NCBI GenBank assembly: GCA_022709905.1
Contig: JAKLHY010000032.1
Span: forward strand, 1 to 64,000
Length of the DNA stretch: 64,000 bases
Origin: Verrucomicrobiota bacterium
GTDB taxonomy: Bacteria; Verrucomicrobiota; Verrucomicrobiia; Limisphaerales; UBA1319
Direction: 5' to 3'
Shown here: piece after piece, positions 1 to 64,000 of the stretch
Layout: every line of letters begins with the position of its first letter
Numbering within the stretch: the stretch's first letter is position 1
Translations under genes and position numbers: made by a program
The notes under the pieces: generated by a model
The model's database searches: none
What the model saw: only the letters and a program-made list of their open reading frames with translations
Told to the model about the DNA's origin: nothing

Positions 1-628
1 CCTGGTGGAATAAAGGCAGTCCTTCCGCTTGCGTAACCCCCAAGCCGATTTGAATCAGCGGGCGACCCTTGACCTCTTCCTTGTCATGTCCCGGTTTGGC
101 CAAGGGACAGTGCCCGCCATAGAGATAGGTGTTGGTCACGTCGTAAATCACCCCGGAGGGGCGAAGCCGATAGGAGCGCCGGACTACTTCAAAGAGTTGC
201 CGCTGCCACCCCTCGGCGTCCAAGGCCTCCAGATGATCTAAAGCACCGACCAAGCGTTTTTCGGTTAAGCCCTCCAAGCCCAGGAGGAAGTTCAAATCGG
301 TGCGTTCGAACCAACTGGGCATATAGTTCAGGCTGCGATAGTCCAGACAGTGGGCATAGACCAAGCTAAGGATCTCCTGGCTGTAGGGTCCGAGTTGCTC
401 GGCTAACTGGATTTCCTGGGCCAGATGATGGAGGACCAGTAAAGGTCCGTAGAGTTTGACTTGATCGACTTCCACTTCGGAGAGCGAAGCCGACAGTAAG
501 GTTTGGCCGTCGGATTCCCGGCCCACGTAACGAATATGACGTTGGACACACTTACCGTGAATCCACTTATTTTCGACTTCGGCCAGGTAAACGCGGCCGT
601 GGCGCTTGATGCGGCGAATAAAGCTCAT
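1..628 (-). CDS. IS1634/IS4-type transposase, N-terminal part (runs off window)
   Basis: Reading the minus strand from an ATG at 628 gives an open frame to the window edge (about 209 residues). It begins MSFIRRIKRHGRVYLAEVEN and contains GVIYDVTNTYLYGG and a later KGRPLIQIGLGV. This is the N-terminal and first-aspartate region of DDE transposases of the IS1634 group. The first catalytic Asp is probably the D of YDVTNT. The rest of the gene lies outside the window, so intactness cannot be judged. A perfect TATA-rich palindrome abuts the start codon. The C-terminal part of a transposase of the same type lies at 15.1-15.9 kb on the other strand. The two pieces cover different parts of the protein, so they cannot be compared directly. 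Confidence 0.75.
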   Translation of the reverse strand, partial: MSFIRRIKRHGRVYLAEVENKWIHGKCVQRHIRYVGRESDGQTLLSASLSEVEVDQVKLYGPLLVLHHLAQEIQLAEQLGPYSQEILSLVYAHCLDYRSLNYMPSWFERTDLNFLLGLEGLTEKRLVGALDHLEALDAEGWQRQLFEVVRRSYRLRPSGVIYDVTNTYLYGGHCPLAKPGHDKEEVKGRPLIQIGLGVTQAEGLPLFHQ

Positions 629-647
629 AGTGTATATTATATACACT
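629..647. promoter_or_regulatory. 19-bp palindrome abutting transposase start
   Basis: Nine-base arms AGTGTATAT and ATATACACT around a single central T form a perfect palindrome immediately upstream of the transposase ATG. The core resembles a -10 box. It could be an operator for self-repression or a hairpin that limits translation. The inference rests on position and symmetry only. Confidence 0.45.
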
Positions 648-786
648 AGATGGCTCAATACGCAAACCCAGTTTTGAAATCCATGACATGCAGACTCCTC
701 AATAAAACCGGCCTTGGAACGGTTCTATGGCCGAGACGATCAATTCCTAGTGTATAAAATCCGGGTGGAAGTCAGGGAAATACTCC

Positions 787-1068
787 TCAGAACCCAGACT
801 CGGTCGTCACACGATAGAACCGTTTTGGATCAAGAAGCGCATTGGTTTCCACAAAGGAATACGGCCCCGACACCGATGGCATTGAAATCAGCTCGATCCA
901 GTCAAGCAGACTGGGGGAAATATCGATCCGCAGGTTTAGCCCCGGCTCGGCATCGATCCTGATCTGAAACTGCCCGCCGGCCAGCATTCGATAGTCGGAC
1001 AGTCTTGCCGGCGAGGGCGGAACGACGGCGGAATCCCATTGGCAGGCGTGATCCGGCGATTGCACCAT
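787..1068 (-). pseudogene. C-terminal remnant of a secreted verrucomicrobial protein
   Basis: A 93-codon minus-strand frame ends in a stretch that includes LDWIELISMPSVSGPYSFVE followed by the terminus DPKRFYRVTTESGF. The pattern of a LxxWxxL segment and a FYRV terminus is the usual last beta-sandwich of large secreted proteins in Verrucomicrobiota; compare the ends of the genes at 12.2 and 15.9 kb. No signal peptide or upstream domain is in frame, so this is best read as the tail of a destroyed gene. The break lies near the transposase fragment at the window edge, so IS-linked deletion is plausible. Confidence 0.5.
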
Positions 1069-1183
1069 CCGGCCTTGAATGGGTTCTTCATACTGGCATT
1101 CATTTATCCGGTTATAACACCTTCTACAAGTTCATATTTGTTACAGATCAGTTATAACCCATGGTAATTTCCCGAGTTTATTA

Positions 1184-1209
1184 GCGTCCATGAGTGTCCA
1201 TGGGTGGTT
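1184..1209. repeat. Interspersed GTCCAT-type intergenic motif
   Basis: The segment carries GTCCATGAGTGTCCATGGGT followed by GGTT, two spaced copies of a GTCCAT unit. A diverged copy occurs at 14,686-14,712. Motifs of this layout recur between genes in Verrucomicrobiota as far as I recall. Its function is unknown. Confidence 0.4.
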
Positions 1210-1303
1210 CAGGGGTTTTATATGCGGTTTTCGGCAATTGCTTGCGGCTTGACACTCCCGGTTTGCCATGGGGTAATACCGCGGTTAACTAAATTTGAAT
1301 TCC

Positions 1304-2356
1304 ATGAAAACGATTCGTTTTTTACTCGCTGTCTCTTGCATCTCCAGCATCAGTCTTCTGACGCTGGCGGACGAGAATGATCCCCGCCAATGGATCGGCC
1401 ACGATCGCACGCGCCCCCTCCCCGCCGTTGTGGATCCGGGCTATGCCAGCACCCAGGATCAACCCGGGAAAGCCCCGGCCGACGCCATCGTTCTCTTCGA
1501 TGGATCGGATCTTTCGAAATGGGTAGCCGTGAACGGTGAGCCGACCCGGTGGATCATCAAGGACGGCGCCATGGAATGCGTCCCTGGCAGCGGTTATATC
1601 CGCACGCTGCAATGCTTCGGCGATGCCCAGGTTCACGTCGAATTCGCCTCGCCGGCCAAACCCGAGGGCTCCAGCCAGGGCCGCGGGAACAGCGGCTTTT
1701 TCTTCGGCGGCACCCGCTACGAAATCCAGGTGCTCGACAGTTACAACAACAAAACCTACGCCGACGGTTCCTGCGCCTCGATCTACAATCAGTATCCTCC
1801 CCTCGTGAACGCCTCCCGGCCGCCCGGTCAGTGGCAGAGCTACGACATCCTCTGGACCGCGCCGCGTTTTGAAGCCGATGGCAAGCTGCGTTCTCCCGCG
1901 CACATCACCCTTTTCCACAACGGCGTGCTGGTTCATCATAATGTCGAGCTATTGGGCGATACCGGCTGGGTCACCCGCGGCCCCTATCGGGCGCATCCCG
2001 AAAAACTTCCCATTTCCATCCAGGACCACGGCAATCCCGTCCGTTTCCGTAACATCTGGGTGCGCGAACTCGGCAAGACGGGCCGGCCCGAATTCTACCT
2101 CGCCGATAAGGTCCTCGACGGTTTCGCCGGCAAATATGAGGTGAACAGGGACTGGGTCGTCGATGTCACCCGTCGTGATGGCAACTTGTTCTTCAGATGG
2201 GCCGGCGAGGAGTTTCTCGTCTTCGCCACTTCCCCAAACCGTTTCTTTGCCAAAACGACCGACGTTCAGGTCGAGTTTAAACAGGAAGGGGATGATACTT
2301 ACGCCTACTTCTCTGTCGGCGAGGATGGTGGCATGCGGGCCAAGAAGCTGAAGTGA
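1304..2356 (+). CDS. Secreted DUF1080 (3-keto-disaccharide hydrolase-like) protein
   Basis: A 350-residue exported protein. ATG at 1304 is preferred over an in-frame TTG at 1295 because it starts directly with a signal peptide (KTIRFLL then a hydrophobic run ending LLTLA-DE). The central part is a DUF1080 concanavalin-like domain: VLFDGSDLSKW near residue 65, then RGNSGFFFGG and YEIQVLDSY, with DHGNPVRFRNIWVREL closing the sandwich. About 85 C-terminal residues form a small beta domain resembling DUF3471. Members of the DUF1080 family act on glycosides or 3-keto-sugars outside the cytoplasm. The nearby oxidoreductase and PQQ propeller fit an oxidative sugar-use theme, but the substrate is not visible. 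Confidence 0.85.
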   Translation: MKTIRFLLAVSCISSISLLTLADENDPRQWIGHDRTRPLPAVVDPGYASTQDQPGKAPADAIVLFDGSDLSKWVAVNGEPTRWIIKDGAMECVPGSGYIRTLQCFGDAQVHVEFASPAKPEGSSQGRGNSGFFFGGTRYEIQVLDSYNNKTYADGSCASIYNQYPPLVNASRPPGQWQSYDILWTAPRFEADGKLRSPAHITLFHNGVLVHHNVELLGDTGWVTRGPYRAHPEKLPISIQDHGNPVRFRNIWVRELGKTGRPEFYLADKVLDGFAGKYEVNRDWVVDVTRRDGNLFFRWAGEEFLVFATSPNRFFAKTTDVQVEFKQEGDDTYAYFSVGEDGGMRAKKLK

Positions 2357-2485
2357 GCTTCGCGCGATATCGCGCCACGCCGAAATCTTGAGGATGGTGA
2401 TCGTGCCTTTGGTGCGCCGGCCGAGGCCATCTTTGCGCCTGAAATCCGACCCAGCCGGTCTCGGGATTGAATAAACCAAGGGCGT

Positions 2486-2509
2486 CGCCGTCCAAGTTCT
2501 TGGACGGCG
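2486..2509. terminator. 10-bp perfect stem-loop downstream of the DUF1080 gene
   Basis: CGCCGTCCAA, a four-base loop, then TTGGACGGCG form a perfect 10-bp stem 130 bp after the DUF1080 stop. There is no T-run behind it, so it may be a stability hairpin or a terminator of a weak type. Confidence 0.5.
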
Positions 2510-2553
2510 TTACATCCATGTTATCAACTTAAAAGTCAACCTTTATAAATCCA

Positions 2554-2769
2554 ATGAAAAGAATAATCTGCGCAACCCTTGTGGCGCTCTCAACCATGGT
2601 CGTTCTCAGTGGTTGTGTGGGACTTCAAGCGGGCGGGGGCACTAAAACCCAGATCCAGAAGCCAACGCTCGGCCAGCAGCTCATTGATCTCCAGGCCGCC
2701 AAAGACCGCGGGGCCATCTCCGAGGGCGAATACCAAATCCAAAAGGAAAAACTGCTCCACCAACCGTGA
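2554..2769 (+). CDS. Small SHOCT-domain lipoprotein
   Basis: A 71-residue protein. An N-terminal signal (MKRIICATLVALSTMVVLSG) ends in a lipobox LSGC with Cys21 as the lipidation site. After a short Gly/Lys/Gln linker the last 30 residues read LGQQLIDLQAAKDRGAISEG followed by EYQIQKEKLL. This is the short C-terminal helical hairpin pattern called SHOCT (leader of hydrophobics, K/R-D-x-G-xI-x-x-xEY). SHOCT modules are thought to mediate oligomerization. The role here is unknown. It stands alone between the DUF1080 gene and the convergent propeller gene. Confidence 0.75.
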   Translation: MKRIICATLVALSTMVVLSGCVGLQAGGGTKTQIQKPTLGQQLIDLQAAKDRGAISEGEYQIQKEKLLHQP

Positions 2770-2840
2770 CAGACATCCCCAGTGCTTATCCAGGTCTGCC
2801 GGCGAATCGATCAGCAGGCCAGATTGACTAACTCATCGCT

Positions 2841-4220
2841 TCAAGGCTGTGCCGCCAAAGACACACAGATCAACTCGCGGTTGTTGCGGGCGTAGACGCA
2901 ACGATTGGCAAAAGCCGGGTGCGACCAGACCACCTGGCGCCCGCCACCGGACGAATCCATGTCGGGCTCCAGGAGATGCGCCCGGCTGATTTCCTCGTAT
3001 CCCTTGGCGGACAGCCGGCAGAGTATCAAATCGCCGAGTTCATTAAAAATCAGGACGCGATCGCGATGCGTCACCATGAACACGGTGCACCAGCGTTCCT
3101 TCGGCTTTGTCCCTCCGCTGGTGGGCGCCAGCGTAGTCCAGACACGCGATCCGCTGTTTCCATCCAAACAGCACATCTCCCCATACAAAGAAACGCCATA
3201 AAGATAGTTGTTCTTTAATAGCACCGTGCTCAGAGTGGTATTGAATCCTTGCTTTTTCCATTCCCTTTCGGGAGCGCCACCCGTCGAGGCTTTCCACAGA
3301 ATTTCGGGATCGGCCTTGCCCGGTTTAAATTCCATCATCAAGGCTCCTTCGTATTGGCTGGAGACCGCCAGTCGATTGCTCTCAATCGTCGGCGTGGTGA
3401 TGGCCAGACCAGCGTTAACTGGATGTGGCACGAACCAGCGGAGTTCACCCGTTTCGGGCACCAAGCCGGCCAGGCCGCCCGCGTGCCAGACGATCAGTTG
3501 CCGCTGCCCGCCCAGCGGATGAATCAATGGCGCGCTATATCCCGGTTCGACCGCATCCAATGCCCTCCAAAGCTCCCGGCCGTTATGGCGGTCAAACGCC
3601 ACCACCGCCTGGCCCGTTCCGCCCACCAGCAGAATCAATCGATCTCCATCGACGAGCGGCTGAATGGCATATCCGTAAAGCGGCACCTTCGCTCCGTAGT
3701 CCTGGACCAGATTCCTCCGCCAAACCACCTTGCCGGTGGCCGATTCCAGGCAAAGGAGATCCCCCATCGTGCCCAACGTATAGACGCGATCATCCCGAAC
3801 GGTGGGTGTCGCTCGCGGCCCGGATCCATAAGCCGCCGAATACTTACACGGGTAGCTGTGAACCCAAAGAATCTTCCCGCTGGCCTCATCGACGGCAAGC
3901 ACACGTTCCATTCCGACGGTTTTGTCCCTGAAATCCCAACTCGTCTTCACTTCGGTATCGGGAGCTTCCTCGGTCCTCCGATCCATCAAGAAGACGCGCC
4001 CATTGGCCACGGCGGGTCCAGAAAAACCGGCTCCAATGGCCACCCGCCAGCGCGCCATCAGACCCTTCGTGGGAAAGGTCTCCAAGATCCCATCTTCCCT
4101 CCAGACACCATCACGGTTCAATCCTCGCCATTGCGGCCAGTCGTCTGCCAGAGCAAAGAAACCGACTAATCCCAACCAGACAATCGCCAGCCGGTAACAG
4201 GCCGTGCTGAACAACCGCAT
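2841..4220 (-). CDS. PQQ-like beta-propeller repeat protein, secreted
   Basis: A 459-residue protein starting MRLFSTACYRLAIVWLGLVG, a clear signal peptide, followed by DDWPQWRGLNRDGV. The WPQWRG start is the hallmark of the secreted outer-membrane/PQQ-like propeller family of Planctomycetes and Verrucomicrobiota. A longer reading from 4388 adds 56 residues without domain features in front of the signal, so 4220 is chosen. Blades are visible as repeated AFDRHNGRELWRA and DEASGKILW segments. Such proteins are presumed scaffolds or redox enzymes in the periplasm. No PQQ-dehydrogenase catalytic signature was recognised. It is downstream of the Gfo/Idh/MocA gene on the same strand and probably co-transcribed. 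Confidence 0.85.
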   Translation of the reverse strand: MRLFSTACYRLAIVWLGLVGFFALADDWPQWRGLNRDGVWREDGILETFPTKGLMARWRVAIGAGFSGPAVANGRVFLMDRRTEEAPDTEVKTSWDFRDKTVGMERVLAVDEASGKILWVHSYPCKYSAAYGSGPRATPTVRDDRVYTLGTMGDLLCLESATGKVVWRRNLVQDYGAKVPLYGYAIQPLVDGDRLILLVGGTGQAVVAFDRHNGRELWRALDAVEPGYSAPLIHPLGGQRQLIVWHAGGLAGLVPETGELRWFVPHPVNAGLAITTPTIESNRLAVSSQYEGALMMEFKPGKADPEILWKASTGGAPEREWKKQGFNTTLSTVLLKNNYLYGVSLYGEMCCLDGNSGSRVWTTLAPTSGGTKPKERWCTVFMVTHRDRVLIFNELGDLILCRLSAKGYEEISRAHLLEPDMDSSGGGRQVVWSHPAFANRCVYARNNRELICVSLAAQP

Positions 4221-4384
4221 CGCAGGTCGCTTTTCAATCAGTCCGGCCCCGATGCCGGCGAACCCAGGCTGACGTTCGATGTGTTTCACGTTGATTTGAA
4301 TAGGGTAATAGGGATCCGAGGATTGTCCGGGACGCGACACGCTCGCCAGATCCCCGGGCGCCAATCCAAAACAAAATCGCGCCA

Positions 4385-5794
4385 TCAAAATTCCCGATCT
4401 CCAAGCCGGCCGGGTTGCGGCAGGGGATACCGGCCATCTGCCCCCGCTTGAAGGGGAGCCGGTGAAGCCATGCCGAGCCGGTCCAGGCCTTTGCCGAATT
4501 CGTGCGAGTGATTGAGCATCTGCTCCCAGGTGACGACCTGGCCGGTGTGCACGGCCATTCGCCCCATCGCCGTCACCAGACTGGCCTCGGTGCCCCGTTG
4601 CGCTTCGTTATACGGTTTATCCTGGCGGATGGCCTCGATTAGCTCGTCCCATTCCAGTTGATACGGATTGGGTTCCGGTTGCGGAAAGGCCCAGGCGATT
4701 TGGTCTTCAGCAAAATTGTGCCCCCGGTAAATTCGGCATCGCGCGGGCGTGTGCATAAAAGTCGAGATCACGGCGGAACCTTGGGTGCCATGGGCGTAAC
4801 TGGCAAACTGCTCGTGACACCCCGTCATGTTCCGCGCGTTCAGGGTCAGCTTCGTTCCATCCGCAAAGGTATACTCGATGGAGTAGGTGTCAAAATTCTG
4901 ATCGACACACTGGCCCCGATAGCATCGCGCGCCCAATCCCTCGGCACGAATCGGCCACGCGTCTTTCATCCAACAGCACTCGTCCACATTGTGAGCCACG
5001 TAATCCTGAAACAACCCGCCGCTGGCCCACATAAAACTCAGATAGTTCTTCGTCTGCCAAAGCAACTCGCTCATGGACTCCGATTTGGCCTCGATGAATC
5101 CCGCCGGTCCCACCAACCGATAAGTCCTCATGGCCACAATATCGCCAATCTGCCCCGACTTGATGCGATCATACAAGGCCCACCGCGCCTTGCAGTGACG
5201 ACACATCAGCCCCACGCCCACCTTCAAGTTCTTCTTCTTCGAGGCCTCGGCCAACTGGAGCATTTTCCGGGTCGTGGGCCCGTCCACCGAGACCGGTTTC
5301 TCCATGAAAACATGCAAGCCCTTCGCAATCGCATAACCGAAATGAACCCAACGAAAGGCCACCGGCGTCGTCAAAATCACCACATCACCCGGATTCAGGC
5401 AATCCATCGCCTTTTGATAGGCATCGAATCCAATGAACCGCCGTTCCGGAGGGACATCCACCTGGGATTCCTTGACCCCCAAAATCCAACTGTCGGCCGA
5501 TCCTTGTTTGCGATCCGCCGTTTGCCGCAAAGCCCCCAAACTGCGATTCAGGCGATCCTCGAAAATGTCGGCCATCGCCACGAGCCGGATGGGACCGCTC
5601 CGGGTAGCCAGGGCGTTCGAAGCGGCTCCCGTCCCCCGCCCTCCGCACCCGATGAGGGCCGCCTGAAGTTCGTTCTTCTCGGCCGCATACCCGGGTTTCG
5701 CCGTGCCAATCGCCACGCTGGCGCCGATCAAGGCCCCGCCAGTTCTGCTCAGAAAATCGCGCCGAGTCGTCAAAGACGTTTGTGTGCTATTCAT
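4385..5794 (-). CDS. Tat-exported Gfo/Idh/MocA family oxidoreductase
   Basis: A 469-residue NAD(P)-dependent sugar dehydrogenase-like protein. The N-terminus has a twin-arginine signal (TTRRDFLSRTGGALIG). It is followed by a Rossmann dinucleotide motif ALIGCGGRGTG and the EKP active-site motif at residues 165-167 (FMEKPVSVDG). The C-terminal Gfo/Idh/MocA domain follows, with GGLFQDYVAHNVDECCW. Tat export of this family with bound cofactor is well known in Planctomycetes/Verrucomicrobiota. Likely role: oxidation or epimerization of a sugar or polyol in the periplasm. It precedes the propeller gene by about 160 bp on the same strand. Confidence 0.88.
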   Translation of the reverse strand: MNSTQTSLTTRRDFLSRTGGALIGASVAIGTAKPGYAAEKNELQAALIGCGGRGTGAASNALATRSGPIRLVAMADIFEDRLNRSLGALRQTADRKQGSADSWILGVKESQVDVPPERRFIGFDAYQKAMDCLNPGDVVILTTPVAFRWVHFGYAIAKGLHVFMEKPVSVDGPTTRKMLQLAEASKKKNLKVGVGLMCRHCKARWALYDRIKSGQIGDIVAMRTYRLVGPAGFIEAKSESMSELLWQTKNYLSFMWASGGLFQDYVAHNVDECCWMKDAWPIRAEGLGARCYRGQCVDQNFDTYSIEYTFADGTKLTLNARNMTGCHEQFASYAHGTQGSAVISTFMHTPARCRIYRGHNFAEDQIAWAFPQPEPNPYQLEWDELIEAIRQDKPYNEAQRGTEASLVTAMGRMAVHTGQVVTWEQMLNHSHEFGKGLDRLGMASPAPLQAGADGRYPLPQPGRLGDREF

Positions 5795-6132
5795 AGGCTT
5801 ATGGATGTCCCCATGTTGTTCAATCTAAACCCAACGCGCAAATGATTTCTCCACCGCGTGGGGCACGCCGCCTTCCACGCGAAGGCCAAGACCCCTGATC
5901 CGGCGATGGGCCATAGGCAACGCCTCCTGGCAAAATCAGTATTCCACCTGCCATGATTCGCCGGCAATTCTCCCCATGAACCACTCGTTTCGGAGGGCCG
6001 AGTTACACAAGGCCCTGGAACCCATTTTTGTGGGCTCGCGGCGCTCGTCCCTCCAAGGTTCGTGGACGCAACGCGCGGTTTTGAGATCTCTGGTGGCTTG
6101 ACGGAATCGCCTGCCCCAGAGACGATAAGCCA
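5795..6132. other. Divergent intergenic region, oxidoreductase/murI
   Basis: This 338-bp gap separates two divergently transcribed genes and must contain both promoters. I see no convincing gene, repeat or riboswitch in it. Short frames on the minus strand overlap murI and look spurious. Confidence 0.5.
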
Positions 6133-6972
6133 ATGAAATTTGATGACTTGGGCGAGGCCGCCAACGAGCAGCTTCCCATCGGCATCTTTGACAGCGGAGT
6201 GGGAGGCCTGACAGTGGTCCGAGCCGTCCGACGCGCCTTGCCCCACGAAGACATCGTCTACCTGGGCGACACCGCGCGGGTCCCTTATGGCTCAAAATCC
6301 CCCAGCACGGTAGTCCGATTCTCCTGCGAAGACACCCAGTTTCTCCTGCATCACCACGTGAAGGCGGTGATTGTCGGGTGCAGCACGGTGTCCGCCTGGG
6401 CCTTACCCATTCTGGAACAACGTTTCGAGGTGCCGGTGTTCGGCGTGATCCTGCCGGGCGTGCGAGCCGCCCTCGAGCAAACCCGCAACGGCCGGATCGG
6501 GATCATCGGAACCCAAGGCACTGTGCGGAGCTTGGCCTATGATCGTTCAATTCTCAGCCATCGGCCCGACGCCCATGTTTTCTCCCACGCCTGTCCCCTG
6601 CTGGTTCCGCTGGTCGAACAAGGCTGGATCCATCACCCGGTCACCCAGATGGTTCTGAAGGAGTATCTGGAGCCGCTGTTGCGACATAGGATTGATACCT
6701 TGATCCTGGCGTGCACCCACTTTCCCTTGCTGCGGGAAGCCATTCGCCAGGTGGTGGGCGAAGAGGTGATCCTGGTGGATTGCGCCGATACCTGCGCCCG
6801 TTTCACACACCAACGTCTGGAAGAACTCCATCTCCTAAACTCGAACCGGCGCCGGTCGGGGCATTTGCAGGCCTTTGTCACCGACGAACCCGAGCGGTTC
6901 ACCAAGCTGGCCAAACGCTTTCTCGGTTCCCGAATCGAACCCGCCCTGCAGGTGGTCCTCCCTCAAATGTGA
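6133..6972 (+). CDS. murI: Glutamate racemase
   Basis: A 279-residue cofactor-independent racemase that supplies D-glutamate for peptidoglycan. Landmarks are IGIFDSGVGGLTVV (Asp20-Ser21), YLGDTARVPYG, the first catalytic cysteine Cys83 in VGCSTVSA, and the second, Cys194, in ACTHFPLL with His196. The first motif is normally CNT; here Asn is Ser (C-S-T), a mild deviation. Both catalytic cysteines are present, so activity is expected. The length is typical. purB follows 52 bp downstream and tilS overlaps purB, so the three may be one transcript. Confidence 0.93.
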   Translation: MKFDDLGEAANEQLPIGIFDSGVGGLTVVRAVRRALPHEDIVYLGDTARVPYGSKSPSTVVRFSCEDTQFLLHHHVKAVIVGCSTVSAWALPILEQRFEVPVFGVILPGVRAALEQTRNGRIGIIGTQGTVRSLAYDRSILSHRPDAHVFSHACPLLVPLVEQGWIHHPVTQMVLKEYLEPLLRHRIDTLILACTHFPLLREAIRQVVGEEVILVDCADTCARFTHQRLEELHLLNSNRRRSGHLQAFVTDEPERFTKLAKRFLGSRIEPALQVVLPQM

Positions 6973-7024
6973 GGGTCTTCAAAGGTGTAGCCAGCGAGAC
7001 CTTCCTCGGGTAGAATCCACGCCT

Positions 7025-8341
7025 ATGATTCAGAGATACTCGAGGGCCGAGATGCGGGAAATCTGGGCCGAACAACGCAAGCTGGAAATCTGGTTGCAAA
7101 TCGAATTGCTGGCGGCGGATGCCCTTTGCAGGAACGGGCTGATCCCCAAGAAGGACCTGGCTCAGATGAAACGGCGGGCGGCCTTCAGTCTCGAACGCTG
7201 CAAGGAACTTGAGAGGACTCTGAACCATGATGTCATTGCCTTTACCACCAATGTCGCCGAGAACATTGGCGCGCCGGCCAGCCGGTGGCTGCACTTCGGG
7301 CTGACCAGCAGCGACATCCTGGACACGGCATTCGCGGTCCAAATGGTCCAGTCCGCCGATATTCTGCTGGACGACTTGAGGGCGTTGCGAAAAGCCATCG
7401 GCCGCAAGGCGCGTCAACACCGACTGACCCCCATGATCGGGCGCAGCCACGGCATTCATGCCGAGCCCACCACTTTCGGCCTGAAAATGGCCCTCATGTA
7501 CGATGAGTTCGGCCGCGCCATCCGTCGCCTGGAATCCGCCCGATATTCGGTCGCGGTGGGCAAGCTTTCCGGCGCGGTCGGCACCAGCGCGCATCTCGCC
7601 CCGAAAATCGAATCCTACGTTTGCGCCAAACTGGAGCTGCGTCCCGCCCCGATCGCCACCCAGGTCGTTCAGCGCGACATCCACGCGGAGTTCATCACCA
7701 CCCTGGCCCTGATTGCCGCCAGCATCGAACGTTGGGCCACCGAATTCCGGCACCTCCAGCGGACCGAAGTCCTCGAAGTCGAGGAGTTTTTCGCCAAAGG
7801 CCAGAAAGGCTCCAGCGCCATGCCTCACAAACGCAACCCGATCACCGGCGAGCGTCTCACGGGTCTGGCCCGCGTCCTCCGCGGCAATGCTGTCGCCGCC
7901 CTCGAGAATGTCGCGCTCTGGCACGAACGCGATATCAGTCACAGCTCAGTCGAACGGGTGATCTTCCCGGATTCCTGCACGTTGCTGGATTACATGCTGG
8001 TCACCCTAACCCAGCTGGTGGACGGCTTGATCGTCTATCCGGACAACATGAAGCGCAACCTCGAGTTGTCCCTGGGTCTATGGAACTCGCAAGCCGTCCT
8101 GCTGGCTCTGATCCGGAAAGGATTGACGCGTGAGGAGGCCTACGATCTGGTGCAACGCTGCGCCATGAAAACCTGGCAGGCCAAACACGCCGGCGCCACC
8201 GATGCCGATTTCAAAATCCAACTGCTCGCCGATCCCGACGTGGCCCGGCATCTTTCCCGCAAAGAACTCGATCACCTCTGCCAGGTCCAATTCCACTTTC
8301 GACACGTCCAATCCAGGTTCAAGCAGGTGGGTCTGGGGTGA
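7025..8341 (+). CDS. purB: Adenylosuccinate lyase
   Basis: A 438-residue enzyme of the fumarase/aspartase superfamily, catalysing two steps of purine synthesis (SAICAR to AICAR, adenylosuccinate to AMP). It starts MIQRYSRAEMREIWAEQRKL, the standard PurB opening, so ATG 7025 is chosen over an upstream frame extension. Landmarks are TSSDILDTA, GRSHGIHAEPTTFG with the catalytic His, and the signature loop GSSAMPHKRNP. The stop overlaps the tilS start by four bases (GTGA), which indicates translational coupling. Confidence 0.94.
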   Translation: MIQRYSRAEMREIWAEQRKLEIWLQIELLAADALCRNGLIPKKDLAQMKRRAAFSLERCKELERTLNHDVIAFTTNVAENIGAPASRWLHFGLTSSDILDTAFAVQMVQSADILLDDLRALRKAIGRKARQHRLTPMIGRSHGIHAEPTTFGLKMALMYDEFGRAIRRLESARYSVAVGKLSGAVGTSAHLAPKIESYVCAKLELRPAPIATQVVQRDIHAEFITTLALIAASIERWATEFRHLQRTEVLEVEEFFAKGQKGSSAMPHKRNPITGERLTGLARVLRGNAVAALENVALWHERDISHSSVERVIFPDSCTLLDYMLVTLTQLVDGLIVYPDNMKRNLELSLGLWNSQAVLLALIRKGLTREEAYDLVQRCAMKTWQAKHAGATDADFKIQLLADPDVARHLSRKELDHLCQVQFHFRHVQSRFKQVGLG

Positions 8342-9726
8342 GTTCAATTGTCGCTCAGATCGAGAACTTCATTCGTGATCACGGTTTAATCCCGGAACGC
8401 CGTGCCGTTCTAATCGCCGTCTCCGGCGGCCTCGATTCGGTGGTTTTACTCCGCATCCTTCATCAATTGGCCGGTCGCCATCAATGGAAACTGGCGGTGG
8501 CCCATTTCAATCATCAACTGCGCGGTCGCGCCAGCGAGGCGGACCACGACTTCGTGCAACAGACCGCGGAAGATCTCGGCCTTCCGTTCCACAGCGCCCG
8601 AGGTAATGTGCGCCAATGGGCTAAGGACCTTAAGCTGTCGATTGAAATGGCCGCGCGACAACTCCGATATCAGTTCCTGATCCAAACCGCGACTCGCCTC
8701 TCCCTCGATCGCATCGCCCTGGGGCATCATGCCGATGATCAGGTGGAACTGTTCTTTCTGCGCCTGCTGCGAGGCGCGGGAGCCGTCGGTTTGTCCGGAA
8801 TGAAACCTCTAACCCACGCCCCAGGCGTTCACCGCATCCAATTGGTGCGCCCCCTGCTAGCCGTCACCCGATCCGACATCCAACTTTGGGCGACAACACA
8901 TCATCTTGCCCATCGCGAGGACGCCTCCAATCGACTCCTGCAATATCCTCGAAACCGGGTCCGCCATCAGTTGCTGCCCTGGTTAAAACAGCATTTCCAG
9001 CCCGCCCTAACTCCCATCACCCTCCGGACTGTCGAATTGCTTTCAAGCCAAGACGACCTCGTGAACCAAATGGCCCAGCGCTGGATGAAATCCCCCAAAC
9101 CCGGCGCCTTCCTGCGACTGCCAATTGCCGTGCAACGGTCCTTAATCCAAGCCGGTCTCATCGCCGCCGGTTTGAACCCCACCTTCGATCGCATCGAGAG
9201 CCTCCGAGTCCATCCCAACACAAAAATGAGCGCCGGCCCCGGCCTTTGGGTATATCTCAATGACCTTGGACAGGTGGTCCCATGGAAACAGAGACAAATC
9301 TCGAGAAGTGTCGAGGCCCTCCCCTTGGTTCTCAGACGACAAGGTGAGGTCGAGTTCGGCTCAATCATGCTGCATTGGTCGATCCATCGACAGAATCCAA
9401 CCGCAGCCTTGCCATCCCGCCAACCTAAGATTGAGCATTTCGATGCCGACCCGATTGGGAAAAGAGTCATTCTGCGGCACTGGCAACCGGGCGATCGTTT
9501 CCAACCCATCGGCATGCCAAAACCGGTCAAGGTCCAGGACTTGTTCGTCAACAACAAGATCCCCCGAGGAAAACGCCACGAAATCGCAATGGCCCAAACG
9601 GAAAATGGCGTTATCTTCTGGATTCAGGGACTCCGCATTGGCGACGCGTTCAAGCTCACTTCCCAAACCCGACGACGACTGGAATGGTCCTGGACCGACC
9701 AACCGGATACCCGCACCTCCAAGTGA
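8338..9726 (+). CDS. tilS: tRNA(Ile)-lysidine synthetase
   Basis: A 462-residue N-type ATP pyrophosphatase that modifies C34 of tRNA-Ile(CAU) to lysidine. The PP-loop SGGLDS is at residues 29-34, followed by VAHFNHQLRG and the GHHADDQVE motif (more often DDQxET). RNRVRHQLLPWL then ends the N-terminal domain. The C-terminal tRNA-binding domain has the usual RHWQPGDRFQPIGM and VNNKIPRGKRHE segments. GTG start within the last codons of purB. The pairing with purB looks like simple housekeeping clustering. Confidence 0.92.
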   Translation: MSSIVAQIENFIRDHGLIPERRAVLIAVSGGLDSVVLLRILHQLAGRHQWKLAVAHFNHQLRGRASEADHDFVQQTAEDLGLPFHSARGNVRQWAKDLKLSIEMAARQLRYQFLIQTATRLSLDRIALGHHADDQVELFFLRLLRGAGAVGLSGMKPLTHAPGVHRIQLVRPLLAVTRSDIQLWATTHHLAHREDASNRLLQYPRNRVRHQLLPWLKQHFQPALTPITLRTVELLSSQDDLVNQMAQRWMKSPKPGAFLRLPIAVQRSLIQAGLIAAGLNPTFDRIESLRVHPNTKMSAGPGLWVYLNDLGQVVPWKQRQISRSVEALPLVLRRQGEVEFGSIMLHWSIHRQNPTAALPSRQPKIEHFDADPIGKRVILRHWQPGDRFQPIGMPKPVKVQDLFVNNKIPRGKRHEIAMAQTENGVIFWIQGLRIGDAFKLTSQTRRRLEWSWTDQPDTRTSK

Positions 9727-9869
9727 TCCGCAAGTATTTGAATAAGGGTCCGTCAAGATATAAGCTATACATTCGTTGCACTCAAATTGGCCTGGGGCAA
9801 GGCACGAGGGAAGGAGTGTATCCGCAGCGATACTCGACCGACCGAGTAACGAAGCCCCGGGCAAAAGAG

Positions 9870-9983
9870 CCGCCGCCTCTGATAATGCCCATCCCCCCTC
9901 AACCGTCCTTCTTCAACCTTTACATGATTTCCCGATCCTCTGAAGTCACCCCACAAGCGCTCATCAACGGTACCAGCCTAAAA
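9870..9983. repeat. Dispersed ~115-bp repeat, copy A
   Basis: This segment aligns with 14,930-15,045 at roughly 90% identity over ~115 bp, in the same orientation, including the shared core CTCAACCGTCCTTCTTC and CGCTCATCAACGGTACCAG. Neither copy lies in a recognised gene. The surrounding gap (9,727-10,166) holds nothing else I can support. It may be a non-autonomous element or a conserved regulatory repeat. Confidence 0.7.
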
Positions 9984-10166
9984 GTGTTGCTCGATTCCGA
10001 CATCAAGCGTATCGAATCCCGGCCCAGCACACAACGTCATAACTGCCCGCACAATCCCAAGCTGTTGCCTGACCAGCCTCTCTAATCAAAAACGCTGCGG
10101 TCTGGCTGTCATCAAACAGCCGCTTAATCTTGTTTCGGATGCATGTGACAGATAGACTTCCAGTGC

Positions 10167-11780
10167 ATGAGGTTTCCCATAATCCTTTCGCTGGGATTGA
10201 GTGCGGTCGCTGTTATGATCGGACTTTCCGTTGTTTGGCTGCCGGCCCCCCTGTCTAGCAGTGCACCAGCCTCCAAGTTCTCTGCCGAACGAGCTTGGCG
10301 GCATGTCAACATCATCGCCCAAAAGCCACATCCCGCCGGCTCACAGGAGAACATTCGAGTTCGAACTTACCTCGAGTCAGAATTGAGCAGTCTCGGACTT
10401 GTCGTGCGTGTCCTTCCCGCCAACCATGGCCAATTGCGCCTCGCCAACATTTACGGCGAACTGGCCGGAACCGATGGGGTACGGCCGTGTATTCTTCTGG
10501 TGTCACATTACGATTCTGTGACAGGAGGGCCGGGGGCGGCCGACTGCGCGAGTGGCGTCGCGACTCTGCTTGAGACTTTGCGTGCCATACGGGCTGGTCC
10601 CCACTTAGGCAACAGCGTTGCGGTCCTGTTCACCGATGGCGAAGAACTCGGAATGGCCGGGGCCAAGGCATTCATACGAGATCATCCCGAACTGTGGCGA
10701 GATATCCGAGTCATCCTCAATCTTGAAGCTCGTGGAAATCAAGGTCCGGTAATTATGTTCGAAACCAGCCCAGGCGCAGGCATGCTGATCACGCTGCTCA
10801 GCAAACAATGCCCCTATCCCATTGCCTGTTCTTACTCTCGTGAGATCTATCGACGGTTGCCTAATGACACCGATTTCACCGAGTTCCTGGAAGCCGGCCG
10901 TGCGGGCATGAATTTTTCCTTCATTGGAGGTCTTGAATACTACCACTCACCGAACGACACACCGGAAAACCTTTCCCGAAGGACGCTCCAACACTATGGC
11001 TCTTACCTACTGCCATTGACAATCGCCATGGGTCAAGCGGCGCTTGTGGAGCTCGATCAGGCAACGAATTCAGCCGAAGCAACATATTTTCCCCTGTCGC
11101 GCGGCTTATTGGTGCGTTATCCTCAAAAGATTGGAACCGCCCTCCCTTGGCTGACGCTCTTCCTGTTTGCGCTTGCAGTCATGCGTCAGCGAAAACTCCT
11201 GCGTCCAGGCCGGATCATCGGCGGCCTTATCATCGGATTTCTGGCTATCGTTCTTTCAGCCGGGTTGAGTTTTCTGACACTTAAGCTGCTCCGTTGGGCA
11301 CACAATCCTGCCGGAAAAGGCCTTTTCATCGTAGGACTGCCTTTTGAGGAAGCCTATCTGCTGTTGCTGGTCTTTGGCGCAGCCGCAATCACGCTGGGAT
11401 TGAATGCATGGCTATTGCGTCGGTTGCATCCTGAAGAAAGGCTGGTCTGCGCATTGCTGCCATGGTTCGGATTCATGGTCGTGACGGAATGGTATGCGCC
11501 AGGCGCTGCCTACGTTTTTCTCTGGCCAACCATCCTCGGCATCCTTGCGATGCTGCTGCCCGCAGGCAAAACCGGTACCCCCAACACGTTCTTAAGAAGG
11601 GCACTGACGGCCATGCCAGCCCCGTTACTGCTCGCTCCGGCGCTCTTCCTGTTGAATCAAGCCGTTACCATCGGAATTGCCCCTTTCTCCGCAGCACTCG
11701 CAGCCATTGCGTTTAATTTGGCGTGCGCACCTGGATTCCGGGCGGATTCAGCCCCAATGATACCTCCCGCCTCCACTTGA
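10167..11780 (+). CDS. M28-family metallopeptidase with C-terminal membrane segments
   Basis: A 537-residue predicted zinc aminopeptidase anchored in the membrane. A hydrophobic segment at residues 5-26 is followed by the M28 domain. Metal-ligand motifs are VSHYDSV (His, Asp), GAADCASGVA (bridging Asp), FTDGEELGMAG (Glu-Glu), NLEARG and EYYHSPNDT (His). From about residue 325 there are five or more hydrophobic stretches, so the enzyme has a polytopic C-terminus like the ER-type M28 peptidases. The peptidase domain probably faces the periplasm. It stands alone, with the short YjfB-like gene about 130 bp downstream. Confidence 0.85.
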   Translation: MRFPIILSLGLSAVAVMIGLSVVWLPAPLSSSAPASKFSAERAWRHVNIIAQKPHPAGSQENIRVRTYLESELSSLGLVVRVLPANHGQLRLANIYGELAGTDGVRPCILLVSHYDSVTGGPGAADCASGVATLLETLRAIRAGPHLGNSVAVLFTDGEELGMAGAKAFIRDHPELWRDIRVILNLEARGNQGPVIMFETSPGAGMLITLLSKQCPYPIACSYSREIYRRLPNDTDFTEFLEAGRAGMNFSFIGGLEYYHSPNDTPENLSRRTLQHYGSYLLPLTIAMGQAALVELDQATNSAEATYFPLSRGLLVRYPQKIGTALPWLTLFLFALAVMRQRKLLRPGRIIGGLIIGFLAIVLSAGLSFLTLKLLRWAHNPAGKGLFIVGLPFEEAYLLLLVFGAAAITLGLNAWLLRRLHPEERLVCALLPWFGFMVVTEWYAPGAAYVFLWPTILGILAMLLPAGKTGTPNTFLRRALTAMPAPLLLAPALFLLNQAVTIGIAPFSAALAAIAFNLACAPGFRADSAPMIPPAST

Positions 11781-11907
11781 CCAGTTGGTGTCTTACTGCA
11801 GCCCCTATACCAAACCCCAAAGCAACCGCCACTAATGGGAGCGGGATAAACACACAAAACCGATGGGTTCCTCAAGTTATGGCGGGATGTGCCGTTAGCG
11901 TAAATAT

Positions 11908-12102
11908 ATGACCGTCTCCAGTGAGCCTGCGATTTCGTTGCTGGAAAGCGTGATGATCGCCGAGAAAACCCGTACGGACCTCGGCGTCGCGGTGTTGAAG
12001 AAAGCACAAGATGTGACCGAAGCTCAAGGCGCAGCAATGATTCAATTGTTGGAGCAAGCTGGATCGAATTCGATCGCCGAGCACCTGGACGCTTACGCCT
12101 GA
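11908..12102 (+). CDS. YjfB-like putative motility-associated small protein
   Basis: 64 residues, with a KTRTDLGVAVLKKAQDVTEA segment followed by QGAAMIQLLEQ. This matches the YjfB family pattern (hydrophobic helix, then V-x-KKAxDxxExQG-xxLLxLL). Family members are annotated as putative motility proteins but their biochemistry is unknown. No motility genes are nearby. ATG 11908 is the only good start. Confidence 0.65.
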   Translation: MTVSSEPAISLLESVMIAEKTRTDLGVAVLKKAQDVTEAQGAAMIQLLEQAGSNSIAEHLDAYA

Positions 12103-12181
12103 GCGTCAAACGAAATCGCCCATATTGCGCTGATTCAGCCCTCTTATTAGTCTGAAATCGCTGTCGGTCCGGGATAGGCCA

Positions 12182-14066
12182 CTAAGGAGCAAGCCTAACC
12201 CGGTAGAATCGTCTGCTAATGCTGTTCGAGTTCGGGGGGGTGAAAACGAAGGGCATGGCAAGCGGACAGGCCGTCTGCAGACTGTTCCACCGAATGAGAT
12301 TATCGGAAGCCTCAAGGATGTAATCGGGCCCAACCGCTCCGCTGAAGCGCAGCACGAAGTGGCCATCGGCCATAAGCTCCGGCGTCAAGCGCACGGGTTG
12401 AAGCTGGTTAACAACGACAAAGAAAACCCACCTTGCGCTTACCGGCGGGGTGGTGTCGTCGGCAACCTCGAACTCGATGCGATGGGTGGTCCCGGCGGCT
12501 GATACCGGCGGGCGCCAGCTAAAGACCCCGGTCTCGGAGTGGATCGTCGCTCCCTCGGGCGAGGTGACCAGAGAGAAAGTCAGGCGCCTTGAGGGATCGA
12601 ATTGCAGACCATCGTTGGTGAACGTGACAGATTGGCCAGCGTTGACCTCAAAGCAATTCGTCAGCACGGTGACTCGCGGTAATACCGCCAATTTCGCCTT
12701 GCGACTGATCATGGCGCCCAACGAATTGGAGATGGCGACGCTGTAATCCCCGGCGTCGGCCGGCTGCGCATTGACGATCAGGTAAGTATCTTCGGTGGCC
12801 CCTTCAATGTCTGCGCCGTTCAGTTGCCATTGATAGCTCATGGATTGGCCGCCAACGGCTTTTGCCGAAAAGCTTGAAGTGCTTCCAAAGGCCACGGACT
12901 GGTCCCACGGTTGCACGGTTAAGTGCAGCGCGCCATCCCGGAGTAAGACGAGGTTGAAGCTGGCTCCGGCCGCGATCGCAACGACATTGGGCAAGTCCTT
13001 GGGACGGGGCCTATCCCCGACCATCTCGCCCCATTCCACCACTCTGCCGTCGGACTGGAGCGCCAGGCTGTGTCTGTCACCCGCGCTGATCGCCACAACA
13101 TTGGCTAATTCCAGCGGGACCTCCGTTGCGCCTTGCCAATCGGAGCCCCAGCCCACAACGGTTCCGTCCGATCGAAGCCCGAGTCCGTGAGCTTGGCCCG
13201 CGGCAAGCGCGATCAGATTTGTCGCGCTGGGAGGCGCGTCGAAGACGGCGCCGAAAGATAATCCCCATCCCACAATACCTGCAACCGAAACGAAAGCTGT
13301 GGCGCTGGTGAGGATTTGCTCCCCATTGTTTACAACCACGCGGTAAGGACCCGATTGCGCGGGCTGCGCGTTCATGAGCCGAAGCGATGAGGTAGTTGCC
13401 CCCCGCAGGTTCGTGCCCATAAACTGCCACTGGTAACGAACAGGCGAAGTACCATCGGTCGCGACGGAGATTTGAACGCTACCACCGATCCGGACAGAGT
13501 GGCTTTTCGGTTGAGAGACAATCTCCAGTGGCCGAGGAACCTCCACCAATCCACTCGTCAGATACGTGTTCGACCTGTCGGCCCAGGATGCGTGTTGAGC
13601 CGGCGGCAGCATTACCACGTAAAACTCGGTGGTTGCCGGGTTTGTATTCGGCTCACCCGGAGACGGCCATTTGTGCAAGTCACTCATCAGGCCACTGCTC
13701 CACTCAAACTCGTGCGAGCGGTCGGTGAGGTTGGTGGAGTTCACCATGGGATCCAGGTCGTGCAAACCGATCCAGAGCTCTCGGCCCACGCCACCGTAAC
13801 TCGAGAAGTTGCGCTGTATCCACTGGTCCTCGCCGAAGTCATTAATCGTCGCCAAATGTCCACCCAGTACAACCGCCGTGGCTTCAGCATCGGTCCAGCC
13901 GGTAATAGCTGTGATGATTGGCGTGGTAGGTCATCGGTCCGGCGAGAATCCTCACTGGATATTGCCCATAAGACTGTCCAAGGCCGGTCGTGTGCCCGAA
14001 CGTTTGGATCACCCCTGTCATGATTGCCGCAGCCGACCTCCGCGCCAGGCGAATACTCCGTCGCAT
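12182..14066 (-). pseudogene. Frameshifted secreted lectin/Ig/RCC1 repeat protein
   Basis: The minus strand encodes a C-type lectin-like domain (GGHLATINDFGEDQWI, ELWIGLHD, FEWSSG), an Ig-like module, and RCC1-type repeats (GLRSDGTVVGWGSDW, ALQSDGRVVEWG). A second Ig-like module, a cadherin-like segment, and a terminus ending RRFYRVRLAP follow. The main frame has no ATG at its front and begins downstream of an in-frame TGA. The expected beginning (a Met at 14,066, hydrophobic leader, then GPMTYHANHHSYYRL) is in another frame ending at 13,884. The lectin domain is thus split by a small deletion or frameshift near 13,895-13,910. Probably a decayed surface protein, unless the break is a sequencing error. 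Confidence 0.7.
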
Positions 14067-14929
14067 TCTCCCTCGGCTCGTAATGCGCTGGGGCCTTGCT
14101 GGTTCGACGACCTTCTGCATAATCCCCTGTCCTTACCGTATCTGGCGGGTAGCTTTCCCCTGGCCCGCAGCCATGAGGGCCAACTCGAGCGCTGGCAGAA
14201 TCACATCTGCTCTAACCAAAGCTGCGCATTTCTTCATTCACAATGGCTCCCGGCCTGGCTACTACGATCGAGCGCGGAGCAAAGCAAGAGCCATTCGTTG
14301 AAAGGTATTGCCACGCCGCAATTACATCCACACCATGTTTCTTTCGAAGTTAAAAAGTGATCTCACTTTTCACAAGCCATTTCTCCGGGAACCCGAACAT
14401 GCGGGAATACCCGCGCAATGGGAACCGTGGAGCGCGCCAAACGCTTCGCAATATGCGTGGACGAACAGCAATACAACCCGGATAGCACGACGATGGGCTT
14501 TCATGGTTAAGGGCTCGTGGATGTTCTAAACCGATGGAATGTCTGAGATCTTGAGACAACCGACGCGGCGGGATAAATCCCGCGCTCCAGCCTGTCGATT
14601 GGCTCTCGCTTCGGAACCGGGAACAATCGGCGCGCGGAATTCATTCCGCAGAACGATCCGCCCACTACATCCCTCCGATTTGATTCGTGTCTATTGGCGT
14701 TGATTGGCGGTTAGAGTTTTTGCGTGTATCTTGCGTGCGGATTTGGGAGGTCCCTCCGCCCTTGCGGGATATACGGATGAGGGATCCCATATCCGCCTTG
14801 CCGGACGTGGAATCCCTGAATCCCTGCTGTCGCCGAAGATAATTGCTGATAGCGTGCACTTTACTATTGTCGGTATCGTTAATAACCCTGTTTAGGCTCG
14901 ATTTTGGAGCCTGCTTCTGCGTCGTAAGG
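14067..14929. other. Gene-poor region
   Basis: About 860 bp with no convincing coding region. Short frames on both strands lack domain features. It contains the diverged GTCCAT-type motif at 14,686-14,712. It may be the residue of earlier insertions, since it lies between a frameshifted gene and a transposase fragment. Confidence 0.5.
14686..14712. repeat. Second, diverged GTCCAT-type intergenic motif
   Basis: GTCTATTGGCGTTGATTGGC followed by GGTT aligns with 1,186-1,209 at 16 of 24 positions with the same spacing. Evidence is only the pattern; a genome-wide count is needed to call it a family. Confidence 0.35.
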
Positions 14930-15045
14930 CGCCACCGCCTCTCAAAACGCCCATCCCCCCTCAACCGTCCTTCTTCGACCTTTACGTGATTTCCTCATCC
15001 TCTGAAGTCACCCCACTAGCGCTCATCAACGGTACCAGCTTAAAA
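14930..15045. repeat. Dispersed ~115-bp repeat, copy B
   Basis: Second copy of the repeat at 9,870-9,983, same orientation. It ends about 75 bp before the transposase fragment at 15,124. The frame that is open in copy A is not bounded by start/stop signals here, which argues against a shared gene. Confidence 0.7.
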
Positions 15046-15123
15046 AGAGGCCTAATAATCCCCTTTGAGTCCGGCATTTATCGATATCGAAATTGACAGG
15101 TTATTCCACAGCAATCACTTCCT

Positions 15124-15855
15124 TTGGCGACAGTAGACCTACTCTCAAATCCCCGGCGAGCCCAGGAAATCGAACTGACCCGCCAAAGCAAACAGGCGGC
15201 GTTGGAGAAGCTCTTGAACCAACGGAACGACTATTTGGAAACCCACCCCCGGGCGCGAGTGGACACCGCGCAGAAAACCGTGCAGGCCCGAGCCCTCAAA
15301 TTGAAGATCAGTGGCTGGCTTTCCTTCAAGACGGCGGGACGGAAGCTGGTGCTGGAAGTCGATCCGGACGCGCTGGCGGAGGAACGAAAGCTCGACGGCT
15401 GTTATGTGATCAAAACCGATTTGCCGGTCCCCCGAGCCAGCACTCAGGTGGTGCATGATCGCTACAAGGATTTGACCCGGGTCGAGGCGAATTTCCGCAC
15501 GTGCAAGACGGTGGAACTGGAACTGCGTCCGGTGCATGTGCGCTTGGAGGCGAGCACGCGCGGGCATGTGTTCGTCGTCATGCTCGCCTATCGGTTGATT
15601 CAGGAATTGCAGCAGGATTGGGCCGGTGAAGATCTAACGGTCGAGGAGGGCCTCAAACAACTGAGTGGTCTCTGCGTCACGGAGGTGGTGGTCAATGGCA
15701 AGATCAAAGACCAATTAGTCCCCGAAGGGCGTCCCCAAGTGAAGAAATTGCTCGAACTGGCCCAGGTTGACTTACCCAAGAAACTCCGCTATCGCGGCAC
15801 GGTCGTGTCCACTAAGAAGAAGCTCACTCAGTCCAGGCCAAAGCGATTGAAATGA
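15124..15855 (+). pseudogene. IS1634-family transposase, C-terminal fragment
   Basis: 244 codons matching the C-terminal half of IS1634-type DDE transposases: DGCYVIKTDLP, HDRYKDLTRVEANFRTCKTV with the catalytic Glu in VEANFR, then LELRPVHVRLEASTRGHVFV. The N-terminal half with both catalytic aspartates is absent, so the enzyme is dead. The fragment ends ten bases before the start of the large secreted-protein frame, whose own 5' end is missing. This indicates that the IS inserted into or deleted that end. Confidence 0.8.
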
Positions 15856-15864
15856 GTAGGTTAC

Positions 15865-18800
15865 GTGCGAAATCGCTATGTCTTTAAAAAGGAACTTCCG
15901 ATCCAGGCTGCAGAAGCCTTCCCCAACCCCGTCGACGGCTGGACTTACCTTTACAGCGGCGATCAACTCCAAATCGATGAGCCGGCCCTGGACGGTACTT
16001 GGACGCACGACAACGGTTCCGATGCCTTCAAGGGAGATCCCATCGGCGGCGTCCTTGATCCGGTGAATAACCCCGATAATGCTCCGGGCGGCGCAATCCT
16101 GCTCACAAATGGCGCCACGAAGTATCTGCGCATCCAGGACACCGGCGACCCGCGCGATTATGATGGCAGCGAGACCACGTGGGAAGATCCCTCCAACCGG
16201 AAGATCTACTTTGGCCACTACCTCTCGCAGGAACTTCCCGATGAAGACAGTCTCGCCATCCTGGACAATGGCGTTACGTTGACATTTCGGGCGCGCATCC
16301 CGACACCAGCAAAAGCGGGCGGTCCGCTCGATCCCCTTCATCGGGACGGTCGCAACACGGCCGGCACTTACCCAAACAACGGCGTGCTTCCGTATCCCGA
16401 AGGCGGTGACGGCTACCTCACCAGCGATGGGGCCAAGGGCAACTTCGTCATCCGGCAGATCGGTGATGGCACCCCAGACCATCCCGGCGCCGCGATTGCG
16501 CTTTCACTCACCGTCCCCACCGACACCCCGGGCGGCAACCCCGACTCAGGCCGGGCGGGTTTCGCCGGGCTGACCATGAACGAGCGCAATGGCCCTAATG
16601 TGAGCGGCGCGGTAGACTTCGGCGAGGGCTCCGGAGAAAACAACTTCGCTCTCGATCCCACAGACTGGCACGAGTTTTGGATCTGCATCCGCAAGACCCG
16701 CGACCCCATCAAGGCCGGCGCGACGCACGACGTCTTTGTCTTCCGAGACGGCAACCTGGAGGCGACCTCGCACAAGGTGACGGCGGGCGACGGCTCGGAC
16801 TTGGACGCCGGATCGTTCATCGCCACAGGCGGTTCGGCCACGCCTCAAAATTACGCAATCGATATTGATTGGTTCGGCTACAAAAAGGCTTTCACCCTCC
16901 CCCAGGACGGCAAAGTACCGCCCGATGTCACCGTCACTCCCGTGGGCGGGACCATGTCCTACGCGGCACAAGGCGGGTTGACGATTGATGTCGAGGCGCT
17001 CATGCCCGGAAGCTCCATCAAAGCGACGGGATTCCAGATGACGTTGAACGGCGCGGATGTCAGCAACCAGTTGACCCTGACCGGCACGGACAATGACGCC
17101 TTCCGGACTGCCAAATACACCGGCCTGACAGCAAACCGGCTCTACACCGCAGTCGTCCGGGTCACCGATTCCTCAGGGCTCACCACGGAGGTCGTGTCCG
17201 AATTCGACACCTTTATCACGACTAGCGGGATGACGATCGAGTCGGAAGACTATAACTTTGACGCCGGGTCCTTCCAGGACGTCTCGGGACCCGGGGGTTA
17301 TATGAGTCTCATGGGAACGCCCGACGTGGATTTTTTAGATTCCACCATGGAAACTTTCAATGAGGCCTACCGGACCGCCGACGCGGTGGACATGGACGAC
17401 GGTACCGACGTGACCCGGCAGGTGTTCACCGAAGCCGGAGTGCCGGATTATCAAGTGAATGGAATAACCCCAGGCGAATGGCTGAACTATACCCGCACGT
17501 TCCCCAACAAAGTTTATACACCTTACCTGCGGGCCGGCGCGGGCGCCGACCGCCAACTGCGGTTGGACCGCGTGACGGGTGACAAGTCCCAGCCAAATCA
17601 AACCACAAAGCCGGTCGGCCTTTTCCTGGCCGCCCAAACACGGACCGTAAACACCTACCAATACTTGCCGCTCGTCGATGCCTTTGGCACCGCGCGCTCG
17701 CTGCGGCTCTCTGGGCAGACAACCCTGCGGTTGACCGCAGTCGACGTTCAGGACGACGTCAACCATAACTACTTGCTCTTCCTGGATGCCGGAGCTGAGG
17801 CCTCGGTGCTCCCTTGGGCATCCTCAGTGGCGCCGGCACCGAACGCGCAAGACGTGGCAGCCAACGCTGTGATTGCCGTGTCGCTGGCGGATGGCGACAG
17901 CCCGGTCAAGCTCGAGAGCATCCAGATGTTATTCGACGGCAACGACGTGACCGCCGATCTCAACCGGCAGGACACCGCCGCAGGCGCGGACGTGAGCTTT
18001 AATCCCGGCGGCATGGCCTCGGGCACAACCCATACGGTGCAACTGACCTACGGCGACACCACCGGCGGCACCGAAAGCCGGACTTGGTCTTTCAAGATCG
18101 CCGGCACGCTCTCGACCGGGATCAAGATCGCCTGGGTGAGCTTCCATCCTGCCGACAACACACCCTCCACCGACGCCGCTGCAGCCGGCTTTACCGAGGC
18201 GCCGGACGTGGGCTACACCCGGTTGCTCGCCGAGCAAGGGCATGCGGTCACACGCATCGTTACTTCGGGCACTCCGGATACTGCCCTGCTCAATACGCTC
18301 CACCTGGTCGTCATCAGCCGATCGGTGCCAAGCGGCGATTATCAAGACCCGGCCGAGACGCTGGCCTGGAACGGAATTACGGCGCCCACCATGATCCTGG
18401 GCGGTTACATCCTCCGCGGAAGCCGGCTGGGCTTCACAACGGGGGATACTATCCCGGATACGGCTGGCAGCGTTAGCTTGAAAGCGGTTAATCCTGAGCA
18501 CCCAATCTTTGCCGGCGTGACGCTGGATAGGGCCGGCGTGATGGTGAATCCGTACGCGAACCTTGTGTCTTACAACGGAACCGCGCAGCGCGGCATTTCG
18601 GTAAACACCGATCCACTGGCCGACGGTGGAGTCATCATCGCCACCATCGCCACGGCAGGTGATCCGGCGGCCAACGGCATGGCAATCGCCGAATGGCCGA
18701 AGGGCGCTGTCATGCACAACCGGGGCGATACCCTCGGCGGGCGACGCCTGGTGTTTCTCAGTGGCAGCCGGGAGCAAACTTCCGGGTTGACTTCACAGGG

Positions 18801-19059
18801 CGCAGGGATCTACGACCTCGCCGACGATGGCGCCAAGCTGTTCCTCAATGCCGTGAATTATATGACAAAGGCGCCAGCCGTTCAACCCAAGCTGGCCATC
18901 AGCCGCGACCAAATGAATGTCATCGTCTCATGGGAGCCTGCCGGCGGCACTCTCGAGTCCTCGCAGGATCTCACAACCTGGACGCCCGTCCCAGGTGCCG
19001 CCAGCCCGGCGACCCTGCCGATCGGGAACACAAGTGTCTTCTACCGCGTGAAGCAGTAG
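15865..19059 (+). pseudogene. 5'-truncated large secreted protein with CBM6-like module
   Basis: 1,064 codons, open throughout but lacking any signal peptide. The GTG start and first few residues are next to the IS fragment. Visible parts are a concanavalin-like N-terminal half (FHEFWICIRKTRD-like core, DWFGYKKAF), then a beta-sandwich with an Ig-like fold. A CBM6-like segment near residues 455-650 follows (IESEDYNFDAG, VNGITPGEWLNYTRTFP). Then come another Ig-like unit, a Rossmann-like ThuA-type portion (IKIAWVSFHPADN, HPIFAGV), and the C-terminal SWEPAGGTLESSQDLTTW ... FYRVKQ sandwich. The original protein was probably an exported carbohydrate-binding protein. Without its leader it cannot be exported normally, hence pseudogene; expression from an IS-derived start is possible. 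Confidence 0.7.
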
Positions 19060-19166
19060 TTTGCCGCACTTCAATCCATCGGCGGGACGAGTTCCACAAG
19101 TTCCCAGACTTCCCACCGGGGTTGGGAATCGCAGAGCTCATCCCGCCAAAAACCTCGATGAGCTTC

Positions 19167-19225
19167 GCCTTGGATTGGATGCTGTCGCGGTGCGAGCAAA
19201 ACCGGAGAGCCTTGGATTGGATGCT
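19167..19225. repeat. 17-bp direct repeat pair
   Basis: GCCTTGGATTGGATGCT occurs at 19,167-19,183 and again at 19,209-19,225, 42 bp apart, in the non-coding stretch before the tRNA. Origin unknown. Confidence 0.55.
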
Positions 19226-19379
19226 TGCGATTATCCGAAACCTTGGTAGAACGTAGGGCATGCTTGGTGGCAGTCTGGCAAACGGATACGGTGTGACTCA
19301 GACCAGACTGTTGCCACAACTGTCATAATGCCGCGATTTGAACCTAATTCAAATCGTAAGTCATTGTGAATCAACGATT

Positions 19380-19467
19380 GCCGGTGTGGCGAAATGGCAG
19401 ACGCAACGGACTTAAAATCCGTTGGAGGTAAAACTCCGTGTCGGTTCGAGTCCGACCACCGGCACCA
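19380..19467 (+). tRNA. tRNA-Leu (TAA anticodon)
   Basis: Acceptor arms GCCGGTG and CACCGGC pair, followed by ACCA. The anticodon stem ACGGA/TCCGT encloses CTTAAAA (anticodon TAA). A long variable arm (GGAGGTAAAACTCC) marks a class II leucine tRNA, and the T-arm has GGTTCGAGTCC. CCA is encoded. An integrase gene begins 163 bp downstream, so the 3' half of this tRNA is the probable integration site of the element. Confidence 0.95.
19440..19467. other. Probable attL core (tRNA-Leu 3' end)
   Basis: Tyrosine recombinases of genomic islands usually target the 3' end of tRNA genes, and an integrase lies directly downstream. I found no second copy of this segment in the window, so attR would lie beyond position 64,000. 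The exact core is unknown. Confidence 0.35.
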
Positions 19468-19629
19468 TTTGGAAGTGGCGCAATATGAGTGAGTTATGAG
19501 GACAGGGGTGTGCAAGTGTGCCTAAAACTGTGCCTAACGTGACTACACCGTCATTACTCCGCCAGAATTCGCCACTACTCGCCCACTACTCATTAACGCT
19601 GATCCCCGGACGTCGGCCATCTTGTGCTC

Positions 19630-20709
19630 ATGACACAAATCATGAACCAACGATACCGAATCTACCGGCGTCAGGCAGGGGTTTTCTACCTGTTTGACCG
19701 CGACACCGGGAAACGCGAAAGCCTCGACACCAAGGATGTCCGGGAAGCAACCCGGCTCTTGCACGCCAAAAACGAGGCCTTGGCGAATCCACAAATCAAC
19801 CGGCAAATTGCCCGCGCTTATCTGGCAGTCAGTGATCCTTTGATCAACCAGCGCACCTGGCAGACCGTCATCGAGGAGATCATCAAGCTCAAGAAGACTG
19901 AGAACCAGCAACGATGGATTCGCGCTTCCCACGATAAAGCCTTTGACCTCATCCGAAATGTGGTGGTCATGGAAACGCGCCCCGAGCACTTTCTCCGGGT
20001 ATTGGAGACTGGCACGGTTTCAACCAACGTCTTTTTGCGACGATTACACAACTTCGCCCTGGATATGACCTGGCTGCCGTGGCCAGTCATTCCCAAGAAA
20101 CAATGGCCGCCGGTCAGATTCCAGGTGAAACGGGCCATCACTGCCGAGGAACACGGCCTGATTCTGGCCTACGAACGGAATCCGGAAACGAATGCCTTTT
20201 ACCAACTTTGCTGGCATTTGGGCGGCTCTCAGAGCGATATTGCCAACCTAAAAGCCGAGGACATTGACTGGGAGCATCAATCCATCAGCTACCATCGCCG
20301 GAAAACCAATCAGGTCGCCATCCTCAATTTCGGCGACCAGGTTAGCGACTTGCTGCGCTCACTGCCAAAAGAAGGATTGCTGTTTCCCCGGATGGCGCGG
20401 ACACATGAAAAACACCGCGCCCAGGATTTTCGACGCCGATGCGACAGCCTTGGAATTAAGGGGGTGACGTTGCATTCCTACCGTTACGCGTGGGCCGAAC
20501 GCGCAAAATCGGCTGGTTATCCCGAGCGATTCGCCATGGCGGCGCTGGGCCATAACAGCCAGGCGGTCCACCGGGCGTATGCCAAGAACGCTCAAATGGT
20601 CCTCCCCTCCCTGGAGTCCTTTGAGAAAACTGGACGCAGGAAGAAGCTCCAGGTCATCCAGTCCCCCTCGACGCCCAACTCGGAACCGGCTGTGGCGGTC
20701 CTGGCCTAA
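19630..20709 (+). CDS. Tyrosine recombinase/integrase with atypical arginine-I position
   Basis: 359 residues from ATG 19630; GTG 19624 and ATG 19642 are alternatives, none with a clear Shine-Dalgarno. The catalytic domain shows HSYR (His282-Arg285), LGHNSQ (His308) and the nucleophile Tyr317 in HRAYAK at the usual 9-residue spacing. Where the first catalytic Arg is expected (GLRxSE) the sequence is GGSQSD at 198-203, so Arg is replaced by Ser. The rest of the segment (DIANLKAEDIDW) aligns well. The position beside tRNA-Leu indicates it integrates this element. Whether the variant is active is unknown; the GGSQxD form may be a natural subfamily. Confidence 0.85.
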   Translation: MTQIMNQRYRIYRRQAGVFYLFDRDTGKRESLDTKDVREATRLLHAKNEALANPQINRQIARAYLAVSDPLINQRTWQTVIEEIIKLKKTENQQRWIRASHDKAFDLIRNVVVMETRPEHFLRVLETGTVSTNVFLRRLHNFALDMTWLPWPVIPKKQWPPVRFQVKRAITAEEHGLILAYERNPETNAFYQLCWHLGGSQSDIANLKAEDIDWEHQSISYHRRKTNQVAILNFGDQVSDLLRSLPKEGLLFPRMARTHEKHRAQDFRRRCDSLGIKGVTLHSYRYAWAERAKSAGYPERFAMAALGHNSQAVHRAYAKNAQMVLPSLESFEKTGRRKKLQVIQSPSTPNSEPAVAVLA

Positions 20710-20851
20710 TCGAATCAGGCCTTTAGCATGATGAATCGGAATAAAACGGTGTTTTTTGACGGGGCATCGCGCTTTGGGGTAAACTGGACAAGAGAGAGGT
20801 GAACGGTGTCCATGCCGCCGGAATTCTGCTTGCGCATAGGGGAGTTGTTGG

Positions 20852-23800
20852 ATGGCCGCGCGATGCAATGCCAAAAGAAATGAACTACAGCTTGAGTTGT
20901 TTGGACTGAGTTTACCGACTTATGAAACCATTGACACAATACGGCCGACTGGCCGAGAACCACTGGCGGGAGTTCCTCCCGAGAATGGTTGCCGAATTGG
21001 AAGCGAAGGGATTGCTTTCCCAGATGTTGCGGGAGGCAGAGGTGAAAACGGCTCTGGAACTGGACACCCTGCGACGCCAATTTGTCCAGCAGGGATTGAC
21101 GCCCCCACAAGCCCACGATCAGGCCTGGGAGATGGTCCGGGAACGATACATCTTGCTGCCCCCCGAGGCATAGCGGAAATCTCCCAGGAAGACAATCCCC
21201 CACTTGTCGCAAAGGCAATTGCCGCCCCAGAGCCAGTAAGGCTTCGCAATCAAAGCAATTATCGCATCACCGACGCCGACGAAATCGGCGTCGGTTCGCT
21301 TAAGCGGAAATGCCATGATAATCTTGCCGCCATCGAACTGCTCAAGCAGTTGGAAACTGAATCCCGCCCGGCGACCCAGGATGAAAAACGCAAGCTGGTC
21401 CGCTTTGTTGGTTGGGGTGGCTTGCCGCAGGTTTTCGATGCCTGGAACGATGAATGGCAGCCAGAGCGGGAAAGATTGGAAGCAATTCTGTCCCCCGCTG
21501 AACTCGAATCAGCCCGTGCCACCACCCTCAACGCTCATTATACCGCTCCCGTCGTTATTAAGGCCATGTACGCGGCTTTGCAGCGTTTTGGATTCGAGCA
21601 AGGCCGAGTGCTGGAGCCTGCCTGTGGCCTGGGTCATTTCATTGGCCTTATGCCTGATGAAATGCATGGGCGATCACACGTAACCGGTGCTGAAATCGAT
21701 TCGGTCACGGCCCGGCTGACCAAATTCCTTTATCCTGACGCCGATATTCGGCACCAACCGTTCGAGGAAACCAAGCTTGCCGATGGCTTCTATGATGTGG
21801 CGATATCGAACATCCCCTTTGGTGACTATCGCCCCTTCGATCCGCGATTCAAAGCCTGGAAATTCGCCATTCACGATTACTTCTTTGCCGCGACACTGGA
21901 AAAAATCCGCCCGGGCGGGTTGATTCTGTTTGTCACCTCGAAGGGCACCTTGGATAAGCAGGATGGCGCATTGCGGGAATATGTCTCCCAACAGGCTGAT
22001 TTGCTTGGCGCAATCCGACTTCCCAATGACGCATTCAAAAAGAACGCGAACACGGAAGTCACGACGGACATTGTGATGCTGCGAAAGCGCCGCCCCGGCG
22101 AGCTTCCCAATGGGGAAGCATGGAAGGAACTGGCCACGATCACCAACTCGGTCGGCGAAGCCATTACGATCAACGAATATTTTGCCGCCCATCCAGAAAT
22201 GATGCTGGGAGAGATGCGCCTGGCGGGACGCATGTATCAACGCGGTGAACCGACTCTGGTTGGCAATGGCCGTGATCTGGGTGAACAACTGGCCGAAGCG
22301 ATTGCCTTGTTGCCTCGCGATGTCTTCCAACCACAAAAGCAGGCTGTCATCCTGCCCACTCTCGATCAGACCTACCCGGCACCAGAGCATACAAAGCCCA
22401 ATGCTTACGCCGTGTTGAATGATCGGATTGGTATTTGCGAAAATGGCCAGGTCCGATTCCTCGAAGGACTCTCGGCGAATCGGACCCAGCGCATCCAGAG
22501 TCTAATCCGGGTCAGGGACGCGGTCCGCCGCTGTCTTCGTTCGCAAATGGAGGCGACCGAGGAAGCAGAGGTCGAAACTGCTCGCCACCAGCTTAACCAG
22601 GATTACGACCGCTTTGTCGCCAAATTCGGCCCGATTTCAGATAGGGCTAACACGATGGCTTTCCGGGGCGATCCTGATTTGCCGCTTTTGTTATCCCTGG
22701 AACACTACGACGAAGAAACCAAGCAGGCCAAGAAGGCCAACATTTTTCATGAGCGAACCATTCAACGGCAATGCCTCTTGCCCAAAATCAAGAATGCCAA
22801 GGACGCCCTCCTGGTTACTCTTGGACAAAAAGGCGGTGTGGATCTCGATCATCTGGGTTCATTGCTTCATCAGCGTCCAGCGGAATTCCTTCCCGATCTC
22901 AAGGGAGCCATTTTTCTAAATCCACAAACGAATCGCTGGGAAACCGAGGATGAATACCTGTCGGGCAACGTCAGAGCCAAATTATTGGCGGCTGACGCGG
23001 CTGCCTTGGTTGACGAGCAATACAAGGCGAACGTCCAAGCCCTGAAACAAGTTCAGCCGACCGACTTGGCGGCATCGGAAATTGACGCACGGCTAGGCAG
23101 CACATGGGTCGATCCCGAAGATATTCGCCGCTTTGCCCAGGACCTTCTTGGTGATGACGGCATTGGCATCAACCATGCCCCCCAGCTTGGATTATGGACC
23201 GTGAAGGGGAATTGGAGTGTGAGAATATCGGTGGCCAACACCACTGAGTGGGGAACCGACCGGCGTAGCGCCCTGGATTTGCTAGAAGACGCCTTGAATC
23301 TCCGAACCCCCACTGTTTATGACCACGACAGCCTCAATGATCGCGACGTTGTCAATGGTCCGGCCACTGAAGTCGCTCGCGACAAGCAGGAGAAGATCAA
23401 GGAGCGATTCAAGAGCTGGATTTGGGAAAGCGATGAACGCCGGGAACGCCTGGCGCGCAAATACAACGACGAATTCAACAACGTCAGGCTTCGCACCTTC
23501 AACGGGGATCATCTGACCCTGCCGGGAGTGAGTCCAACGATTGCGTTACGCTCACATCAAAAGGCCGCAGTATGGCGGATTCTGCAAACCCCAAACTGTT
23601 TGCTTGCTCATGTCGTTGGAGCCGGAAAAACGTACACTATGGTGGCAGCGGCAATGGAATTGAAACGGCTTGGGATGGCTCGGAAGCCCCTTTTTATCGT
23701 CCCCAATCACATGCTTTGCCAATTCGCCTCCGAACTGCTGACGCTCTATCCTGGAGCGAATATCCTGGTGCCCACGAAGGATGATTTTGAAAAGGGGAAA

Positions 23801-25987
23801 CGGCAAACGTTGATGAGTCGCATTGCGACTGGCAATTGGGACGCGGTAATCGTTACTCACGCTGGTTTCGAAAAGATACCGGTCGCCCGATCCACTCAGG
23901 AAGAATACATCAAAGGGGAGTTGCGAGAATTGGCGCTCGCCATCGAACAGCAACGGAAACAGCACGATGCCCGGATTGTGAAAATCCTGGAACGGGCTAA
24001 AAAACGATTGGAAGGAAAGCTCAAGGAACTACTGGCCGAGGACAAAAAGGACAACGCCGTGACCTTTGAGGAATTGGGCGTGGATCGCTTGATCGTCGAT
24101 GAAGCCCACTGTTTCAAGAATCTGTTTTACGTCTCCAAAATGACGCGGATTGCTGGTTTACCGCAAACCGCCTCGCAACGGGCATTTGACATGTTCTTGA
24201 AGGTGCTCCACGTCCAAAGGATTAATGGGGGTGCGGGCGTGGTGTTTGCAACTGGAACCCCGGTTGCCAACAGTGTGGCCGAGATGTTCACCATGCAGCG
24301 ATATCTGCAAATGACCGCACTGAAGGCGCTACAAGTGGATCATTTTGATTCATGGGCAGCGACCTTTGGGGAACCGGTAACGGCGATGGAACTTTCCCCG
24401 GATGGCGCGGGGTATCGGTTGAATACTCGTTTTGCCCGTTTCATAAACGTGCCGGAATTGATGCAGCAATTCCGCCAAGTGGCGGACATTCAAACCGCCG
24501 AAATGCTGAAACTGCCTGTGCCCCGCCTAAAGCACGGCAAACCCACGGTCGTCAGCTCCCCCTGTTCACCCGAACTAAAAGAAATCGTGAAATCTTTGGT
24601 TGAACGGGCCGAAGCCTTGCGCACCGGACAAATTGATCCTCGTGACGACAACATGCTGCTCGTCACCACGGATGGACGGAAGGCGGCGCTTGACTTGCGC
24701 TTATACGATCCGGCCCTGCCAGATCATCCGCAAAGCAAGGTCAACCAAGCCGTGGCCACAGTGGAACGTATCTGGCGCGAAGGCGCGGCGGCCAAATCCA
24801 CCCAACTCATTTTCTGTGATCTATCCACGCCAACGGACGGGAAAGGTTTTTCCGTTTATGAAAATATGCGCGACAAGCTGATGGCTCTTGGCATTCCGCA
24901 AGGGGAAATCGCCTTTGTTCAGGACTATGATTCTGATGCCGCCAAACTGTCTCTGTTCCGGGATGTCCGATCTGGCAAGGTGCGTGTCTTGTTTGGAAGC
25001 ACGCAAAAGATGGGCACAGGTGTCAACGTGCAGGAACGTTTGATTGCCCTTCACCACTTGGACGCACCATGGCGTCCCGCCGATGTCGAGCAAAGGGAGG
25101 GACGTATCTTACGGCAAGGAAACACTCACGCGGAGGTCCAGGTTTTTCGGTATGTAACTGAAGAGTCTTTCGATGCCTATATGTGGCAAACCCTCGAAAC
25201 CAAGGCCCGGTTTATCGCCCAGGTAATGACCGGCGAAAGCGACTTGCGCCGGATCGAGGACATTGACGGCGCAGCACTCACCTATGCCGAGGTTAAGGCT
25301 ATCGCATCGGGGAATCCCCTGGTGATTGAGAAAGCCAGCATTGACGCCGAAGTGGCCCGTTTGACGCGATTACGAACCCAATATGGCAAGACCCAGTTCC
25401 AATTGCGCTCTCAAATCCGGCACATGGACGAAGAAATACCCCAATTGGAAAAACGATTGACCAGTGTCCAAGACGACCTGTCTGCCCGAGATGACACCCA
25501 CGGGGACTTCTTTTCCATTACGCTTGATGGCCAGGAAATCCGAAAACGGGACATTGCCGGGGAATTATTGCTTCGCTATGCCGACCGGATTCGTGGCACT
25601 GGGGTGGAACGGCCCATCGGTCATTTTGCGGGATTCCAGCTTTTGGTGTCGGATAATCTGGTTGGCGGACCTGAATTTGTGCTCAAAAGATCAGCAACCC
25701 ACCAAGCCAAAGTCGGCACTACTGCGCTTGGAACGGTCCGCTCGGTGGAATACGCCATCCAAAATCTGGATGAGGTTGCCATGGCTATCAGCCAGCGCAT
25801 CGCTGAAACGCGCCAACGCCTCGCCGATACCATTTCACAGACCGAACAGCCGTATGAATACGAGGAGCGGTTGGCCTACCTTTCCCAACGGCAACAGGAG
25901 ATTGCCGATGCTCTCGATCTGACAAAGAACCAAGCCCCCAGCCAGTTGGATATCGGTCCCTCAAGTGAAACACTGGCCGATGATTAA
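20852..25987 (+). CDS. Giant N6-adenine methyltransferase-SNF2 helicase fusion
   Basis: About 1,700 residues, a type found on plasmids and integrative elements. The N6-methyltransferase domain has motif I RVLEPACGLGHFIG near residue 252 and motif IV SNIPFGDY near 319. A long middle region follows, then a superfamily-2 helicase with Walker A HVVGAGKTYTM near 925 and DEAH (LIVDEAHCFKN) near 1083. ATGTPVANSVAEMF and motif VI EQREGRILRQGN near 1414 complete it. The C-terminus has a coiled coil (MDEEIPQLEKRLTSVQDDLS). Probable role: modification or protection of the incoming element, or anti-restriction. The first ~110 codons are doubtful. They overlap the small gene at 20,922 in another frame and read like shadow sequence, yet no ATG/GTG/TTG follows until inside the conserved domain. 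Confidence 0.85.
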   Translation: MAARCNAKRNELQLELFGLSLPTYETIDTIRPTGREPLAGVPPENGCRIGSEGIAFPDVAGGRGENGSGTGHPATPICPAGIDAPTSPRSGLGDGPGTIHLAAPRGIAEISQEDNPPLVAKAIAAPEPVRLRNQSNYRITDADEIGVGSLKRKCHDNLAAIELLKQLETESRPATQDEKRKLVRFVGWGGLPQVFDAWNDEWQPERERLEAILSPAELESARATTLNAHYTAPVVIKAMYAALQRFGFEQGRVLEPACGLGHFIGLMPDEMHGRSHVTGAEIDSVTARLTKFLYPDADIRHQPFEETKLADGFYDVAISNIPFGDYRPFDPRFKAWKFAIHDYFFAATLEKIRPGGLILFVTSKGTLDKQDGALREYVSQQADLLGAIRLPNDAFKKNANTEVTTDIVMLRKRRPGELPNGEAWKELATITNSVGEAITINEYFAAHPEMMLGEMRLAGRMYQRGEPTLVGNGRDLGEQLAEAIALLPRDVFQPQKQAVILPTLDQTYPAPEHTKPNAYAVLNDRIGICENGQVRFLEGLSANRTQRIQSLIRVRDAVRRCLRSQMEATEEAEVETARHQLNQDYDRFVAKFGPISDRANTMAFRGDPDLPLLLSLEHYDEETKQAKKANIFHERTIQRQCLLPKIKNAKDALLVTLGQKGGVDLDHLGSLLHQRPAEFLPDLKGAIFLNPQTNRWETEDEYLSGNVRAKLLAADAAALVDEQYKANVQALKQVQPTDLAASEIDARLGSTWVDPEDIRRFAQDLLGDDGIGINHAPQLGLWTVKGNWSVRISVANTTEWGTDRRSALDLLEDALNLRTPTVYDHDSLNDRDVVNGPATEVARDKQEKIKERFKSWIWESDERRERLARKYNDEFNNVRLRTFNGDHLTLPGVSPTIALRSHQKAAVWRILQTPNCLLAHVVGAGKTYTMVAAAMELKRLGMARKPLFIVPNHMLCQFASELLTLYPGANILVPTKDDFEKGKRQTLMSRIATGNWDAVIVTHAGFEKIPVARSTQEEYIKGELRELALAIEQQRKQHDARIVKILERAKKRLEGKLKELLAEDKKDNAVTFEELGVDRLIVDEAHCFKNLFYVSKMTRIAGLPQTASQRAFDMFLKVLHVQRINGGAGVVFATGTPVANSVAEMFTMQRYLQMTALKALQVDHFDSWAATFGEPVTAMELSPDGAGYRLNTRFARFINVPELMQQFRQVADIQTAEMLKLPVPRLKHGKPTVVSSPCSPELKEIVKSLVERAEALRTGQIDPRDDNMLLVTTDGRKAALDLRLYDPALPDHPQSKVNQAVATVERIWREGAAAKSTQLIFCDLSTPTDGKGFSVYENMRDKLMALGIPQGEIAFVQDYDSDAAKLSLFRDVRSGKVRVLFGSTQKMGTGVNVQERLIALHHLDAPWRPADVEQREGRILRQGNTHAEVQVFRYVTEESFDAYMWQTLETKARFIAQVMTGESDLRRIEDIDGAALTYAEVKAIASGNPLVIEKASIDAEVARLTRLRTQYGKTQFQLRSQIRHMDEEIPQLEKRLTSVQDDLSARDDTHGDFFSITLDGQEIRKRDIAGELLLRYADRIRGTGVERPIGHFAGFQLLVSDNLVGGPEFVLKRSATHQAKVGTTALGTVRSVEYAIQNLDEVAMAISQRIAETRQRLADTISQTEQPYEYEERLAYLSQRQQEIADALDLTKNQAPSQLDIGPSSETLADD
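20922..21173 (+). CDS. Small conserved element protein overlapping the helicase N-terminus
   Basis: 83 residues beginning MKPLTQYGRLAENHWREFLP, mostly helical and charged, with repeated hydrophobic heptads (TALELDTLRRQFVQQGLTPP) and an end ERYILLPPEA. The amino acid composition is that of a real soluble protein, unlike the overlapping frame. I recall similar short proteins beside methylase-helicase genes of related elements, but no function is known. It lies between the integrase and the large enzyme. ATG 20922 lacks a strong Shine-Dalgarno. Confidence 0.6.
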   Translation: MKPLTQYGRLAENHWREFLPRMVAELEAKGLLSQMLREAEVKTALELDTLRRQFVQQGLTPPQAHDQAWEMVRERYILLPPEA

Positions 25988-26128
25988 CGCCCCCCTCAAT
26001 TGCCCATAATTCAATCGCAGATTGTTTGTTCGGTTTTCACCCCGTTATTCGACTGACGTGTTGAAGGGCGTGGTGGTAGTCGGGGCGAACGTTCACCCCC
26101 CACCACCCTTGAATGAGAGAACGACACT

Positions 26129-26464
26129 ATGACCAACAGAACCAAAGAAAAACCGATCCACGAGATACGCATTGGCGGTATTAAGGCGGCAGTCTGGAAA
26201 AACGAATATCATCGCGGTATTGTCCGTTACAATGTCACCTTCAGCCGGATTTACCGCGAAGAAAACGAATGGAGAACCACCAGCTCGTTCGGACGCGATG
26301 ACTTACTTGTTGTGGCCAAGGTGGCTGACCGGGCACATTCCTGGATTTGCGCCCAATTGCAGCCCGAACACAATGGAGGTTCCACCGGTCCCGATGATCG
26401 AGTGCCTGCAGTGGTTAATCAGTCTCCTCGCTCGATTCCCCCGTTACCCAAGTTAGAGGGCTAA
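26129..26464 (+). CDS. Small conserved hypothetical protein, paralog 1
   Basis: 111 residues. The core KPIHEIRIGGIKAAVWKNEY, then FSRIYREENEWRTTSSFGRD and DLLVVAKVADRAHSWI, is shared with the gene at 27,030 (about two thirds identical over 70 residues). The alternating beta pattern with basic and aromatic residues followed by a DLL-x-x-AKVAD helix is reminiscent of small single-strand nucleic-acid-binding folds. That is only a resemblance. The tail (Gly/Pro/Ser-rich) is not conserved between the two. A terminator follows 36 bp after the stop. Confidence 0.65.
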   Translation: MTNRTKEKPIHEIRIGGIKAAVWKNEYHRGIVRYNVTFSRIYREENEWRTTSSFGRDDLLVVAKVADRAHSWICAQLQPEHNGGSTGPDDRVPAVVNQSPRSIPPLPKLEG

Positions 26465-26499
26465 TCACGCAACAGGCATAGTTCTTGCACAATGACAGT

Positions 26500-26536
26500 C
26501 CGCCGGACGGCCATCCGTCTGGCGGTCATCTTTTTT
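26500..26536 (+). terminator. Rho-independent terminator
   Basis: An 11-bp GC-rich stem (CCGCCGGACGG pairing with CCGTCTGGCGG, one G-T pair) with a CCAT loop, then TCATC and six T residues, 36 bp after the 26,464 stop. Confidence 0.85.
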
Positions 26537-26550
26537 AAGTATGGCGGATG

Positions 26551-26559
26551 TGGTATAAC
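26551..26559 (+). promoter_or_regulatory. Extended -10 promoter
   Basis: TGGTATAAC, an extended -10 (TGn plus TATAAC), lies 54 bp before the ATG at 26,613. The -35 region is only T-rich. It starts a new unit directly after the terminator. Confidence 0.5.
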
Positions 26560-26612
26560 AGTGTTTGAAGGCCATTTGATTTTGGCCGGGCTGAATTTGT
26601 TGTGAGGTGGTC

Positions 26613-26909
26613 ATGTCATCGTTCTTTCTTAGCTACAATCTTCCCATGGGAAAGGTCGTTTTAACGCCGAGGGCGCAGGAAAAACTCACCAGAGAAGAGG
26701 TCACCATGGGACTGCTGAGTCATCTTCGGGGAGATGACGGCGAATTGGACGAGTTTGCCAATCGAAACCCGGAGCGGTTTGCACTGGACGGGTGCCGTCG
26801 ACTGTCGGTCTTCCGGACTGCCAATGGCTCTCGTTTTTGGATCATCACCGAGCCCGATAATTCTTTGACAACGGTATTGCTGCCTGAGGACTTCATGATG
26901 CCCGAATAA
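26613..26909 (+). CDS. Plasmid-associated small protein, WIITEP/LLPEDF family, copy 1
   Basis: 98 residues. The end FRTANGSRFWIITEPDNSLT followed by TVLLPEDF matches the gene at 45,716 (FWIITEADRSATTVLLPEDY). Both begin with a NLPMGKVVLTPRA or PLPHSLGQVVITRSA segment. This is a widespread plasmid and island family with no known activity. ATG 26613 is chosen because GAGGTGG precedes it and because it aligns with the other copy. ATG 26646 would cut off the conserved leader. The usual GDWG motif of the middle region has become GDDGELDEF. Confidence 0.7.
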   Translation: MSSFFLSYNLPMGKVVLTPRAQEKLTREEVTMGLLSHLRGDDGELDEFANRNPERFALDGCRRLSVFRTANGSRFWIITEPDNSLTTVLLPEDFMMPE

Positions 26910-26955
26910 ATTCCGAATTATTCCCGGAGCTTGGATGCATTTCGCAGTCGCCCCC

Positions 26956-26984
26956 TTGGTTTTCGCCATAAAACATGGTATTAA
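26956..26984 (+). promoter_or_regulatory. Promoter upstream of paralog 2
   Basis: TTGGTT at 26,956-26,961, 17 bp, then TATTAA at 26,979-26,984 preceded by TGG (extended -10). It lies 45 bp before the ATG at 27,030. Confidence 0.55.
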
Positions 26985-27029
26985 GGAATGAGGGGTTGCG
27001 AAACCCGAACTGTGTCTGAAGGAGGACAA

Positions 27030-27347
27030 ATGGATTCACGAAACGGGATTCCGGTAGTTGAGCCGATGATGAAAACCAAAACCAAACCGATTCATGAGGT
27101 TCGGCTTGGAGTCATCAAGGCCGCCGTTTGGAGGAATGAAACCGAAACGGGCGTTCGCTATGGCGTTACTTTCTGCCGTCTCTATAAGGACGGCGAGCAG
27201 TGGAAAACAACGGATCGTTTTGGTCGTGATGATCTGCTGCTTCTGGCGAAAGTGGCCGATCAAGCCCATTCATGGGTTTGCACGCAAACCCAGGCTGAGG
27301 AGCGAGCGCCAAACGGAATCCCATCGAAATCCACCGAGGAGCGTTAG
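27030..27347 (+). CDS. Small conserved hypothetical protein, paralog 2
   Basis: 105 residues. The core KPIHEVRLGVIKAAVWRNET, FCRLYKDGEQWKTTDRFGRD and DLLLLAKVADQAHSWV is a close relative of the gene at 26,129. ATG 27030 is preferred because AGGAGGAC lies at the right distance; a frame from 26,988 adds only unlike residues. Two paralogs within 1 kb separated by an unrelated gene suggest local duplication. No catalytic residues are evident. Confidence 0.7.
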   Translation: MDSRNGIPVVEPMMKTKTKPIHEVRLGVIKAAVWRNETETGVRYGVTFCRLYKDGEQWKTTDRFGRDDLLLLAKVADQAHSWVCTQTQAEERAPNGIPSKSTEER

Positions 27348-27437
27348 GTTATCCCGCAGGTTGCAGGCTTCGCGGACTGTGCCTGTCCCAAAACAGTCCC
27401 ATTTTGCCCACCCCTATTCCAAAACGGTGTTTTTCTG

Positions 27438-27446
27438 TGATACAAT
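27438..27446 (+). promoter_or_regulatory. Extended -10 promoter of radC
   Basis: TGATACAAT matches the extended -10 consensus, 22 bp upstream of the radC ATG. GGAGG (27,460-27,464) is its Shine-Dalgarno. Confidence 0.55.
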
Positions 27447-27467
27447 GGACTCATCCCCTGGAGGCCC

Positions 27468-28091
27468 ATGGAACACCTTGAACACGCCAACAACATCGAA
27501 CTCTTGTCCACCTTGGCTGGCAAACCGGTTGCCGAAGCCCTGCTGCACCAATATGGGGGATTGACCAGCCTGGCTCAGGCCTCGTTTGACGAACTGCAAC
27601 TGGTTAAAGGCATTGGAAAATCCAAGGCGGCTGCCATCAAATCGGCTTTTCTGCTGGCCCAGCGATTGACCCGTGAATCATACCCGGATGCTGCGTTGCT
27701 GGACACCCCGGAACGGGTGGCAGATTTCTTGCGTGAGCAAAACCGTGTTTACTGCGTCGAGAATTTCCAGGTTGTTTTCCTCAATACCCGCCGCCGCCTT
27801 ATTGGCGTCGAGAACATCTCCCAGGGAACCCAGGATACAATTTTGGTTCACCCCCGCGAAGTCTTTTCCGCTGCCATTTCCAGGCGGGCATCGGCCATCA
27901 TTCTGGTGCATAACCATCCCAGCGGCGATCCGTCCCCCAGCGAGGCGGACATCAAGGTCACGCGCGACCTTATTCGGGCCGGTCAATTGCTTAAAATCGA
28001 GGTGCTGGACCACGTCATTCTTGGGAAACGAACCGATGAAAGGCCCCGGGATTTTGTCTCGTTAAGGGAATTAGGTTTCTTCTATTCTTAA
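27468..28091 (+). CDS. radC: RadC-type JAB/MPN protein
   Basis: 207 residues: an N-terminal helix-hairpin-helix-like region (LQLVKGIGKSKAAAIKSAFL) and a JAMM metalloprotease-like domain. The domain shows NRVYCVENFQVVFLNTRRRL, then HNHPSGDPSPSEAD (His148, His150, Asp161). Mobile-element RadC copies are common and are thought to act in recombination or in antagonising host defences; the activity is not settled. The 3' end overlaps the convergent gene at 28,071 by 21 bp. It is preceded by its own promoter. Confidence 0.9.
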   Translation: MEHLEHANNIELLSTLAGKPVAEALLHQYGGLTSLAQASFDELQLVKGIGKSKAAAIKSAFLLAQRLTRESYPDAALLDTPERVADFLREQNRVYCVENFQVVFLNTRRRLIGVENISQGTQDTILVHPREVFSAAISRRASAIILVHNHPSGDPSPSEADIKVTRDLIRAGQLLKIEVLDHVILGKRTDERPRDFVSLRELGFFYS

Positions 28092-28763
28092 GCTTTGGCT
28101 GTTTTCTGCCGGTTCCAGTTTATTGCTGTTCTCGTCATCAAACACCCGCACTGGACTGCGACGCAGCCGGAGTACGTTCCAGGGCACCAATTCCAAACCG
28201 GCCAACCGCCGCCTACGATTGATTGCCCGCAGAATAATGCGCAATTGGTCCCTGACAGGTGCGTAGGGCTCATAGGGGATCTCCCGCAATTTCATGTAAA
28301 GTTCTTCCACGGTTTGGTGGACCGCTATTTTCTCGAAATTGGCCTTGATCTCGCCGAAAACCGCCCGGTCGATCCGCACTGACGAATGGTATTTCCCCTG
28401 GCCCTTCGCCTGCCGACATCCGATTGAATAGCCCCCAAAATGGATTGGGTGGCGCCGGATGTCGCGGATCTGCCCGGCTTCACCGGCATAGAACGAATGT
28501 TCACCCCTGGTGGCAATCAGCACAAAGAATCTGCCATAGCGGAGGTAATGCACGTTGGCCAAGCCGACGCGCTTTCTTCGGCAGCGCGTCCATTTGGACT
28601 GGTCGATGCCGTATTGCTCGACCATCTTCCCGTCGATCCTCGCCGGGTCCTTATGGTCCGGGATTGCGCCCGTGACATAGAAATAATACCCGTTGGCCAC
28701 GTATGACACGGCCAACTGCTGGACGAATCCGGCCACCGACGTGGCCACGCACCGGTAGGTCAT
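28071..28763 (-). CDS. Conserved hypothetical protein downstream of the large RNA candidate
   Basis: 230 residues beginning MTYRCVATSVAGFVQQLAVS followed by YVANGYYFYVTGAIPDHKDP. It also carries GLANVHYLRYGRFFVLIATR, GGYSIGCR, and a basic LRIILRAINRRRRLAGLELV segment followed by a run rich in Arg. The protein is rich in Arg, Tyr and aromatics and has no recognised catalytic motif, consistent with nucleic-acid binding. I recall near-identical openings in Planctomycetes and Verrucomicrobiota mobile DNA but no assigned function. About 1.35 kb of strongly structured sequence with its own promoter lies immediately upstream on the same strand, so the RNA and protein are probably one unit. Confidence 0.75.
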   Translation of the reverse strand: MTYRCVATSVAGFVQQLAVSYVANGYYFYVTGAIPDHKDPARIDGKMVEQYGIDQSKWTRCRRKRVGLANVHYLRYGRFFVLIATRGEHSFYAGEAGQIRDIRRHPIHFGGYSIGCRQAKGQGKYHSSVRIDRAVFGEIKANFEKIAVHQTVEELYMKLREIPYEPYAPVRDQLRIILRAINRRRRLAGLELVPWNVLRLRRSPVRVFDDENSNKLEPAENSQSLRIEET

Positions 28764-28779
28764 GGCAAGGTCTCCATTC

Positions 28780-30113
28780 CCTGTTATGGGATAAAAGGTT
28801 GGGAGGTTGCATGTGTGGGCGCAATCTCCCGGAAAGCCCGGAACCTTAGACAGCCAGCCTGGCTGTAAAAACCGCGTTCAACCTTGACCTTCTCAAAAAC
28901 CTTGAGTTCGCGCTCCGCGCAGGTTTCTCGGCGGTCGCAGTTTCCCGCGAACGCTGTATTCCTGCATTGCAGTTGCGCAATTCATAGCGGTTGCGCGTAT
29001 AAGAACCTTTGTGCTTACCCGGTCATCGTCAATTACTCCTTTCGTTTTGATGCCTTCAAACGATCCGCATGTCCCCAGGCAAGTCTCGTTTGAACGTGTT
29101 TCTTTTTACTTGAAATGGGGGGCGTGGAGCATGGCTCCACACCCACCCATGACTTCATTGAGACGGTAGATTCCGTCACCTCTTTCGTGCGTGTTTTGTG
29201 CCCGGCACCACCCGTTAGCACACACCCGCCCCTTCAACTGCCTTGCTGAAGTTGCGGCGGCTCGCGCCGATTCTACTTGAGGCACTCTCATCAAAGTGCG
29301 GCTTTTAAATCACCGGCTGACCAGCCGGCACCGGATACCACTCCGGCAGCCACACTTCTTGCACGGTTAATCTGACTCTTCGCTACAGCAGTCACGTCGG
29401 TAGAACATGTTCATGTTCGAACCTGCCAGGTATGTCCAAAGCTCCCGCCTTGGCATAGTCTCCAGTCCCGGTTTTTCGGGGCTGATTTCAGGGGCTAGAA
29501 TACAGAAGCTGCTCCCTTATCCATCCTGGTCAGGTCTTTCCCGATTCGGCTACATCTCTGCTGCGGCTAACTGGCAAGGGCTTGATGCCCCTCTCATCGT
29601 TGAGCTTTTCACGGTCTGCTTTTTCGGCAGAACCCCGGAGCTTGTCAGTCTCCGGCTAGTCGGTATTGCTACCGCCAGGCTCCCGACGCCAGCGCACGTT
29701 ACACGAACCTGTCGAGCTTTTCACCCGAACGGCCATTGTGGCTTTGGTCCGCGTCCCGTGGGGGGATTTGAGGCAATTTACCTCGCACCCTCTTTAAGCC
29801 GGACGGCTTTGCCGGATTTCACGACAAAGCATTTCCCGTTCGCCCGTATTCGCGAGCCATTACTCGCGGTTATGAGATAGAATTTGGAGATTACTCTTGG
29901 TTGGTAGCCAAGGATTACTTCCAAAAGCCTCTCTCGAACGTGGCGAGCCACTCTCATGGCACCACGCTCTACGGAACACGAACGCGACGGTTGGTAAGAC
30001 CGCCCCCTTAGCCGGATGGTGAGTCCGGTTTGCCAGGTGTTCGTGACCGTCTCAATGACGCCAAAGAATGCGTTGGCACTGCAATGACGTGGTTGGGAAG
30101 CCAAAACCTCCCA
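28780..30113 (-). ncRNA. Candidate large structured RNA (unassigned)
   Basis: About 1.3 kb without a credible protein-coding frame, transcribed toward the 28,071 gene. Reading the minus strand, many hairpins fold with long perfect stems. GCCAT-GAGA-GTGGC sits inside CGTGG/CCACG near 29,960, and CGGTA-GCAA-TACCG near 29,667. CCGGAG/CTCCGG lies near 29,640, CGCGAG/CTCGCG near 29,860, CCGGCT-GGTC-AGCCGG near 29,315, and an 11-bp GGGTGTGGAGC/GCTCCACGCCC near 29,135. Two loops are GNRA only in this orientation, which sets the strand. GACGGT/ACCGTC and CACGAAC/GTTCGTG near 30,040 could form a pseudoknot. The densest part is 29,110-30,113; the 3' end is uncertain. It is not recognised as RNase P, tmRNA or a self-splicing intron. 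Giant RNAs such as GOLLD or ROOL should be tested. Confidence 0.55.
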
Positions 30114-30119
30114 TCTATG

Positions 30120-30148
30120 GTTGTATCACGTTTGGATAGTTCAAACAA
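30120..30148 (-). promoter_or_regulatory. Promoter of the large RNA candidate
   Basis: On the minus strand TTGTTT (30,148-30,143), exactly 17 bp, then TACAAC (30,125-30,120) preceded by TGA give an extended -10 promoter. Predicted start is near 30,113, at the upstream edge of the structured stretch and just past the end of the ribbon-helix-helix gene. Confidence 0.55.
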
Positions 30149-30165
30149 TGGTTGAGCCAGGCTGG

Positions 30166-30576
30166 TCAACCGGCATGGCCGTGTTGGCGGAGCCAATCGG
30201 ACAGGGCCTCGGTTACCATGTCTTGTTGACTGAACGGTCGTTCCCGTCGCACCTTGCGTTCGGCGGAGACCCGTATCAGTCGGGCGGAAAGATCGGCAGG
30301 CAAACGGAACGTCATGGATACGGTCCCCTGAACCGATCCCAGAAGATCACCCGGCGGTGCTATGGGCGAGACGTTGGGCTGGACAGCCGATGTGCTCGTG
30401 CTTGCTGGTGTTTTGACTTCAGCCACTGCCGAAGGCGCAGGCTGCGGCTCGGGAGTGCTGTTCGCGCTATTTGGCGGCATTGCCGTGCCGGTCACAAAAG
30501 CCACCGCTTCATCATTCAACTTACCCGTTCGCAACGCTTCGCTCATCGATCGACGATTCTTGTCCCAATAGTCCAT
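30166..30576 (-). CDS. Ribbon-helix-helix-type partition partner protein
   Basis: 136 residues from ATG 30,576 (MDYWDKNRRSMSEALRTGKL). A Pro/Ala/Ser/Thr-rich linker (about residues 35-80) is followed by GTVSMTFRLPADLSARLIRV and SQQDMVTEALSDWLRQHG. This is a beta strand plus two helices as in ribbon-helix-helix DNA-binding proteins. It overlaps the 3' end of parA by 56 bp on the same strand, the typical position of a ParB/ParG-like centromere-binding partner. It would bind repeats upstream of parA. The longer frame from 30,663 is rejected because it lies wholly inside parA without features. Confidence 0.7.
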   Translation of the reverse strand: MDYWDKNRRSMSEALRTGKLNDEAVAFVTGTAMPPNSANSTPEPQPAPSAVAEVKTPASTSTSAVQPNVSPIAPPGDLLGSVQGTVSMTFRLPADLSARLIRVSAERKVRRERPFSQQDMVTEALSDWLRQHGHAG

Positions 30577-31180
30577 ACCACAACTCCTTGATTTCATTAG
30601 CGGCGACCTCCCCTCGTGGTCCCAAATTCCACACGACTTTCCCTTGTCCGGCAGCGTCGGCAAACGCCTGGCGCAATCGCAAGCCAGATGTGAAGGGAAT
30701 GTCCAATGATTTCGCCGTTTCCAGCAATTCTCGGCTCAGACGATACTGAACTTGAAGTTTATTTGGCACCAAGACCGCCTGCGGTGGACCCTGGCGAATT
30801 TTCTGAGCTTGCTTCACCACCCGGATGGCCTCATTTGCCGCCCGCAAATCCAACACGGACGGACCACAGGGAAGCAATGCCAAGTCGGTCACCAAAAGGA
30901 TGGCGCGGGTGACTTCCGAAAGCCCTGCCGGACCATCAATGACCAAGTGTTGGAATTGCCCTTGGAGTTCCGGCACTCGTTCGAGGATGTCGTCGGGAGT
31001 ATGAAGGCGGAACATGGGCGTCTGGGGTGACGATTCATGCAGCCAGCCCGAAGATGATCCCTGGGCATCGGCATCGACCAAGGCCACCCGTGTTCCTTGG
31101 TCTTGCCACCAGACTGTCAAATGCACTGCCAGTGTCGATTTACCGACACCTCCTTTGGAATTGGTTAACGCGATGATCAT
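30521..31180 (-). CDS. parA: ParA-family partition ATPase
   Basis: 219 residues. The deviant Walker A KGGVGKST occupies residues 9-16 (MIIALTNSKGGVGKSTLAVH), followed by ALVDADAQGSSSGWL (A' box) and FQHLVIDGPAG (Walker B). The lack of an N-terminal DNA-binding domain makes it a short type Ib-like ParA. It drives segregation of low-copy replicons. ATG 31,180 has GGAGGAAAAC directly upstream. It precedes and overlaps the ribbon-helix-helix gene. Repeats and iterons lie in the 580 bp between parA and the divergent repA. Confidence 0.9.
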   Translation of the reverse strand: MIIALTNSKGGVGKSTLAVHLTVWWQDQGTRVALVDADAQGSSSGWLHESSPQTPMFRLHTPDDILERVPELQGQFQHLVIDGPAGLSEVTRAILLVTDLALLPCGPSVLDLRAANEAIRVVKQAQKIRQGPPQAVLVPNKLQVQYRLSRELLETAKSLDIPFTSGLRLRQAFADAAGQGKVVWNLGPRGEVAANEIKELWYGLLGQESSIDERSVANG

Positions 31181-31242
31181 GTTTTCCTCCATTCTGCCCC
31201 ATGCTTGCTTGCTACCATGCCTGTCTGCTTTCACGCAAGCGG

Positions 31243-31288
31243 GCTTGTTTGCATGCTGGCTGGTCTGCTGGCTTGCTTGTTTGCATGC
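31243..31288. repeat. Direct repeats, candidate parS/operator
   Basis: GCTTGTTTGCATGC occurs at 31,243-31,256 and 31,275-31,288 (32-bp period), within a wider run of GCTTGC/TGCATGC words 60-110 bp upstream of parA. Two short repeats in this position are a likely binding site for the ribbon-helix-helix protein, serving as centromere and parA operator. Confidence 0.55.
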
Positions 31289-31535
31289 AAGCTTTTGGGA
31301 GGCAGAAATACTTGGCGTCTGGAATTATGACCTGTCCATGATTGGCCGATTAAAAGAACGCCAAGACGAATTGCGGCCGCTATTCAGGGCTGGACAGGTA
31401 TAGATTCAAACAAGGCGTGATTCGGCCTCTGGAACCGAAACGGTATTCTTCAATGGCACGGGTAAATCGGTTTGCCCGGACAAAGATCAAGCACTACGTG
31501 GAGCGGGGCTACCCAACAATACGTCATTCGTGATA

Positions 31536-31645
31536 TACCGGGATCTGAGGCGGGCGGCACTGGGAATTGGGACCGTTTTTACCGGGAACTGGAGCAGACA
31601 CTACCGGGAAACGAGGCCGGATATGCCGGGAATTGAGACATGAAT
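31536..31645 (+). repeat. oriV: Five 22-bp iterons (candidate replication origin)
   Basis: Units start at 31,536, 31,558, 31,580, 31,602 and 31,624, an exact 22-bp period. The conserved left half is TACCGGGAANTGA (variants CACTGGGAATTGG and TGCCGGGAATTGA); the right half varies. A partial inverted copy (TGGAATTCCC) follows near 31,659. The array lies 120 bp upstream of the replication initiator gene, as in iteron plasmids, where each unit binds a Rep monomer on one helical face. Confidence 0.8.
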
Positions 31646-31764
31646 ATGTCTGCAATCCCTGGAATTCCCAAGAGAATATGGACCGTAACATTGAACTGTG
31701 TTTCCAATCATAAAACCAGGACAACACGGTCCTCAGACTTTGCTGTTGATTATGGAGGTGAATC

Positions 31765-33198
31765 GTGGAATGGCCGGAGCGCATCGAAGTTGAATCGATG
31801 CCTATGAAAACAATCGACGGACGCGACGAGCTTAACCTGGCGGAATTCCCGTTATGCGCATTGGCGCATCGGCGTAAACCCAACCAACGCACCCTGCATT
31901 TTGAGGACCGGATTTGGGATGAACTTCGCCGGGAAATGATCACCCGCCAATTGACCATCACCGGTTCGGATGCCTTTGGATTACCCACCGCCCTGGATGA
32001 CGAGGTTTTGCTAGGCTTGGTCCAGCTTACCAAGCAGCATGGATTCTCGGACCGCAAGGTGCCGTTCTCACGTTACCAATTACTCAAGTTATTGGGGTGG
32101 CGTGACGATACGAAATCCTATGAGCGACTGGAGGCATCCCTCAATCGTTGGACCGGGGTCACCCTCTATTATCGTAACGCTTGGTGGAATAAATCGCGGC
32201 AAAGCTGGGTGGATGAGAAATTCCATGTTCTCGACAATGTCTGGCTTTGCCACCGGTCAGACCTGAAAACCGATTTTGGAGAAGGAACGTTCATTTCGGC
32301 ATTCGTCTGGAACGATGTCATTTTCCGGAGTTTCCAGGCCGGGAACCTGAAATCTCTCGATTTCGATTTTGTCAAGGACTTGGACAGCGCCATCGCCAAA
32401 AGGCTTTACCGCCTTTTGGACAAGCGCTTTTTCCATCGGACCCGGTGGGAATTTGGGCTGAAGGATTTCGCATATGAACACATCGGTCTGTCTCGCGGTT
32501 ACGATGCGTCGAGCCTGAAACGAAAGTTGCGTCCCGGAATTGCTGAATTGGAAATGAAAGGATTCCTTCAGCCAATGGCGGAAAACCAACGATTTCGGAA
32601 ATTATGCGCCACCGAATGGCGCGTCATTTTTACCAAAGCCATGCCAAAACTGGTTACGTCCGACCTTGCTTCGCCGCCATCCTCGAATGACAATCTCGTT
32701 ACCGCATTAATTCAACGAGGAGTGACCCGCCGATCCGCTCAACATGCGGTTCAGGAATTTCCCGCCGACCAGATCGAGCAACAAATAGAGGTCTTCGATT
32801 GGCTTATCTCACGAAAGGATGTCAAGGTTTCCCGCAATCCGCCCGGCTGGCTCATGAGCGCCATTACTGATAATTACTCACCACCCAAGGATTTCGTTAG
32901 CCGTGTGGAACAAGCCCGGCGGGACGAATGTGCAGCCGAAACCAAGCGACAGGGGGAAGAACGAGAGAAACAGCGCGAGGCGATGGAACGGCACAGGGAA
33001 GAGAAAAGGGAGCAGAGGATCATGGATTTTCTGCAATCGCTTGGCGACGATGAAAGAATGCAATTGGAAAAGGATGCCTTGGTTCAGGCTCCAAAACTCC
33101 AGCGGTCATTGATCCAGCGTGGCGGCAGCCTGGGGGCCGCCGCTCGGAAAGCAGTCATCGATGCCTATGTATTGGCACGCCTTCTGGCCCGTCAATGA
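31765..33198 (+). CDS. repA: Plasmid replication initiator (RepA/RPA family)
   Basis: 477 residues. The winged-helix initiator core spans about 30-300. Landmarks are RTLHFEDRIWDELRREM, LDDEVLLGLVQLTKQHGFSD, PFSRYQLLKLLGWRDDTKSY, ERLEASLNRWTGVTLYYRNA and DSAIAKRLYRLLDKRFF. This fits the replication initiator protein A family of broad-host plasmids. The C-terminal third (about 390-440) is a highly charged Glu/Arg/Lys helix, probably coiled coil. GTG 31,765 follows GGAGGTG. Together with the iterons and parA it shows the element has, or had, autonomous replication. Confidence 0.85.
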   Translation: MEWPERIEVESMPMKTIDGRDELNLAEFPLCALAHRRKPNQRTLHFEDRIWDELRREMITRQLTITGSDAFGLPTALDDEVLLGLVQLTKQHGFSDRKVPFSRYQLLKLLGWRDDTKSYERLEASLNRWTGVTLYYRNAWWNKSRQSWVDEKFHVLDNVWLCHRSDLKTDFGEGTFISAFVWNDVIFRSFQAGNLKSLDFDFVKDLDSAIAKRLYRLLDKRFFHRTRWEFGLKDFAYEHIGLSRGYDASSLKRKLRPGIAELEMKGFLQPMAENQRFRKLCATEWRVIFTKAMPKLVTSDLASPPSSNDNLVTALIQRGVTRRSAQHAVQEFPADQIEQQIEVFDWLISRKDVKVSRNPPGWLMSAITDNYSPPKDFVSRVEQARRDECAAETKRQGEEREKQREAMERHREEKREQRIMDFLQSLGDDERMQLEKDALVQAPKLQRSLIQRGGSLGAAARKAVIDAYVLARLLARQ

Positions 33199-33199
33199 T

Positions 33200-33496
33200 T
33201 TAATGGCTGTGGCCATGTCCCTTGAACGGCTTTTGAATTTTTTGACCCTGACCTGATTTCTTCTTTTGCACAGTTTTTTTCTGAGCGTGCAGTTGCTTTT
33301 GCTGAGTTTGATCTTTTGTCATTTCCATTTTTGGACTGTGACAAGCTCGATGTTCTTGCTCCCATTGTTCCTGGACTACCGCACGCACTGCCGCTAGTTC
33401 CTTTGTGGTTGCGGGATGCAGCTTTGCCCATCCGCGATGAAGGCGCTGAGCCAGCTTTTGCAGTTTGGTTTCGGCATCAGAATGATCGTCTGGCAT
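33200..33496 (-). CDS. Small basic protein in the sigma-factor operon
   Basis: 98 residues, not recognised. The first half is helical and amphipathic (LQKLAQRLHRGWAKLHPATT). The second half is a Lys/Gln-rich basic tail (QKKTVQKKKSGQGQKIQKPF) ending GHGHSH. It starts three bases after the stop of the sigma-factor gene, so it is translationally coupled and could be its partner or regulator. There is no transmembrane segment, so it is not a classical anti-sigma factor. Confidence 0.55.
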   Translation of the reverse strand: MPDDHSDAETKLQKLAQRLHRGWAKLHPATTKELAAVRAVVQEQWEQEHRACHSPKMEMTKDQTQQKQLHAQKKTVQKKKSGQGQKIQKPFKGHGHSH

Positions 33497-33499
33497 ACG

Positions 33500-34072
33500 T
33501 CAAGCGGGTTTGGTCACCAGGGATTGGGCCAGTTTTAGGCAGCGTTTTATTTGCATGCGAACGGCATTGTAGGTTTGGCCAAGTATCCGTGCCATTTCGT
33601 TATGGCTCAGCCCATCGACATAATGAATCCACAAGTAATGAAGACATGGTGGCTTCGCGTTCCGCAGGAGATTCAAGGCGTAGTCCAAATCCATTTTCTC
33701 TCCCGCTGACATCGGTTCCTCATTCGCGGAGGCTTCGATCACATTTTCAAGGGAATCGATGTCGATTACGTCGAGAGGCTCGGCCTTTTCTTTTGCCAAT
33801 TTGCGTAGGCAGTCGTTGGTTTTATTCCGTGAAATCCCAAAGCACCAACTTTTGAATTGTTGATCCGTCTCGCCATAGAACCGGTGCAGATTCTTGGCAA
33901 TCGCCACGACCGTTTCCTGGCATATGTCATCGGCCATCTCAGGGCACTTGCGTGAAATCGAAGCCCATAATGCAGGTCTGACCTCGCCAATTATTTCTTC
34001 AACGAGCTTAAGCCGCGTCTCCAGTTCGCTGGCAGAACGGTAGATGTTAACCAATGTGATAAGTCGATCCAT
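33500..34072 (-). CDS. ECF-type RNA polymerase sigma factor
   Basis: 190 residues. Region 2 includes ADDICQETVVAIAKNLHRFY and FKSWCFGISRNKTNDCLRKL. Region 4 is PPCLHYLWIHYVDGLSHNEM followed by ARILGQTYNAVRMQIKRCLK, a normal sigma helix-turn-helix. The length is usual for the ECF group. It probably directs transcription of element genes. The downstream basic protein may modulate it. Target promoters cannot be told; the extended -10 boxes seen nearby look like housekeeping sigma sites. Confidence 0.85.
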   Translation of the reverse strand: MDRLITLVNIYRSASELETRLKLVEEIIGEVRPALWASISRKCPEMADDICQETVVAIAKNLHRFYGETDQQFKSWCFGISRNKTNDCLRKLAKEKAEPLDVIDIDSLENVIEASANEEPMSAGEKMDLDYALNLLRNAKPPCLHYLWIHYVDGLSHNEMARILGQTYNAVRMQIKRCLKLAQSLVTKPA

Positions 34073-34253
34073 GATCTGCCATCGAGTTTACCGTGCTAAA
34101 GCCAACAATCAATCAATTCCATAATGACATCGGGGCATTCCCCGAATTTTTTCTGAGAAATATTGTTCGTTTTTCCATTGGATGCCCGACTGCCAGTTTT
34201 GGAAGGCAATAGCGGGCTTGCTTCCAGGTCCTCCCAAAGCCTTCGAGCAAATT

Positions 34254-34613
34254 ATGAAAGACGATCAACGCGAATTTATGGCTTTACTGGCACGGCCCCC
34301 GGCCCGCCTGACAGTTGAACAGGTTGCCTGGATGCTGAATTGCGCTGCTCATGACATTCCGGTTTTGGTTGCCGAGCACTTGTTGAAGCCGTTGGGAGAT
34401 CCACAGCCTAATGGAGCCAAATTATTCGCCACGTGCGAGGTTTTGGAACTGGCAGCCGACCGCGCTTGGTTAAACCGAGCAACCCATGCAATCCAACAAT
34501 ACTGGCAAGGTAAAAACAGGCTGCGGAAGCTCAGCTTGGGGTATGGCGCTACCTACGAAAGCTACAACCGTCGAGTCGCCCGCCACGTGCCGCGAAAAGC
34601 CACCGCCGCATGA
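34254..34613 (+). CDS. Helix-turn-helix accessory protein upstream of relaxase
   Basis: 119 residues from ATG 34,254 (MKDDQREFMALLARPPARLT); an ATG at 34,182 would add 24 unremarkable residues. PARLTVEQVAWMLNCAAHDI followed by LKPLGDPQPNGAKLFAT is an excisionase/MerR-like winged helix-turn-helix pattern. The tail is basic. Placed just before the mobilization genes, it may regulate them or act in the relaxosome. Confidence 0.6.
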   Translation: MKDDQREFMALLARPPARLTVEQVAWMLNCAAHDIPVLVAEHLLKPLGDPQPNGAKLFATCEVLELAADRAWLNRATHAIQQYWQGKNRLRKLSLGYGATYESYNRRVARHVPRKATAA

Positions 34614-34625
34614 TCGCCTAACGTT

Positions 34626-34979
34626 ATGCCTAAACGCCACTTGCGTTCCACGCTTAACGTCGCCCCCCCAACAACGATTGGTTTCCGGTTGGACGAGGCC
34701 AGCCTGCGTATTCTCGCAGAGCGGGCAAAGCGACTTGGCCTTAGTATCCATGAACTGGCGAGGCATTACGTCATTGAGGTTCTGCAGGAACCCGAAGAAC
34801 GGTCGGCATTGCGTGAGGCAGTGGAAACGGTCCAGCGCGAAATTATGGCGAGTCGTGAAGACCTCGCAGTGGCAACGGAGGCAATACTGGTTTCCTCCGG
34901 TAACATCGAAGAATCTCAAGCCCGAAAATGGGTTGATGAAAACCTAAAAACAGCATGCTCTCCATCTCGGCACCCATGA
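34626..34979 (+). CDS. Small DNA-binding relaxosome accessory protein candidate
   Basis: 117 residues. TIGFRLDEASLRILAERAKR followed by LGLSIHELARHYVIEVLQEP resembles a ribbon-helix-helix domain. A long amphipathic helix follows (SALREAVETVQREIMASRED), ending with a short tail. The 3' end overlaps the relaxase gene by 25 bp. Small ribbon-helix-helix proteins next to MOBF relaxases normally bind oriT and load the relaxase. oriT is probably nearby but I could not identify a nic site. Confidence 0.65.
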   Translation: MPKRHLRSTLNVAPPTTIGFRLDEASLRILAERAKRLGLSIHELARHYVIEVLQEPEERSALREAVETVQREIMASREDLAVATEAILVSSGNIEESQARKWVDENLKTACSPSRHP

Positions 34980-36361
34980 AAGGCGCAGGCAGTGGAAATT
35001 ATTACTTGAACCTTGCCCGCGAAGATTATTACGACAACCAAACTGAAGAACCGGGTCAATGGTTCGGAACAGGTGCGCAATGGATGAATTTGCAGGGAAC
35101 CGTCAAACGAGATGCCTTTCATAATCTGCTGGAAGGTTATTCGCCTGATGGCAAGTGGTTTCATGTTCAAAACGCAGGAAGTCCCAAACGACAGAGCGGT
35201 TGGGACTTAACCTTTAGCGCTCCCAAGAGTGTATCGGTGCTTTGGGCGTTATCGCCAGATGATCTCCGTAAAGAAATCGAATCGGCTCATCAACATGCCG
35301 TTAAGCGAGCGCTTACCTATTTGGAAGAAACAGCCGGAATAACCCGGCGTGGTCGAGGAGGTGCGATCAAGGAATCCGCTGCTTTGGTTTATGCAACCTT
35401 TCAACACGGCACTTCACGAGCCCATGATCCTCAGCTCCACACCCACGCGATATTGCTCAATTTGGGATTACGGGAAGATGGCACAAGCGGATCGCTTCAA
35501 AGTCTAAATATTTTCCGCGAAAAGATGTCCGCCGGGGCAGTTTATCAAACGGAGTTAGCCTGCGTTTTACGCAGAAAAATGAATCTCCAAATTGATCCTG
35601 ATCCTGTGAGTTTTCACGTCCGCGGGGTGCCAAAGGAATTGTGTCATGAGTTTTCAAAACGACGTCGAGCGATCGAACGAAAGTTGAAAGCGCAGGGCAA
35701 ACAGGGTGCGATCGCCGCAAAAACTGCCGCTTTGGAAACAAGGCAAAAGAAGGAAAGCATTCCGCGTGCGGAACTTTTTTCACGTTGGGAACAAGTCGGT
35801 AAAACTTACGGGTGGAATGCCATGCATATTTTTAACAGACAACAGGAAAAAAACCTGCAAAAGCAAATCGAGGTCATTTCCAAACAGATCATTGCAGAAA
35901 AACTCAAAGAGGTCATTGAATCGATTCCTGCCGCACAACGGACGCGAGCCCGAGTCATTAGAGCCGCCACCATGGTCGCTATTCAAAATGGCGCCGATGC
36001 ACAAATGCTGGCGGATAACCTGAACACAAACAAGACAGATAAGAAATTGAGGCTTTTTCACATTGAATGGCGTCCACTGTTCCGCAAAGCGCCATCTTGG
36101 AGTCTCGCCAAGAAAATGAGAGCACCTGTAATTGTTTTGGGTCCCCCAGGCCTCCGGAAGCGACGAAATCAATGGGGCCGAATCATTTGGAGACGAAACG
36201 CGGTTATCGGGGAAGTGCGTATGCAAAGGAAGTTGCTTTTTCCGAAAGCCCCAAGGTGGAGTCCGGCACGCAAAATTGCACTTCCAGCTTTACGACTTTT
36301 AAAAAGGCCCATACAATCGCCCCCTTTGAAACCGTCGAAGGACAATCGAATTACGCACTGA
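34955..36361 (+). CDS. MOBF (TrwC-type) conjugative relaxase lacking a helicase domain
   Basis: 468 residues. The TrwC relaxase fold starts MLSISAPMKGAGSGNYYLNL with tyrosines at 16-17 and 25-26 as catalytic candidates. Residues GWDLTFSAPKSVSVLWAL and the histidine triad His157, His162, His164 in HDPQLHTHAI follow. TrwC/TraI proteins normally exceed 900 residues with a C-terminal SF1 helicase. Here the domain stops near residue 330 and a basic tail of low complexity follows. No helicase Walker motif is present. The protein likely nicks oriT and remains bound to the 5' end, relying on a host or partner-plasmid helicase. Confidence 0.85.
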   Translation: MLSISAPMKGAGSGNYYLNLAREDYYDNQTEEPGQWFGTGAQWMNLQGTVKRDAFHNLLEGYSPDGKWFHVQNAGSPKRQSGWDLTFSAPKSVSVLWALSPDDLRKEIESAHQHAVKRALTYLEETAGITRRGRGGAIKESAALVYATFQHGTSRAHDPQLHTHAILLNLGLREDGTSGSLQSLNIFREKMSAGAVYQTELACVLRRKMNLQIDPDPVSFHVRGVPKELCHEFSKRRRAIERKLKAQGKQGAIAAKTAALETRQKKESIPRAELFSRWEQVGKTYGWNAMHIFNRQQEKNLQKQIEVISKQIIAEKLKEVIESIPAAQRTRARVIRAATMVAIQNGADAQMLADNLNTNKTDKKLRLFHIEWRPLFRKAPSWSLAKKMRAPVIVLGPPGLRKRRNQWGRIIWRRNAVIGEVRMQRKLLFPKAPRWSPARKIALPALRLLKRPIQSPPLKPSKDNRITH

Positions 36362-36367
36362 GGCGTC

Positions 36368-37126
36368 GTGATTAAATTTTCATGCCCCAGATGCTTGCAG
36401 GTAATTAACCTGCGCGATGGAGCATGTCCTGGTTGTGGCTTTTCGCTTACACTGGGATCGGTGCTGGGCCACTATTTCCACCGTTGCCGGTCAAAACTGC
36501 CCAAATCTCCTGATGTTCAGTGTCCCAACTGCCATCACGCCGTTCCGTTATCTGCAAAATCCTGTCCGGCCTGCAATACGGCCATCACGATTAATTCGGC
36601 CATCGGTAGTGTTTTAGAGCCACCACGTCGGCGATGGCACAGCCTTCGAAGTCGAATCGCGGATGCCTCGCCCGAAGCACGTCGATATATCCAGTGGTCA
36701 TATTTCGTATTGAGCATGGCCTTGTTCTGGTGGTCTCTGCATTACACGGAACGGCACGTCGATACCGGATGGATTGGCCCAGCAATTTTATCAGTCATTT
36801 TTTTGGCTGCTATCGCTCTTTTGTCAGTGTTTTTGGTGCCGCGTCATGTTTTTAGTGCTATTGCGCGTCATGCTTCGGTAATCGTAAAGCTGTCCCTGAT
36901 AGCGAATTCCCTCGCACTCTTGGTCGTGATGCAAATTGTCATTTCCACTTGGTGGGCGCGTGCTTTGACTTTGGCAGGTCTGCTGGCAATTATCACCGGA
37001 GCAGCCTATATACTCTGTCGCCACATTTGGCCGCTAACCACTCAGGTCCGAGGTGTTTTTCGCCAAGATGGCACAGGCGATTTTGATCCTTCTGCAATGC
37101 AGGGGCGGAGAGGGAGGCACGATTGA
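36368..37126 (+). CDS. Double zinc-ribbon membrane protein
   Basis: 252 residues, GTG start six bases after the relaxase stop. Two zinc ribbons are visible: CPRCLQVINLRDGACPGC near 5-23 and CPNCHHAVPLSAKSCPAC near 52-69. After a basic linker there are four hydrophobic segments (about 110-125, 135-155, 170-190, 195-215). The C-terminus overlaps the coupling-protein gene by four bases. It is probably a membrane partner of the coupling ATPase; coupling proteins usually carry their own N-terminal membrane helices, which the next gene lacks. No known family was recognised. Confidence 0.65.
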   Translation: MIKFSCPRCLQVINLRDGACPGCGFSLTLGSVLGHYFHRCRSKLPKSPDVQCPNCHHAVPLSAKSCPACNTAITINSAIGSVLEPPRRRWHSLRSRIADASPEARRYIQWSYFVLSMALFWWSLHYTERHVDTGWIGPAILSVIFLAAIALLSVFLVPRHVFSAIARHASVIVKLSLIANSLALLVVMQIVISTWWARALTLAGLLAIITGAAYILCRHIWPLTTQVRGVFRQDGTGDFDPSAMQGRRGRHD

Positions 37127-38778
37127 GCAGCAAAGCGCCCGAGCCAGGTGATTTCTTTCGGCTCTTTTCCAAAACTCCAAACACATCGTCGGAATCGTCG
37201 CCGATTTGGCGACTCTTTGCCAAGCCCACGTCACCGAATGCATCCGATGCATTTGCCGCCGATTCACAAAAAAATTGCGCGGTGTGCCACAACGATCAGG
37301 AAATGTTCTGGGCGATGCAGAATTTGCCTGTCAAAGAGGCCCCCAAGCATTTTCTCATTTGCGGCACAATTGGTAGTGGAAAAACCATCGGCATCCAATT
37401 ATTCCTTCAATCGATTGCCCATCGATTTCACTCCGGCAATAGTGTTCCTGAGCAGCTAATCGTCTTTGACGCCAAATGCGACATAATCCCGGTTCTGGCG
37501 GCGATGGGTTTGAGACCCGAAGACGAGAATGTCTGGATTCTCAATCCCTTTGACGAACGTTCCGCCACATGGAATATCGGCGAAGCTGTTCAAATGCCTG
37601 CCATGGCCCGCGCCTTGGCGCACCTGTTGGCCCCAGAAAACAAACGATCCAATGCCCCGTTCTTTGGCGATTCAGCCCGTGAATTGATTTATGCGGTCAT
37701 CCTGGCATTGAATAAATCTGCCGGACCGGATTGGACCTTGCGCGACCTGCTTTGTGCATTGGATTCGAGTGAACGCATCGCTTCGGTTACCGCGAATCAT
37801 CCAAGCGCCAAGCGTTCTGTCTCACGATTTCTTGAGGACACAGAGCATTCTTCCAGCATTCTTTCAACGCTTGCCTCGAAGCTCGGACGATTTGAACAGG
37901 TCGCCGCACTGTGGAGCAGTAATCCCCACGCGCGCAAATTCACCATCAACGGATTCCTTGACAAGCCTGGTGTTTTAGTCCTTGGCAATGATTCCGTTCT
38001 ACGGGACAGTTTCTGGCCGATCAATGCCATTTTACTCAAAGCCCTGGCAAATGAGATCCTGCGTCGGCCTAACACTCTCCAACCTCGACATTGGTTTGTT
38101 CTGGATGAATTCAGGGCGATGGAACGTGTGGATTGTATTCATGATTTGCTCAATCGTGGTCGTTCCAAGGGAGCCTCAGTCTTGTTGGGTGTTCAAACCG
38201 TTGAAGGTTTGGTTGACATTTACGGAGAAAGTGGAGCAAACGAAATTATTAGCCTTTGCAGCTATAAAACATTTCTGCGGACTGGCAGCCATAAAACGGC
38301 CGAGTGGATTGAACATTTCTTTAATCGCATTCGCCGAATCGAAACAACCGTGACCGATTCCAAAGGCCCCGGAGGGAATTCGTCCTCTGTGCAGCATTCC
38401 ATTCAAGAACGATCCCTTTTCCTTGCCTCATATTTCCTCGATATCCCTTTTCCTGCCCGCGGAGAAAATTACATAGCTGTCTGTGATGTACCCTTATTAC
38501 ATGAAACGCTCATTGTTAAACGTCCCTTTGACGATGTGCTTTCCTGGTGTCTCCAAGGGGATGGGGTTCCCAACGTGGTCTTTCGCACCAATACCGATCA
38601 ACAAATCCTCTGGCCATGGACACCAGCAGAGGAACAGCGCTTTTGCGGTGAGCCGGATAAACCGTCCGACCCGGATGAGAAACCCATCGAGACAACATCA
38701 GTCAAACCAAGGAAGAAAATAGAACTTAAACCTGGACGCAGATCAACATCTGACCCGGGCGCTTGCAGCACCACATAA
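37123..38778 (+). CDS. Type IV coupling protein-like ATPase (TraD/VirD4/TraG type)
   Basis: 551 residues. Walker A HFLICGTIGSGKTIG begins near residue 81, Walker B HWFVLDEFRAMERV is near 324, and SVLLGVQTVEGLVDIYG gives the conserved Gln motif of coupling ATPases. No transmembrane segment precedes the ATPase core, unlike most VirD4 proteins; the membrane protein just upstream may supply one. The TTG start overlaps the upstream gene (TTGA). It links the relaxase-DNA complex to a secretion channel. No VirB-like genes are visible in the window, so transfer would need a helper system. Confidence 0.83.
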   Translation: MSSKAPEPGDFFRLFSKTPNTSSESSPIWRLFAKPTSPNASDAFAADSQKNCAVCHNDQEMFWAMQNLPVKEAPKHFLICGTIGSGKTIGIQLFLQSIAHRFHSGNSVPEQLIVFDAKCDIIPVLAAMGLRPEDENVWILNPFDERSATWNIGEAVQMPAMARALAHLLAPENKRSNAPFFGDSARELIYAVILALNKSAGPDWTLRDLLCALDSSERIASVTANHPSAKRSVSRFLEDTEHSSSILSTLASKLGRFEQVAALWSSNPHARKFTINGFLDKPGVLVLGNDSVLRDSFWPINAILLKALANEILRRPNTLQPRHWFVLDEFRAMERVDCIHDLLNRGRSKGASVLLGVQTVEGLVDIYGESGANEIISLCSYKTFLRTGSHKTAEWIEHFFNRIRRIETTVTDSKGPGGNSSSVQHSIQERSLFLASYFLDIPFPARGENYIAVCDVPLLHETLIVKRPFDDVLSWCLQGDGVPNVVFRTNTDQQILWPWTPAEEQRFCGEPDKPSDPDEKPIETTSVKPRKKIELKPGRRSTSDPGACSTT

Positions 38779-38808
38779 CCAGATCCGAACAATCGTCAGA
38801 TAAAAACT

Positions 38809-40143
38809 ATGGATGAACCGAAGTCTACACCCGTGCCAACCAAATCAGGCGGCCTGCCTCTTTGGACCGTATTAGTTGCCCTGTTGGTTCTTGCTCTGCT
38901 TGGGGCTGCCAGCCTGGGAGCGATTTTGTATTTTACCCGAAGCGATAAGGCGAAACTTGAGCGCCAGATCCAGGCCATGGAAAGCCAAAAGGCTCGCGCC
39001 AAAATCGACGAGCAAAAGGCAGCTGATGACGCGAAACTGACTCTAGCTCGAAACCGGCAAGATGAAATTCTGACTCAAGCTCGGAACGCGACGAATGTTC
39101 TCGGACGCCTCCTCCAGGAACAGAATGCTGCAACCGATGAAGCGGCAGCCCTCAAGACAAGCGAGGCGGGACGCAGCGTTGCTCAACACCCCGATTTGCT
39201 TGCCCAAGCTCGCCGTCTCTATGAAACCGATCTACCCGGTTTGGCGTCCGCTGGCGATATTATCGGGAAACTGGAGAGCGTTCGACGCATTGAGCAACAG
39301 CTTGCCTCCGCGCTCGGGACCACATACGAACCGGCCGCCGAAATGTCGGTCACGGCACAGAATGCATCGACATGGGGTGAACAGGAACAGCGGAAGGTAT
39401 CGCAGGTGCGAATCCTGGTTGCCAGCCTTGTCCAGGAGTCCAAGATCAAAGTCGCCAAGACAGCTTTAACCGCGAATTCTCCGAATCTCGAAACGGCGAT
39501 CCGGGACTTGATCCAAGCCGAGGCGGCAACCAGGCAGAAGGCCATCCAGGAAAAAACCGCCGAGGCCAAAACAGAAGCAGCCGATACCGTGGCCAAGGCC
39601 GAAGCCCAACGCATTCTGGAGGAAGCCAGGATTCAAGCGTCCAATATTGTTGCTCAGGCCAATGAGGAAAAAGCCAAACAAAAACGAACGGCTGTGGTTC
39701 TTCAGGCGCAAAGACAGGTTCAAGACACCAAAGCCCAGGTCGAGGCGCTCCAGCAATTGGACGAAGCCCAAAAAATCAAATTGCGCCAAAAGGCATCCAG
39801 GCCCGATGTGCAAACCACCCTGGCGCCTTTTATCACGCCAGGTTTATGGACCATCGCAACGGGTATGGGCGGGTATAAGGAGATCGATAAAAAACCCTTG
39901 TCGTATACCGCAATAAAAGGCGCCGGTGCGCTGAATCCAACCAGTGAAGGATTACACAGCTTGGTAAAAATCGCGACTCATGACCGCAACGACCGCCCAA
40001 AATGGAATGACATCAAACTACGAAACGAAATATCGTCTAGGTTTCTCAAGTCCCCAGAAAGAATTGCCATGGTCAAGGAACGTCAGGCACTGCTCAACGA
40101 GCTTGCGCCCGTCCTGGTCGAAATGAAACTGCTCGAACCGTAA
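38809..40143 (+). CDS. Membrane-anchored coiled-coil protein
   Basis: 444 residues. One transmembrane helix lies at about 17-41 (LPLWTVLVALLVLALLGAAS) with a short cytoplasmic head. Then come about 300 residues of Ala/Gln/Glu/Lys-rich coiled coil (KLERQIQAMESQKARAKIDE, EAKTEAADTVAKAEAQRILE). A globular C-terminal tail has TPGLWTIATGMGGYKEIDKK. It lies 30 bp after the coupling-protein gene. It may be a structural part of the transfer apparatus, but no family was recognised. Confidence 0.65.
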   Translation: MDEPKSTPVPTKSGGLPLWTVLVALLVLALLGAASLGAILYFTRSDKAKLERQIQAMESQKARAKIDEQKAADDAKLTLARNRQDEILTQARNATNVLGRLLQEQNAATDEAAALKTSEAGRSVAQHPDLLAQARRLYETDLPGLASAGDIIGKLESVRRIEQQLASALGTTYEPAAEMSVTAQNASTWGEQEQRKVSQVRILVASLVQESKIKVAKTALTANSPNLETAIRDLIQAEAATRQKAIQEKTAEAKTEAADTVAKAEAQRILEEARIQASNIVAQANEEKAKQKRTAVVLQAQRQVQDTKAQVEALQQLDEAQKIKLRQKASRPDVQTTLAPFITPGLWTIATGMGGYKEIDKKPLSYTAIKGAGALNPTSEGLHSLVKIATHDRNDRPKWNDIKLRNEISSRFLKSPERIAMVKERQALLNELAPVLVEMKLLEP

Positions 40144-40293
40144 CCGCATCTGTCCTGGTCGGTATTCCACCCGTGGGCGACAACTCCGACCGGGATTTCA
40201 CCATGCGATTATCCGTTATGGCTATGGAGGGAGGAATGGGGGCCAGACTTGAATGGCACTTAGTTAAGGGCTCGATAATCACGGGGGCAGTCA

Positions 40294-40903
40294 CTATGAA
40301 GTTTTGCGGTACTTACTGCGATGGGCAATTTCCTTCATGATGTGGCGGGGACGGTTGAGTAACTGGTAGGGCTTGGGGCGGCGCTTGAGGGCGCGCGGTT
40401 CGAGGCGATCAGGACGGTCGGGCACTTGGTCGCGAGCGATGACCTCCAAGAGTTCAATGAGGAGTTGGTTCTGCTTCTTTTTGGAGCGGGCCTGAGCAAT
40501 GGCCAAGCTGAACTGGCGCACGGCATCGACGGTGCCTTTGAAGCTCAGGCGGTCTAAGGCCACGTCCTGGATGGCCCCGGCTTGAACCTGGAGACAGCGG
40601 ATGAAGTTGTAGGCGATCAAGAACATCTCCAATTCTTTCTGCAGCATGCGGGGGCTCTTGCAGCGCAACACCTCCATGCCCATCGACGTTTTGATATCGC
40701 GAAACCAGAGTTCGATTTTCCAGCGCCGGGTATAGAGACGGGCTATTTCCTCGGCGGGATACCGCCGCGGATCCAGCAGCGTGGTCACCAAGGTCACCGC
40801 TTCGGGGCGATAGCCCGGGCTGGAGAGTTGAAAGCGAATCACGCGAACGGTCAGTTGGGCGGGAATTCTCTTCCACCAGCACTGGGGCAGTGCGCATTCC
40901 GAT
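40294..40903 (-). pseudogene. IS4-family transposase, C-terminal half
   Basis: Begins (after the IS21 end) with CALPQCWWKRIPAQLTVRVI and carries SSPGYRPEAVTLVTTLLDPR, followed by LYTRRWKIELWFRDIKTSMG. That last segment holds the catalytic Glu of IS4 transposases (Y-(2)-R-W-x-x-E-x-W-F). The N-terminal half with the two catalytic aspartates is at 43,827-44,666. Joining the flanks restores a single reading frame (RIPEE followed by CALPQ), so the gene was intact before the IS21 insertion. Confidence 0.85.
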
Positions 40904-41244
40904 GAATTCGGACACTCAATCCGAAATTGTCGGACACCGATCCGGGATTATCGGACAGTTGTCGGAGCGTAGCGACGCTCTGCCGTCACTCTTACAAGGG
41001 TGTCCGAATTGGATCAAGTGTTTCTGTCCTTCCAGCGCATTCTTTTCGGAGCCGAAGGCGACGAGTTCTTTCGGCGAAGTTGGGACTTTCGCTCTGGCCT
41101 CTGACCAGCAGAGTCAGCCATCCCCCAATGGGGTAGCGCCGACATGAGCCGGTCTGCCGAACTCCAGTTCGCGGCTCATGTCGTAGCGCCTGGGTCCCGT
41201 TGGGGGGTGGCTGGGTCTGCGGCCCCCAGGGACGTCCGCTGCGA

Positions 41245-42006
41245 TTAGTCCGCAGGCGGCTGGAGGTGTGGGGTAAGGCTGGTCTTGGTTTTGCGCAAAG
41301 ATTCGCCTTTGAGCTCAAGCCGGTAAGCATTGTGAACCAGGCGATCCAAGATCGCGTCGGCCACGGTGGCATCGTTAATGACGTCGTGCCACTGGTCGAC
41401 CGGGAACTGGCTGGTGATCAGCGTGGAGCCCAAACCGTGTCGGTCGTCCAGGATCTCCAGCAGCTCGCGATATTGTTTGCCGCTGACAGCGGAGATGCCG
41501 AAGTCATCGATGACCATTAAGGCGGCGTGCCCCAGCTTTTTGAGGAGTTTCATCAGACTGCCGTCGGCTTGGGCGCTTTGCAGTTCCCGAAACAGTTTGG
41601 GTGCATAGTAGTAACAGACCCGATGGCCATCCCGACAGGCTTGATGAGCCAGGGCACAAGCCAGATAGGTCTTGCCTGAGCCCGTCGGTCCGGTGAGCAG
41701 GCAGTTGCGGTGGTGGGCCACCCAATCGGCCGTGCGCAACTGTTCGATCTGAGACCGTTTCAGTCCACGAGGATGCCGGTAATCGATATCCTCCAAACTG
41801 GCGGCGATCTTCAATTGTGCGCGGTGCAAGCGGGCGGCCAACGCTCGGTTCTCTCGCCACAGCCACTGTCGTTCCACCAACAGCCCGAAGCGTTCCTCAA
41901 AATCCAACTGGCTGATGTCGGCTTGACGGCGTTGCTCCTCCAGGGCCTGGGCCATGCCTTCCAAGCGCAAGGCGGCCAGCTTTTCCATGGTCTGGTGATT
42001 TAGCAT
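41245..42006 (-). CDS. istB: IS21 helper ATPase IstB
   Basis: 253 residues of AAA+ type from ATG 42,006 (MLNHQTMEKLAALRLEGMAQ). Walker A is LTGPTGSGKTYLACAL, Walker B is ALMVIDDFGISAVSG, and the sensor region is STLITSQFPVDQWHDVI. IstB decamers load on target DNA and stimulate IstA. It overlaps the istA stop by seven bases, the usual coupled arrangement. A GGAGGAGG run precedes the start. Confidence 0.93.
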   Translation of the reverse strand: MLNHQTMEKLAALRLEGMAQALEEQRRQADISQLDFEERFGLLVERQWLWRENRALAARLHRAQLKIAASLEDIDYRHPRGLKRSQIEQLRTADWVAHHRNCLLTGPTGSGKTYLACALAHQACRDGHRVCYYYAPKLFRELQSAQADGSLMKLLKKLGHAALMVIDDFGISAVSGKQYRELLEILDDRHGLGSTLITSQFPVDQWHDVINDATVADAILDRLVHNAYRLELKGESLRKTKTSLTPHLQPPAD

Positions 42007-43568
42007 GCCTCCTCCACCTGGGACGCTTGAGCATAGTAAGCTTGGCCCCGCACATTCGAGTGAACCGGGCTGGACAAGGGCAGTTCGGGTTCCAGGTTCT
42101 GGCGGTCCAGATGGTTTTCCAGGATGGACTTGACACTCCGATAGGAGCAGGTGCCCCAGCGCAGCGCTCGCGCACAGGCCGCTTCCAAGCGCTCGGCACC
42201 TACCCCCTTGCCCAGACGGATAATCCCCAGGCAAGAGCGAAAACCCATTTCCGGATGCGGTCGGTCCTTGAGGATTTGTTCCACCAGCTGGGCGCATTGC
42301 GGACCGGTTTGGCGCGCCCAGTCGATCAGCCGACTGGGGGTCCATGCCAAGTAACGCTGGTGGCTCTTGGGTCGATGCTCCTCCAGCGTGGTGAACTTGC
42401 CAGACTCATAACTGCGCACGTGAGCGGCCACCCGCTTGCCCTGATGAAAGAACTCCACCGTGGTGGCAGTCGAACGGGTCTCTAGCACCTGATGCACCAA
42501 GGAATAGGGCACGCTGTAGCCGTGGTAATCCACGACAGCGTGATAATCAATGTTCACGGTGGCCTTGCCCCAGGTGGCCAGTTCAAAGGGCTGGGTTGGC
42601 AGAGGCAAGAGGACCGGTTTTTCCTGCGCCTCAAACCAGCTGTTGCGCGTGCCCTCCAGCTTCTGAAACTCTTGGGCGTTGAGTCGGTCCAACAGCGGTC
42701 GCAGGGCTTGGTTGAGTTCGCCGACACTGAAAAAGCGCTGATCCCGCAAGAGAGCCAGGATCTGCCGTTCGACAATCTGAACTCCTGTCTCGGCCTTGGC
42801 TTTGTCGCGCGGCTTTTTGATCCGTGCTGGTAAAATCACCGTGCCGAAATGGCGGGCCATCTCCTGGTAGGAACGGTGCAACACCGGCTCATAGCGGCAA
42901 GGGTGGGTGACCGCCGTCTTGGGATTATCGGGAACCACGGCTCGGGTCAGGCCTCCATAAAAGGCGAACGCATGGCAGTGAGCGGCGATCCAGTGCTCCA
43001 ATTGCTCATTGGGGAAAGCCTCAACATAAGTCTTGTTGCTGAAGCCCATCACCGCCACAAAAAGCGAGGCCTGCGTGACCGAGCCGTCGGCGTGGTGAAT
43101 GGGCACCTTCACTCCGGCCCAATCCACGAAGAGCTTCTGGCCGGGCTGGTGTGCTTGGCGCAACACCGGGTCCAGCGTCTTAGCCCAGTCCCGATATAAC
43201 TGGCAGAATTGGCTGCGCTGGTAACCTTCGGGATGGGCTTGGCGATATTCCTGCCAGAGCAACTGCAAGGTGACTCCTTTGCGACCGAGTTCCTTATGCA
43301 GGATGGGCCAGTCGGGCGTCGGTTTGCCCGGGCCACTGTGAGGGCTGGAGTCCGCACACTTCAGGAGCCGTTCCATCAACTCGGCATCGCTGATCCCCTC
43401 GGGCAGAGGCCAGTTCAATCCGGCGGCTTGAGCTCGTTGCAGATAATCGCCCACGGTACTGGCAGGCAGACCACAGCTGCCGGCAATCTCCCGTACCGAA
43501 AGCTGGTTTTGGTGTTTGAGTCGAAGTATGTCTTTAACGTAACGCATAGTTATTGGTTTTCGTGCCAT
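42000..43568 (-). CDS. istA: IS21 transposase IstA
   Basis: 522 residues. The N-terminal helix-turn-helix is QLSVREIAGSCGLPASTVGD. The DDE catalytic core has KLFVDWAGVKV (first Asp), RAVVPDNPKTAV (second Asp) and DKAKAETGVQIVERQI (Glu). The C-terminal part is the usual beta-barrel region. The full length suggests an active element. It begins about 60 bp inside the terminal repeat array. Confidence 0.94.
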   Translation of the reverse strand: MARKPITMRYVKDILRLKHQNQLSVREIAGSCGLPASTVGDYLQRAQAAGLNWPLPEGISDAELMERLLKCADSSPHSGPGKPTPDWPILHKELGRKGVTLQLLWQEYRQAHPEGYQRSQFCQLYRDWAKTLDPVLRQAHQPGQKLFVDWAGVKVPIHHADGSVTQASLFVAVMGFSNKTYVEAFPNEQLEHWIAAHCHAFAFYGGLTRAVVPDNPKTAVTHPCRYEPVLHRSYQEMARHFGTVILPARIKKPRDKAKAETGVQIVERQILALLRDQRFFSVGELNQALRPLLDRLNAQEFQKLEGTRNSWFEAQEKPVLLPLPTQPFELATWGKATVNIDYHAVVDYHGYSVPYSLVHQVLETRSTATTVEFFHQGKRVAAHVRSYESGKFTTLEEHRPKSHQRYLAWTPSRLIDWARQTGPQCAQLVEQILKDRPHPEMGFRSCLGIIRLGKGVGAERLEAACARALRWGTCSYRSVKSILENHLDRQNLEPELPLSSPVHSNVRGQAYYAQASQVEEAC

Positions 43569-43653
43569 CAGGTCCTTTCCTTTTTGAAAGGCTGGTCCTT
43601 ATGGCACTTTCCAGAGCGTCACGCCACTCCGACGGCGCTAATCCGGCGCATTT

Positions 43654-43821
43654 CGGACACCCTGCCGATTCATTTCGGACAGTCGTCCGAACCATTCCGG
43701 ACAGCCATCCGATGGGGCCGAAAAACTGTCCGACAATTTGCCGGATCACTGTCCGAATTCAATCGGAACAGTGTCCGAAATGAATCGGATTACTGTCCGA
43801 TTAAAATCGGATCGCTGTCCG
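43654..43821. repeat. 22-bp-spaced IstA binding-site array
   Basis: CGGACA at 43,654, 43,676 and 43,698, then TGTCCG at 43,727, 43,750, 43,772, 43,794 and 43,816: eight sites, mostly 22 bp apart, switching orientation once. The other IS end has CGGACA at 40,909, 40,931 and 40,952. Asymmetric end arrays are known for IS21 relatives. Confidence 0.65.
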
Positions 43822-43826
43822 AATTC

Positions 43827-44666
43827 CTCCGGAATACGCAGCAGCCAGCGGGGCTTCTCGGCCGGCTTGAGCCAGGTGCAGAGCCGGTCGTTCTTGCCCA
43901 GGCGCTGGCCTTGGCGCAGATCGGCCGAGCGGCGCTGATGCAGGCGGAACAGACTGGCCACCCCGCGCAACTGGAACACGGCCAGCAAGACGTAGCTGCA
44001 AAAACCTCGGTCGGCCACGGCCAAGTCGCCGTGCTTGAACCCGTCCAAGAGTCTCCCCAGCAGCCGTTGTTCACTTTGGTGTTTGTTGCCCTTGGCGTAA
44101 TCCAGGAGCACGCCGGTGGAAAGGCTGAAGATCCCCAGCAGGCGAAGGAGCGGAAAGCCACAGCCGGGCTTTTGGGTACGGGATTGCGGGTAAGCGCGCT
44201 GGTTGGCGGCGGTGTCGGGCGCGCTGACAGTCGTGCCGTCGATGACCTTGGGGCGCAGGCCATGCCAGAGTTGGGCCATGGTTTCGCCGGCGGCAGCCAC
44301 GCCGACCCGCAGGCGGCAGAGCGTGTCCAGGGGCAGGCGCTTGCGGGCCTGACAGTAGGCGCTGGTGTTTTCATCGACCCAGCCCGCGTCGTGCAGACCG
44401 AACAAGGCCTGGACTTGGCGGACGATTTCGCGACAGGAGGTATCGGGCTTGAGCACCTGGTAGAGGAAGCCAAAGAAGGTGCGGCGCACGTTATAGACGC
44501 GGTCGCGGCTGTTGAGCCCCTCCTCGGCCTGGGAGAGCAGACCTGCGGGCAGGAACGGAGCCAGCAGGAGTTCCAAGTGGCAGAGGCTGTGTTGGCGCAG
44601 GTGCTGGACGCGCCGGCCCAGGGCGGCCAGGCGAGCGCGCCAGGCGGGGAAAAAAGGCGTATGCAT
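43827..44666 (-). pseudogene. IS4-family transposase, N-terminal half
   Basis: 280 codons from ATG 44,666. They show CQARKRLPLDTLCRL, the first catalytic Asp in KVIDGTTVSAPDT, and the second in LAVADRGFCSYVLL (DLAVADRGF). The reading continues a few codons into the IS21 end and then stops. The missing Glu region is at 40,294-40,903. Confidence 0.85.
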
Positions 44667-44667
44667 A

Positions 44668-44685
44668 ACAAGTATATATACTTGT
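44668..44685. promoter_or_regulatory. 18-bp perfect palindrome between divergent IS genes
   Basis: ACAAGTATATATACTTGT sits one base upstream of the transposase ATG and 31 bp upstream of the divergent DUF6788 gene. Its GTATAT...ATATAC core matches the palindrome in front of the transposase at 628. It is likely an operator or promoter element for both genes. Confidence 0.5.
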
Positions 44686-44716
44686 CTAAGCTTGACGGCA
44701 AGGGTAAAATGAAGGC

Positions 44717-45064
44717 ATGAAGAACAAATCCGGGGCCGACCAGCCCCTTGCCCGCCAGTATCAGCGCCTCTGCGCCCGCTTAGCTCACCTGGGCTACATC
44801 AGCCAAGGTTCGGTGGTGGATCGATCCCAACTGCGGCCCCCTCGTTCCGGTTATCAGTGGACCCGCAAAGTGGCTCGCAAGACCATCACGGTGGCGCTGA
44901 GCCGGGAACAGTTTCTGGCCTTGCGCGCCGCCATTGAAAACCGCCGTGCCCTCCAGAAGACACTGGCCAAGATGGAAAAACTCTCCCGCCAGATCCTCTT
45001 CGAAACCCTGCCGGATACCCATCGACGCAAGCCATTGTCGATGAAAGTTATAGACGCTAACTAA
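44717..45064 (+). CDS. DUF6788-like passenger protein of the IS4 element
   Basis: 115 residues. LARLAHLGYISQGSVVDRSQ, GYQWTRKVARKTITVALSRE and SRQILFETLPDTHRRKPLSM match the DUF6788 pattern as I recall it. Proteins of this type are frequent beside transposase genes. It lies divergently from the transposase and inside the inverted ends and target duplication, so it moves with the element. Its role in transposition is unknown; a basic, small, helical protein could be a DNA-binding accessory or regulator. Confidence 0.65.
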   Translation: MKNKSGADQPLARQYQRLCARLAHLGYISQGSVVDRSQLRPPRSGYQWTRKVARKTITVALSREQFLALRAAIENRRALQKTLAKMEKLSRQILFETLPDTHRRKPLSMKVIDAN

Positions 45065-45168
45065 GTGCCATTCGGGCCAGACTTGGCATTCTATCGAGTG
45101 CTCGGCATTGCCCAGTAAAGGAATTCCCCGGCATCACGAACCGAGCAAAGACAGGACGCTTTTCTACG

Positions 45169-45606
45169 TCATGATTTCAAGGATGTCCTGCCTTTCTTTT
45201 TCGATAGCCAATAGTAAATCGACTTGGTCGCCCGTTTGATGCCGTGTTTTTCCCGGAGCCATGCGGCGACCTGACCGGCTGACCTCCAGCGACCTGTTTC
45301 AATCCCCGCTCGCATTTCTTTCTGAATCTCCAGCGAAGAAATTGGACTGACTGAACCGGGTGAGGTGTCACGCTCAAGAATTCCTTTGATGCCCCCGGTG
45401 TTGAATTTTGCCAGCCAGTTTTGAATCGTGGCCCGAACCCGGCCCAGCTTCTCGGCCATTTCTTCCAGGGTGTATTCACCGCTCGCTGCCAAAACCACCA
45501 ACCGCAAGCGCTCCTTTTCCCGCTCATCCTTTACCGTCCGCAGCAGTCGCCGGAGTTCTGCCCGCTGAGCTTCGCTCAAGATTATCCGTGTCTTTTTCCG
45601 TCCCAT
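45169..45606 (-). CDS. IS630-type helix-turn-helix protein (DDE half absent)
   Basis: 145 residues from ATG 45,606. Residues LRRLLRTVKDEREKERLRLV and GEYTLEEMAEKLGRVRATIQ followed by NWLAKFNTGGIKGILERDTS are the N-terminal helix-turn-helix region of IS630 transposases. A second winged segment is WRSAGQVAAWLREKHGIKRA. The frame stops where the DDE domain should begin and none is found downstream, so it is either a decayed transposase or a stand-alone DNA-binding protein. Confidence 0.7.
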   Translation of the reverse strand: MGRKKTRIILSEAQRAELRRLLRTVKDEREKERLRLVVLAASGEYTLEEMAEKLGRVRATIQNWLAKFNTGGIKGILERDTSPGSVSPISSLEIQKEMRAGIETGRWRSAGQVAAWLREKHGIKRATKSIYYWLSKKKGRTSLKS

Positions 45607-45673
45607 GATCTGAACAATATCACCCAAAACAGAAAAAATATCCAGAGAATATCTACCAATTATCATTGAGACA

Positions 45674-45682
45674 TGCTATAAG
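45674..45682 (+). promoter_or_regulatory. Extended -10 promoter
   Basis: TGCTATAAG lies 33 bp before the ATG at 45,716; AGGAGGA at 45,704-45,710 is the ribosome binding site. Confidence 0.5.
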
Positions 45683-45715
45683 GATTTCAGTTGTTCATTT
45701 CATAGGAGGAAAATC

Positions 45716-45994
45716 ATGAACAAAAATCCATTGCCTCATTCATTGGGCCAAGTCGTAATCACCCGCAGCGCCCATGAATCGATAAATACCTTCGACATTC
45801 TCTCAGCCCTTCGCAGGCACGCCGCCGGTGATTGCGGGAAAGCTTGCCCGTCTGACAAAGCCGAAAACGATCTCCCGCTGCGGGAGGGGTTCCAGCTTCT
45901 TTCGGCATACACCGACAGAAACGGCAACAAGTTTTGGATCATCACCGAAGCGGACCGGTCAGCGACCACCGTTTTGTTACCTGAAGACTACTAA
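45716..45994 (+). CDS. Plasmid-associated small protein, WIITEA/LLPEDY family, copy 2
   Basis: 92 residues: MNKNPLPHSLGQVVITRSAH, a short helical middle, then LLSAYTDRNGNKFWIITEAD followed by RSATTVLLPEDY. Same family as the gene at 26,613 but closer to the common plasmid form (FWIITEADRSxTTxLLPEDY). It probably forms an operon with the acidic protein that starts 17 bp downstream. No activity is known. Confidence 0.75.
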   Translation: MNKNPLPHSLGQVVITRSAHESINTFDILSALRRHAAGDCGKACPSDKAENDLPLREGFQLLSAYTDRNGNKFWIITEADRSATTVLLPEDY

Positions 45995-46011
45995 CCACAG
46001 GAGGGGAAACC

Positions 46012-46596
46012 ATGGAAAACGTTAACGAAATAGCCACAAAGGAAACAACGGCCCTTTGTTATGATTTGGGTTCATTTGAAGGATTCAACTTTCGCACTCA
46101 ATCCGCCATCGAGCAGGACCTGAGCGCGGAGGATGTCGTGAATTGGGACCATGACCAGGAAGGCGAGGCGGAATTCTGGCCTGCCGGAGATAATGACGGG
46201 ATTGCCGTGGTGTTTTCGGGAAAATCGTCTATCACCTGCAGTGAGCTGATAGCCCTGGATAATCTGCTCCAGGAATTGGGCGACGATTCGACTGTCAATT
46301 TCCTGCGGATTCATTACGTGTTGAACGTTTACGGGACGGATTTGGCGACCTTGACCAGTGAAGAGGTCGAAGACGCCTGCATTGACGTCTTCATCGGGAC
46401 GAATTTCTGCGACCTGCGCCGGGAGGCAGCCTACCAACTTTTCGAGCTTTACTATCCAGAGGAATACCGGATTTGGGAAAAGAGCCATTGCGACGGCTTG
46501 ATCTTTGACACCGACCGGTTCTTGGATTCTCCCATGTGGTCGGTCGAGGAAATCACCATGGGAGACACCAAAGCCCTGATTGTAGCATCCCAATAA
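46012..46596 (+). CDS. Strongly acidic hypothetical protein (possible DNA mimic)
   Basis: 194 residues, with about 40 Asp/Glu against roughly 10 Lys/Arg, so a net charge near -30. Recognisable segments are SSITCSELIALDNLLQELGD, VNFLRIHYVLNVYGTDL and YYPEEYRIWEKSHCDGLIFD. No signal peptide or known catalytic motif. Such charge is typical of DNA-mimic anti-restriction proteins (ArdA and others), and mobile elements often carry them, but the fold here is not established. ATG 46,012 follows AGGAGGGGAAACC. It is followed by a strong terminator. Confidence 0.65.
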   Translation: MENVNEIATKETTALCYDLGSFEGFNFRTQSAIEQDLSAEDVVNWDHDQEGEAEFWPAGDNDGIAVVFSGKSSITCSELIALDNLLQELGDDSTVNFLRIHYVLNVYGTDLATLTSEEVEDACIDVFIGTNFCDLRREAAYQLFELYYPEEYRIWEKSHCDGLIFDTDRFLDSPMWSVEEITMGDTKALIVASQ

Positions 46597-46628
46597 ACCG
46601 GGGTGACCGTTCACAAAACCATTTTTCC

Positions 46629-46653
46629 GGCCCGTTCACGCGGGCCTTTTTTT
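46629..46653 (+). terminator. Rho-independent terminator
   Basis: GGCCCG, a TTCACG loop, CGGGCC and then seven T residues, 32 bp after the acidic-protein gene. Confidence 0.9.
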
Positions 46654-47324
46654 GCCCATTGAACCATTGCCGCGAAACACAATTTGCCACTTTTAGTTGC
46701 CTGCGGGTTTAGCCGGGTTTTAGCCGGTTCCCCCAGGCGAAATCCCCCCCCCAACATTCAACCACTCCGGATTAAAAGCGACCTTGCATCAGACTGTCAT
46801 GCCTGACGACGGGACCCAGGCGCTACGCCCATGACCGCGTGCAACATGCTCGCTTCGCTCCGGCCATGGGCGGCGCTACCCCATCGTCAACCATGACAAC
46901 AACCCGAAACAATCCCTTTCGCCTTTCACCCCTTCACCCTTTCCCAACGTGCGACCTCAATGCCGCTTTCCGCTCTGCACCTGGCGGTAAAATCCTGCAA
47001 AACAAATTACCCTCCCTACAGTGACGCGAGTTTTCCACAGTCGGCGCTCACTCACGGGGGCTTTGGATGCCCCACGTTCGCGCCGCCTATGGATAACTCT
47101 AATTGCCAGTCCCAGCCTCAGCCACATAACGAAAACGTACACACCGGATGCACCTTCGGTGCGAACAGCCGATCGATTCCTGGTTGCTTGTCCCGATACG
47201 TCAGTCGTTTGCGTTGTTAACAAAACGCTAACAAAAACAGCTTGAGAAGGAGAGAACCATAAGTCGGCACGCATTATCCTTGCGTTAACACTCTGCAAAT
47301 GCACATTGCTATCCCGTGGTATCC
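46654..47324. other. Non-coding gap
   Basis: About 670 bp with no credible gene. ACGGGACCCAGGCGCTACG at 46,808-46,826 is the reverse complement of 41,183-41,201 inside the IS21 right flank, and the following GGCGCTACCCCAT also recurs there inverted. Some of this gap may therefore be debris of a related IS end. It ends before the convergent ImmA/IrrE gene. Confidence 0.4.
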
Positions 47325-48128
47325 TTATGTTTCTTCGTGATAATCCACCCATGACAGAAGGGTGATTATCCGATCTGACGAACCAAGGCGCATGGCTTCC
47401 TCCCACAGGTTAGCCCGTGCCTGGCGATCAGAAAACCATCGTTCGGTCTGGCTGGCTCCTTCTTCAATCCGGGCGTTGCAATTGTTGGCTGTTCGCATGG
47501 TGGCGCTTTCAGCCGGAACCTGCACGTTTCCCAAGCCCGCGAACCCAATGGCTCCAGCTTCATCAGAAACGAAATAATGAAGAATCAGACCTTTCTCGGA
47601 AATGATTGCCAAATGGGGTTCCGCTGTAAAACGGGTATAACGGAATGCTGTCGCTTGAGCGCTGGCTTGGCAGTCTTCGGCTAAACGCAGAATTTGCTGG
47701 AGGCTCAGAAATCCCCGACGCCCCATTCGTGCCTTCAAAACCTGCGATGGCACGAGCAAAGCCGCAGCGAATGCATCTGCTTCTCGCTCCATCTGGTTTT
47801 GGTGCCGGAAAGCATCTAGCGAATTATGAACGATTCCGTGAAGGAGCATTTCTCGGTGTTCTGGGATGTAGTAGTGACCAAACTCATGGGCAATTGAGAA
47901 CCGAACTCGGGGGGGATACCGGCTCGTGGTTATCTTGGGATGGTAGACCGCAAACGTCCGGACTTCCTGGAGGAATTCGATCCGACCTTGAAATTCATCC
48001 CCAAAATCACCCTCCACCAATTCGATCCCTTCTTCGGCAGCGATAGGTTCGAAGAGAATTGGCGGTTTGCTCTGTCCAAAAGCGGCGAGCACCTCGTCGG
48101 CGAGAAGTTCTGCTTGGTGCTCGTTCAA
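47325..48128 (-). CDS. ImmA/IrrE-type metallopeptidase (M78)
   Basis: 267 residues. The zinc motif HEFGHYYIPEHRE lies in RFSIAHEFGHYY near residue 80, with the downstream glutamate in QMEREADAFAAALLVP. The C-terminal part is unlike known partners. ImmA/IrrE peptidases cleave a repressor or anti-sigma partner to induce mobile elements or stress genes. It is the last gene of a three-gene unit with a small protein (4-bp overlap) and a sigma-like protein, so the small protein is the natural candidate substrate or partner. Confidence 0.85.
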   Translation of the reverse strand: MNEHQAELLADEVLAAFGQSKPPILFEPIAAEEGIELVEGDFGDEFQGRIEFLQEVRTFAVYHPKITTSRYPPRVRFSIAHEFGHYYIPEHREMLLHGIVHNSLDAFRHQNQMEREADAFAAALLVPSQVLKARMGRRGFLSLQQILRLAEDCQASAQATAFRYTRFTAEPHLAIISEKGLILHYFVSDEAGAIGFAGLGNVQVPAESATMRTANNCNARIEEGASQTERWFSDRQARANLWEEAMRLGSSDRIITLLSWVDYHEET

Positions 48129-48493
48129 TGCCCTGACTTCTTTTTCCGGAGTTTTGCCAGCAACTCCTCGCGTTTCTTCCTGATCTCTTCTTCCGTTTTG
48201 GGGGAGAAACCGCCCGCAGGTTTCTTCCGATGAAGCGCAGCCAAAAATTCTGTTTCGGTGGGTTGTCCGCTTAATGACGTCTCGCTTTTCGATACCAACT
48301 CCATGGGATTCGATCCCAGCCTTTGAAGCGCCGCTTCATCTTCTGAACTCAGACAAATTCCGCTTTTGAGGTATTTTCGGATCTCATCTTCGCTGACATC
48401 GCCCTCCCCTACATGGAGAATTGCCGAAATCAAAGCCGCCACTGCTTTGTCTTCTCTGTCTTTGCTTTGGTTAGGTGCAGTCATGGTAATCAA
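48125..48493 (-). CDS. Small hypothetical protein between sigma and peptidase genes
   Basis: 122 residues; ATG 48,484 is an alternative start. The N-terminal half is a short helical domain (KAVAALISAILHVGEGDVSE). The C-terminus is basic (KTEEEIRKKREELLAKLRKK). It overlaps both neighbours by four bases, so it is coupled to them. It is not recognised. In comparable loci the middle gene is a repressor or regulator cleaved by the peptidase, but I see no helix-turn-helix. Confidence 0.55.
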   Translation of the reverse strand: MITMTAPNQSKDREDKAVAALISAILHVGEGDVSEDEIRKYLKSGICLSSEDEAALQRLGSNPMELVSKSETSLSGQPTETEFLAALHRKKPAGGFSPKTEEEIRKKREELLAKLRKKKSGH

Positions 48494-49305
48494 GAAAACT
48501 GGCGTTTGAGTAAAGCACGAAATTTCGCCAAAAGCGCATTCTTGGCTCCTTTGACTTCCATTGTGGTGATCCGCTGACCCGTACGGCTGAAAACTTCCTC
48601 AGCGATTTCTTGGTCAGACAGCCAATCCGGCAGGAAGTCAGCCATCACTGAAGCAATGCGTCGTTGTTGACCTTTCAATGTAAGAACAAATTGGCGGAAT
48701 GCCTCCGACACCTCGTTGGCCTTTCCAAGCGTGACGGCGAGGCTCCAGTCCCGCCCCGTTTCTGTCCCAACCAAATAGTCGCCAACTTCGTCGGTCAATT
48801 CTACATCGGTCCGGATACGCCTTGAATTCTTCCGACGTATGTCAATCCCCCGTCGCTTAATAATCGTGAACAACAAACCGGTTATGGGCTTGTCCGTGTC
48901 GAGCGTCCCGTTTTCCGCCATCCTGTAAATGGCAATGAACACATCATGCACCGCAGACGCACGTTCGTCGGGAGTCAGATCGGCAAACGTATCTGCCATA
49001 TAGCTCATTAAAGGCCGTGCGAATCGTTTGAACAGCAATTGCACCGCCTCTTCTTTCTCCTTTGACGTGCCCAAAAGGCCGATACGGGCCTGGAGATCCA
49101 AATCATCATCCTCGAAGGCAGTCGTCTGCATTGCGCGATTAAGCCATGGGTAATCCTCTTTGTCACGGAGGAAGGTCATAGCTGCTGATCTATCGGCCTG
49201 CGGAAACATTGCATCCATATATTCGCACGTGAACAGCAAACCGACCAAAATATCTTTGTTCCGATTCTGTGATTTATACGAATACCTGATTAGAGCCACG
49301 GACAT
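48490..49305 (-). CDS. Sigma-70 region 2-containing (ECF-like) protein
   Basis: Up to 271 residues; ATG 49,218 (MDAMFPQADRSAAMTFLRDK) or a later Met may be the real start. LLFKRFARPLMSYMADTFAD, AVHDVFIAIYRMAENGTLDT and GLLFTIIKRRGIDIRRKNSR are a sigma region 2. A diverged region 4 may be DWLSDQEIAEEVFSRTG followed by TMEVKGAKNALLAKFRALLK. First gene of the unit with the ImmA/IrrE peptidase. Confidence 0.7.
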   Translation of the reverse strand: MSVALIRYSYKSQNRNKDILVGLLFTCEYMDAMFPQADRSAAMTFLRDKEDYPWLNRAMQTTAFEDDDLDLQARIGLLGTSKEKEEAVQLLFKRFARPLMSYMADTFADLTPDERASAVHDVFIAIYRMAENGTLDTDKPITGLLFTIIKRRGIDIRRKNSRRIRTDVELTDEVGDYLVGTETGRDWSLAVTLGKANEVSEAFRQFVLTLKGQQRRIASVMADFLPDWLSDQEIAEEVFSRTGQRITTMEVKGAKNALLAKFRALLKRQFS

Positions 49306-49435
49306 GTGCCCGTTGGCTCTTGACGAACCACCGTTGTGGATAGCAGCCGTCTACAGGAGGTGGTCAATCCCATAGGCGCGAGAAAGGCGCCTGGTATTAA
49401 GGATGCGGGGGCTGCCTCCCGTATCGAATTCAATT

Positions 49436-49927
49436 ATGAGTTGGCAAATTCAAGTTAAAAGGGCAAAACCCAATCCGCTGGGCAAAGATAAATCAAACGG
49501 ATACCCAATCTCCACCCAGCTCTTGGGTGAATGGGTGGATATCCAGAATATCGGTGATACAGGAGTAAGCCTTGCTGCGGTGCATTTGGCCCATTCCGAA
49601 TTTCATCCAGGATGTTCGTTGAAAAACGAAGCTTCAATTTATTGGAATGGCACATCTTCGCCCGAGCTGCGTCCTGGTGAGACCGTCAGAATTCACACGG
49701 GTCGAAGCAGTGATACCTGGCAAATGTCACCTGAAGATCGTAATGGCGTTCATCATCACGCCTACGCTGAGATGGGATCGTTTGTCTTAAACAATGACTG
49801 CGGCGACAATGTTTCTGTCTGGTGGAAGGACAAGGACGGAAACTGGCATCGGGAAGACCGAGCTGGTTATGGCCCACGACCGCAAGAGGGGAAGATCCTC
49901 CAACGGATGGGGGACAGGCTTATTTAA
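49436..49927 (+). CDS. Lamin-tail-like domain protein
   Basis: 163 residues from ATG 49,436. LLGEWVDIQNIGDTGVSLAA, then ELRPGETVRIHTGRSSDTWQ and GSFVLNNDCGDNVSVWWKDK, shows the lamin-tail-domain pattern (GEWVxIxN, LxPGExVRIHTG, WNNxGDxVxL). There is no signal peptide, so it is probably cytoplasmic. In bacteria these domains accompany nucleases or surface proteins; here it is single. The gene lies between the sigma/peptidase unit and the LysR regulator. Confidence 0.75.
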   Translation: MSWQIQVKRAKPNPLGKDKSNGYPISTQLLGEWVDIQNIGDTGVSLAAVHLAHSEFHPGCSLKNEASIYWNGTSSPELRPGETVRIHTGRSSDTWQMSPEDRNGVHHHAYAEMGSFVLNNDCGDNVSVWWKDKDGNWHREDRAGYGPRPQEGKILQRMGDRLI

Positions 49928-50016
49928 CAGTTGTGCCAGAGGCAAACGGCAAAGTCCCAGAAGATCAAGATGTGTCGTATCCAACTTGAGGTGCTCTTCG
50001 GCTGCAAATAATCCAG

Positions 50017-50931
50017 CTAAGCACTTCCTCCCGATTCAACCAGTCGCCGAGCAAGTTTTTGAGCGGCCTTCTTGATAACGGGTCGGAACTCGGCTGTTTT
50101 GTGGTCGAAGACGACGGCAAGTCGTCGCTTGAGGTCGGGTCCTTGCGGAGGCGGTATGATGGCGTATCGCTCCTTGGATAACTGATCGGCGGCTTGAAGT
50201 GGAAGGACAGCGGCGAGATCCATGTAAGCCAGGGAGTCGAGTAACAGCGTGAAATTCTCCACCCGCAAACAAATGTCCATCTCCCAACCGGCATCTCGGG
50301 CGAATTTGTGCAAATGCTTGACCAATTGTCCATCACCACTAAGCACGGCAAACGGGATGGTTTTCAACAATTGCAGACCGGCGGCACTCTTGCCTGGTAA
50401 AATTCGTCTGGACACGACCATGCAGTATTCAAGCACTCCGGCCTCGATTACATTTTCGGCTTCGCCAACCGCATCTGACCTCACGACACCCACATCGATC
50501 ACACCATCCCTAAGCGCTTGCAGGGTCTCCTCTGTTTTGAAGGTGCGAAGTTCTAGTGCCAATTGCTCATTGCCTGTGGTTATTTCCGCAACGCGGGGCA
50601 ACACCGACCAACGAAGCACACTCTCCGTTCCACCAATTCTGATAATCTCCGTCTTACCGGGCGAGGATGTGATATCGCTTAGCGAACGAAAGAACGCCCG
50701 GGCCGTCAGCGCCAGCTTTCGTCCTGCATCCGTCAATTCGAGCGATTTGCCAACTTTTCGGAAGAGCTTGGCCCCAATAGCCAATTCAAGTTCCTTCATT
50801 TGGCGGCTGAGCTGGCTTTGCTTCGTTGGATCACTTTTAGCGGCGGCGACCATCGTTCCAGCTTCAACGATTGCGCAAAACGCTCGCAACCGTTCCATCG
50901 AGAGCCCTGTCAATGTCGCCACATCAGCCAT
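50017..50931 (-). CDS. LysR-type transcriptional regulator of the defence operon
   Basis: 304 residues from ATG 50,931. The winged helix-turn-helix is SMERLRAFCAIVEAGTMVAA followed by SQLSRQMKELELAIGAKLFR and LTDAGRKLA, a standard LysR head. The effector-binding domain follows (IRIGGTESVLRWSVLPRVAE, AVLPLQAADQLSK). The longer frame from 51,096 runs through the promoter region and is rejected. It is transcribed away from the helicase gene 92 bp distant, with an inverted repeat at its own start. It probably controls both itself and the operon. Confidence 0.85.
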   Translation of the reverse strand: MADVATLTGLSMERLRAFCAIVEAGTMVAAAKSDPTKQSQLSRQMKELELAIGAKLFRKVGKSLELTDAGRKLALTARAFFRSLSDITSSPGKTEIIRIGGTESVLRWSVLPRVAEITTGNEQLALELRTFKTEETLQALRDGVIDVGVVRSDAVGEAENVIEAGVLEYCMVVSRRILPGKSAAGLQLLKTIPFAVLSGDGQLVKHLHKFARDAGWEMDICLRVENFTLLLDSLAYMDLAAVLPLQAADQLSKERYAIIPPPQGPDLKRRLAVVFDHKTAEFRPVIKKAAQKLARRLVESGGSA

Positions 50932-50932
50932 A

Positions 50933-50950
50933 CTTGATTTTAGAATCAAG
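50933..50950. promoter_or_regulatory. Inverted-repeat LysR operator
   Basis: CTTGATT, four bases, AATCAAG is a perfect 7-bp inverted repeat fitting the LysR T-N11-A box. It is one base from the regulator start codon and about 73 bp from the helicase start, in the divergent promoter region. Confidence 0.65.
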
Positions 50951-51022
50951 TGTAATGCTGAAATATGAATATACAACCACAAAATGTGTGGCAGAATATC
51001 CGTATTAGCGACATTAACTTTT

Positions 51023-54000
51023 ATGGCGCATCTTGAAGAACTCAAAGTCGGCACAGTGGTTCGAGGACTCGCTCCCAGCGCAACTGTCACGATCAAGCAT
51101 ATCGAGATGTTCGGCGATCAGGTTGCCAACGTCACCTATGTAGATGCGGAAGGTCGCCCTGGCACACAATTGGTTTACCGCGACCAAGAGTCCTCGCTGG
51201 AAATTGTGCACCAAAACCGCCCTTTCAGTTTCACCGCCGGCGGCCAATTGTTCCGTCTGGTGTCTGAAGCTCAGCGGCTCAAACTGGCTTTCCTCTTTGA
51301 CCCCCTTATTGCCGTCAGCACTTCCGATGTCCAGCCGTTGCCGCACCAAATCACCGCCGTATACGAAACCATGCTGGATCGGCGCCCCCTTCGTTTTCTC
51401 CTCGCTGATGATCCCGGCGCAGGCAAAACGATCATGACCGGCCTGCTGATCAAAGAACTGCTCATTCGTGGCGACGTTGCCAAGTGCCTCATCGTTGCAC
51501 CAGGAAGTTTGGTTGAGCAGTGGCAGGATGAATTGGACCAAAAATTCAATCTGAGCTTCGACATTCTGACCAATGAAGGCCTTCAAGCCGCGCGGACCGG
51601 GAACTGGTTTCAGGAACATAGCCTTTGCATTTGCCGCCTCGATAAACTCAGTCGGAACGACGATATCCAGGAGAAATTGGCTACCATTGACTGGGACTTG
51701 GTTGTGGTTGACGAGGCGCACAAGATGTCGGCGCATTTTTTTGGAGGTGAGTTAAAGGAAACCAAACGATTCAAGCTCGGGAAACTGCTTTCCCAGCATA
51801 CCCGCCAGTTTCTCCTGCTTACCGCCACGCCCCATAGCGGCAAGGAGGAGGATTTTCAGCTTTTCTTATCACTGTTGGACGGCGATCGTTTTGAAGGACG
51901 TTTTCGCGATGGAGTGCATGCGATTGATTGCACAGATCTCATGCGGCGCATGGTCAAGGAACAATTGGTGACCATGGAAGGTAAGCCCCTGTTCCCGGAA
52001 CGCTTTGCCTATACAGTTCCGTATCCGCTTTCGCCTGAGGAGGCTGCCCTCTATAAAGGGGTCACGGATTATGTCCGGGAAGAATTTAATCGTGCGGAAC
52101 GGTTGGAGAATGAAAACCGCAAAGGCACCGTCGGCTTTGCTCTAACGATCCTTCAACGGCGTTTAGCTTCATCGCCAGAGGCCATCCTGCAATCATTACG
52201 CCGCCGACGCGAACGACTGGAAGAACGCTTGCGCGAGGAACGCCTTCTGCGTCGAGGAGCCAAGGCAAAAGAAGATTTCCTTGAGAACGGTACCAGCCTG
52301 ACGGATGACGACATCGATGATCTTGAGGAGGCGCCTGAACAAGAGATGGAAGCCGCCGAAGAGCAAATCGTGGATCAGGCCACGGCTGCGCGAACCATTA
52401 CTGAACTCGAAGCGGAAATACATATCCTTCGCGATCTTGAATCCGAAGCCTTGAAACTGCGGCGTTCATGTAAGGATACCAAGTGGCAGAAACTTTCGGA
52501 GACCTTGCTGGAAAATCCTGAAATGTTCGATGCCAACAAAAACCGCCGCAAGCTGGTCATTTTCACCGAACAACGAGATACTTTGAACTACCTGGTGGAC
52601 AGATTAACAACGCTGCTCGGCAATCCCTCCCACCTGGTCTCCATCCATGGCCAAACGCCCAGAGAACGGCGGCGGCAAATCCAGGAATCCTTTATGAGCG
52701 ATCCGGAGGTGCTCATTCTGGTTGCCACAGATGCGGCGGCTGAGGGCATCAACTTGCAGCGGGGACACCTCATGGTGAATTACGATTTGCCTTGGAATCC
52801 TAACCGGATTGAACAACGTTTCGGTCGCATCCATCGTATCGGCCAACGGGACGTGTGCCATTTGTGGAATCTGGTGGCCCAGGAAACCCGTGAAGGCGAA
52901 GTGTTTCTCCGCTTGCTTCGGAAAATCGAACAGCAATGCAAAGCACTTCACGGAGCTGTTTTCGATGTGTTGGGTAAGGTGTTCGAAGGTGCACCGTTGC
53001 GGGAATTGCTGATCGAGGCCATCCGTTACGGTGAGCGTGCCGAAACAAAAGCCAAGCTGGATCAAGTAATTCAACGTCTCGATACCGAGCACCTGCGGGA
53101 TTTGGTCTATGATCGTTTGCTTGTCCAGGAAACCATGGACGCCAGCCGGGTCCAGGAAATCCGCGACCACATGGAACGGGCACAAGCCCGCAAACTCCAG
53201 CCTCACTATATTGGATCGTTTTTCGCGGAATCCTTTGCTCATTTTGGAGGTCAACTCTCGAAACGCGAACCGCTGCGGTATGAAATCCGGCATGTGCCTG
53301 CCGAAATTCGCCAGCGAGACCGCGTGGTGGGTTCCCGTGCGCCGATTCTTAGAGCTTACGAGCGGGTCACTTTCCACAAAGAAGCCATTCGAGTCGAAGG
53401 TAAACCACCCGCAGCTCTGGTAGCTCCTGGTCACCCACTATTGGATTCCACGGTTGACCTCGTGTTGGAGAAATATCGTGATTTCCTTCGGCAGGGCGCG
53501 GTTCTGGTGGATACCGCCGATCCGGGCACAGAATCCCGGGTTCTTTTCTACCTGGAACACTCCATCTGTGATGGCCGCCAAGACGCCAACCGCAATTCGC
53601 TGACTATATCGCGGCAGCTCCAATTTGTTGAGATTTGCCAGGATGGTCGGTTGCTTAAGGCTGGTTATGCTCCTTACCTGGATTACACGCCTGCTACACC
53701 AGAGCAGTCGGCGTTGGTTGAAAAACAATTGGCCGAGACTTGGTTGAAGGAGAATCTGGAACAAAAAGCCACGTCATTTGCCATCCAGTATATAGTGCCC
53801 CAACACCTGCGCGAGGTGACCTTGCGCCGCGAAGCCCATATCACTAAGACCATGCGCCAGGTCAAGGAACGTCTCACGCGAGAAATCAACTATTGGGACC
53901 ATCGTGCTAACGAACTTAAAGCCCGCGAGGACGCAGGGAAATCACGGTCGAATCTTAATTCTGCCAATGCCCGCCAGCGCGCGGACAAACTGGCCGAACG

Positions 54001-54538
54001 TCTTCGCCTTCGAATGGCTGAACTTGAACTGGAACGTAAGATCGTCGCTCGTCCGCCCACGGTCCTCGGCGGAGCTTTGGTCGTGCCTGCGGGATGTTTC
54101 TCAAAAGGAAGCGGCGATGACTCTGCGTTACGTGAAACGCCGCCTCCATACGGGAATAATATCAATGCCACCGAGAAACTTGCCATCGACAAGGTCCTTG
54201 AGGCCGAACGGAAACTGGGCTTCGAACCTCGCGATGTCAGTGCCGAAAATCGTGGCTATGACATCGAGAGCCGCGATCCGATGACCGGTAGTCTTCGATT
54301 CATCGAGGTAAAAGGTCGCGTAGAAGGTGCTGCCATCATCACCGTCACAAAGAATGAGATTCTGACTGCCTTTAACCGTCCGGACGCATACATCCTGGCC
54401 GTGGTTTTAATTGGAGAGCACGGACCAGAAGCGCCCTACTACCTGACACAGCCATTTAACCACGAACCAGAATTCGCCACTGCCAGCGTCAATTTCAGGT
54501 TGTCGGAGTTGTTGGAGAAGGCTGACCAGAAAAAGTGA
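51023..54538 (+). CDS. SNF2-type helicase with C-terminal DUF3883
   Basis: 1,171 residues from ATG 51,023. Helicase motifs are Walker A DDPGAGKTIM (Lys135), Walker B DEAH at 230-233 (LVVVDEAHKMS), LLTATPHSGKEED and motif VI FGRIHRIGQRD near 599. A charged helical insertion lies near 400-460. The last ~130 residues are a DUF3883 domain with RGYDIESRD and FIEVKGR. Asp plus Glu1095-x-Lys1097 matches a PD-(D/E)xK nuclease-like core. This helicase type recurs in DISARM-like and methylase-linked defence loci. The stop overlaps the next gene by four bases. No strong Shine-Dalgarno is seen at the start. Confidence 0.88.
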   Translation: MAHLEELKVGTVVRGLAPSATVTIKHIEMFGDQVANVTYVDAEGRPGTQLVYRDQESSLEIVHQNRPFSFTAGGQLFRLVSEAQRLKLAFLFDPLIAVSTSDVQPLPHQITAVYETMLDRRPLRFLLADDPGAGKTIMTGLLIKELLIRGDVAKCLIVAPGSLVEQWQDELDQKFNLSFDILTNEGLQAARTGNWFQEHSLCICRLDKLSRNDDIQEKLATIDWDLVVVDEAHKMSAHFFGGELKETKRFKLGKLLSQHTRQFLLLTATPHSGKEEDFQLFLSLLDGDRFEGRFRDGVHAIDCTDLMRRMVKEQLVTMEGKPLFPERFAYTVPYPLSPEEAALYKGVTDYVREEFNRAERLENENRKGTVGFALTILQRRLASSPEAILQSLRRRRERLEERLREERLLRRGAKAKEDFLENGTSLTDDDIDDLEEAPEQEMEAAEEQIVDQATAARTITELEAEIHILRDLESEALKLRRSCKDTKWQKLSETLLENPEMFDANKNRRKLVIFTEQRDTLNYLVDRLTTLLGNPSHLVSIHGQTPRERRRQIQESFMSDPEVLILVATDAAAEGINLQRGHLMVNYDLPWNPNRIEQRFGRIHRIGQRDVCHLWNLVAQETREGEVFLRLLRKIEQQCKALHGAVFDVLGKVFEGAPLRELLIEAIRYGERAETKAKLDQVIQRLDTEHLRDLVYDRLLVQETMDASRVQEIRDHMERAQARKLQPHYIGSFFAESFAHFGGQLSKREPLRYEIRHVPAEIRQRDRVVGSRAPILRAYERVTFHKEAIRVEGKPPAALVAPGHPLLDSTVDLVLEKYRDFLRQGAVLVDTADPGTESRVLFYLEHSICDGRQDANRNSLTISRQLQFVEICQDGRLLKAGYAPYLDYTPATPEQSALVEKQLAETWLKENLEQKATSFAIQYIVPQHLREVTLRREAHITKTMRQVKERLTREINYWDHRANELKAREDAGKSRSNLNSANARQRADKLAERLRLRMAELELERKIVARPPTVLGGALVVPAGCFSKGSGDDSALRETPPPYGNNINATEKLAIDKVLEAERKLGFEPRDVSAENRGYDIESRDPMTGSLRFIEVKGRVEGAAIITVTKNEILTAFNRPDAYILAVVLIGEHGPEAPYYLTQPFNHEPEFATASVNFRLSELLEKADQKK

Positions 54539-57500
54539 TGAACCATAACCAAACAAAACAACCTCCCGCGTATTTCGCGAAGATCGAACAGAATGCGAAT
54601 AACCGATGGAAGCTGCTTGAGTCAGATCCTGAGCTGGCTGGACCGTGGCATCAGTTGTTTTCCCAAGTTCAGAGTCCCCATCACGTTTTGTCAGAGTTGT
54701 TACAAAACGCAGATGACGCAGGTGCTACTAGAGCCGTTGCGAGCATAGTCGATGGAACCTTTGTTTTCGAGCACAATGGGATGGATTTCACTGACGACCA
54801 GTTTGCTTCCCTTTGTCGCTTTGCCTTCTCCAACAAGCGCACATTGCACACAATTGGGTTTCGTGGTGTTGGATTCAAGTCAACCTTCAGCCTTGGCGAT
54901 GACGTTGATGTCATCACTCCGACGCTGGCTGTGCGTTTCAATCGGGCGCGGTTTACTCTGCCAATCTGGCTGGAGTCTATGCCTTCGGCAGAAACCACAG
55001 GGGTCCGTGTTAAATTAGCCGATCAGCATCGGCAACAAGAATTGGAACAAAGCTTGCGCCAATGGGCCACAAGTCCGGTCTCTTTGTTGTTTTTCCGAAA
55101 CCTATGTGAGTTAGAAATCAACGGCCGCCCAATATCAAAGAAAAGGATCGGAGACGGCCCGGTTCCCAATTCGGAGATTGTCTCCCTGAACCACTTGGAT
55201 TCCCAAAACCACCAGAAGGCTGAGAACCTACTTGTGGTTAAGTCAGATCCAGAGCCTTTCCCTGAGGACTCGGTGCGCGAGATCCGTAAGGAGCGCAACA
55301 TCCCTGACATGCAGTTCCCCCCTTGCACAGTGGAGCTGGTCTTCGGTATTAGCGGTCAGGAACGCCTGTATGTTGTGCTGCCAACAGGAGCCGAGCTGGA
55401 CCTGCCGTTTTCCATCAATGCTCCATTCATTCAAGATCCCGCCCGCTACGGCATCAAGGAGCCGTCCACTTCGCCCACCAACCGATGGTTACTGCAACGG
55501 GCCGGGAAATTGGCCGCGGGCATATTCACTTGCTGGGCCAGCAACGGGAGTATCTCACTTGAAGATCGGGCCAAAGCCTACAGCCTGCTGCCGAAGGCCG
55601 AGAAGCCAGCCGATGATTTCAACGGTCGAGTCACCGGCTGCATCCGCGATGCCCTCCTCGCCCAAGTCAAGGACCAGCCCGTGCTGTTGGCGGCGGATGG
55701 ATCGCTTGAGAAAGCGGGGGCCTGTTTTGCCCTGCCGACCGATCTCTACTCAGTATGGAATGAAGACGTGCTCGTCCCGCTCTTTGGATCTGGCGCGTCG
55801 AAGATTCTCAGTGTCGCCGTGGCTGGAGAGCACCGTCAGCGGCTTCAGGCCCACGGCTGGCTGAAATACTTATCCAGCGATGATGTGCTCAACCGGCTGA
55901 AGGCCGACGATGCGCGGCCACCGCGCCCGGCCACCTGTGAAAAGCTCCATACGCTCTGGACGTTGGTCTGCAAATCCACGAACCGATACTGGGATGACCG
56001 CCCGAAGCAGGTTCGCATAGTACCAGTGCAGGGCAGCCCGCATCTTCATCCTGCTTTAGAGGTCATTCGTCTGCCAAGCCGCCGTGACCAACTGAGCGCC
56101 GACGACTGGAAGTTTGTCACCGACTACTCATTGGCAATGGACAGTGATTGGCTGGAGTGGTTGGCCCAGCTACGCTCCAAGAAGAAGGAACAGAACCAAG
56201 CGCAAGATGATCCTGCCATAGGGCTGTTGGGTCACATTGGCTTACAGGACGCTACCGCTACCGACACCATTGTCTCCCAGGCATCGCGCCGGTTATTCAG
56301 AAACAAAGAGATCGCACTCAAGGACTGCGTTCGTTTTGCCCACATCCTGGCGGCGCTGAGAGTCCGAGTGCCGGACGGATTCAAATACGTCACGCGCGAT
56401 ATGACGTTGCGCGAACCATCGGCACAAGTGGTTTTTGATCCACAGGCCACAGTGGAGGATCTCGCCTCGGCGGAGTGGGGTGAACAACACATCCTGCACG
56501 ACGCCTACTCGGAGGCATATGTGTCCTGCACGGCACAGGCTTGGATCGAGTGGACCATATCGAAAAGCAGTCAACTGCATGTCAGTTTGCCCATCGTCCA
56601 GAAAAAGAACCACTACTGGAAGTATAATTTAATCGAAACTCTGAAGTATCGAGGAATCGCGGAGCCTCAATATTATCCATACAACACTGGCGATTTCGTC
56701 TTGGATGACTGGGGGATTGATGCCGACCTAATCACCCATTGGAAGCGGGTTGAATCAGTTAGATCAGATCTCAGCGCAAAGGCTATCGTCAGTTTGCTCA
56801 AAGGCCCAGCTCACGAGTGGGAGGAGAAGCTAACCGCGGTCGCCTGGCAAAATGGATACAAATACAGGAAGCAGGTTAGCACTGAGAGCATTCCAGCCGA
56901 GTGGCTCGTGTTCTATCGATCAAAGGCTTGCCTTCCTGACACCCATGGCAATCTGCGGCAACCGGCCGAATTGTTGCTCCGAACACCGGACACGGAACCA
57001 CTCATGGGAGTCGAATTGTTTGTCCAGGCAGAATTGGATTCACCTGGCAACCGACGGCTGTTGGATTTTCTGGGTGTTCGTTCCACACCCTCGGGATCAA
57101 ACAAGATCATCGAACGGCTGAAGGCGCTGTCACGAACAACCGATGCACTTAGGCTAATCGTTGAAATCAACAAGCTCTACGAAGCCCTGGATCGAATCGT
57201 GGTGCGCTTTGCTCCTGCTGAGCTTCAAAGTGCCGTCGATTCCTTCGAAAAAGAGCCGCTTATCCTCAGCGAATCAGGCGAATGGCTGACCACCGGGGAA
57301 ATCTCCATCTTTTCGGGCGACGACAATCAGGCTCCGGCCATCCATCATGCATTCCAAAGCCTGGCGATGTGGCCCAGGCTGGGGATTCCCGAACGACCGG
57401 CATTTGAAAAGACCCTCGATTGGCTTCGCACCTTGCCAAGCGGAGGGAGAATCGATGCCGCCGCATCAATTCGGGTTCGCCTCATCCTGAAGCGCGAACC

Positions 57501-58797
57501 ACAGCGGGTGTGGGCGGAATGTGGCCACTGGCTCAGCCTCGATCAGACCTGGGAACCGATTCAACGGCTTGCCAATCGCCAGACCATGCAAAATTTAACG
57601 AAGTGGGAAGGTTTGTTATCGGAGGTCAAGCAAACTACGGCGGACCTGCGAATGTTGTCGGAAGCCATCTGGCAGCAGGCACCTTTTGCACAGCTCCGTG
57701 ATCTCAGCGAGGTCGTGGAGTTACAGGTGACGGAAGTCCGTGAAGTCGGAGGAAAAGTGGACAAGCCTTGGCTGGCCGAACTCGGCGGGGGTTTGTGCCG
57801 AGTGCGTTTCGAGGACGAGGCACGCACAACACACATTCGGCGGATTGCGGAAAGGCTCAACCACACAACATGGAAACCATTCAGCCGTTTGGAGGTCACT
57901 CCTTACGTTGACGGCACGCCCGCAGGAACGCCGATCACCCCTCGCGTGCTGTGGCAAGACGTTAGCCTCTACGTCGCCGCCAACGTCTCCGTGGCAACAC
58001 TCCACAAGGAGTTGGCGGACGAACTGGCCCGTCCCTTCGTTGATCGTGCCGTCCAGGAAGCTATAACGGCCTGCATTGAACGTGATATCGGCTACGTCGC
58101 GGAATACCTTGCGGATCAGTTTGAACTGGAAGAACAACCCGAGCTTCCCGACGCGGCGCAAGATAATGCGAATGGCACCAAACATGCCCCGGACACCGAG
58201 AATAAGAAGGCCGACACTCCGGCGGAGGAAACGAGCGCAACAGATCAAGGCGCAGCCAGTGGCGATGGCGTTAACGGTGATACTAACGGCGGTGGTGATG
58301 AACGTCTTGATGATGGGGACGCTGATATCAAGGTCGAAACAGACGCTGTTGAGAGTGGTGACGATTCCAGCGTAAGTGCCGATGAAACCGGTGCCGATAA
58401 GGCCCGCACACCATCCGCCCCACCCAAACCTGACCTCATGGATCGGTATGCCGCCAAACAAGGCTTCAAATGGCATGCAGGTGAGAAGTGTTACTACCAC
58501 CATGATGGCCGTTGGATCGAGAAGGCCGAAACTCCATTCCATTGGGTTGAAATGTCCGCTAGCGGTGAGACAACGCAGCGGCTCTGGGTCCAGGATCAAA
58601 CACTCACGCACGGCATCGAATTGCCAGCAGAAGTCTGGTCCCTGATTCGGTCTGAACCCAAGACCTCCACTCTACTCGTCAAGGACGGGATTGAGGCACC
58701 CGTTACGCTAACCGGTGAGGAGTTGGCGGAGCTGCAAGCGAAGAAGATGATCGCCCTTTATCCGTCGCGATTTCGCCTCCTGGAAACAAGATCATGA
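54535..58797 (+). CDS. Sacsin-like GHKL-ATPase giant defence protein
   Basis: 1,420 residues. The Bergerat-fold ATPase at the N-terminus has N-box LSELLQNADDAGATRAV (Glu54-Asn58), G1 box FEHNGMDF, and G2 box GFRGVGFKS at 108-116, as in sacsin and the Hsp90 superfamily. A long central region follows with no known domain. About residues 1200-1300 form an acidic low-complexity linker, and a C-terminal module has GFKWHAGEKCYYHHDGRWIE. Overlaps of four bases with both neighbours imply a tight operon. Sacsin-type ATPases are recurrent defence-island proteins, probably sensing or remodelling something, but the mechanism is unknown. No nuclease motif was recognised. Confidence 0.85.
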   Translation: MMNHNQTKQPPAYFAKIEQNANNRWKLLESDPELAGPWHQLFSQVQSPHHVLSELLQNADDAGATRAVASIVDGTFVFEHNGMDFTDDQFASLCRFAFSNKRTLHTIGFRGVGFKSTFSLGDDVDVITPTLAVRFNRARFTLPIWLESMPSAETTGVRVKLADQHRQQELEQSLRQWATSPVSLLFFRNLCELEINGRPISKKRIGDGPVPNSEIVSLNHLDSQNHQKAENLLVVKSDPEPFPEDSVREIRKERNIPDMQFPPCTVELVFGISGQERLYVVLPTGAELDLPFSINAPFIQDPARYGIKEPSTSPTNRWLLQRAGKLAAGIFTCWASNGSISLEDRAKAYSLLPKAEKPADDFNGRVTGCIRDALLAQVKDQPVLLAADGSLEKAGACFALPTDLYSVWNEDVLVPLFGSGASKILSVAVAGEHRQRLQAHGWLKYLSSDDVLNRLKADDARPPRPATCEKLHTLWTLVCKSTNRYWDDRPKQVRIVPVQGSPHLHPALEVIRLPSRRDQLSADDWKFVTDYSLAMDSDWLEWLAQLRSKKKEQNQAQDDPAIGLLGHIGLQDATATDTIVSQASRRLFRNKEIALKDCVRFAHILAALRVRVPDGFKYVTRDMTLREPSAQVVFDPQATVEDLASAEWGEQHILHDAYSEAYVSCTAQAWIEWTISKSSQLHVSLPIVQKKNHYWKYNLIETLKYRGIAEPQYYPYNTGDFVLDDWGIDADLITHWKRVESVRSDLSAKAIVSLLKGPAHEWEEKLTAVAWQNGYKYRKQVSTESIPAEWLVFYRSKACLPDTHGNLRQPAELLLRTPDTEPLMGVELFVQAELDSPGNRRLLDFLGVRSTPSGSNKIIERLKALSRTTDALRLIVEINKLYEALDRIVVRFAPAELQSAVDSFEKEPLILSESGEWLTTGEISIFSGDDNQAPAIHHAFQSLAMWPRLGIPERPAFEKTLDWLRTLPSGGRIDAAASIRVRLILKREPQRVWAECGHWLSLDQTWEPIQRLANRQTMQNLTKWEGLLSEVKQTTADLRMLSEAIWQQAPFAQLRDLSEVVELQVTEVREVGGKVDKPWLAELGGGLCRVRFEDEARTTHIRRIAERLNHTTWKPFSRLEVTPYVDGTPAGTPITPRVLWQDVSLYVAANVSVATLHKELADELARPFVDRAVQEAITACIERDIGYVAEYLADQFELEEQPELPDAAQDNANGTKHAPDTENKKADTPAEETSATDQGAASGDGVNGDTNGGGDERLDDGDADIKVETDAVESGDDSSVSADETGADKARTPSAPPKPDLMDRYAAKQGFKWHAGEKCYYHHDGRWIEKAETPFHWVEMSASGETTQRLWVQDQTLTHGIELPAEVWSLIRSEPKTSTLLVKDGIEAPVTLTGEELAELQAKKMIALYPSRFRLLETRS

Positions 58798-59924
58798 AAG
58801 CACAACGAAAATCACCACGGCGATACAGTGCTCGGACCTTGAAAGTCTTATGGGGCCGTTCAGCAGGCAGATGCGCTGTTCCCGAGTGTCGAATTGATTT
58901 AGTTGTTGATGCAACTGACCACGACCCAATCGTCGTAATCGGGGACATAGCACACATCCAAGCGTCGAGTGATAAGGGCCCGCGTGCGAATCGGAAGCTC
59001 TCGGCCCAACATCGGGACAGCTACGAGAACCTCATCTTGCTATGTAAGAACTGCCATTTTAGATTCGACGCGCAGAAGAAAACCAACACAGTGTTTTCGA
59101 TAAAGCAACTGCGGGTTGATCACGAAGCTTGGGTGCGCGCGTCCTTGCCCGAGCGCGGTCGAAGCACGCATGGTTGGAATGTTCTGGTTTTACAGGGCGA
59201 CCACCCCGTAGATGCCACACAAACAGTGGCTGCCCTATCGCCCGATTTTCCGAGAAGAAAGCCGACTATTATTACCGCATCAGCCAATCAAGCTTGGCTG
59301 ACGACATTTAAGAACCTGCAGTTAGCTGTACAAAAGTTCTTGTCTGAAGGTGATCCCTTCGACAATCGATTCGCCGTTTTCCCACTTGCTCCAGTTTCGG
59401 CCTGCATTGCAACGGGCTATTTGCTGACCAACAGGCCGCGTGTTCGACTCTTTCAGCACCATCGGTTACAGGCGACTTGGAACTGGCCAAAGGTTAAAGC
59501 CGCACCCCATAAGTTAAGGATTTCCGGCCTGCCTTCCAAGCGTACGGAGAAGGCCGGTGATATTGCAATATGCTTCCATCTGAGCGCTGTGATTCAGCAT
59601 GCGGACCTTCCCATCCCAAGAAAGTCTCTTCTTCACACGGTTGACGTCAGGGTTGACGATCCTAATGTTCACTGGCTCAGGTCGCCGAGCCAGCTTGAGG
59701 CGCTTGGCGAAATCGCTACCCACGTATTCGCTTCGCTGCTACAGCATTTCCCAAACGCTGCAACGTGGCACTTGTTCTTTGCTGGACCTGCACCCGGTGC
59801 TGTCACAGTTGGCCAGCAATTAAATCCGACGATGACGACACCAACGCAGCTTTATGAATTCAATCGGGCAGAGACGCCGCGATATTCGCCAAGCATCCTG
59901 CTAAAACCAACAACAGCACGATGA
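58794..59924 (+). CDS. HNH-SAVED CBASS effector (Cap5-like)
   Basis: 376 residues. The N-terminal HNH nuclease has zinc cysteines Cys27, Cys32, Cys84, Cys87 and active-site residues His54 (IAHIQAS), Asn79 and His88 (ENLILLCKNCHFRFD). The C-terminal half (about 180-370) fits a SAVED sensor (KPTIITASANQAW, LFFAGPAPGAVTVGQQLNP, RYSPSILL). Cap5 enzymes are activated by cyclic oligonucleotides to degrade DNA and cause abortive infection. The CD-NTase gene starts at its last codons (4-bp overlap), which completes a two-gene cassette. Confidence 0.88.
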   Translation: MKAQRKSPRRYSARTLKVLWGRSAGRCAVPECRIDLVVDATDHDPIVVIGDIAHIQASSDKGPRANRKLSAQHRDSYENLILLCKNCHFRFDAQKKTNTVFSIKQLRVDHEAWVRASLPERGRSTHGWNVLVLQGDHPVDATQTVAALSPDFPRRKPTIITASANQAWLTTFKNLQLAVQKFLSEGDPFDNRFAVFPLAPVSACIATGYLLTNRPRVRLFQHHRLQATWNWPKVKAAPHKLRISGLPSKRTEKAGDIAICFHLSAVIQHADLPIPRKSLLHTVDVRVDDPNVHWLRSPSQLEALGEIATHVFASLLQHFPNAATWHLFFAGPAPGAVTVGQQLNPTMTTPTQLYEFNRAETPRYSPSILLKPTTAR

Positions 59925-60682
59925 GCAACGACGCATATTTGAGAGGATTGCTAGCCCAACAAGACCTTACGCCCAGTGAGGAATCCGCGTTGCGAGGACT
60001 GCGTGACACGATTGAGGAACAACTTCGCAAGGGCCTCAACAAGATCGAACGGGTCTACTACGCGGGTTCGTTCGGGAAGGACACGATGATCCGCGAGCTC
60101 TACGACTTGGACATCGTGGTTTATTGGGCAAACGACTGCGGATTCACGTTGCAGGACATTTACAGTTCTGTTGGCGACGCCCTGAAGAGGAACTGGAAAG
60201 TGGTGAAATCCAAAACCGTGGCTTGGGAACTGCCCTTCGACGGAGGTTTTCATCTTGACGTCGTTCCTGGCCGGGCACTGAACAACACATTCAAATACGC
60301 TAACCTGTACCGCACTGACACGGCTACTTCGCTTCAGACCAGCATCAAAGTCCACATTGATACTGTCCGCAACAGCGCCAGGCGTGATGCGATTCGCCTG
60401 ATGAAGCTCTGGCGGAAGCGAAAGAGCGTTCCATTCAAGAAGTCACTTGCCTTGGAGCTTATCACTATTGATGCCTGTTCTGGCTTGCCGACGGACAATC
60501 TTGAAAAGCAGTTGTTGGCCGTATTCCGCTACATGACCGAGAACATCACAACGGCGCGATTGGTGGATCCGGCCAACAGCAACAATGTGATTTCCGATGA
60601 GATCACGTATTCGGACAAGTTGGCTATTCAATCTGCTGCAAGGGCGACTCTTACTGCACAATACTGGAGTGAGGTCTTCTGA
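59921..60682 (+). CDS. CD-NTase (cGAS/DncV-like nucleotidyltransferase)
   Basis: 253 residues. The catalytic motif is GSFGKDTMIRELYDLDIVVY with Gly49-Ser50 and Asp62, Asp64; the third acid is Asp113 in FHLDVVPGR. The remaining C-terminal helical part is short, so the protein is smaller than many CD-NTases (often near 300 or more). It makes a cyclic di- or trinucleotide that activates the HNH-SAVED effector. The two genes overlap by four bases. A 69-bp gap precedes the next gene. Confidence 0.88.
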   Translation: MSNDAYLRGLLAQQDLTPSEESALRGLRDTIEEQLRKGLNKIERVYYAGSFGKDTMIRELYDLDIVVYWANDCGFTLQDIYSSVGDALKRNWKVVKSKTVAWELPFDGGFHLDVVPGRALNNTFKYANLYRTDTATSLQTSIKVHIDTVRNSARRDAIRLMKLWRKRKSVPFKKSLALELITIDACSGLPTDNLEKQLLAVFRYMTENITTARLVDPANSNNVISDEITYSDKLAIQSAARATLTAQYWSEVF

Positions 60683-60751
60683 CCAAGAACATGGGGAGCC
60701 AGAACCACAACCGGAAATGCGCAACAGAATAAAACACCGCGACCATTAAGT

Positions 60752-61663
60752 ATGCCAATCGACATTGCTGAAAGTGTTTATTGCTATCTCGCTAGAGATT
60801 GGGGGCTCGCAAAAGACGAGCTTACCGAAACCAAATGCGAGCAGCTTCGGGCTTCAATCCCGGAGGTGCGGTTGGCATATCGCGGTAATCGTGACATCGC
60901 TTACAACAAACCTTCAGTTCGTCGTGCTTACCTCGCGGCATTCGCTCCGCGCTATGCTTACCTTCTTTACCGCTGTCTGCAAAAGGTGAGAGCGCGGGCA
61001 TTAGAAGTTTTGCGCCCGTGGCATCGCGATGAGGGCGTCATGTGCATGCTTGGTGGAGGCCCAGCGTGTGAGATTTTCGGGCTTCTGGATTGGCTTTATC
61101 AGCATGACATCGAACCTCGGTATCTCCGCGTGGTGATTTTGGATCGCGAAGGTTATTGGCGGAGCTTCCACAGTTACCTCTTTTCTGAACTGGTTAGTCG
61201 TCATTTTCGCAAGACAATGGTCATTCCGTCGTACGAGTCGGTGGATTTTCCAGTGCCGACAGGGGTGAAGTTCAACCGATCTCTGGTCAACTATAGCTAC
61301 GCGCAAACCGCTCTGCTCGCCGAAGCCAGGTTGATCTCTATTGCCAACTGCCTTTCGGAAATTGGCGATCACCGTGGATTCAAATGTCACTTGCATTACC
61401 TCACCCAAATAGCTTGGGAATCTCAGTTGGTGATTTGTGCTGACTCAAGCGCGAAGAAGCGTCGCCCTCGTATGGATTGGCTTGCTGAATATTTCGACGC
61501 GCATCGGAAGCTCGAATCCAAGGAACTGTTCGAAGGAACAATTCATATGAAGTTCAAATGGCTCAAACGCGGCCCGACCAGCCAGCGCATTTTCAGAAAC
61601 GGAAGCGCACCCACTTGGCAGAACGACATCCAACGCTGGGCTTACATCCGCAAGATTGGTTAA
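60752..61663 (+). CDS. Unrecognised Rossmann-like protein of the defence operon
   Basis: 303 residues, with no family assigned. VMCMLGGGPACEIFGLLDWL at about 96-115 followed by LRVVILDREGYW with Asp131 resembles motif I and the acidic end of strand 2 of class I methyltransferases. The catalytic motif region is not evident. The N-terminal ~90 residues are helical (ESVYCYLARDWGLAKDELTE) and the C-terminus is basic (KFKWLKRGPTSQRIFRNGSA). It lies between the CD-NTase and the adenine methyltransferase, 14 bp before the latter. It may be a methyltransferase-like modifier or a regulator of either system. Confidence 0.5.
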   Translation: MPIDIAESVYCYLARDWGLAKDELTETKCEQLRASIPEVRLAYRGNRDIAYNKPSVRRAYLAAFAPRYAYLLYRCLQKVRARALEVLRPWHRDEGVMCMLGGGPACEIFGLLDWLYQHDIEPRYLRVVILDREGYWRSFHSYLFSELVSRHFRKTMVIPSYESVDFPVPTGVKFNRSLVNYSYAQTALLAEARLISIANCLSEIGDHRGFKCHLHYLTQIAWESQLVICADSSAKKRRPRMDWLAEYFDAHRKLESKELFEGTIHMKFKWLKRGPTSQRIFRNGSAPTWQNDIQRWAYIRKIG

Positions 61664-61677
61664 ATGTTAACATCCGC

Positions 61678-64000
61678 ATGACCTACAAAAAGAAACTTAT
61701 TGAAGTTGCACTGCCGCTAGAGGATATCAATCGCGAGGCGGCGAGGGAGAAGTCCATCCGGCATGGGCATCCGTCCACACTGCATTTGTGGTGGGCGCGA
61801 CGGCCGTTGGCGGCGTGCCGGGCGGTACTGTTTGCGTCGCTGGTTGATGATCCTTCGGAGTGCGTGGCGGTGTTGATGGCGGATGTGGGCAAGCGGAAGG
61901 CGGCGGAGAAACTGCTCGCGGCGCAACGCAAAGCGTGGGAGACGCGCAAGGCGATGTTCGACAAGGCGGTTGCGTTCGGTGTACCGGCCAGCAGCAATCC
62001 GCCACCCGGTCCGGAGCCGAAGCTGGAGGACATCCTCGTCGAGACGGAGCGGGATCGGTTGTTTGAAATTATCCGCGAACTGGTGAAGTGGGAGAATTCC
62101 AACGACGAACGCGTGCTCAACCAGGCGCGGGCGGAGATTCTGCGGTCCACGGGTGGCCATCCGCCGCCGGTGTATGATCCGTTTTGCGGCGGCGGCTCGA
62201 TTCCGCTGGAGGCCCAGCGGCTCGGACTGGAGGCACATGCCAGCGATTTGAATCCCGTGCCGGTGCTCATCAATAAGGCGCTCATCGAGATTCCGCCCCG
62301 GTTCGCGGGCAAGCCGCCGGTGAACCCGGAGTCGCGCCGCAAGCTGGGCGCGTCCGGCTCGTGGAAGGGCGCGGCGGGGCTGGCGGAGGACATTCGTTAC
62401 TACGGCCAATGGATGCGCGACGAGGCGGAGAAACGCATCGGCCATCTGTATCCCAAGGTGAAGCTGCCGAAAGAACATGGCGGCGGCGAAGCGACAGTGA
62501 TTGCGTGGCTGTGGGCGCGCACGGTGGCCAGTCCCAACCCGGCGGCCAAAGGCGCGCATGTTCCGCTGGTGCGGTCGTTCTGGCTCTCGACCAAGGCGGG
62601 CAAAAAGGCGTGGGTTGAACCTGTGGTGGACCAGAGCACGATGACCTACCGGTTTGAGCTTCGCACTGGTAACGGCGAACCGCGCGCGGGCACTGTGAGT
62701 CGCAACGGCGGTCTGTGTCTGCTCACGGGCAGCCCGATGCCGCTTGAATACATCAGAGCCGAGGGCAAAGCAGGAAGGCTTCGCAAACGCCTACTCGCGA
62801 TTGTGGCCGAGGTTTCTTCGGGACGAGTGTTTATTTCCGCGATGGACGAGGACGAACGGATTGCGGAAATGGCAGAGCCGCGCGATGTGCCAGAGACTGA
62901 CATGCCGCCTCAGGCGTTGAGCTTCCGCGTCCAGATTTACGGGATGACGAAACACCGCGACTTATTCACGAAGCGGCAACTTGCACTCATGACGTGTCTC
63001 TGTGACCTGGTGAAAGAGGCGCATGACCGTGCTCTTGCGGACGCAAGCGAGAAGTTCGACACGTCCGACCAGCGGAGCCTTGAGTCTGGCGGCCTGGGCG
63101 CTCGTGCCTACGCCGACGCGGTGACGATTTATCTCGGGTTGACTGTGAGCAAGCTGAGTTGCTTTCACTGCACGCTCGGAATCTGGCGCGCAAGCGATGC
63201 CAAGACCGGTCGAGCATTTGGTCGCCAGTCGGTGCCGATGGTCTGGGATTTTCCCGAAGCGAACCCGCTCGCAGAAGCCGGAGGCGAGATTGATGGAGCA
63301 TTCACTTCCATCTCGAAGTTGTTCGACAAACTGAGTTTTGTTCACGAAGGCAAAGTTCATCAGTGCGACGCGGCGGTGCTCCAACCGCCGCAGTCGGTCG
63401 TGTTTAGCACCGACCCGCCTTACTACGACAACGTGGGTTATGCCGACTTATCCGACTTTTTCTACGTTTGGGTTCGTCGCGCGCTCGCTCCAGTTTTTCC
63501 TGTGCTTCTCAGCACCGTGTTGGTGCCCAAAGCTCAGGAGTTAATTGCGACTCCGTTCAGATTCGGTGGCGACCGGCAAAAAGCAAAAGTGTTTTTCGAG
63601 GAAGGCATGGCAAGGGCATTTGCCAAAATGGACTTGAACCAACGAACGGAGTTTCCAGCCACAATCTATTACGCATTCAAGCAGTCGGAGGACGAAGGGG
63701 ATGAGGACGACGAATCTCAAGGCGGGAGTATGGCTTCAACCGGATGGGAGACGATGCTGGAAGCTTTGTTGAAGGCCGGGTTTACAGTCCAGGGCACTTG
63801 GCCTCTTCGCACGGAGCAAGCGAAGGCACTCAAGGATGCTTTCAATGTGCTCGCCTCCTCGATTGTTCTGGTTTGCCGTCCGCGAGCGAAAGACGCGGGC
63901 GTGGCGTCGCGCCGCGATTTCCTGGCCTCGTTGAAGCGGGAGTTGCCCGAGGCGCTGCGGAATTTGCAGAAGGGCAACATCGCGCCGGTGGATCTGGCCC
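61678..64000 (+). CDS. DUF1156 adenine-specific DNA methyltransferase (cut by window edge)
   Basis: 774 codons visible, open to the end. The start MTYKKKLIEVALPLEDINRE leads into REKSIRHGHPSTLHLWWARR, the DUF1156 signature. Motif I is VYDPFCGGGSIPLEAQRLG (Asp167) and motif IV STDPPYYDNVGYADLSDFFY (Asp579-Pro-Pro-Tyr582). It is a permuted-looking N6-adenine type, and an inserted region separates the motifs. DUF1156 methylases pair with DUF499 ATPases and SNF2-type helicases in defence loci. The expected partner genes would lie beyond the window. Confidence 0.88.
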   Translation, partial: MTYKKKLIEVALPLEDINREAAREKSIRHGHPSTLHLWWARRPLAACRAVLFASLVDDPSECVAVLMADVGKRKAAEKLLAAQRKAWETRKAMFDKAVAFGVPASSNPPPGPEPKLEDILVETERDRLFEIIRELVKWENSNDERVLNQARAEILRSTGGHPPPVYDPFCGGGSIPLEAQRLGLEAHASDLNPVPVLINKALIEIPPRFAGKPPVNPESRRKLGASGSWKGAAGLAEDIRYYGQWMRDEAEKRIGHLYPKVKLPKEHGGGEATVIAWLWARTVASPNPAAKGAHVPLVRSFWLSTKAGKKAWVEPVVDQSTMTYRFELRTGNGEPRAGTVSRNGGLCLLTGSPMPLEYIRAEGKAGRLRKRLLAIVAEVSSGRVFISAMDEDERIAEMAEPRDVPETDMPPQALSFRVQIYGMTKHRDLFTKRQLALMTCLCDLVKEAHDRALADASEKFDTSDQRSLESGGLGARAYADAVTIYLGLTVSKLSCFHCTLGIWRASDAKTGRAFGRQSVPMVWDFPEANPLAEAGGEIDGAFTSISKLFDKLSFVHEGKVHQCDAAVLQPPQSVVFSTDPPYYDNVGYADLSDFFYVWVRRALAPVFPVLLSTVLVPKAQELIATPFRFGGDRQKAKVFFEEGMARAFAKMDLNQRTEFPATIYYAFKQSEDEGDEDDESQGGSMASTGWETMLEALLKAGFTVQGTWPLRTEQAKALKDAFNVLASSIVLVCRPRAKDAGVASRRDFLASLKRELPEALRNLQKGNIAPVDLA

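Follow-up and report, generated by a model that had tools for sequence, protein, structure and literature searches.

In group II introns, domain V (D5) normally sits at the 3' end. The closest described relatives of the RNA reported here are the circularly permuted (CP) group II ribozymes, a class named in 2021 by Roth, Weinberg, Vanderschuren, Murdock and Breaker, with examples from Polaromonas pPNAP05, Thermus pTT8 and Comamonas testosteroni KF-1 (PMC8637638). In that paper's account, the kissing contact between the loops of P2 and domain II (D2) is unique to the class and its best supported contact, pseudoknots joining P1 to the 3' end and domain III (D3) to domain I (D1) are more restricted within it, the pPNAP05 RNA lies near the origin, and in vivo processing was not seen for the member from P. 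naphthalenivorans (PMC8637638).

We analysed a window of 64,000 nucleotides, the whole stretch of DNA under study, from a Verrucomicrobiota contig. We interpret its minus strand from about 30,113 to 29,170 as a CP group II ribozyme and the acpG gene downstream as the protein gene associated with it, both on a plasmid or integrative element, with a probability of about 0.93. The parts of the RNA and the gene are as follows.

29,978-30,113, minus strand: P1 and P2, covarying helices, with the 5' end placed where conservation begins
30,045-29,977, minus strand: P2 arm, loop UACCA at 29,996-29,992, with 5 of 5 pairs to the D2 loop
29,971-29,976, minus strand (pairing with 29,171-29,176): closing stem just before D5, 6 bp, 99% paired, 4 pairs covarying; 29,171-29,176 is its 3' strand
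29,936-29,969, minus strand: domain V, GAGCGUGGUGCCAUGAGAGUGGCUCGCCACGUUC, with an AGC triad, 9 bp, a UC bulge, 5 bp and a GAGA loop; RF00029 match and covariation
29,872-29,935, minus strand: domain VI (D6), with bulged branch-point A29878 between covarying stems and the end CUAUCUCAU
29,873-29,872, minus strand: AU, after which lies the 3' splice site, placed from the sequence
29,846-29,871, minus strand: linker ("exons") of 26 nt, AACCGCGAGUAAUGGCUCGCGAAUAC, bounded by AU and GGGCG; predicted RNA circle
29,851-29,846, minus strand: IBS1, GAAUAC, the last bases of the linker
29,363-29,845, minus strand: domain I, opening with the 5' splice site GGGCGA (29,845-29,840)
29,503-29,498, minus strand: EBS1, GUAUUC, in a conserved D1 loop
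29,293-29,358, minus strand: domain II, with loop UGGUA at 29,340-29,336, the kissing partner of P2
29,178-29,283, minus strand: domain III, covarying helices
29,112-29,150, minus strand: GC-rich hairpin after D3, seen in alignments; candidate D4-like stem by position only
28,071-28,763, minus strand: acpG homologue, 230 aa, pI 9.9, 12% Arg

The domain order on the minus strand is therefore P1-P2-D5-D6-linker-D1-D2-D3, with D5 at the 5' end of the RNA, several hundred structured bases downstream of it, and the closing stem connecting the end of D3 with the point where D5 begins. D5 combines the AGC triad with five pairs up to the UC bulge and a GNRA tetraloop, and its 34-base geometry is present in 12 of the 14 sequences examined, the window included. 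No reverse transcriptase ORF lies inside the RNA, and no reverse transcriptase match was found anywhere in the window. Every CP class feature that we tested was found: domain order, D5, the D6 branch A, splice sites, EBS1-IBS1 pairing, the P2-D2 contact and the lack of a reverse transcriptase ORF. The assignment of D4 and both ends of the RNA are uncertain.

We scanned the whole window against Rfam at the gathering score, which returned a tRNA alone and no family for the RNA stretch. Below that cutoff, the D5-D6 model Intron_gpII (RF00029) matched 29,971-29,900 on the minus strand (E = 1.4e-4, 34.3 bits; gathering score 40). Rfam left the RNA unnamed because D5-D6 alone matched a model, and did so below the cutoff. 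Rfam matches to tpke11 and SNORA70 were set aside as chance. Since the whole RNA fits the published CP class and its D5-D6 part matches Intron_gpII, the locus is of a known kind and is not a new RNA-protein system. The preliminary description had proposed such a new system; that proposal falls with the match to a known intron family, the very outcome it had named as counting against it. Much of what it read from the letters stands. Its stretch free of credible protein frames holds only short, unsupported ORFs (28,780-30,113), the dense minus-strand structure is borne out by folding and is far above chance in an alignment of 24 sequences, and its hairpin with a GCAA loop near 29,667 is present. 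The GAGA hairpin that it placed near 29,960 proves to be domain V (29,969-29,936), and the pseudoknot suspected near 30,040 falls on the P2 arm, whose loop kisses that of D2. For the promoter claimed at the upstream edge, the letters there can be read as TTGTTT-17 bp-TACAAC, a TG preceding the second hexamer, but a strict sigma-70 scan finds none, leaving it weakly supported; in many relatives, though not in all, a TGNTA -10-like box stands some 150-165 bases before D5.

The locus shares with the class, as set out in PMC8637638, the order D5-D6-linker-D1-D2-D3, splice sites of GGGCG and AU (published as NU), EBS1-IBS1 pairing, P2-D2 kissing, a D5 bulge of UC (published as UN), a short linker (26 nt, against 15-86 nt), the lack of a reverse transcriptase ORF and a plasmid setting beside replication genes. 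It differs in a sequence remote from the published members (blastn of the RNA against the plasmid collection gave no match) and in its hosts, which are Verrucomicrobiota, Planctomycetota, Cyanobacteriota and others absent from the main text of that paper. The A of the D5 triad pairs with a U here and is unpaired in the consensus as published there, and in some relatives the triad is CGC or the linker reaches about 100 nt.

To assess the proposed fold, as the preliminary description had suggested, we looked for covariation. Across 24 sequences, the consensus fold of the whole RNA has 191 pairs, of which 149 show changes on both sides, and 95.0% of cells are paired. Shuffled controls gave 73.4% of cells paired and a mean of 97 pairs (maximum 108) with changes on both sides, and they overstate significance because the RNA homologues are kin, a flaw from which the slide controls are free: moving the partners by 1-3 bases left 34-41% of cells paired. 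For D5-D6, 24 of 28 pairs covary and 97.3% of cells are paired, with a covariation score of 0.745 (shuffled, 0.221 +/- 0.018; slid, at most 0.135).

The splice-site motifs and tertiary contacts are likewise kept among relatives. The GGGCGA hexamer occurs in every aligned relative, including the published pPNAP05 and Thermus members, and when the AU/GGGCG rule is applied to pPNAP05 it gives a linker of 32 nt (counted by hand), equal to the published circle length. EBS1 and IBS1 form six of six pairs here and 118 of 144 over 24 loci (shuffled, 96 +/- 4.4; 0 of 2000 shuffles). The score falls to 3-4 of 6 pairs in some relatives, so a few of the assumed splice sites may be wrong. The P2-D2 kissing loop is paired at 114 of 120 positions across the 24 loci (shuffled, 96.6 +/- 2.2; 0 of 5000), and the UACCA/UGGUA of the window is swapped in relatives for CACCA/UGGUG, CAUCA/UGAUG, GACCA/UGGUC and GGCUA/UAGCC.

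Some relatives depart from this pattern. Four loci (L082, L083, L087 and L104) have a linker of about 100 nt and a second GGGCG or similar site just behind D6, so that neither their true 5' splice site nor their circle size is certain. The same four, from Phycisphaerae and Nitrospira, have a small conserved ORF (MGWWR...SGG/SVIGD...) between the CP RNA and acpG. CGC replaces the AGC triad of D5 in L030, L032, L060, L083, L087 and L088, members that come from Leptolyngbya, Planococcus, Calothrix and several MAGs. On the Calothrix plasmid (L060, AP018278), two CP RNAs (626-756 and 2777-2898), both with CGC, lie upstream of one acpG.

The 230-aa ORF downstream of the RNA lies where the preliminary description put it, and the opening of its protein is kept in relatives. 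BLASTP found no pairwise similarity between this protein and Thermus AcpG (TTHC007), and searches with it against Pfam and NCBIfam returned no family and a PDB sequence search nothing of note. Profile-profile comparison did align it to TTHC007 over 160 columns (E = 1.3e-6, hhalign probability 90.6), and we therefore file this Arg-rich protein, on sequence grounds, as a divergent AcpG. Both proteins are linked to a CP group II RNA; the one here has about 230 residues and TTHC007 has 260. The predicted fold is good (pLDDT 84, pTM 0.77), and Foldseek found no match for it in the PDB (best E = 0.35); BFVD matches to polymerases (E = 0.03, TM about 0.3) were too weak for use. Most likely, AcpG binds the CP RNA and stabilises or matures it, a role that we read from linkage and basic charge alone because the predicted fold has no useful match.

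We determined how often the RNA and the protein occur together. Among 320 genomes of the same order, a nucleotide search located the RNA in 20, the protein in 19 and both in 17 (P = 2.7e-23), in agreement with the earlier claim that a conserved basic protein accompanies a large, structured minus-strand RNA; genomes with one partner alone mostly hold partial or contig-end matches. A first scan of genome contigs with a single AcpG sequence as query gave no match, and an alignment-based scan of named genomes yielded 42 protein loci, spanning Verrucomicrobiota, Planctomycetota, Nitrospira, Acidobacteria, Thermoleophilia, Thiocystis, Competibacteraceae and others. No AcpG was found in phages or IMG/VR. 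We counted a public acpG locus as assessable when 2 kb or more of sequence preceded the gene; of 29 such loci, 28 carry the RNA upstream on the same strand, at a distance of 1.2-3.0 kb from acpG. AcpG relatives on planctomycete, Leptolyngbya, Calothrix and Planococcus plasmids have an unannotated gap of 1.3-1.7 kb in front, and each such gap contains a CP RNA, with a second copy further upstream in Calothrix. One locus (L111) was found through the RNA model alone, and there too acpG lies downstream. A D5-D6 covariance model made from these relatives, with no published member as anchor, recovers the published pPNAP05 ribozyme (E = 6e-10) and, weakly, the Thermus pTB2 and pWG16 RNAs; the RNAs at the 28 assessable acpG loci were also found with it. 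The locus and its roughly 30 relatives widen the CP class to plasmid-like elements in which ribozyme and acpG form a same-strand unit, which opens the RNA-protein partnership to direct testing.

What we observed is the architecture, the motifs at the splice sites, covariation, the homology of the protein and its linkage; we infer how the locus would be transcribed, its activity, its exact products and the part played by AcpG. The ribozyme and acpG would be a single minus-strand unit transcribed from about 30,113, and the P2-D2 kissing loop, along with the stem between the end of D3 and the start of D5, would hold the folded RNA together. In the first step, the 2'-OH of branch-point A29878 would attack the 5' splice site (29846|29845) under the guidance of EBS1-IBS1 pairing; in the second, the freed 3'-OH of the linker would attack the 3' splice site (29872|29871). 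The products would be a 26-nt circle, predicted to fold as a single hairpin, and a T-shaped branched RNA in which D5-D6 is joined 2'-5' to D1-D3 and which would retain the acpG message on its 3' arm. The attack by A29878, the circle and the branched RNA are predicted because they follow the chemistry established for the CP class, as reported by Roth et al. 2021 (PMC8637638). The window supplies a natural substrate with a predicted 26-nt circle.

A different fate, which we consider unlikely, is that the CP ribozyme is past splicing and now serves as a structured 5' leader controlling acpG expression. In this lineage the RNA does precede acpG on the same strand, no minus-strand terminator-like site was found between the two, and an extra leader element, R2, immediately precedes acpG. 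The splice sites, the EBS1-IBS1 pairing and the branch A are nevertheless kept despite sequence change, which is unexpected if splicing were lost, and acpG is often divergent or distant in the published members, as PMC8637638 describes them, whereas here it lies downstream on the same strand in all assessable RNA-bearing relatives of the lineage.

It is highly improbable that the RNA is an unpermuted group II intron of the canonical type, whole or as a degenerate remnant, with D5-D6 beside an unrelated structured RNA by chance. The same genome does contain an ordinary group II intron that has a reverse transcriptase (G000:C112), and reverse transcriptase genes occur elsewhere in it; catalytic D5, branch-point D6 and the D1-D3 parts are common to this RNA and canonical introns (RF00029). 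The order here is permuted, however, the splice sites are internal and reversed, there is no intron-encoded reverse transcriptase, and a D1-to-D6 order with terminal splice sites was not found. D5-D6 lies 5' and D1-D3 downstream in every relative, an order conserved across Verrucomicrobiota, Planctomycetota, Cyanobacteriota and others. In D5 the bulge follows the UN pattern of CP members, and the CP-specific P2-D2 pseudoknot covaries. The conserved permuted order and this pseudoknot refute the canonical reading. A new class of large noncoding RNA, GOLLD- or ROOL-like, with a new RNA-binding protein would agree with the absence of an Rfam family at the gathering score and of a Pfam or NCBIfam family for the protein, but it merits scarcely any credence and is refuted by the CP features found and the homology to AcpG; the likeness to giant RNAs drawn earlier finds no support, as no Rfam model of GOLLD, ROOL, OLE or HEARO matched.

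The assignment to a CP group II ribozyme leaves about 330 nt of conserved bases that separate D3 from acpG and that the main text of the CP class paper (PMC8637638) does not describe. They contain the first two of the following elements; the third lies beyond acpG.

28,945-29,000, minus strand: conserved box GCNACCRCTATGNATTGNGC and a hairpin containing GGAANACAG, from an alignment of 13 loci
28,796-28,843, minus strand: R2, before acpG, GGCUU followed by a stem, GCC, a short loop and the returning stem strand, with covariation
27,359-27,407, plus strand: second copy of R2, upstream of radC, 34.8 bits with the R2 model

Covariation is seen at 6 of the 8 pairs of the R2 stem (0 of 500 shuffles). 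GGC-GCC pairing would make R2 a possible H-type pseudoknot, and this pairing proves nothing because both strands hardly vary. The two copies are the only ones in the 76.9-kb contig (chance 0.2). R2 lies ahead of acpG in nearly all relatives, among them three cyanobacterial and planctomycete plasmids that had no part in model building. We found it in 27 of 313 genomes of the order, where copies elsewhere stand in front of radC, antitoxins of the UPF0175 and Phd types, a methylase-helicase, DUF7673 and unknown genes. An Rfam search returned nothing similar, and the element may be new to description. Tentatively, R2 could be an undescribed cis-acting element that puts acpG under shared control with the plasmid genes radC, antitoxins, methylase-helicase and DUF7673, and the CP ribozyme-AcpG pair could belong to a programme of plasmid maintenance or escape from host defence; we regard this as doubtful but worth stating. 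The set of genes behind R2 (radC, antitoxin, methylase-helicase, acpG) presumably resembles plasmid leading-region and anti-defence sets, which is a lead only, any action of R2, as RNA or as DNA, for example as a single-stranded promoter, being putative. That R2 is shared by acpG, radC and antitoxin genes gives a first hint of the programme to which acpG may belong, and membership of the ribozyme-AcpG pair in such a programme, if true, would for the first time point to a function of CP group II ribozymes.

Also between D3 and acpG, at 29,010-29,045 on the minus strand, an RBS-like AAAGGAG is followed by a three-codon ORF, ATG ACC GGG TAA. Mini-ORFs at the matching place in L067 and L012 read ATG ACA AGC TGA and ATG AGC GGA TGA.

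The neighbourhood is plasmid-like, as the preliminary description expected of a mobile element, and includes the following genes.

27,468-28,091, plus strand: radC
30,166-30,663: small ORF overlapping the 3' end of parA, CopG-like by eye only
30,521-31,234: parA
31,765-33,198: RepA-type initiator (PF10134)
34,955-36,361: MobF relaxase

Pfam gave no match for the small ORF. The block of rep, parA, small ORF, CP RNA and acpG recurs in several verrucomicrobial relatives, most with radC nearby. We found no terminal overlap in the 76,925-base contig, which may be a plasmid or an integrated element. A methylase-helicase-like protein of 1711 aa (20,852-25,987, plus strand) weakly resembles DISARM DrmD and further defence helicases (NCBIfam, with scores well under the cutoffs), and a relative (L139) has R2 upstream. 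Reverse transcriptases and a canonical intron (L110, on C112) are present elsewhere in the genome, so help to the CP RNA in trans is possible.
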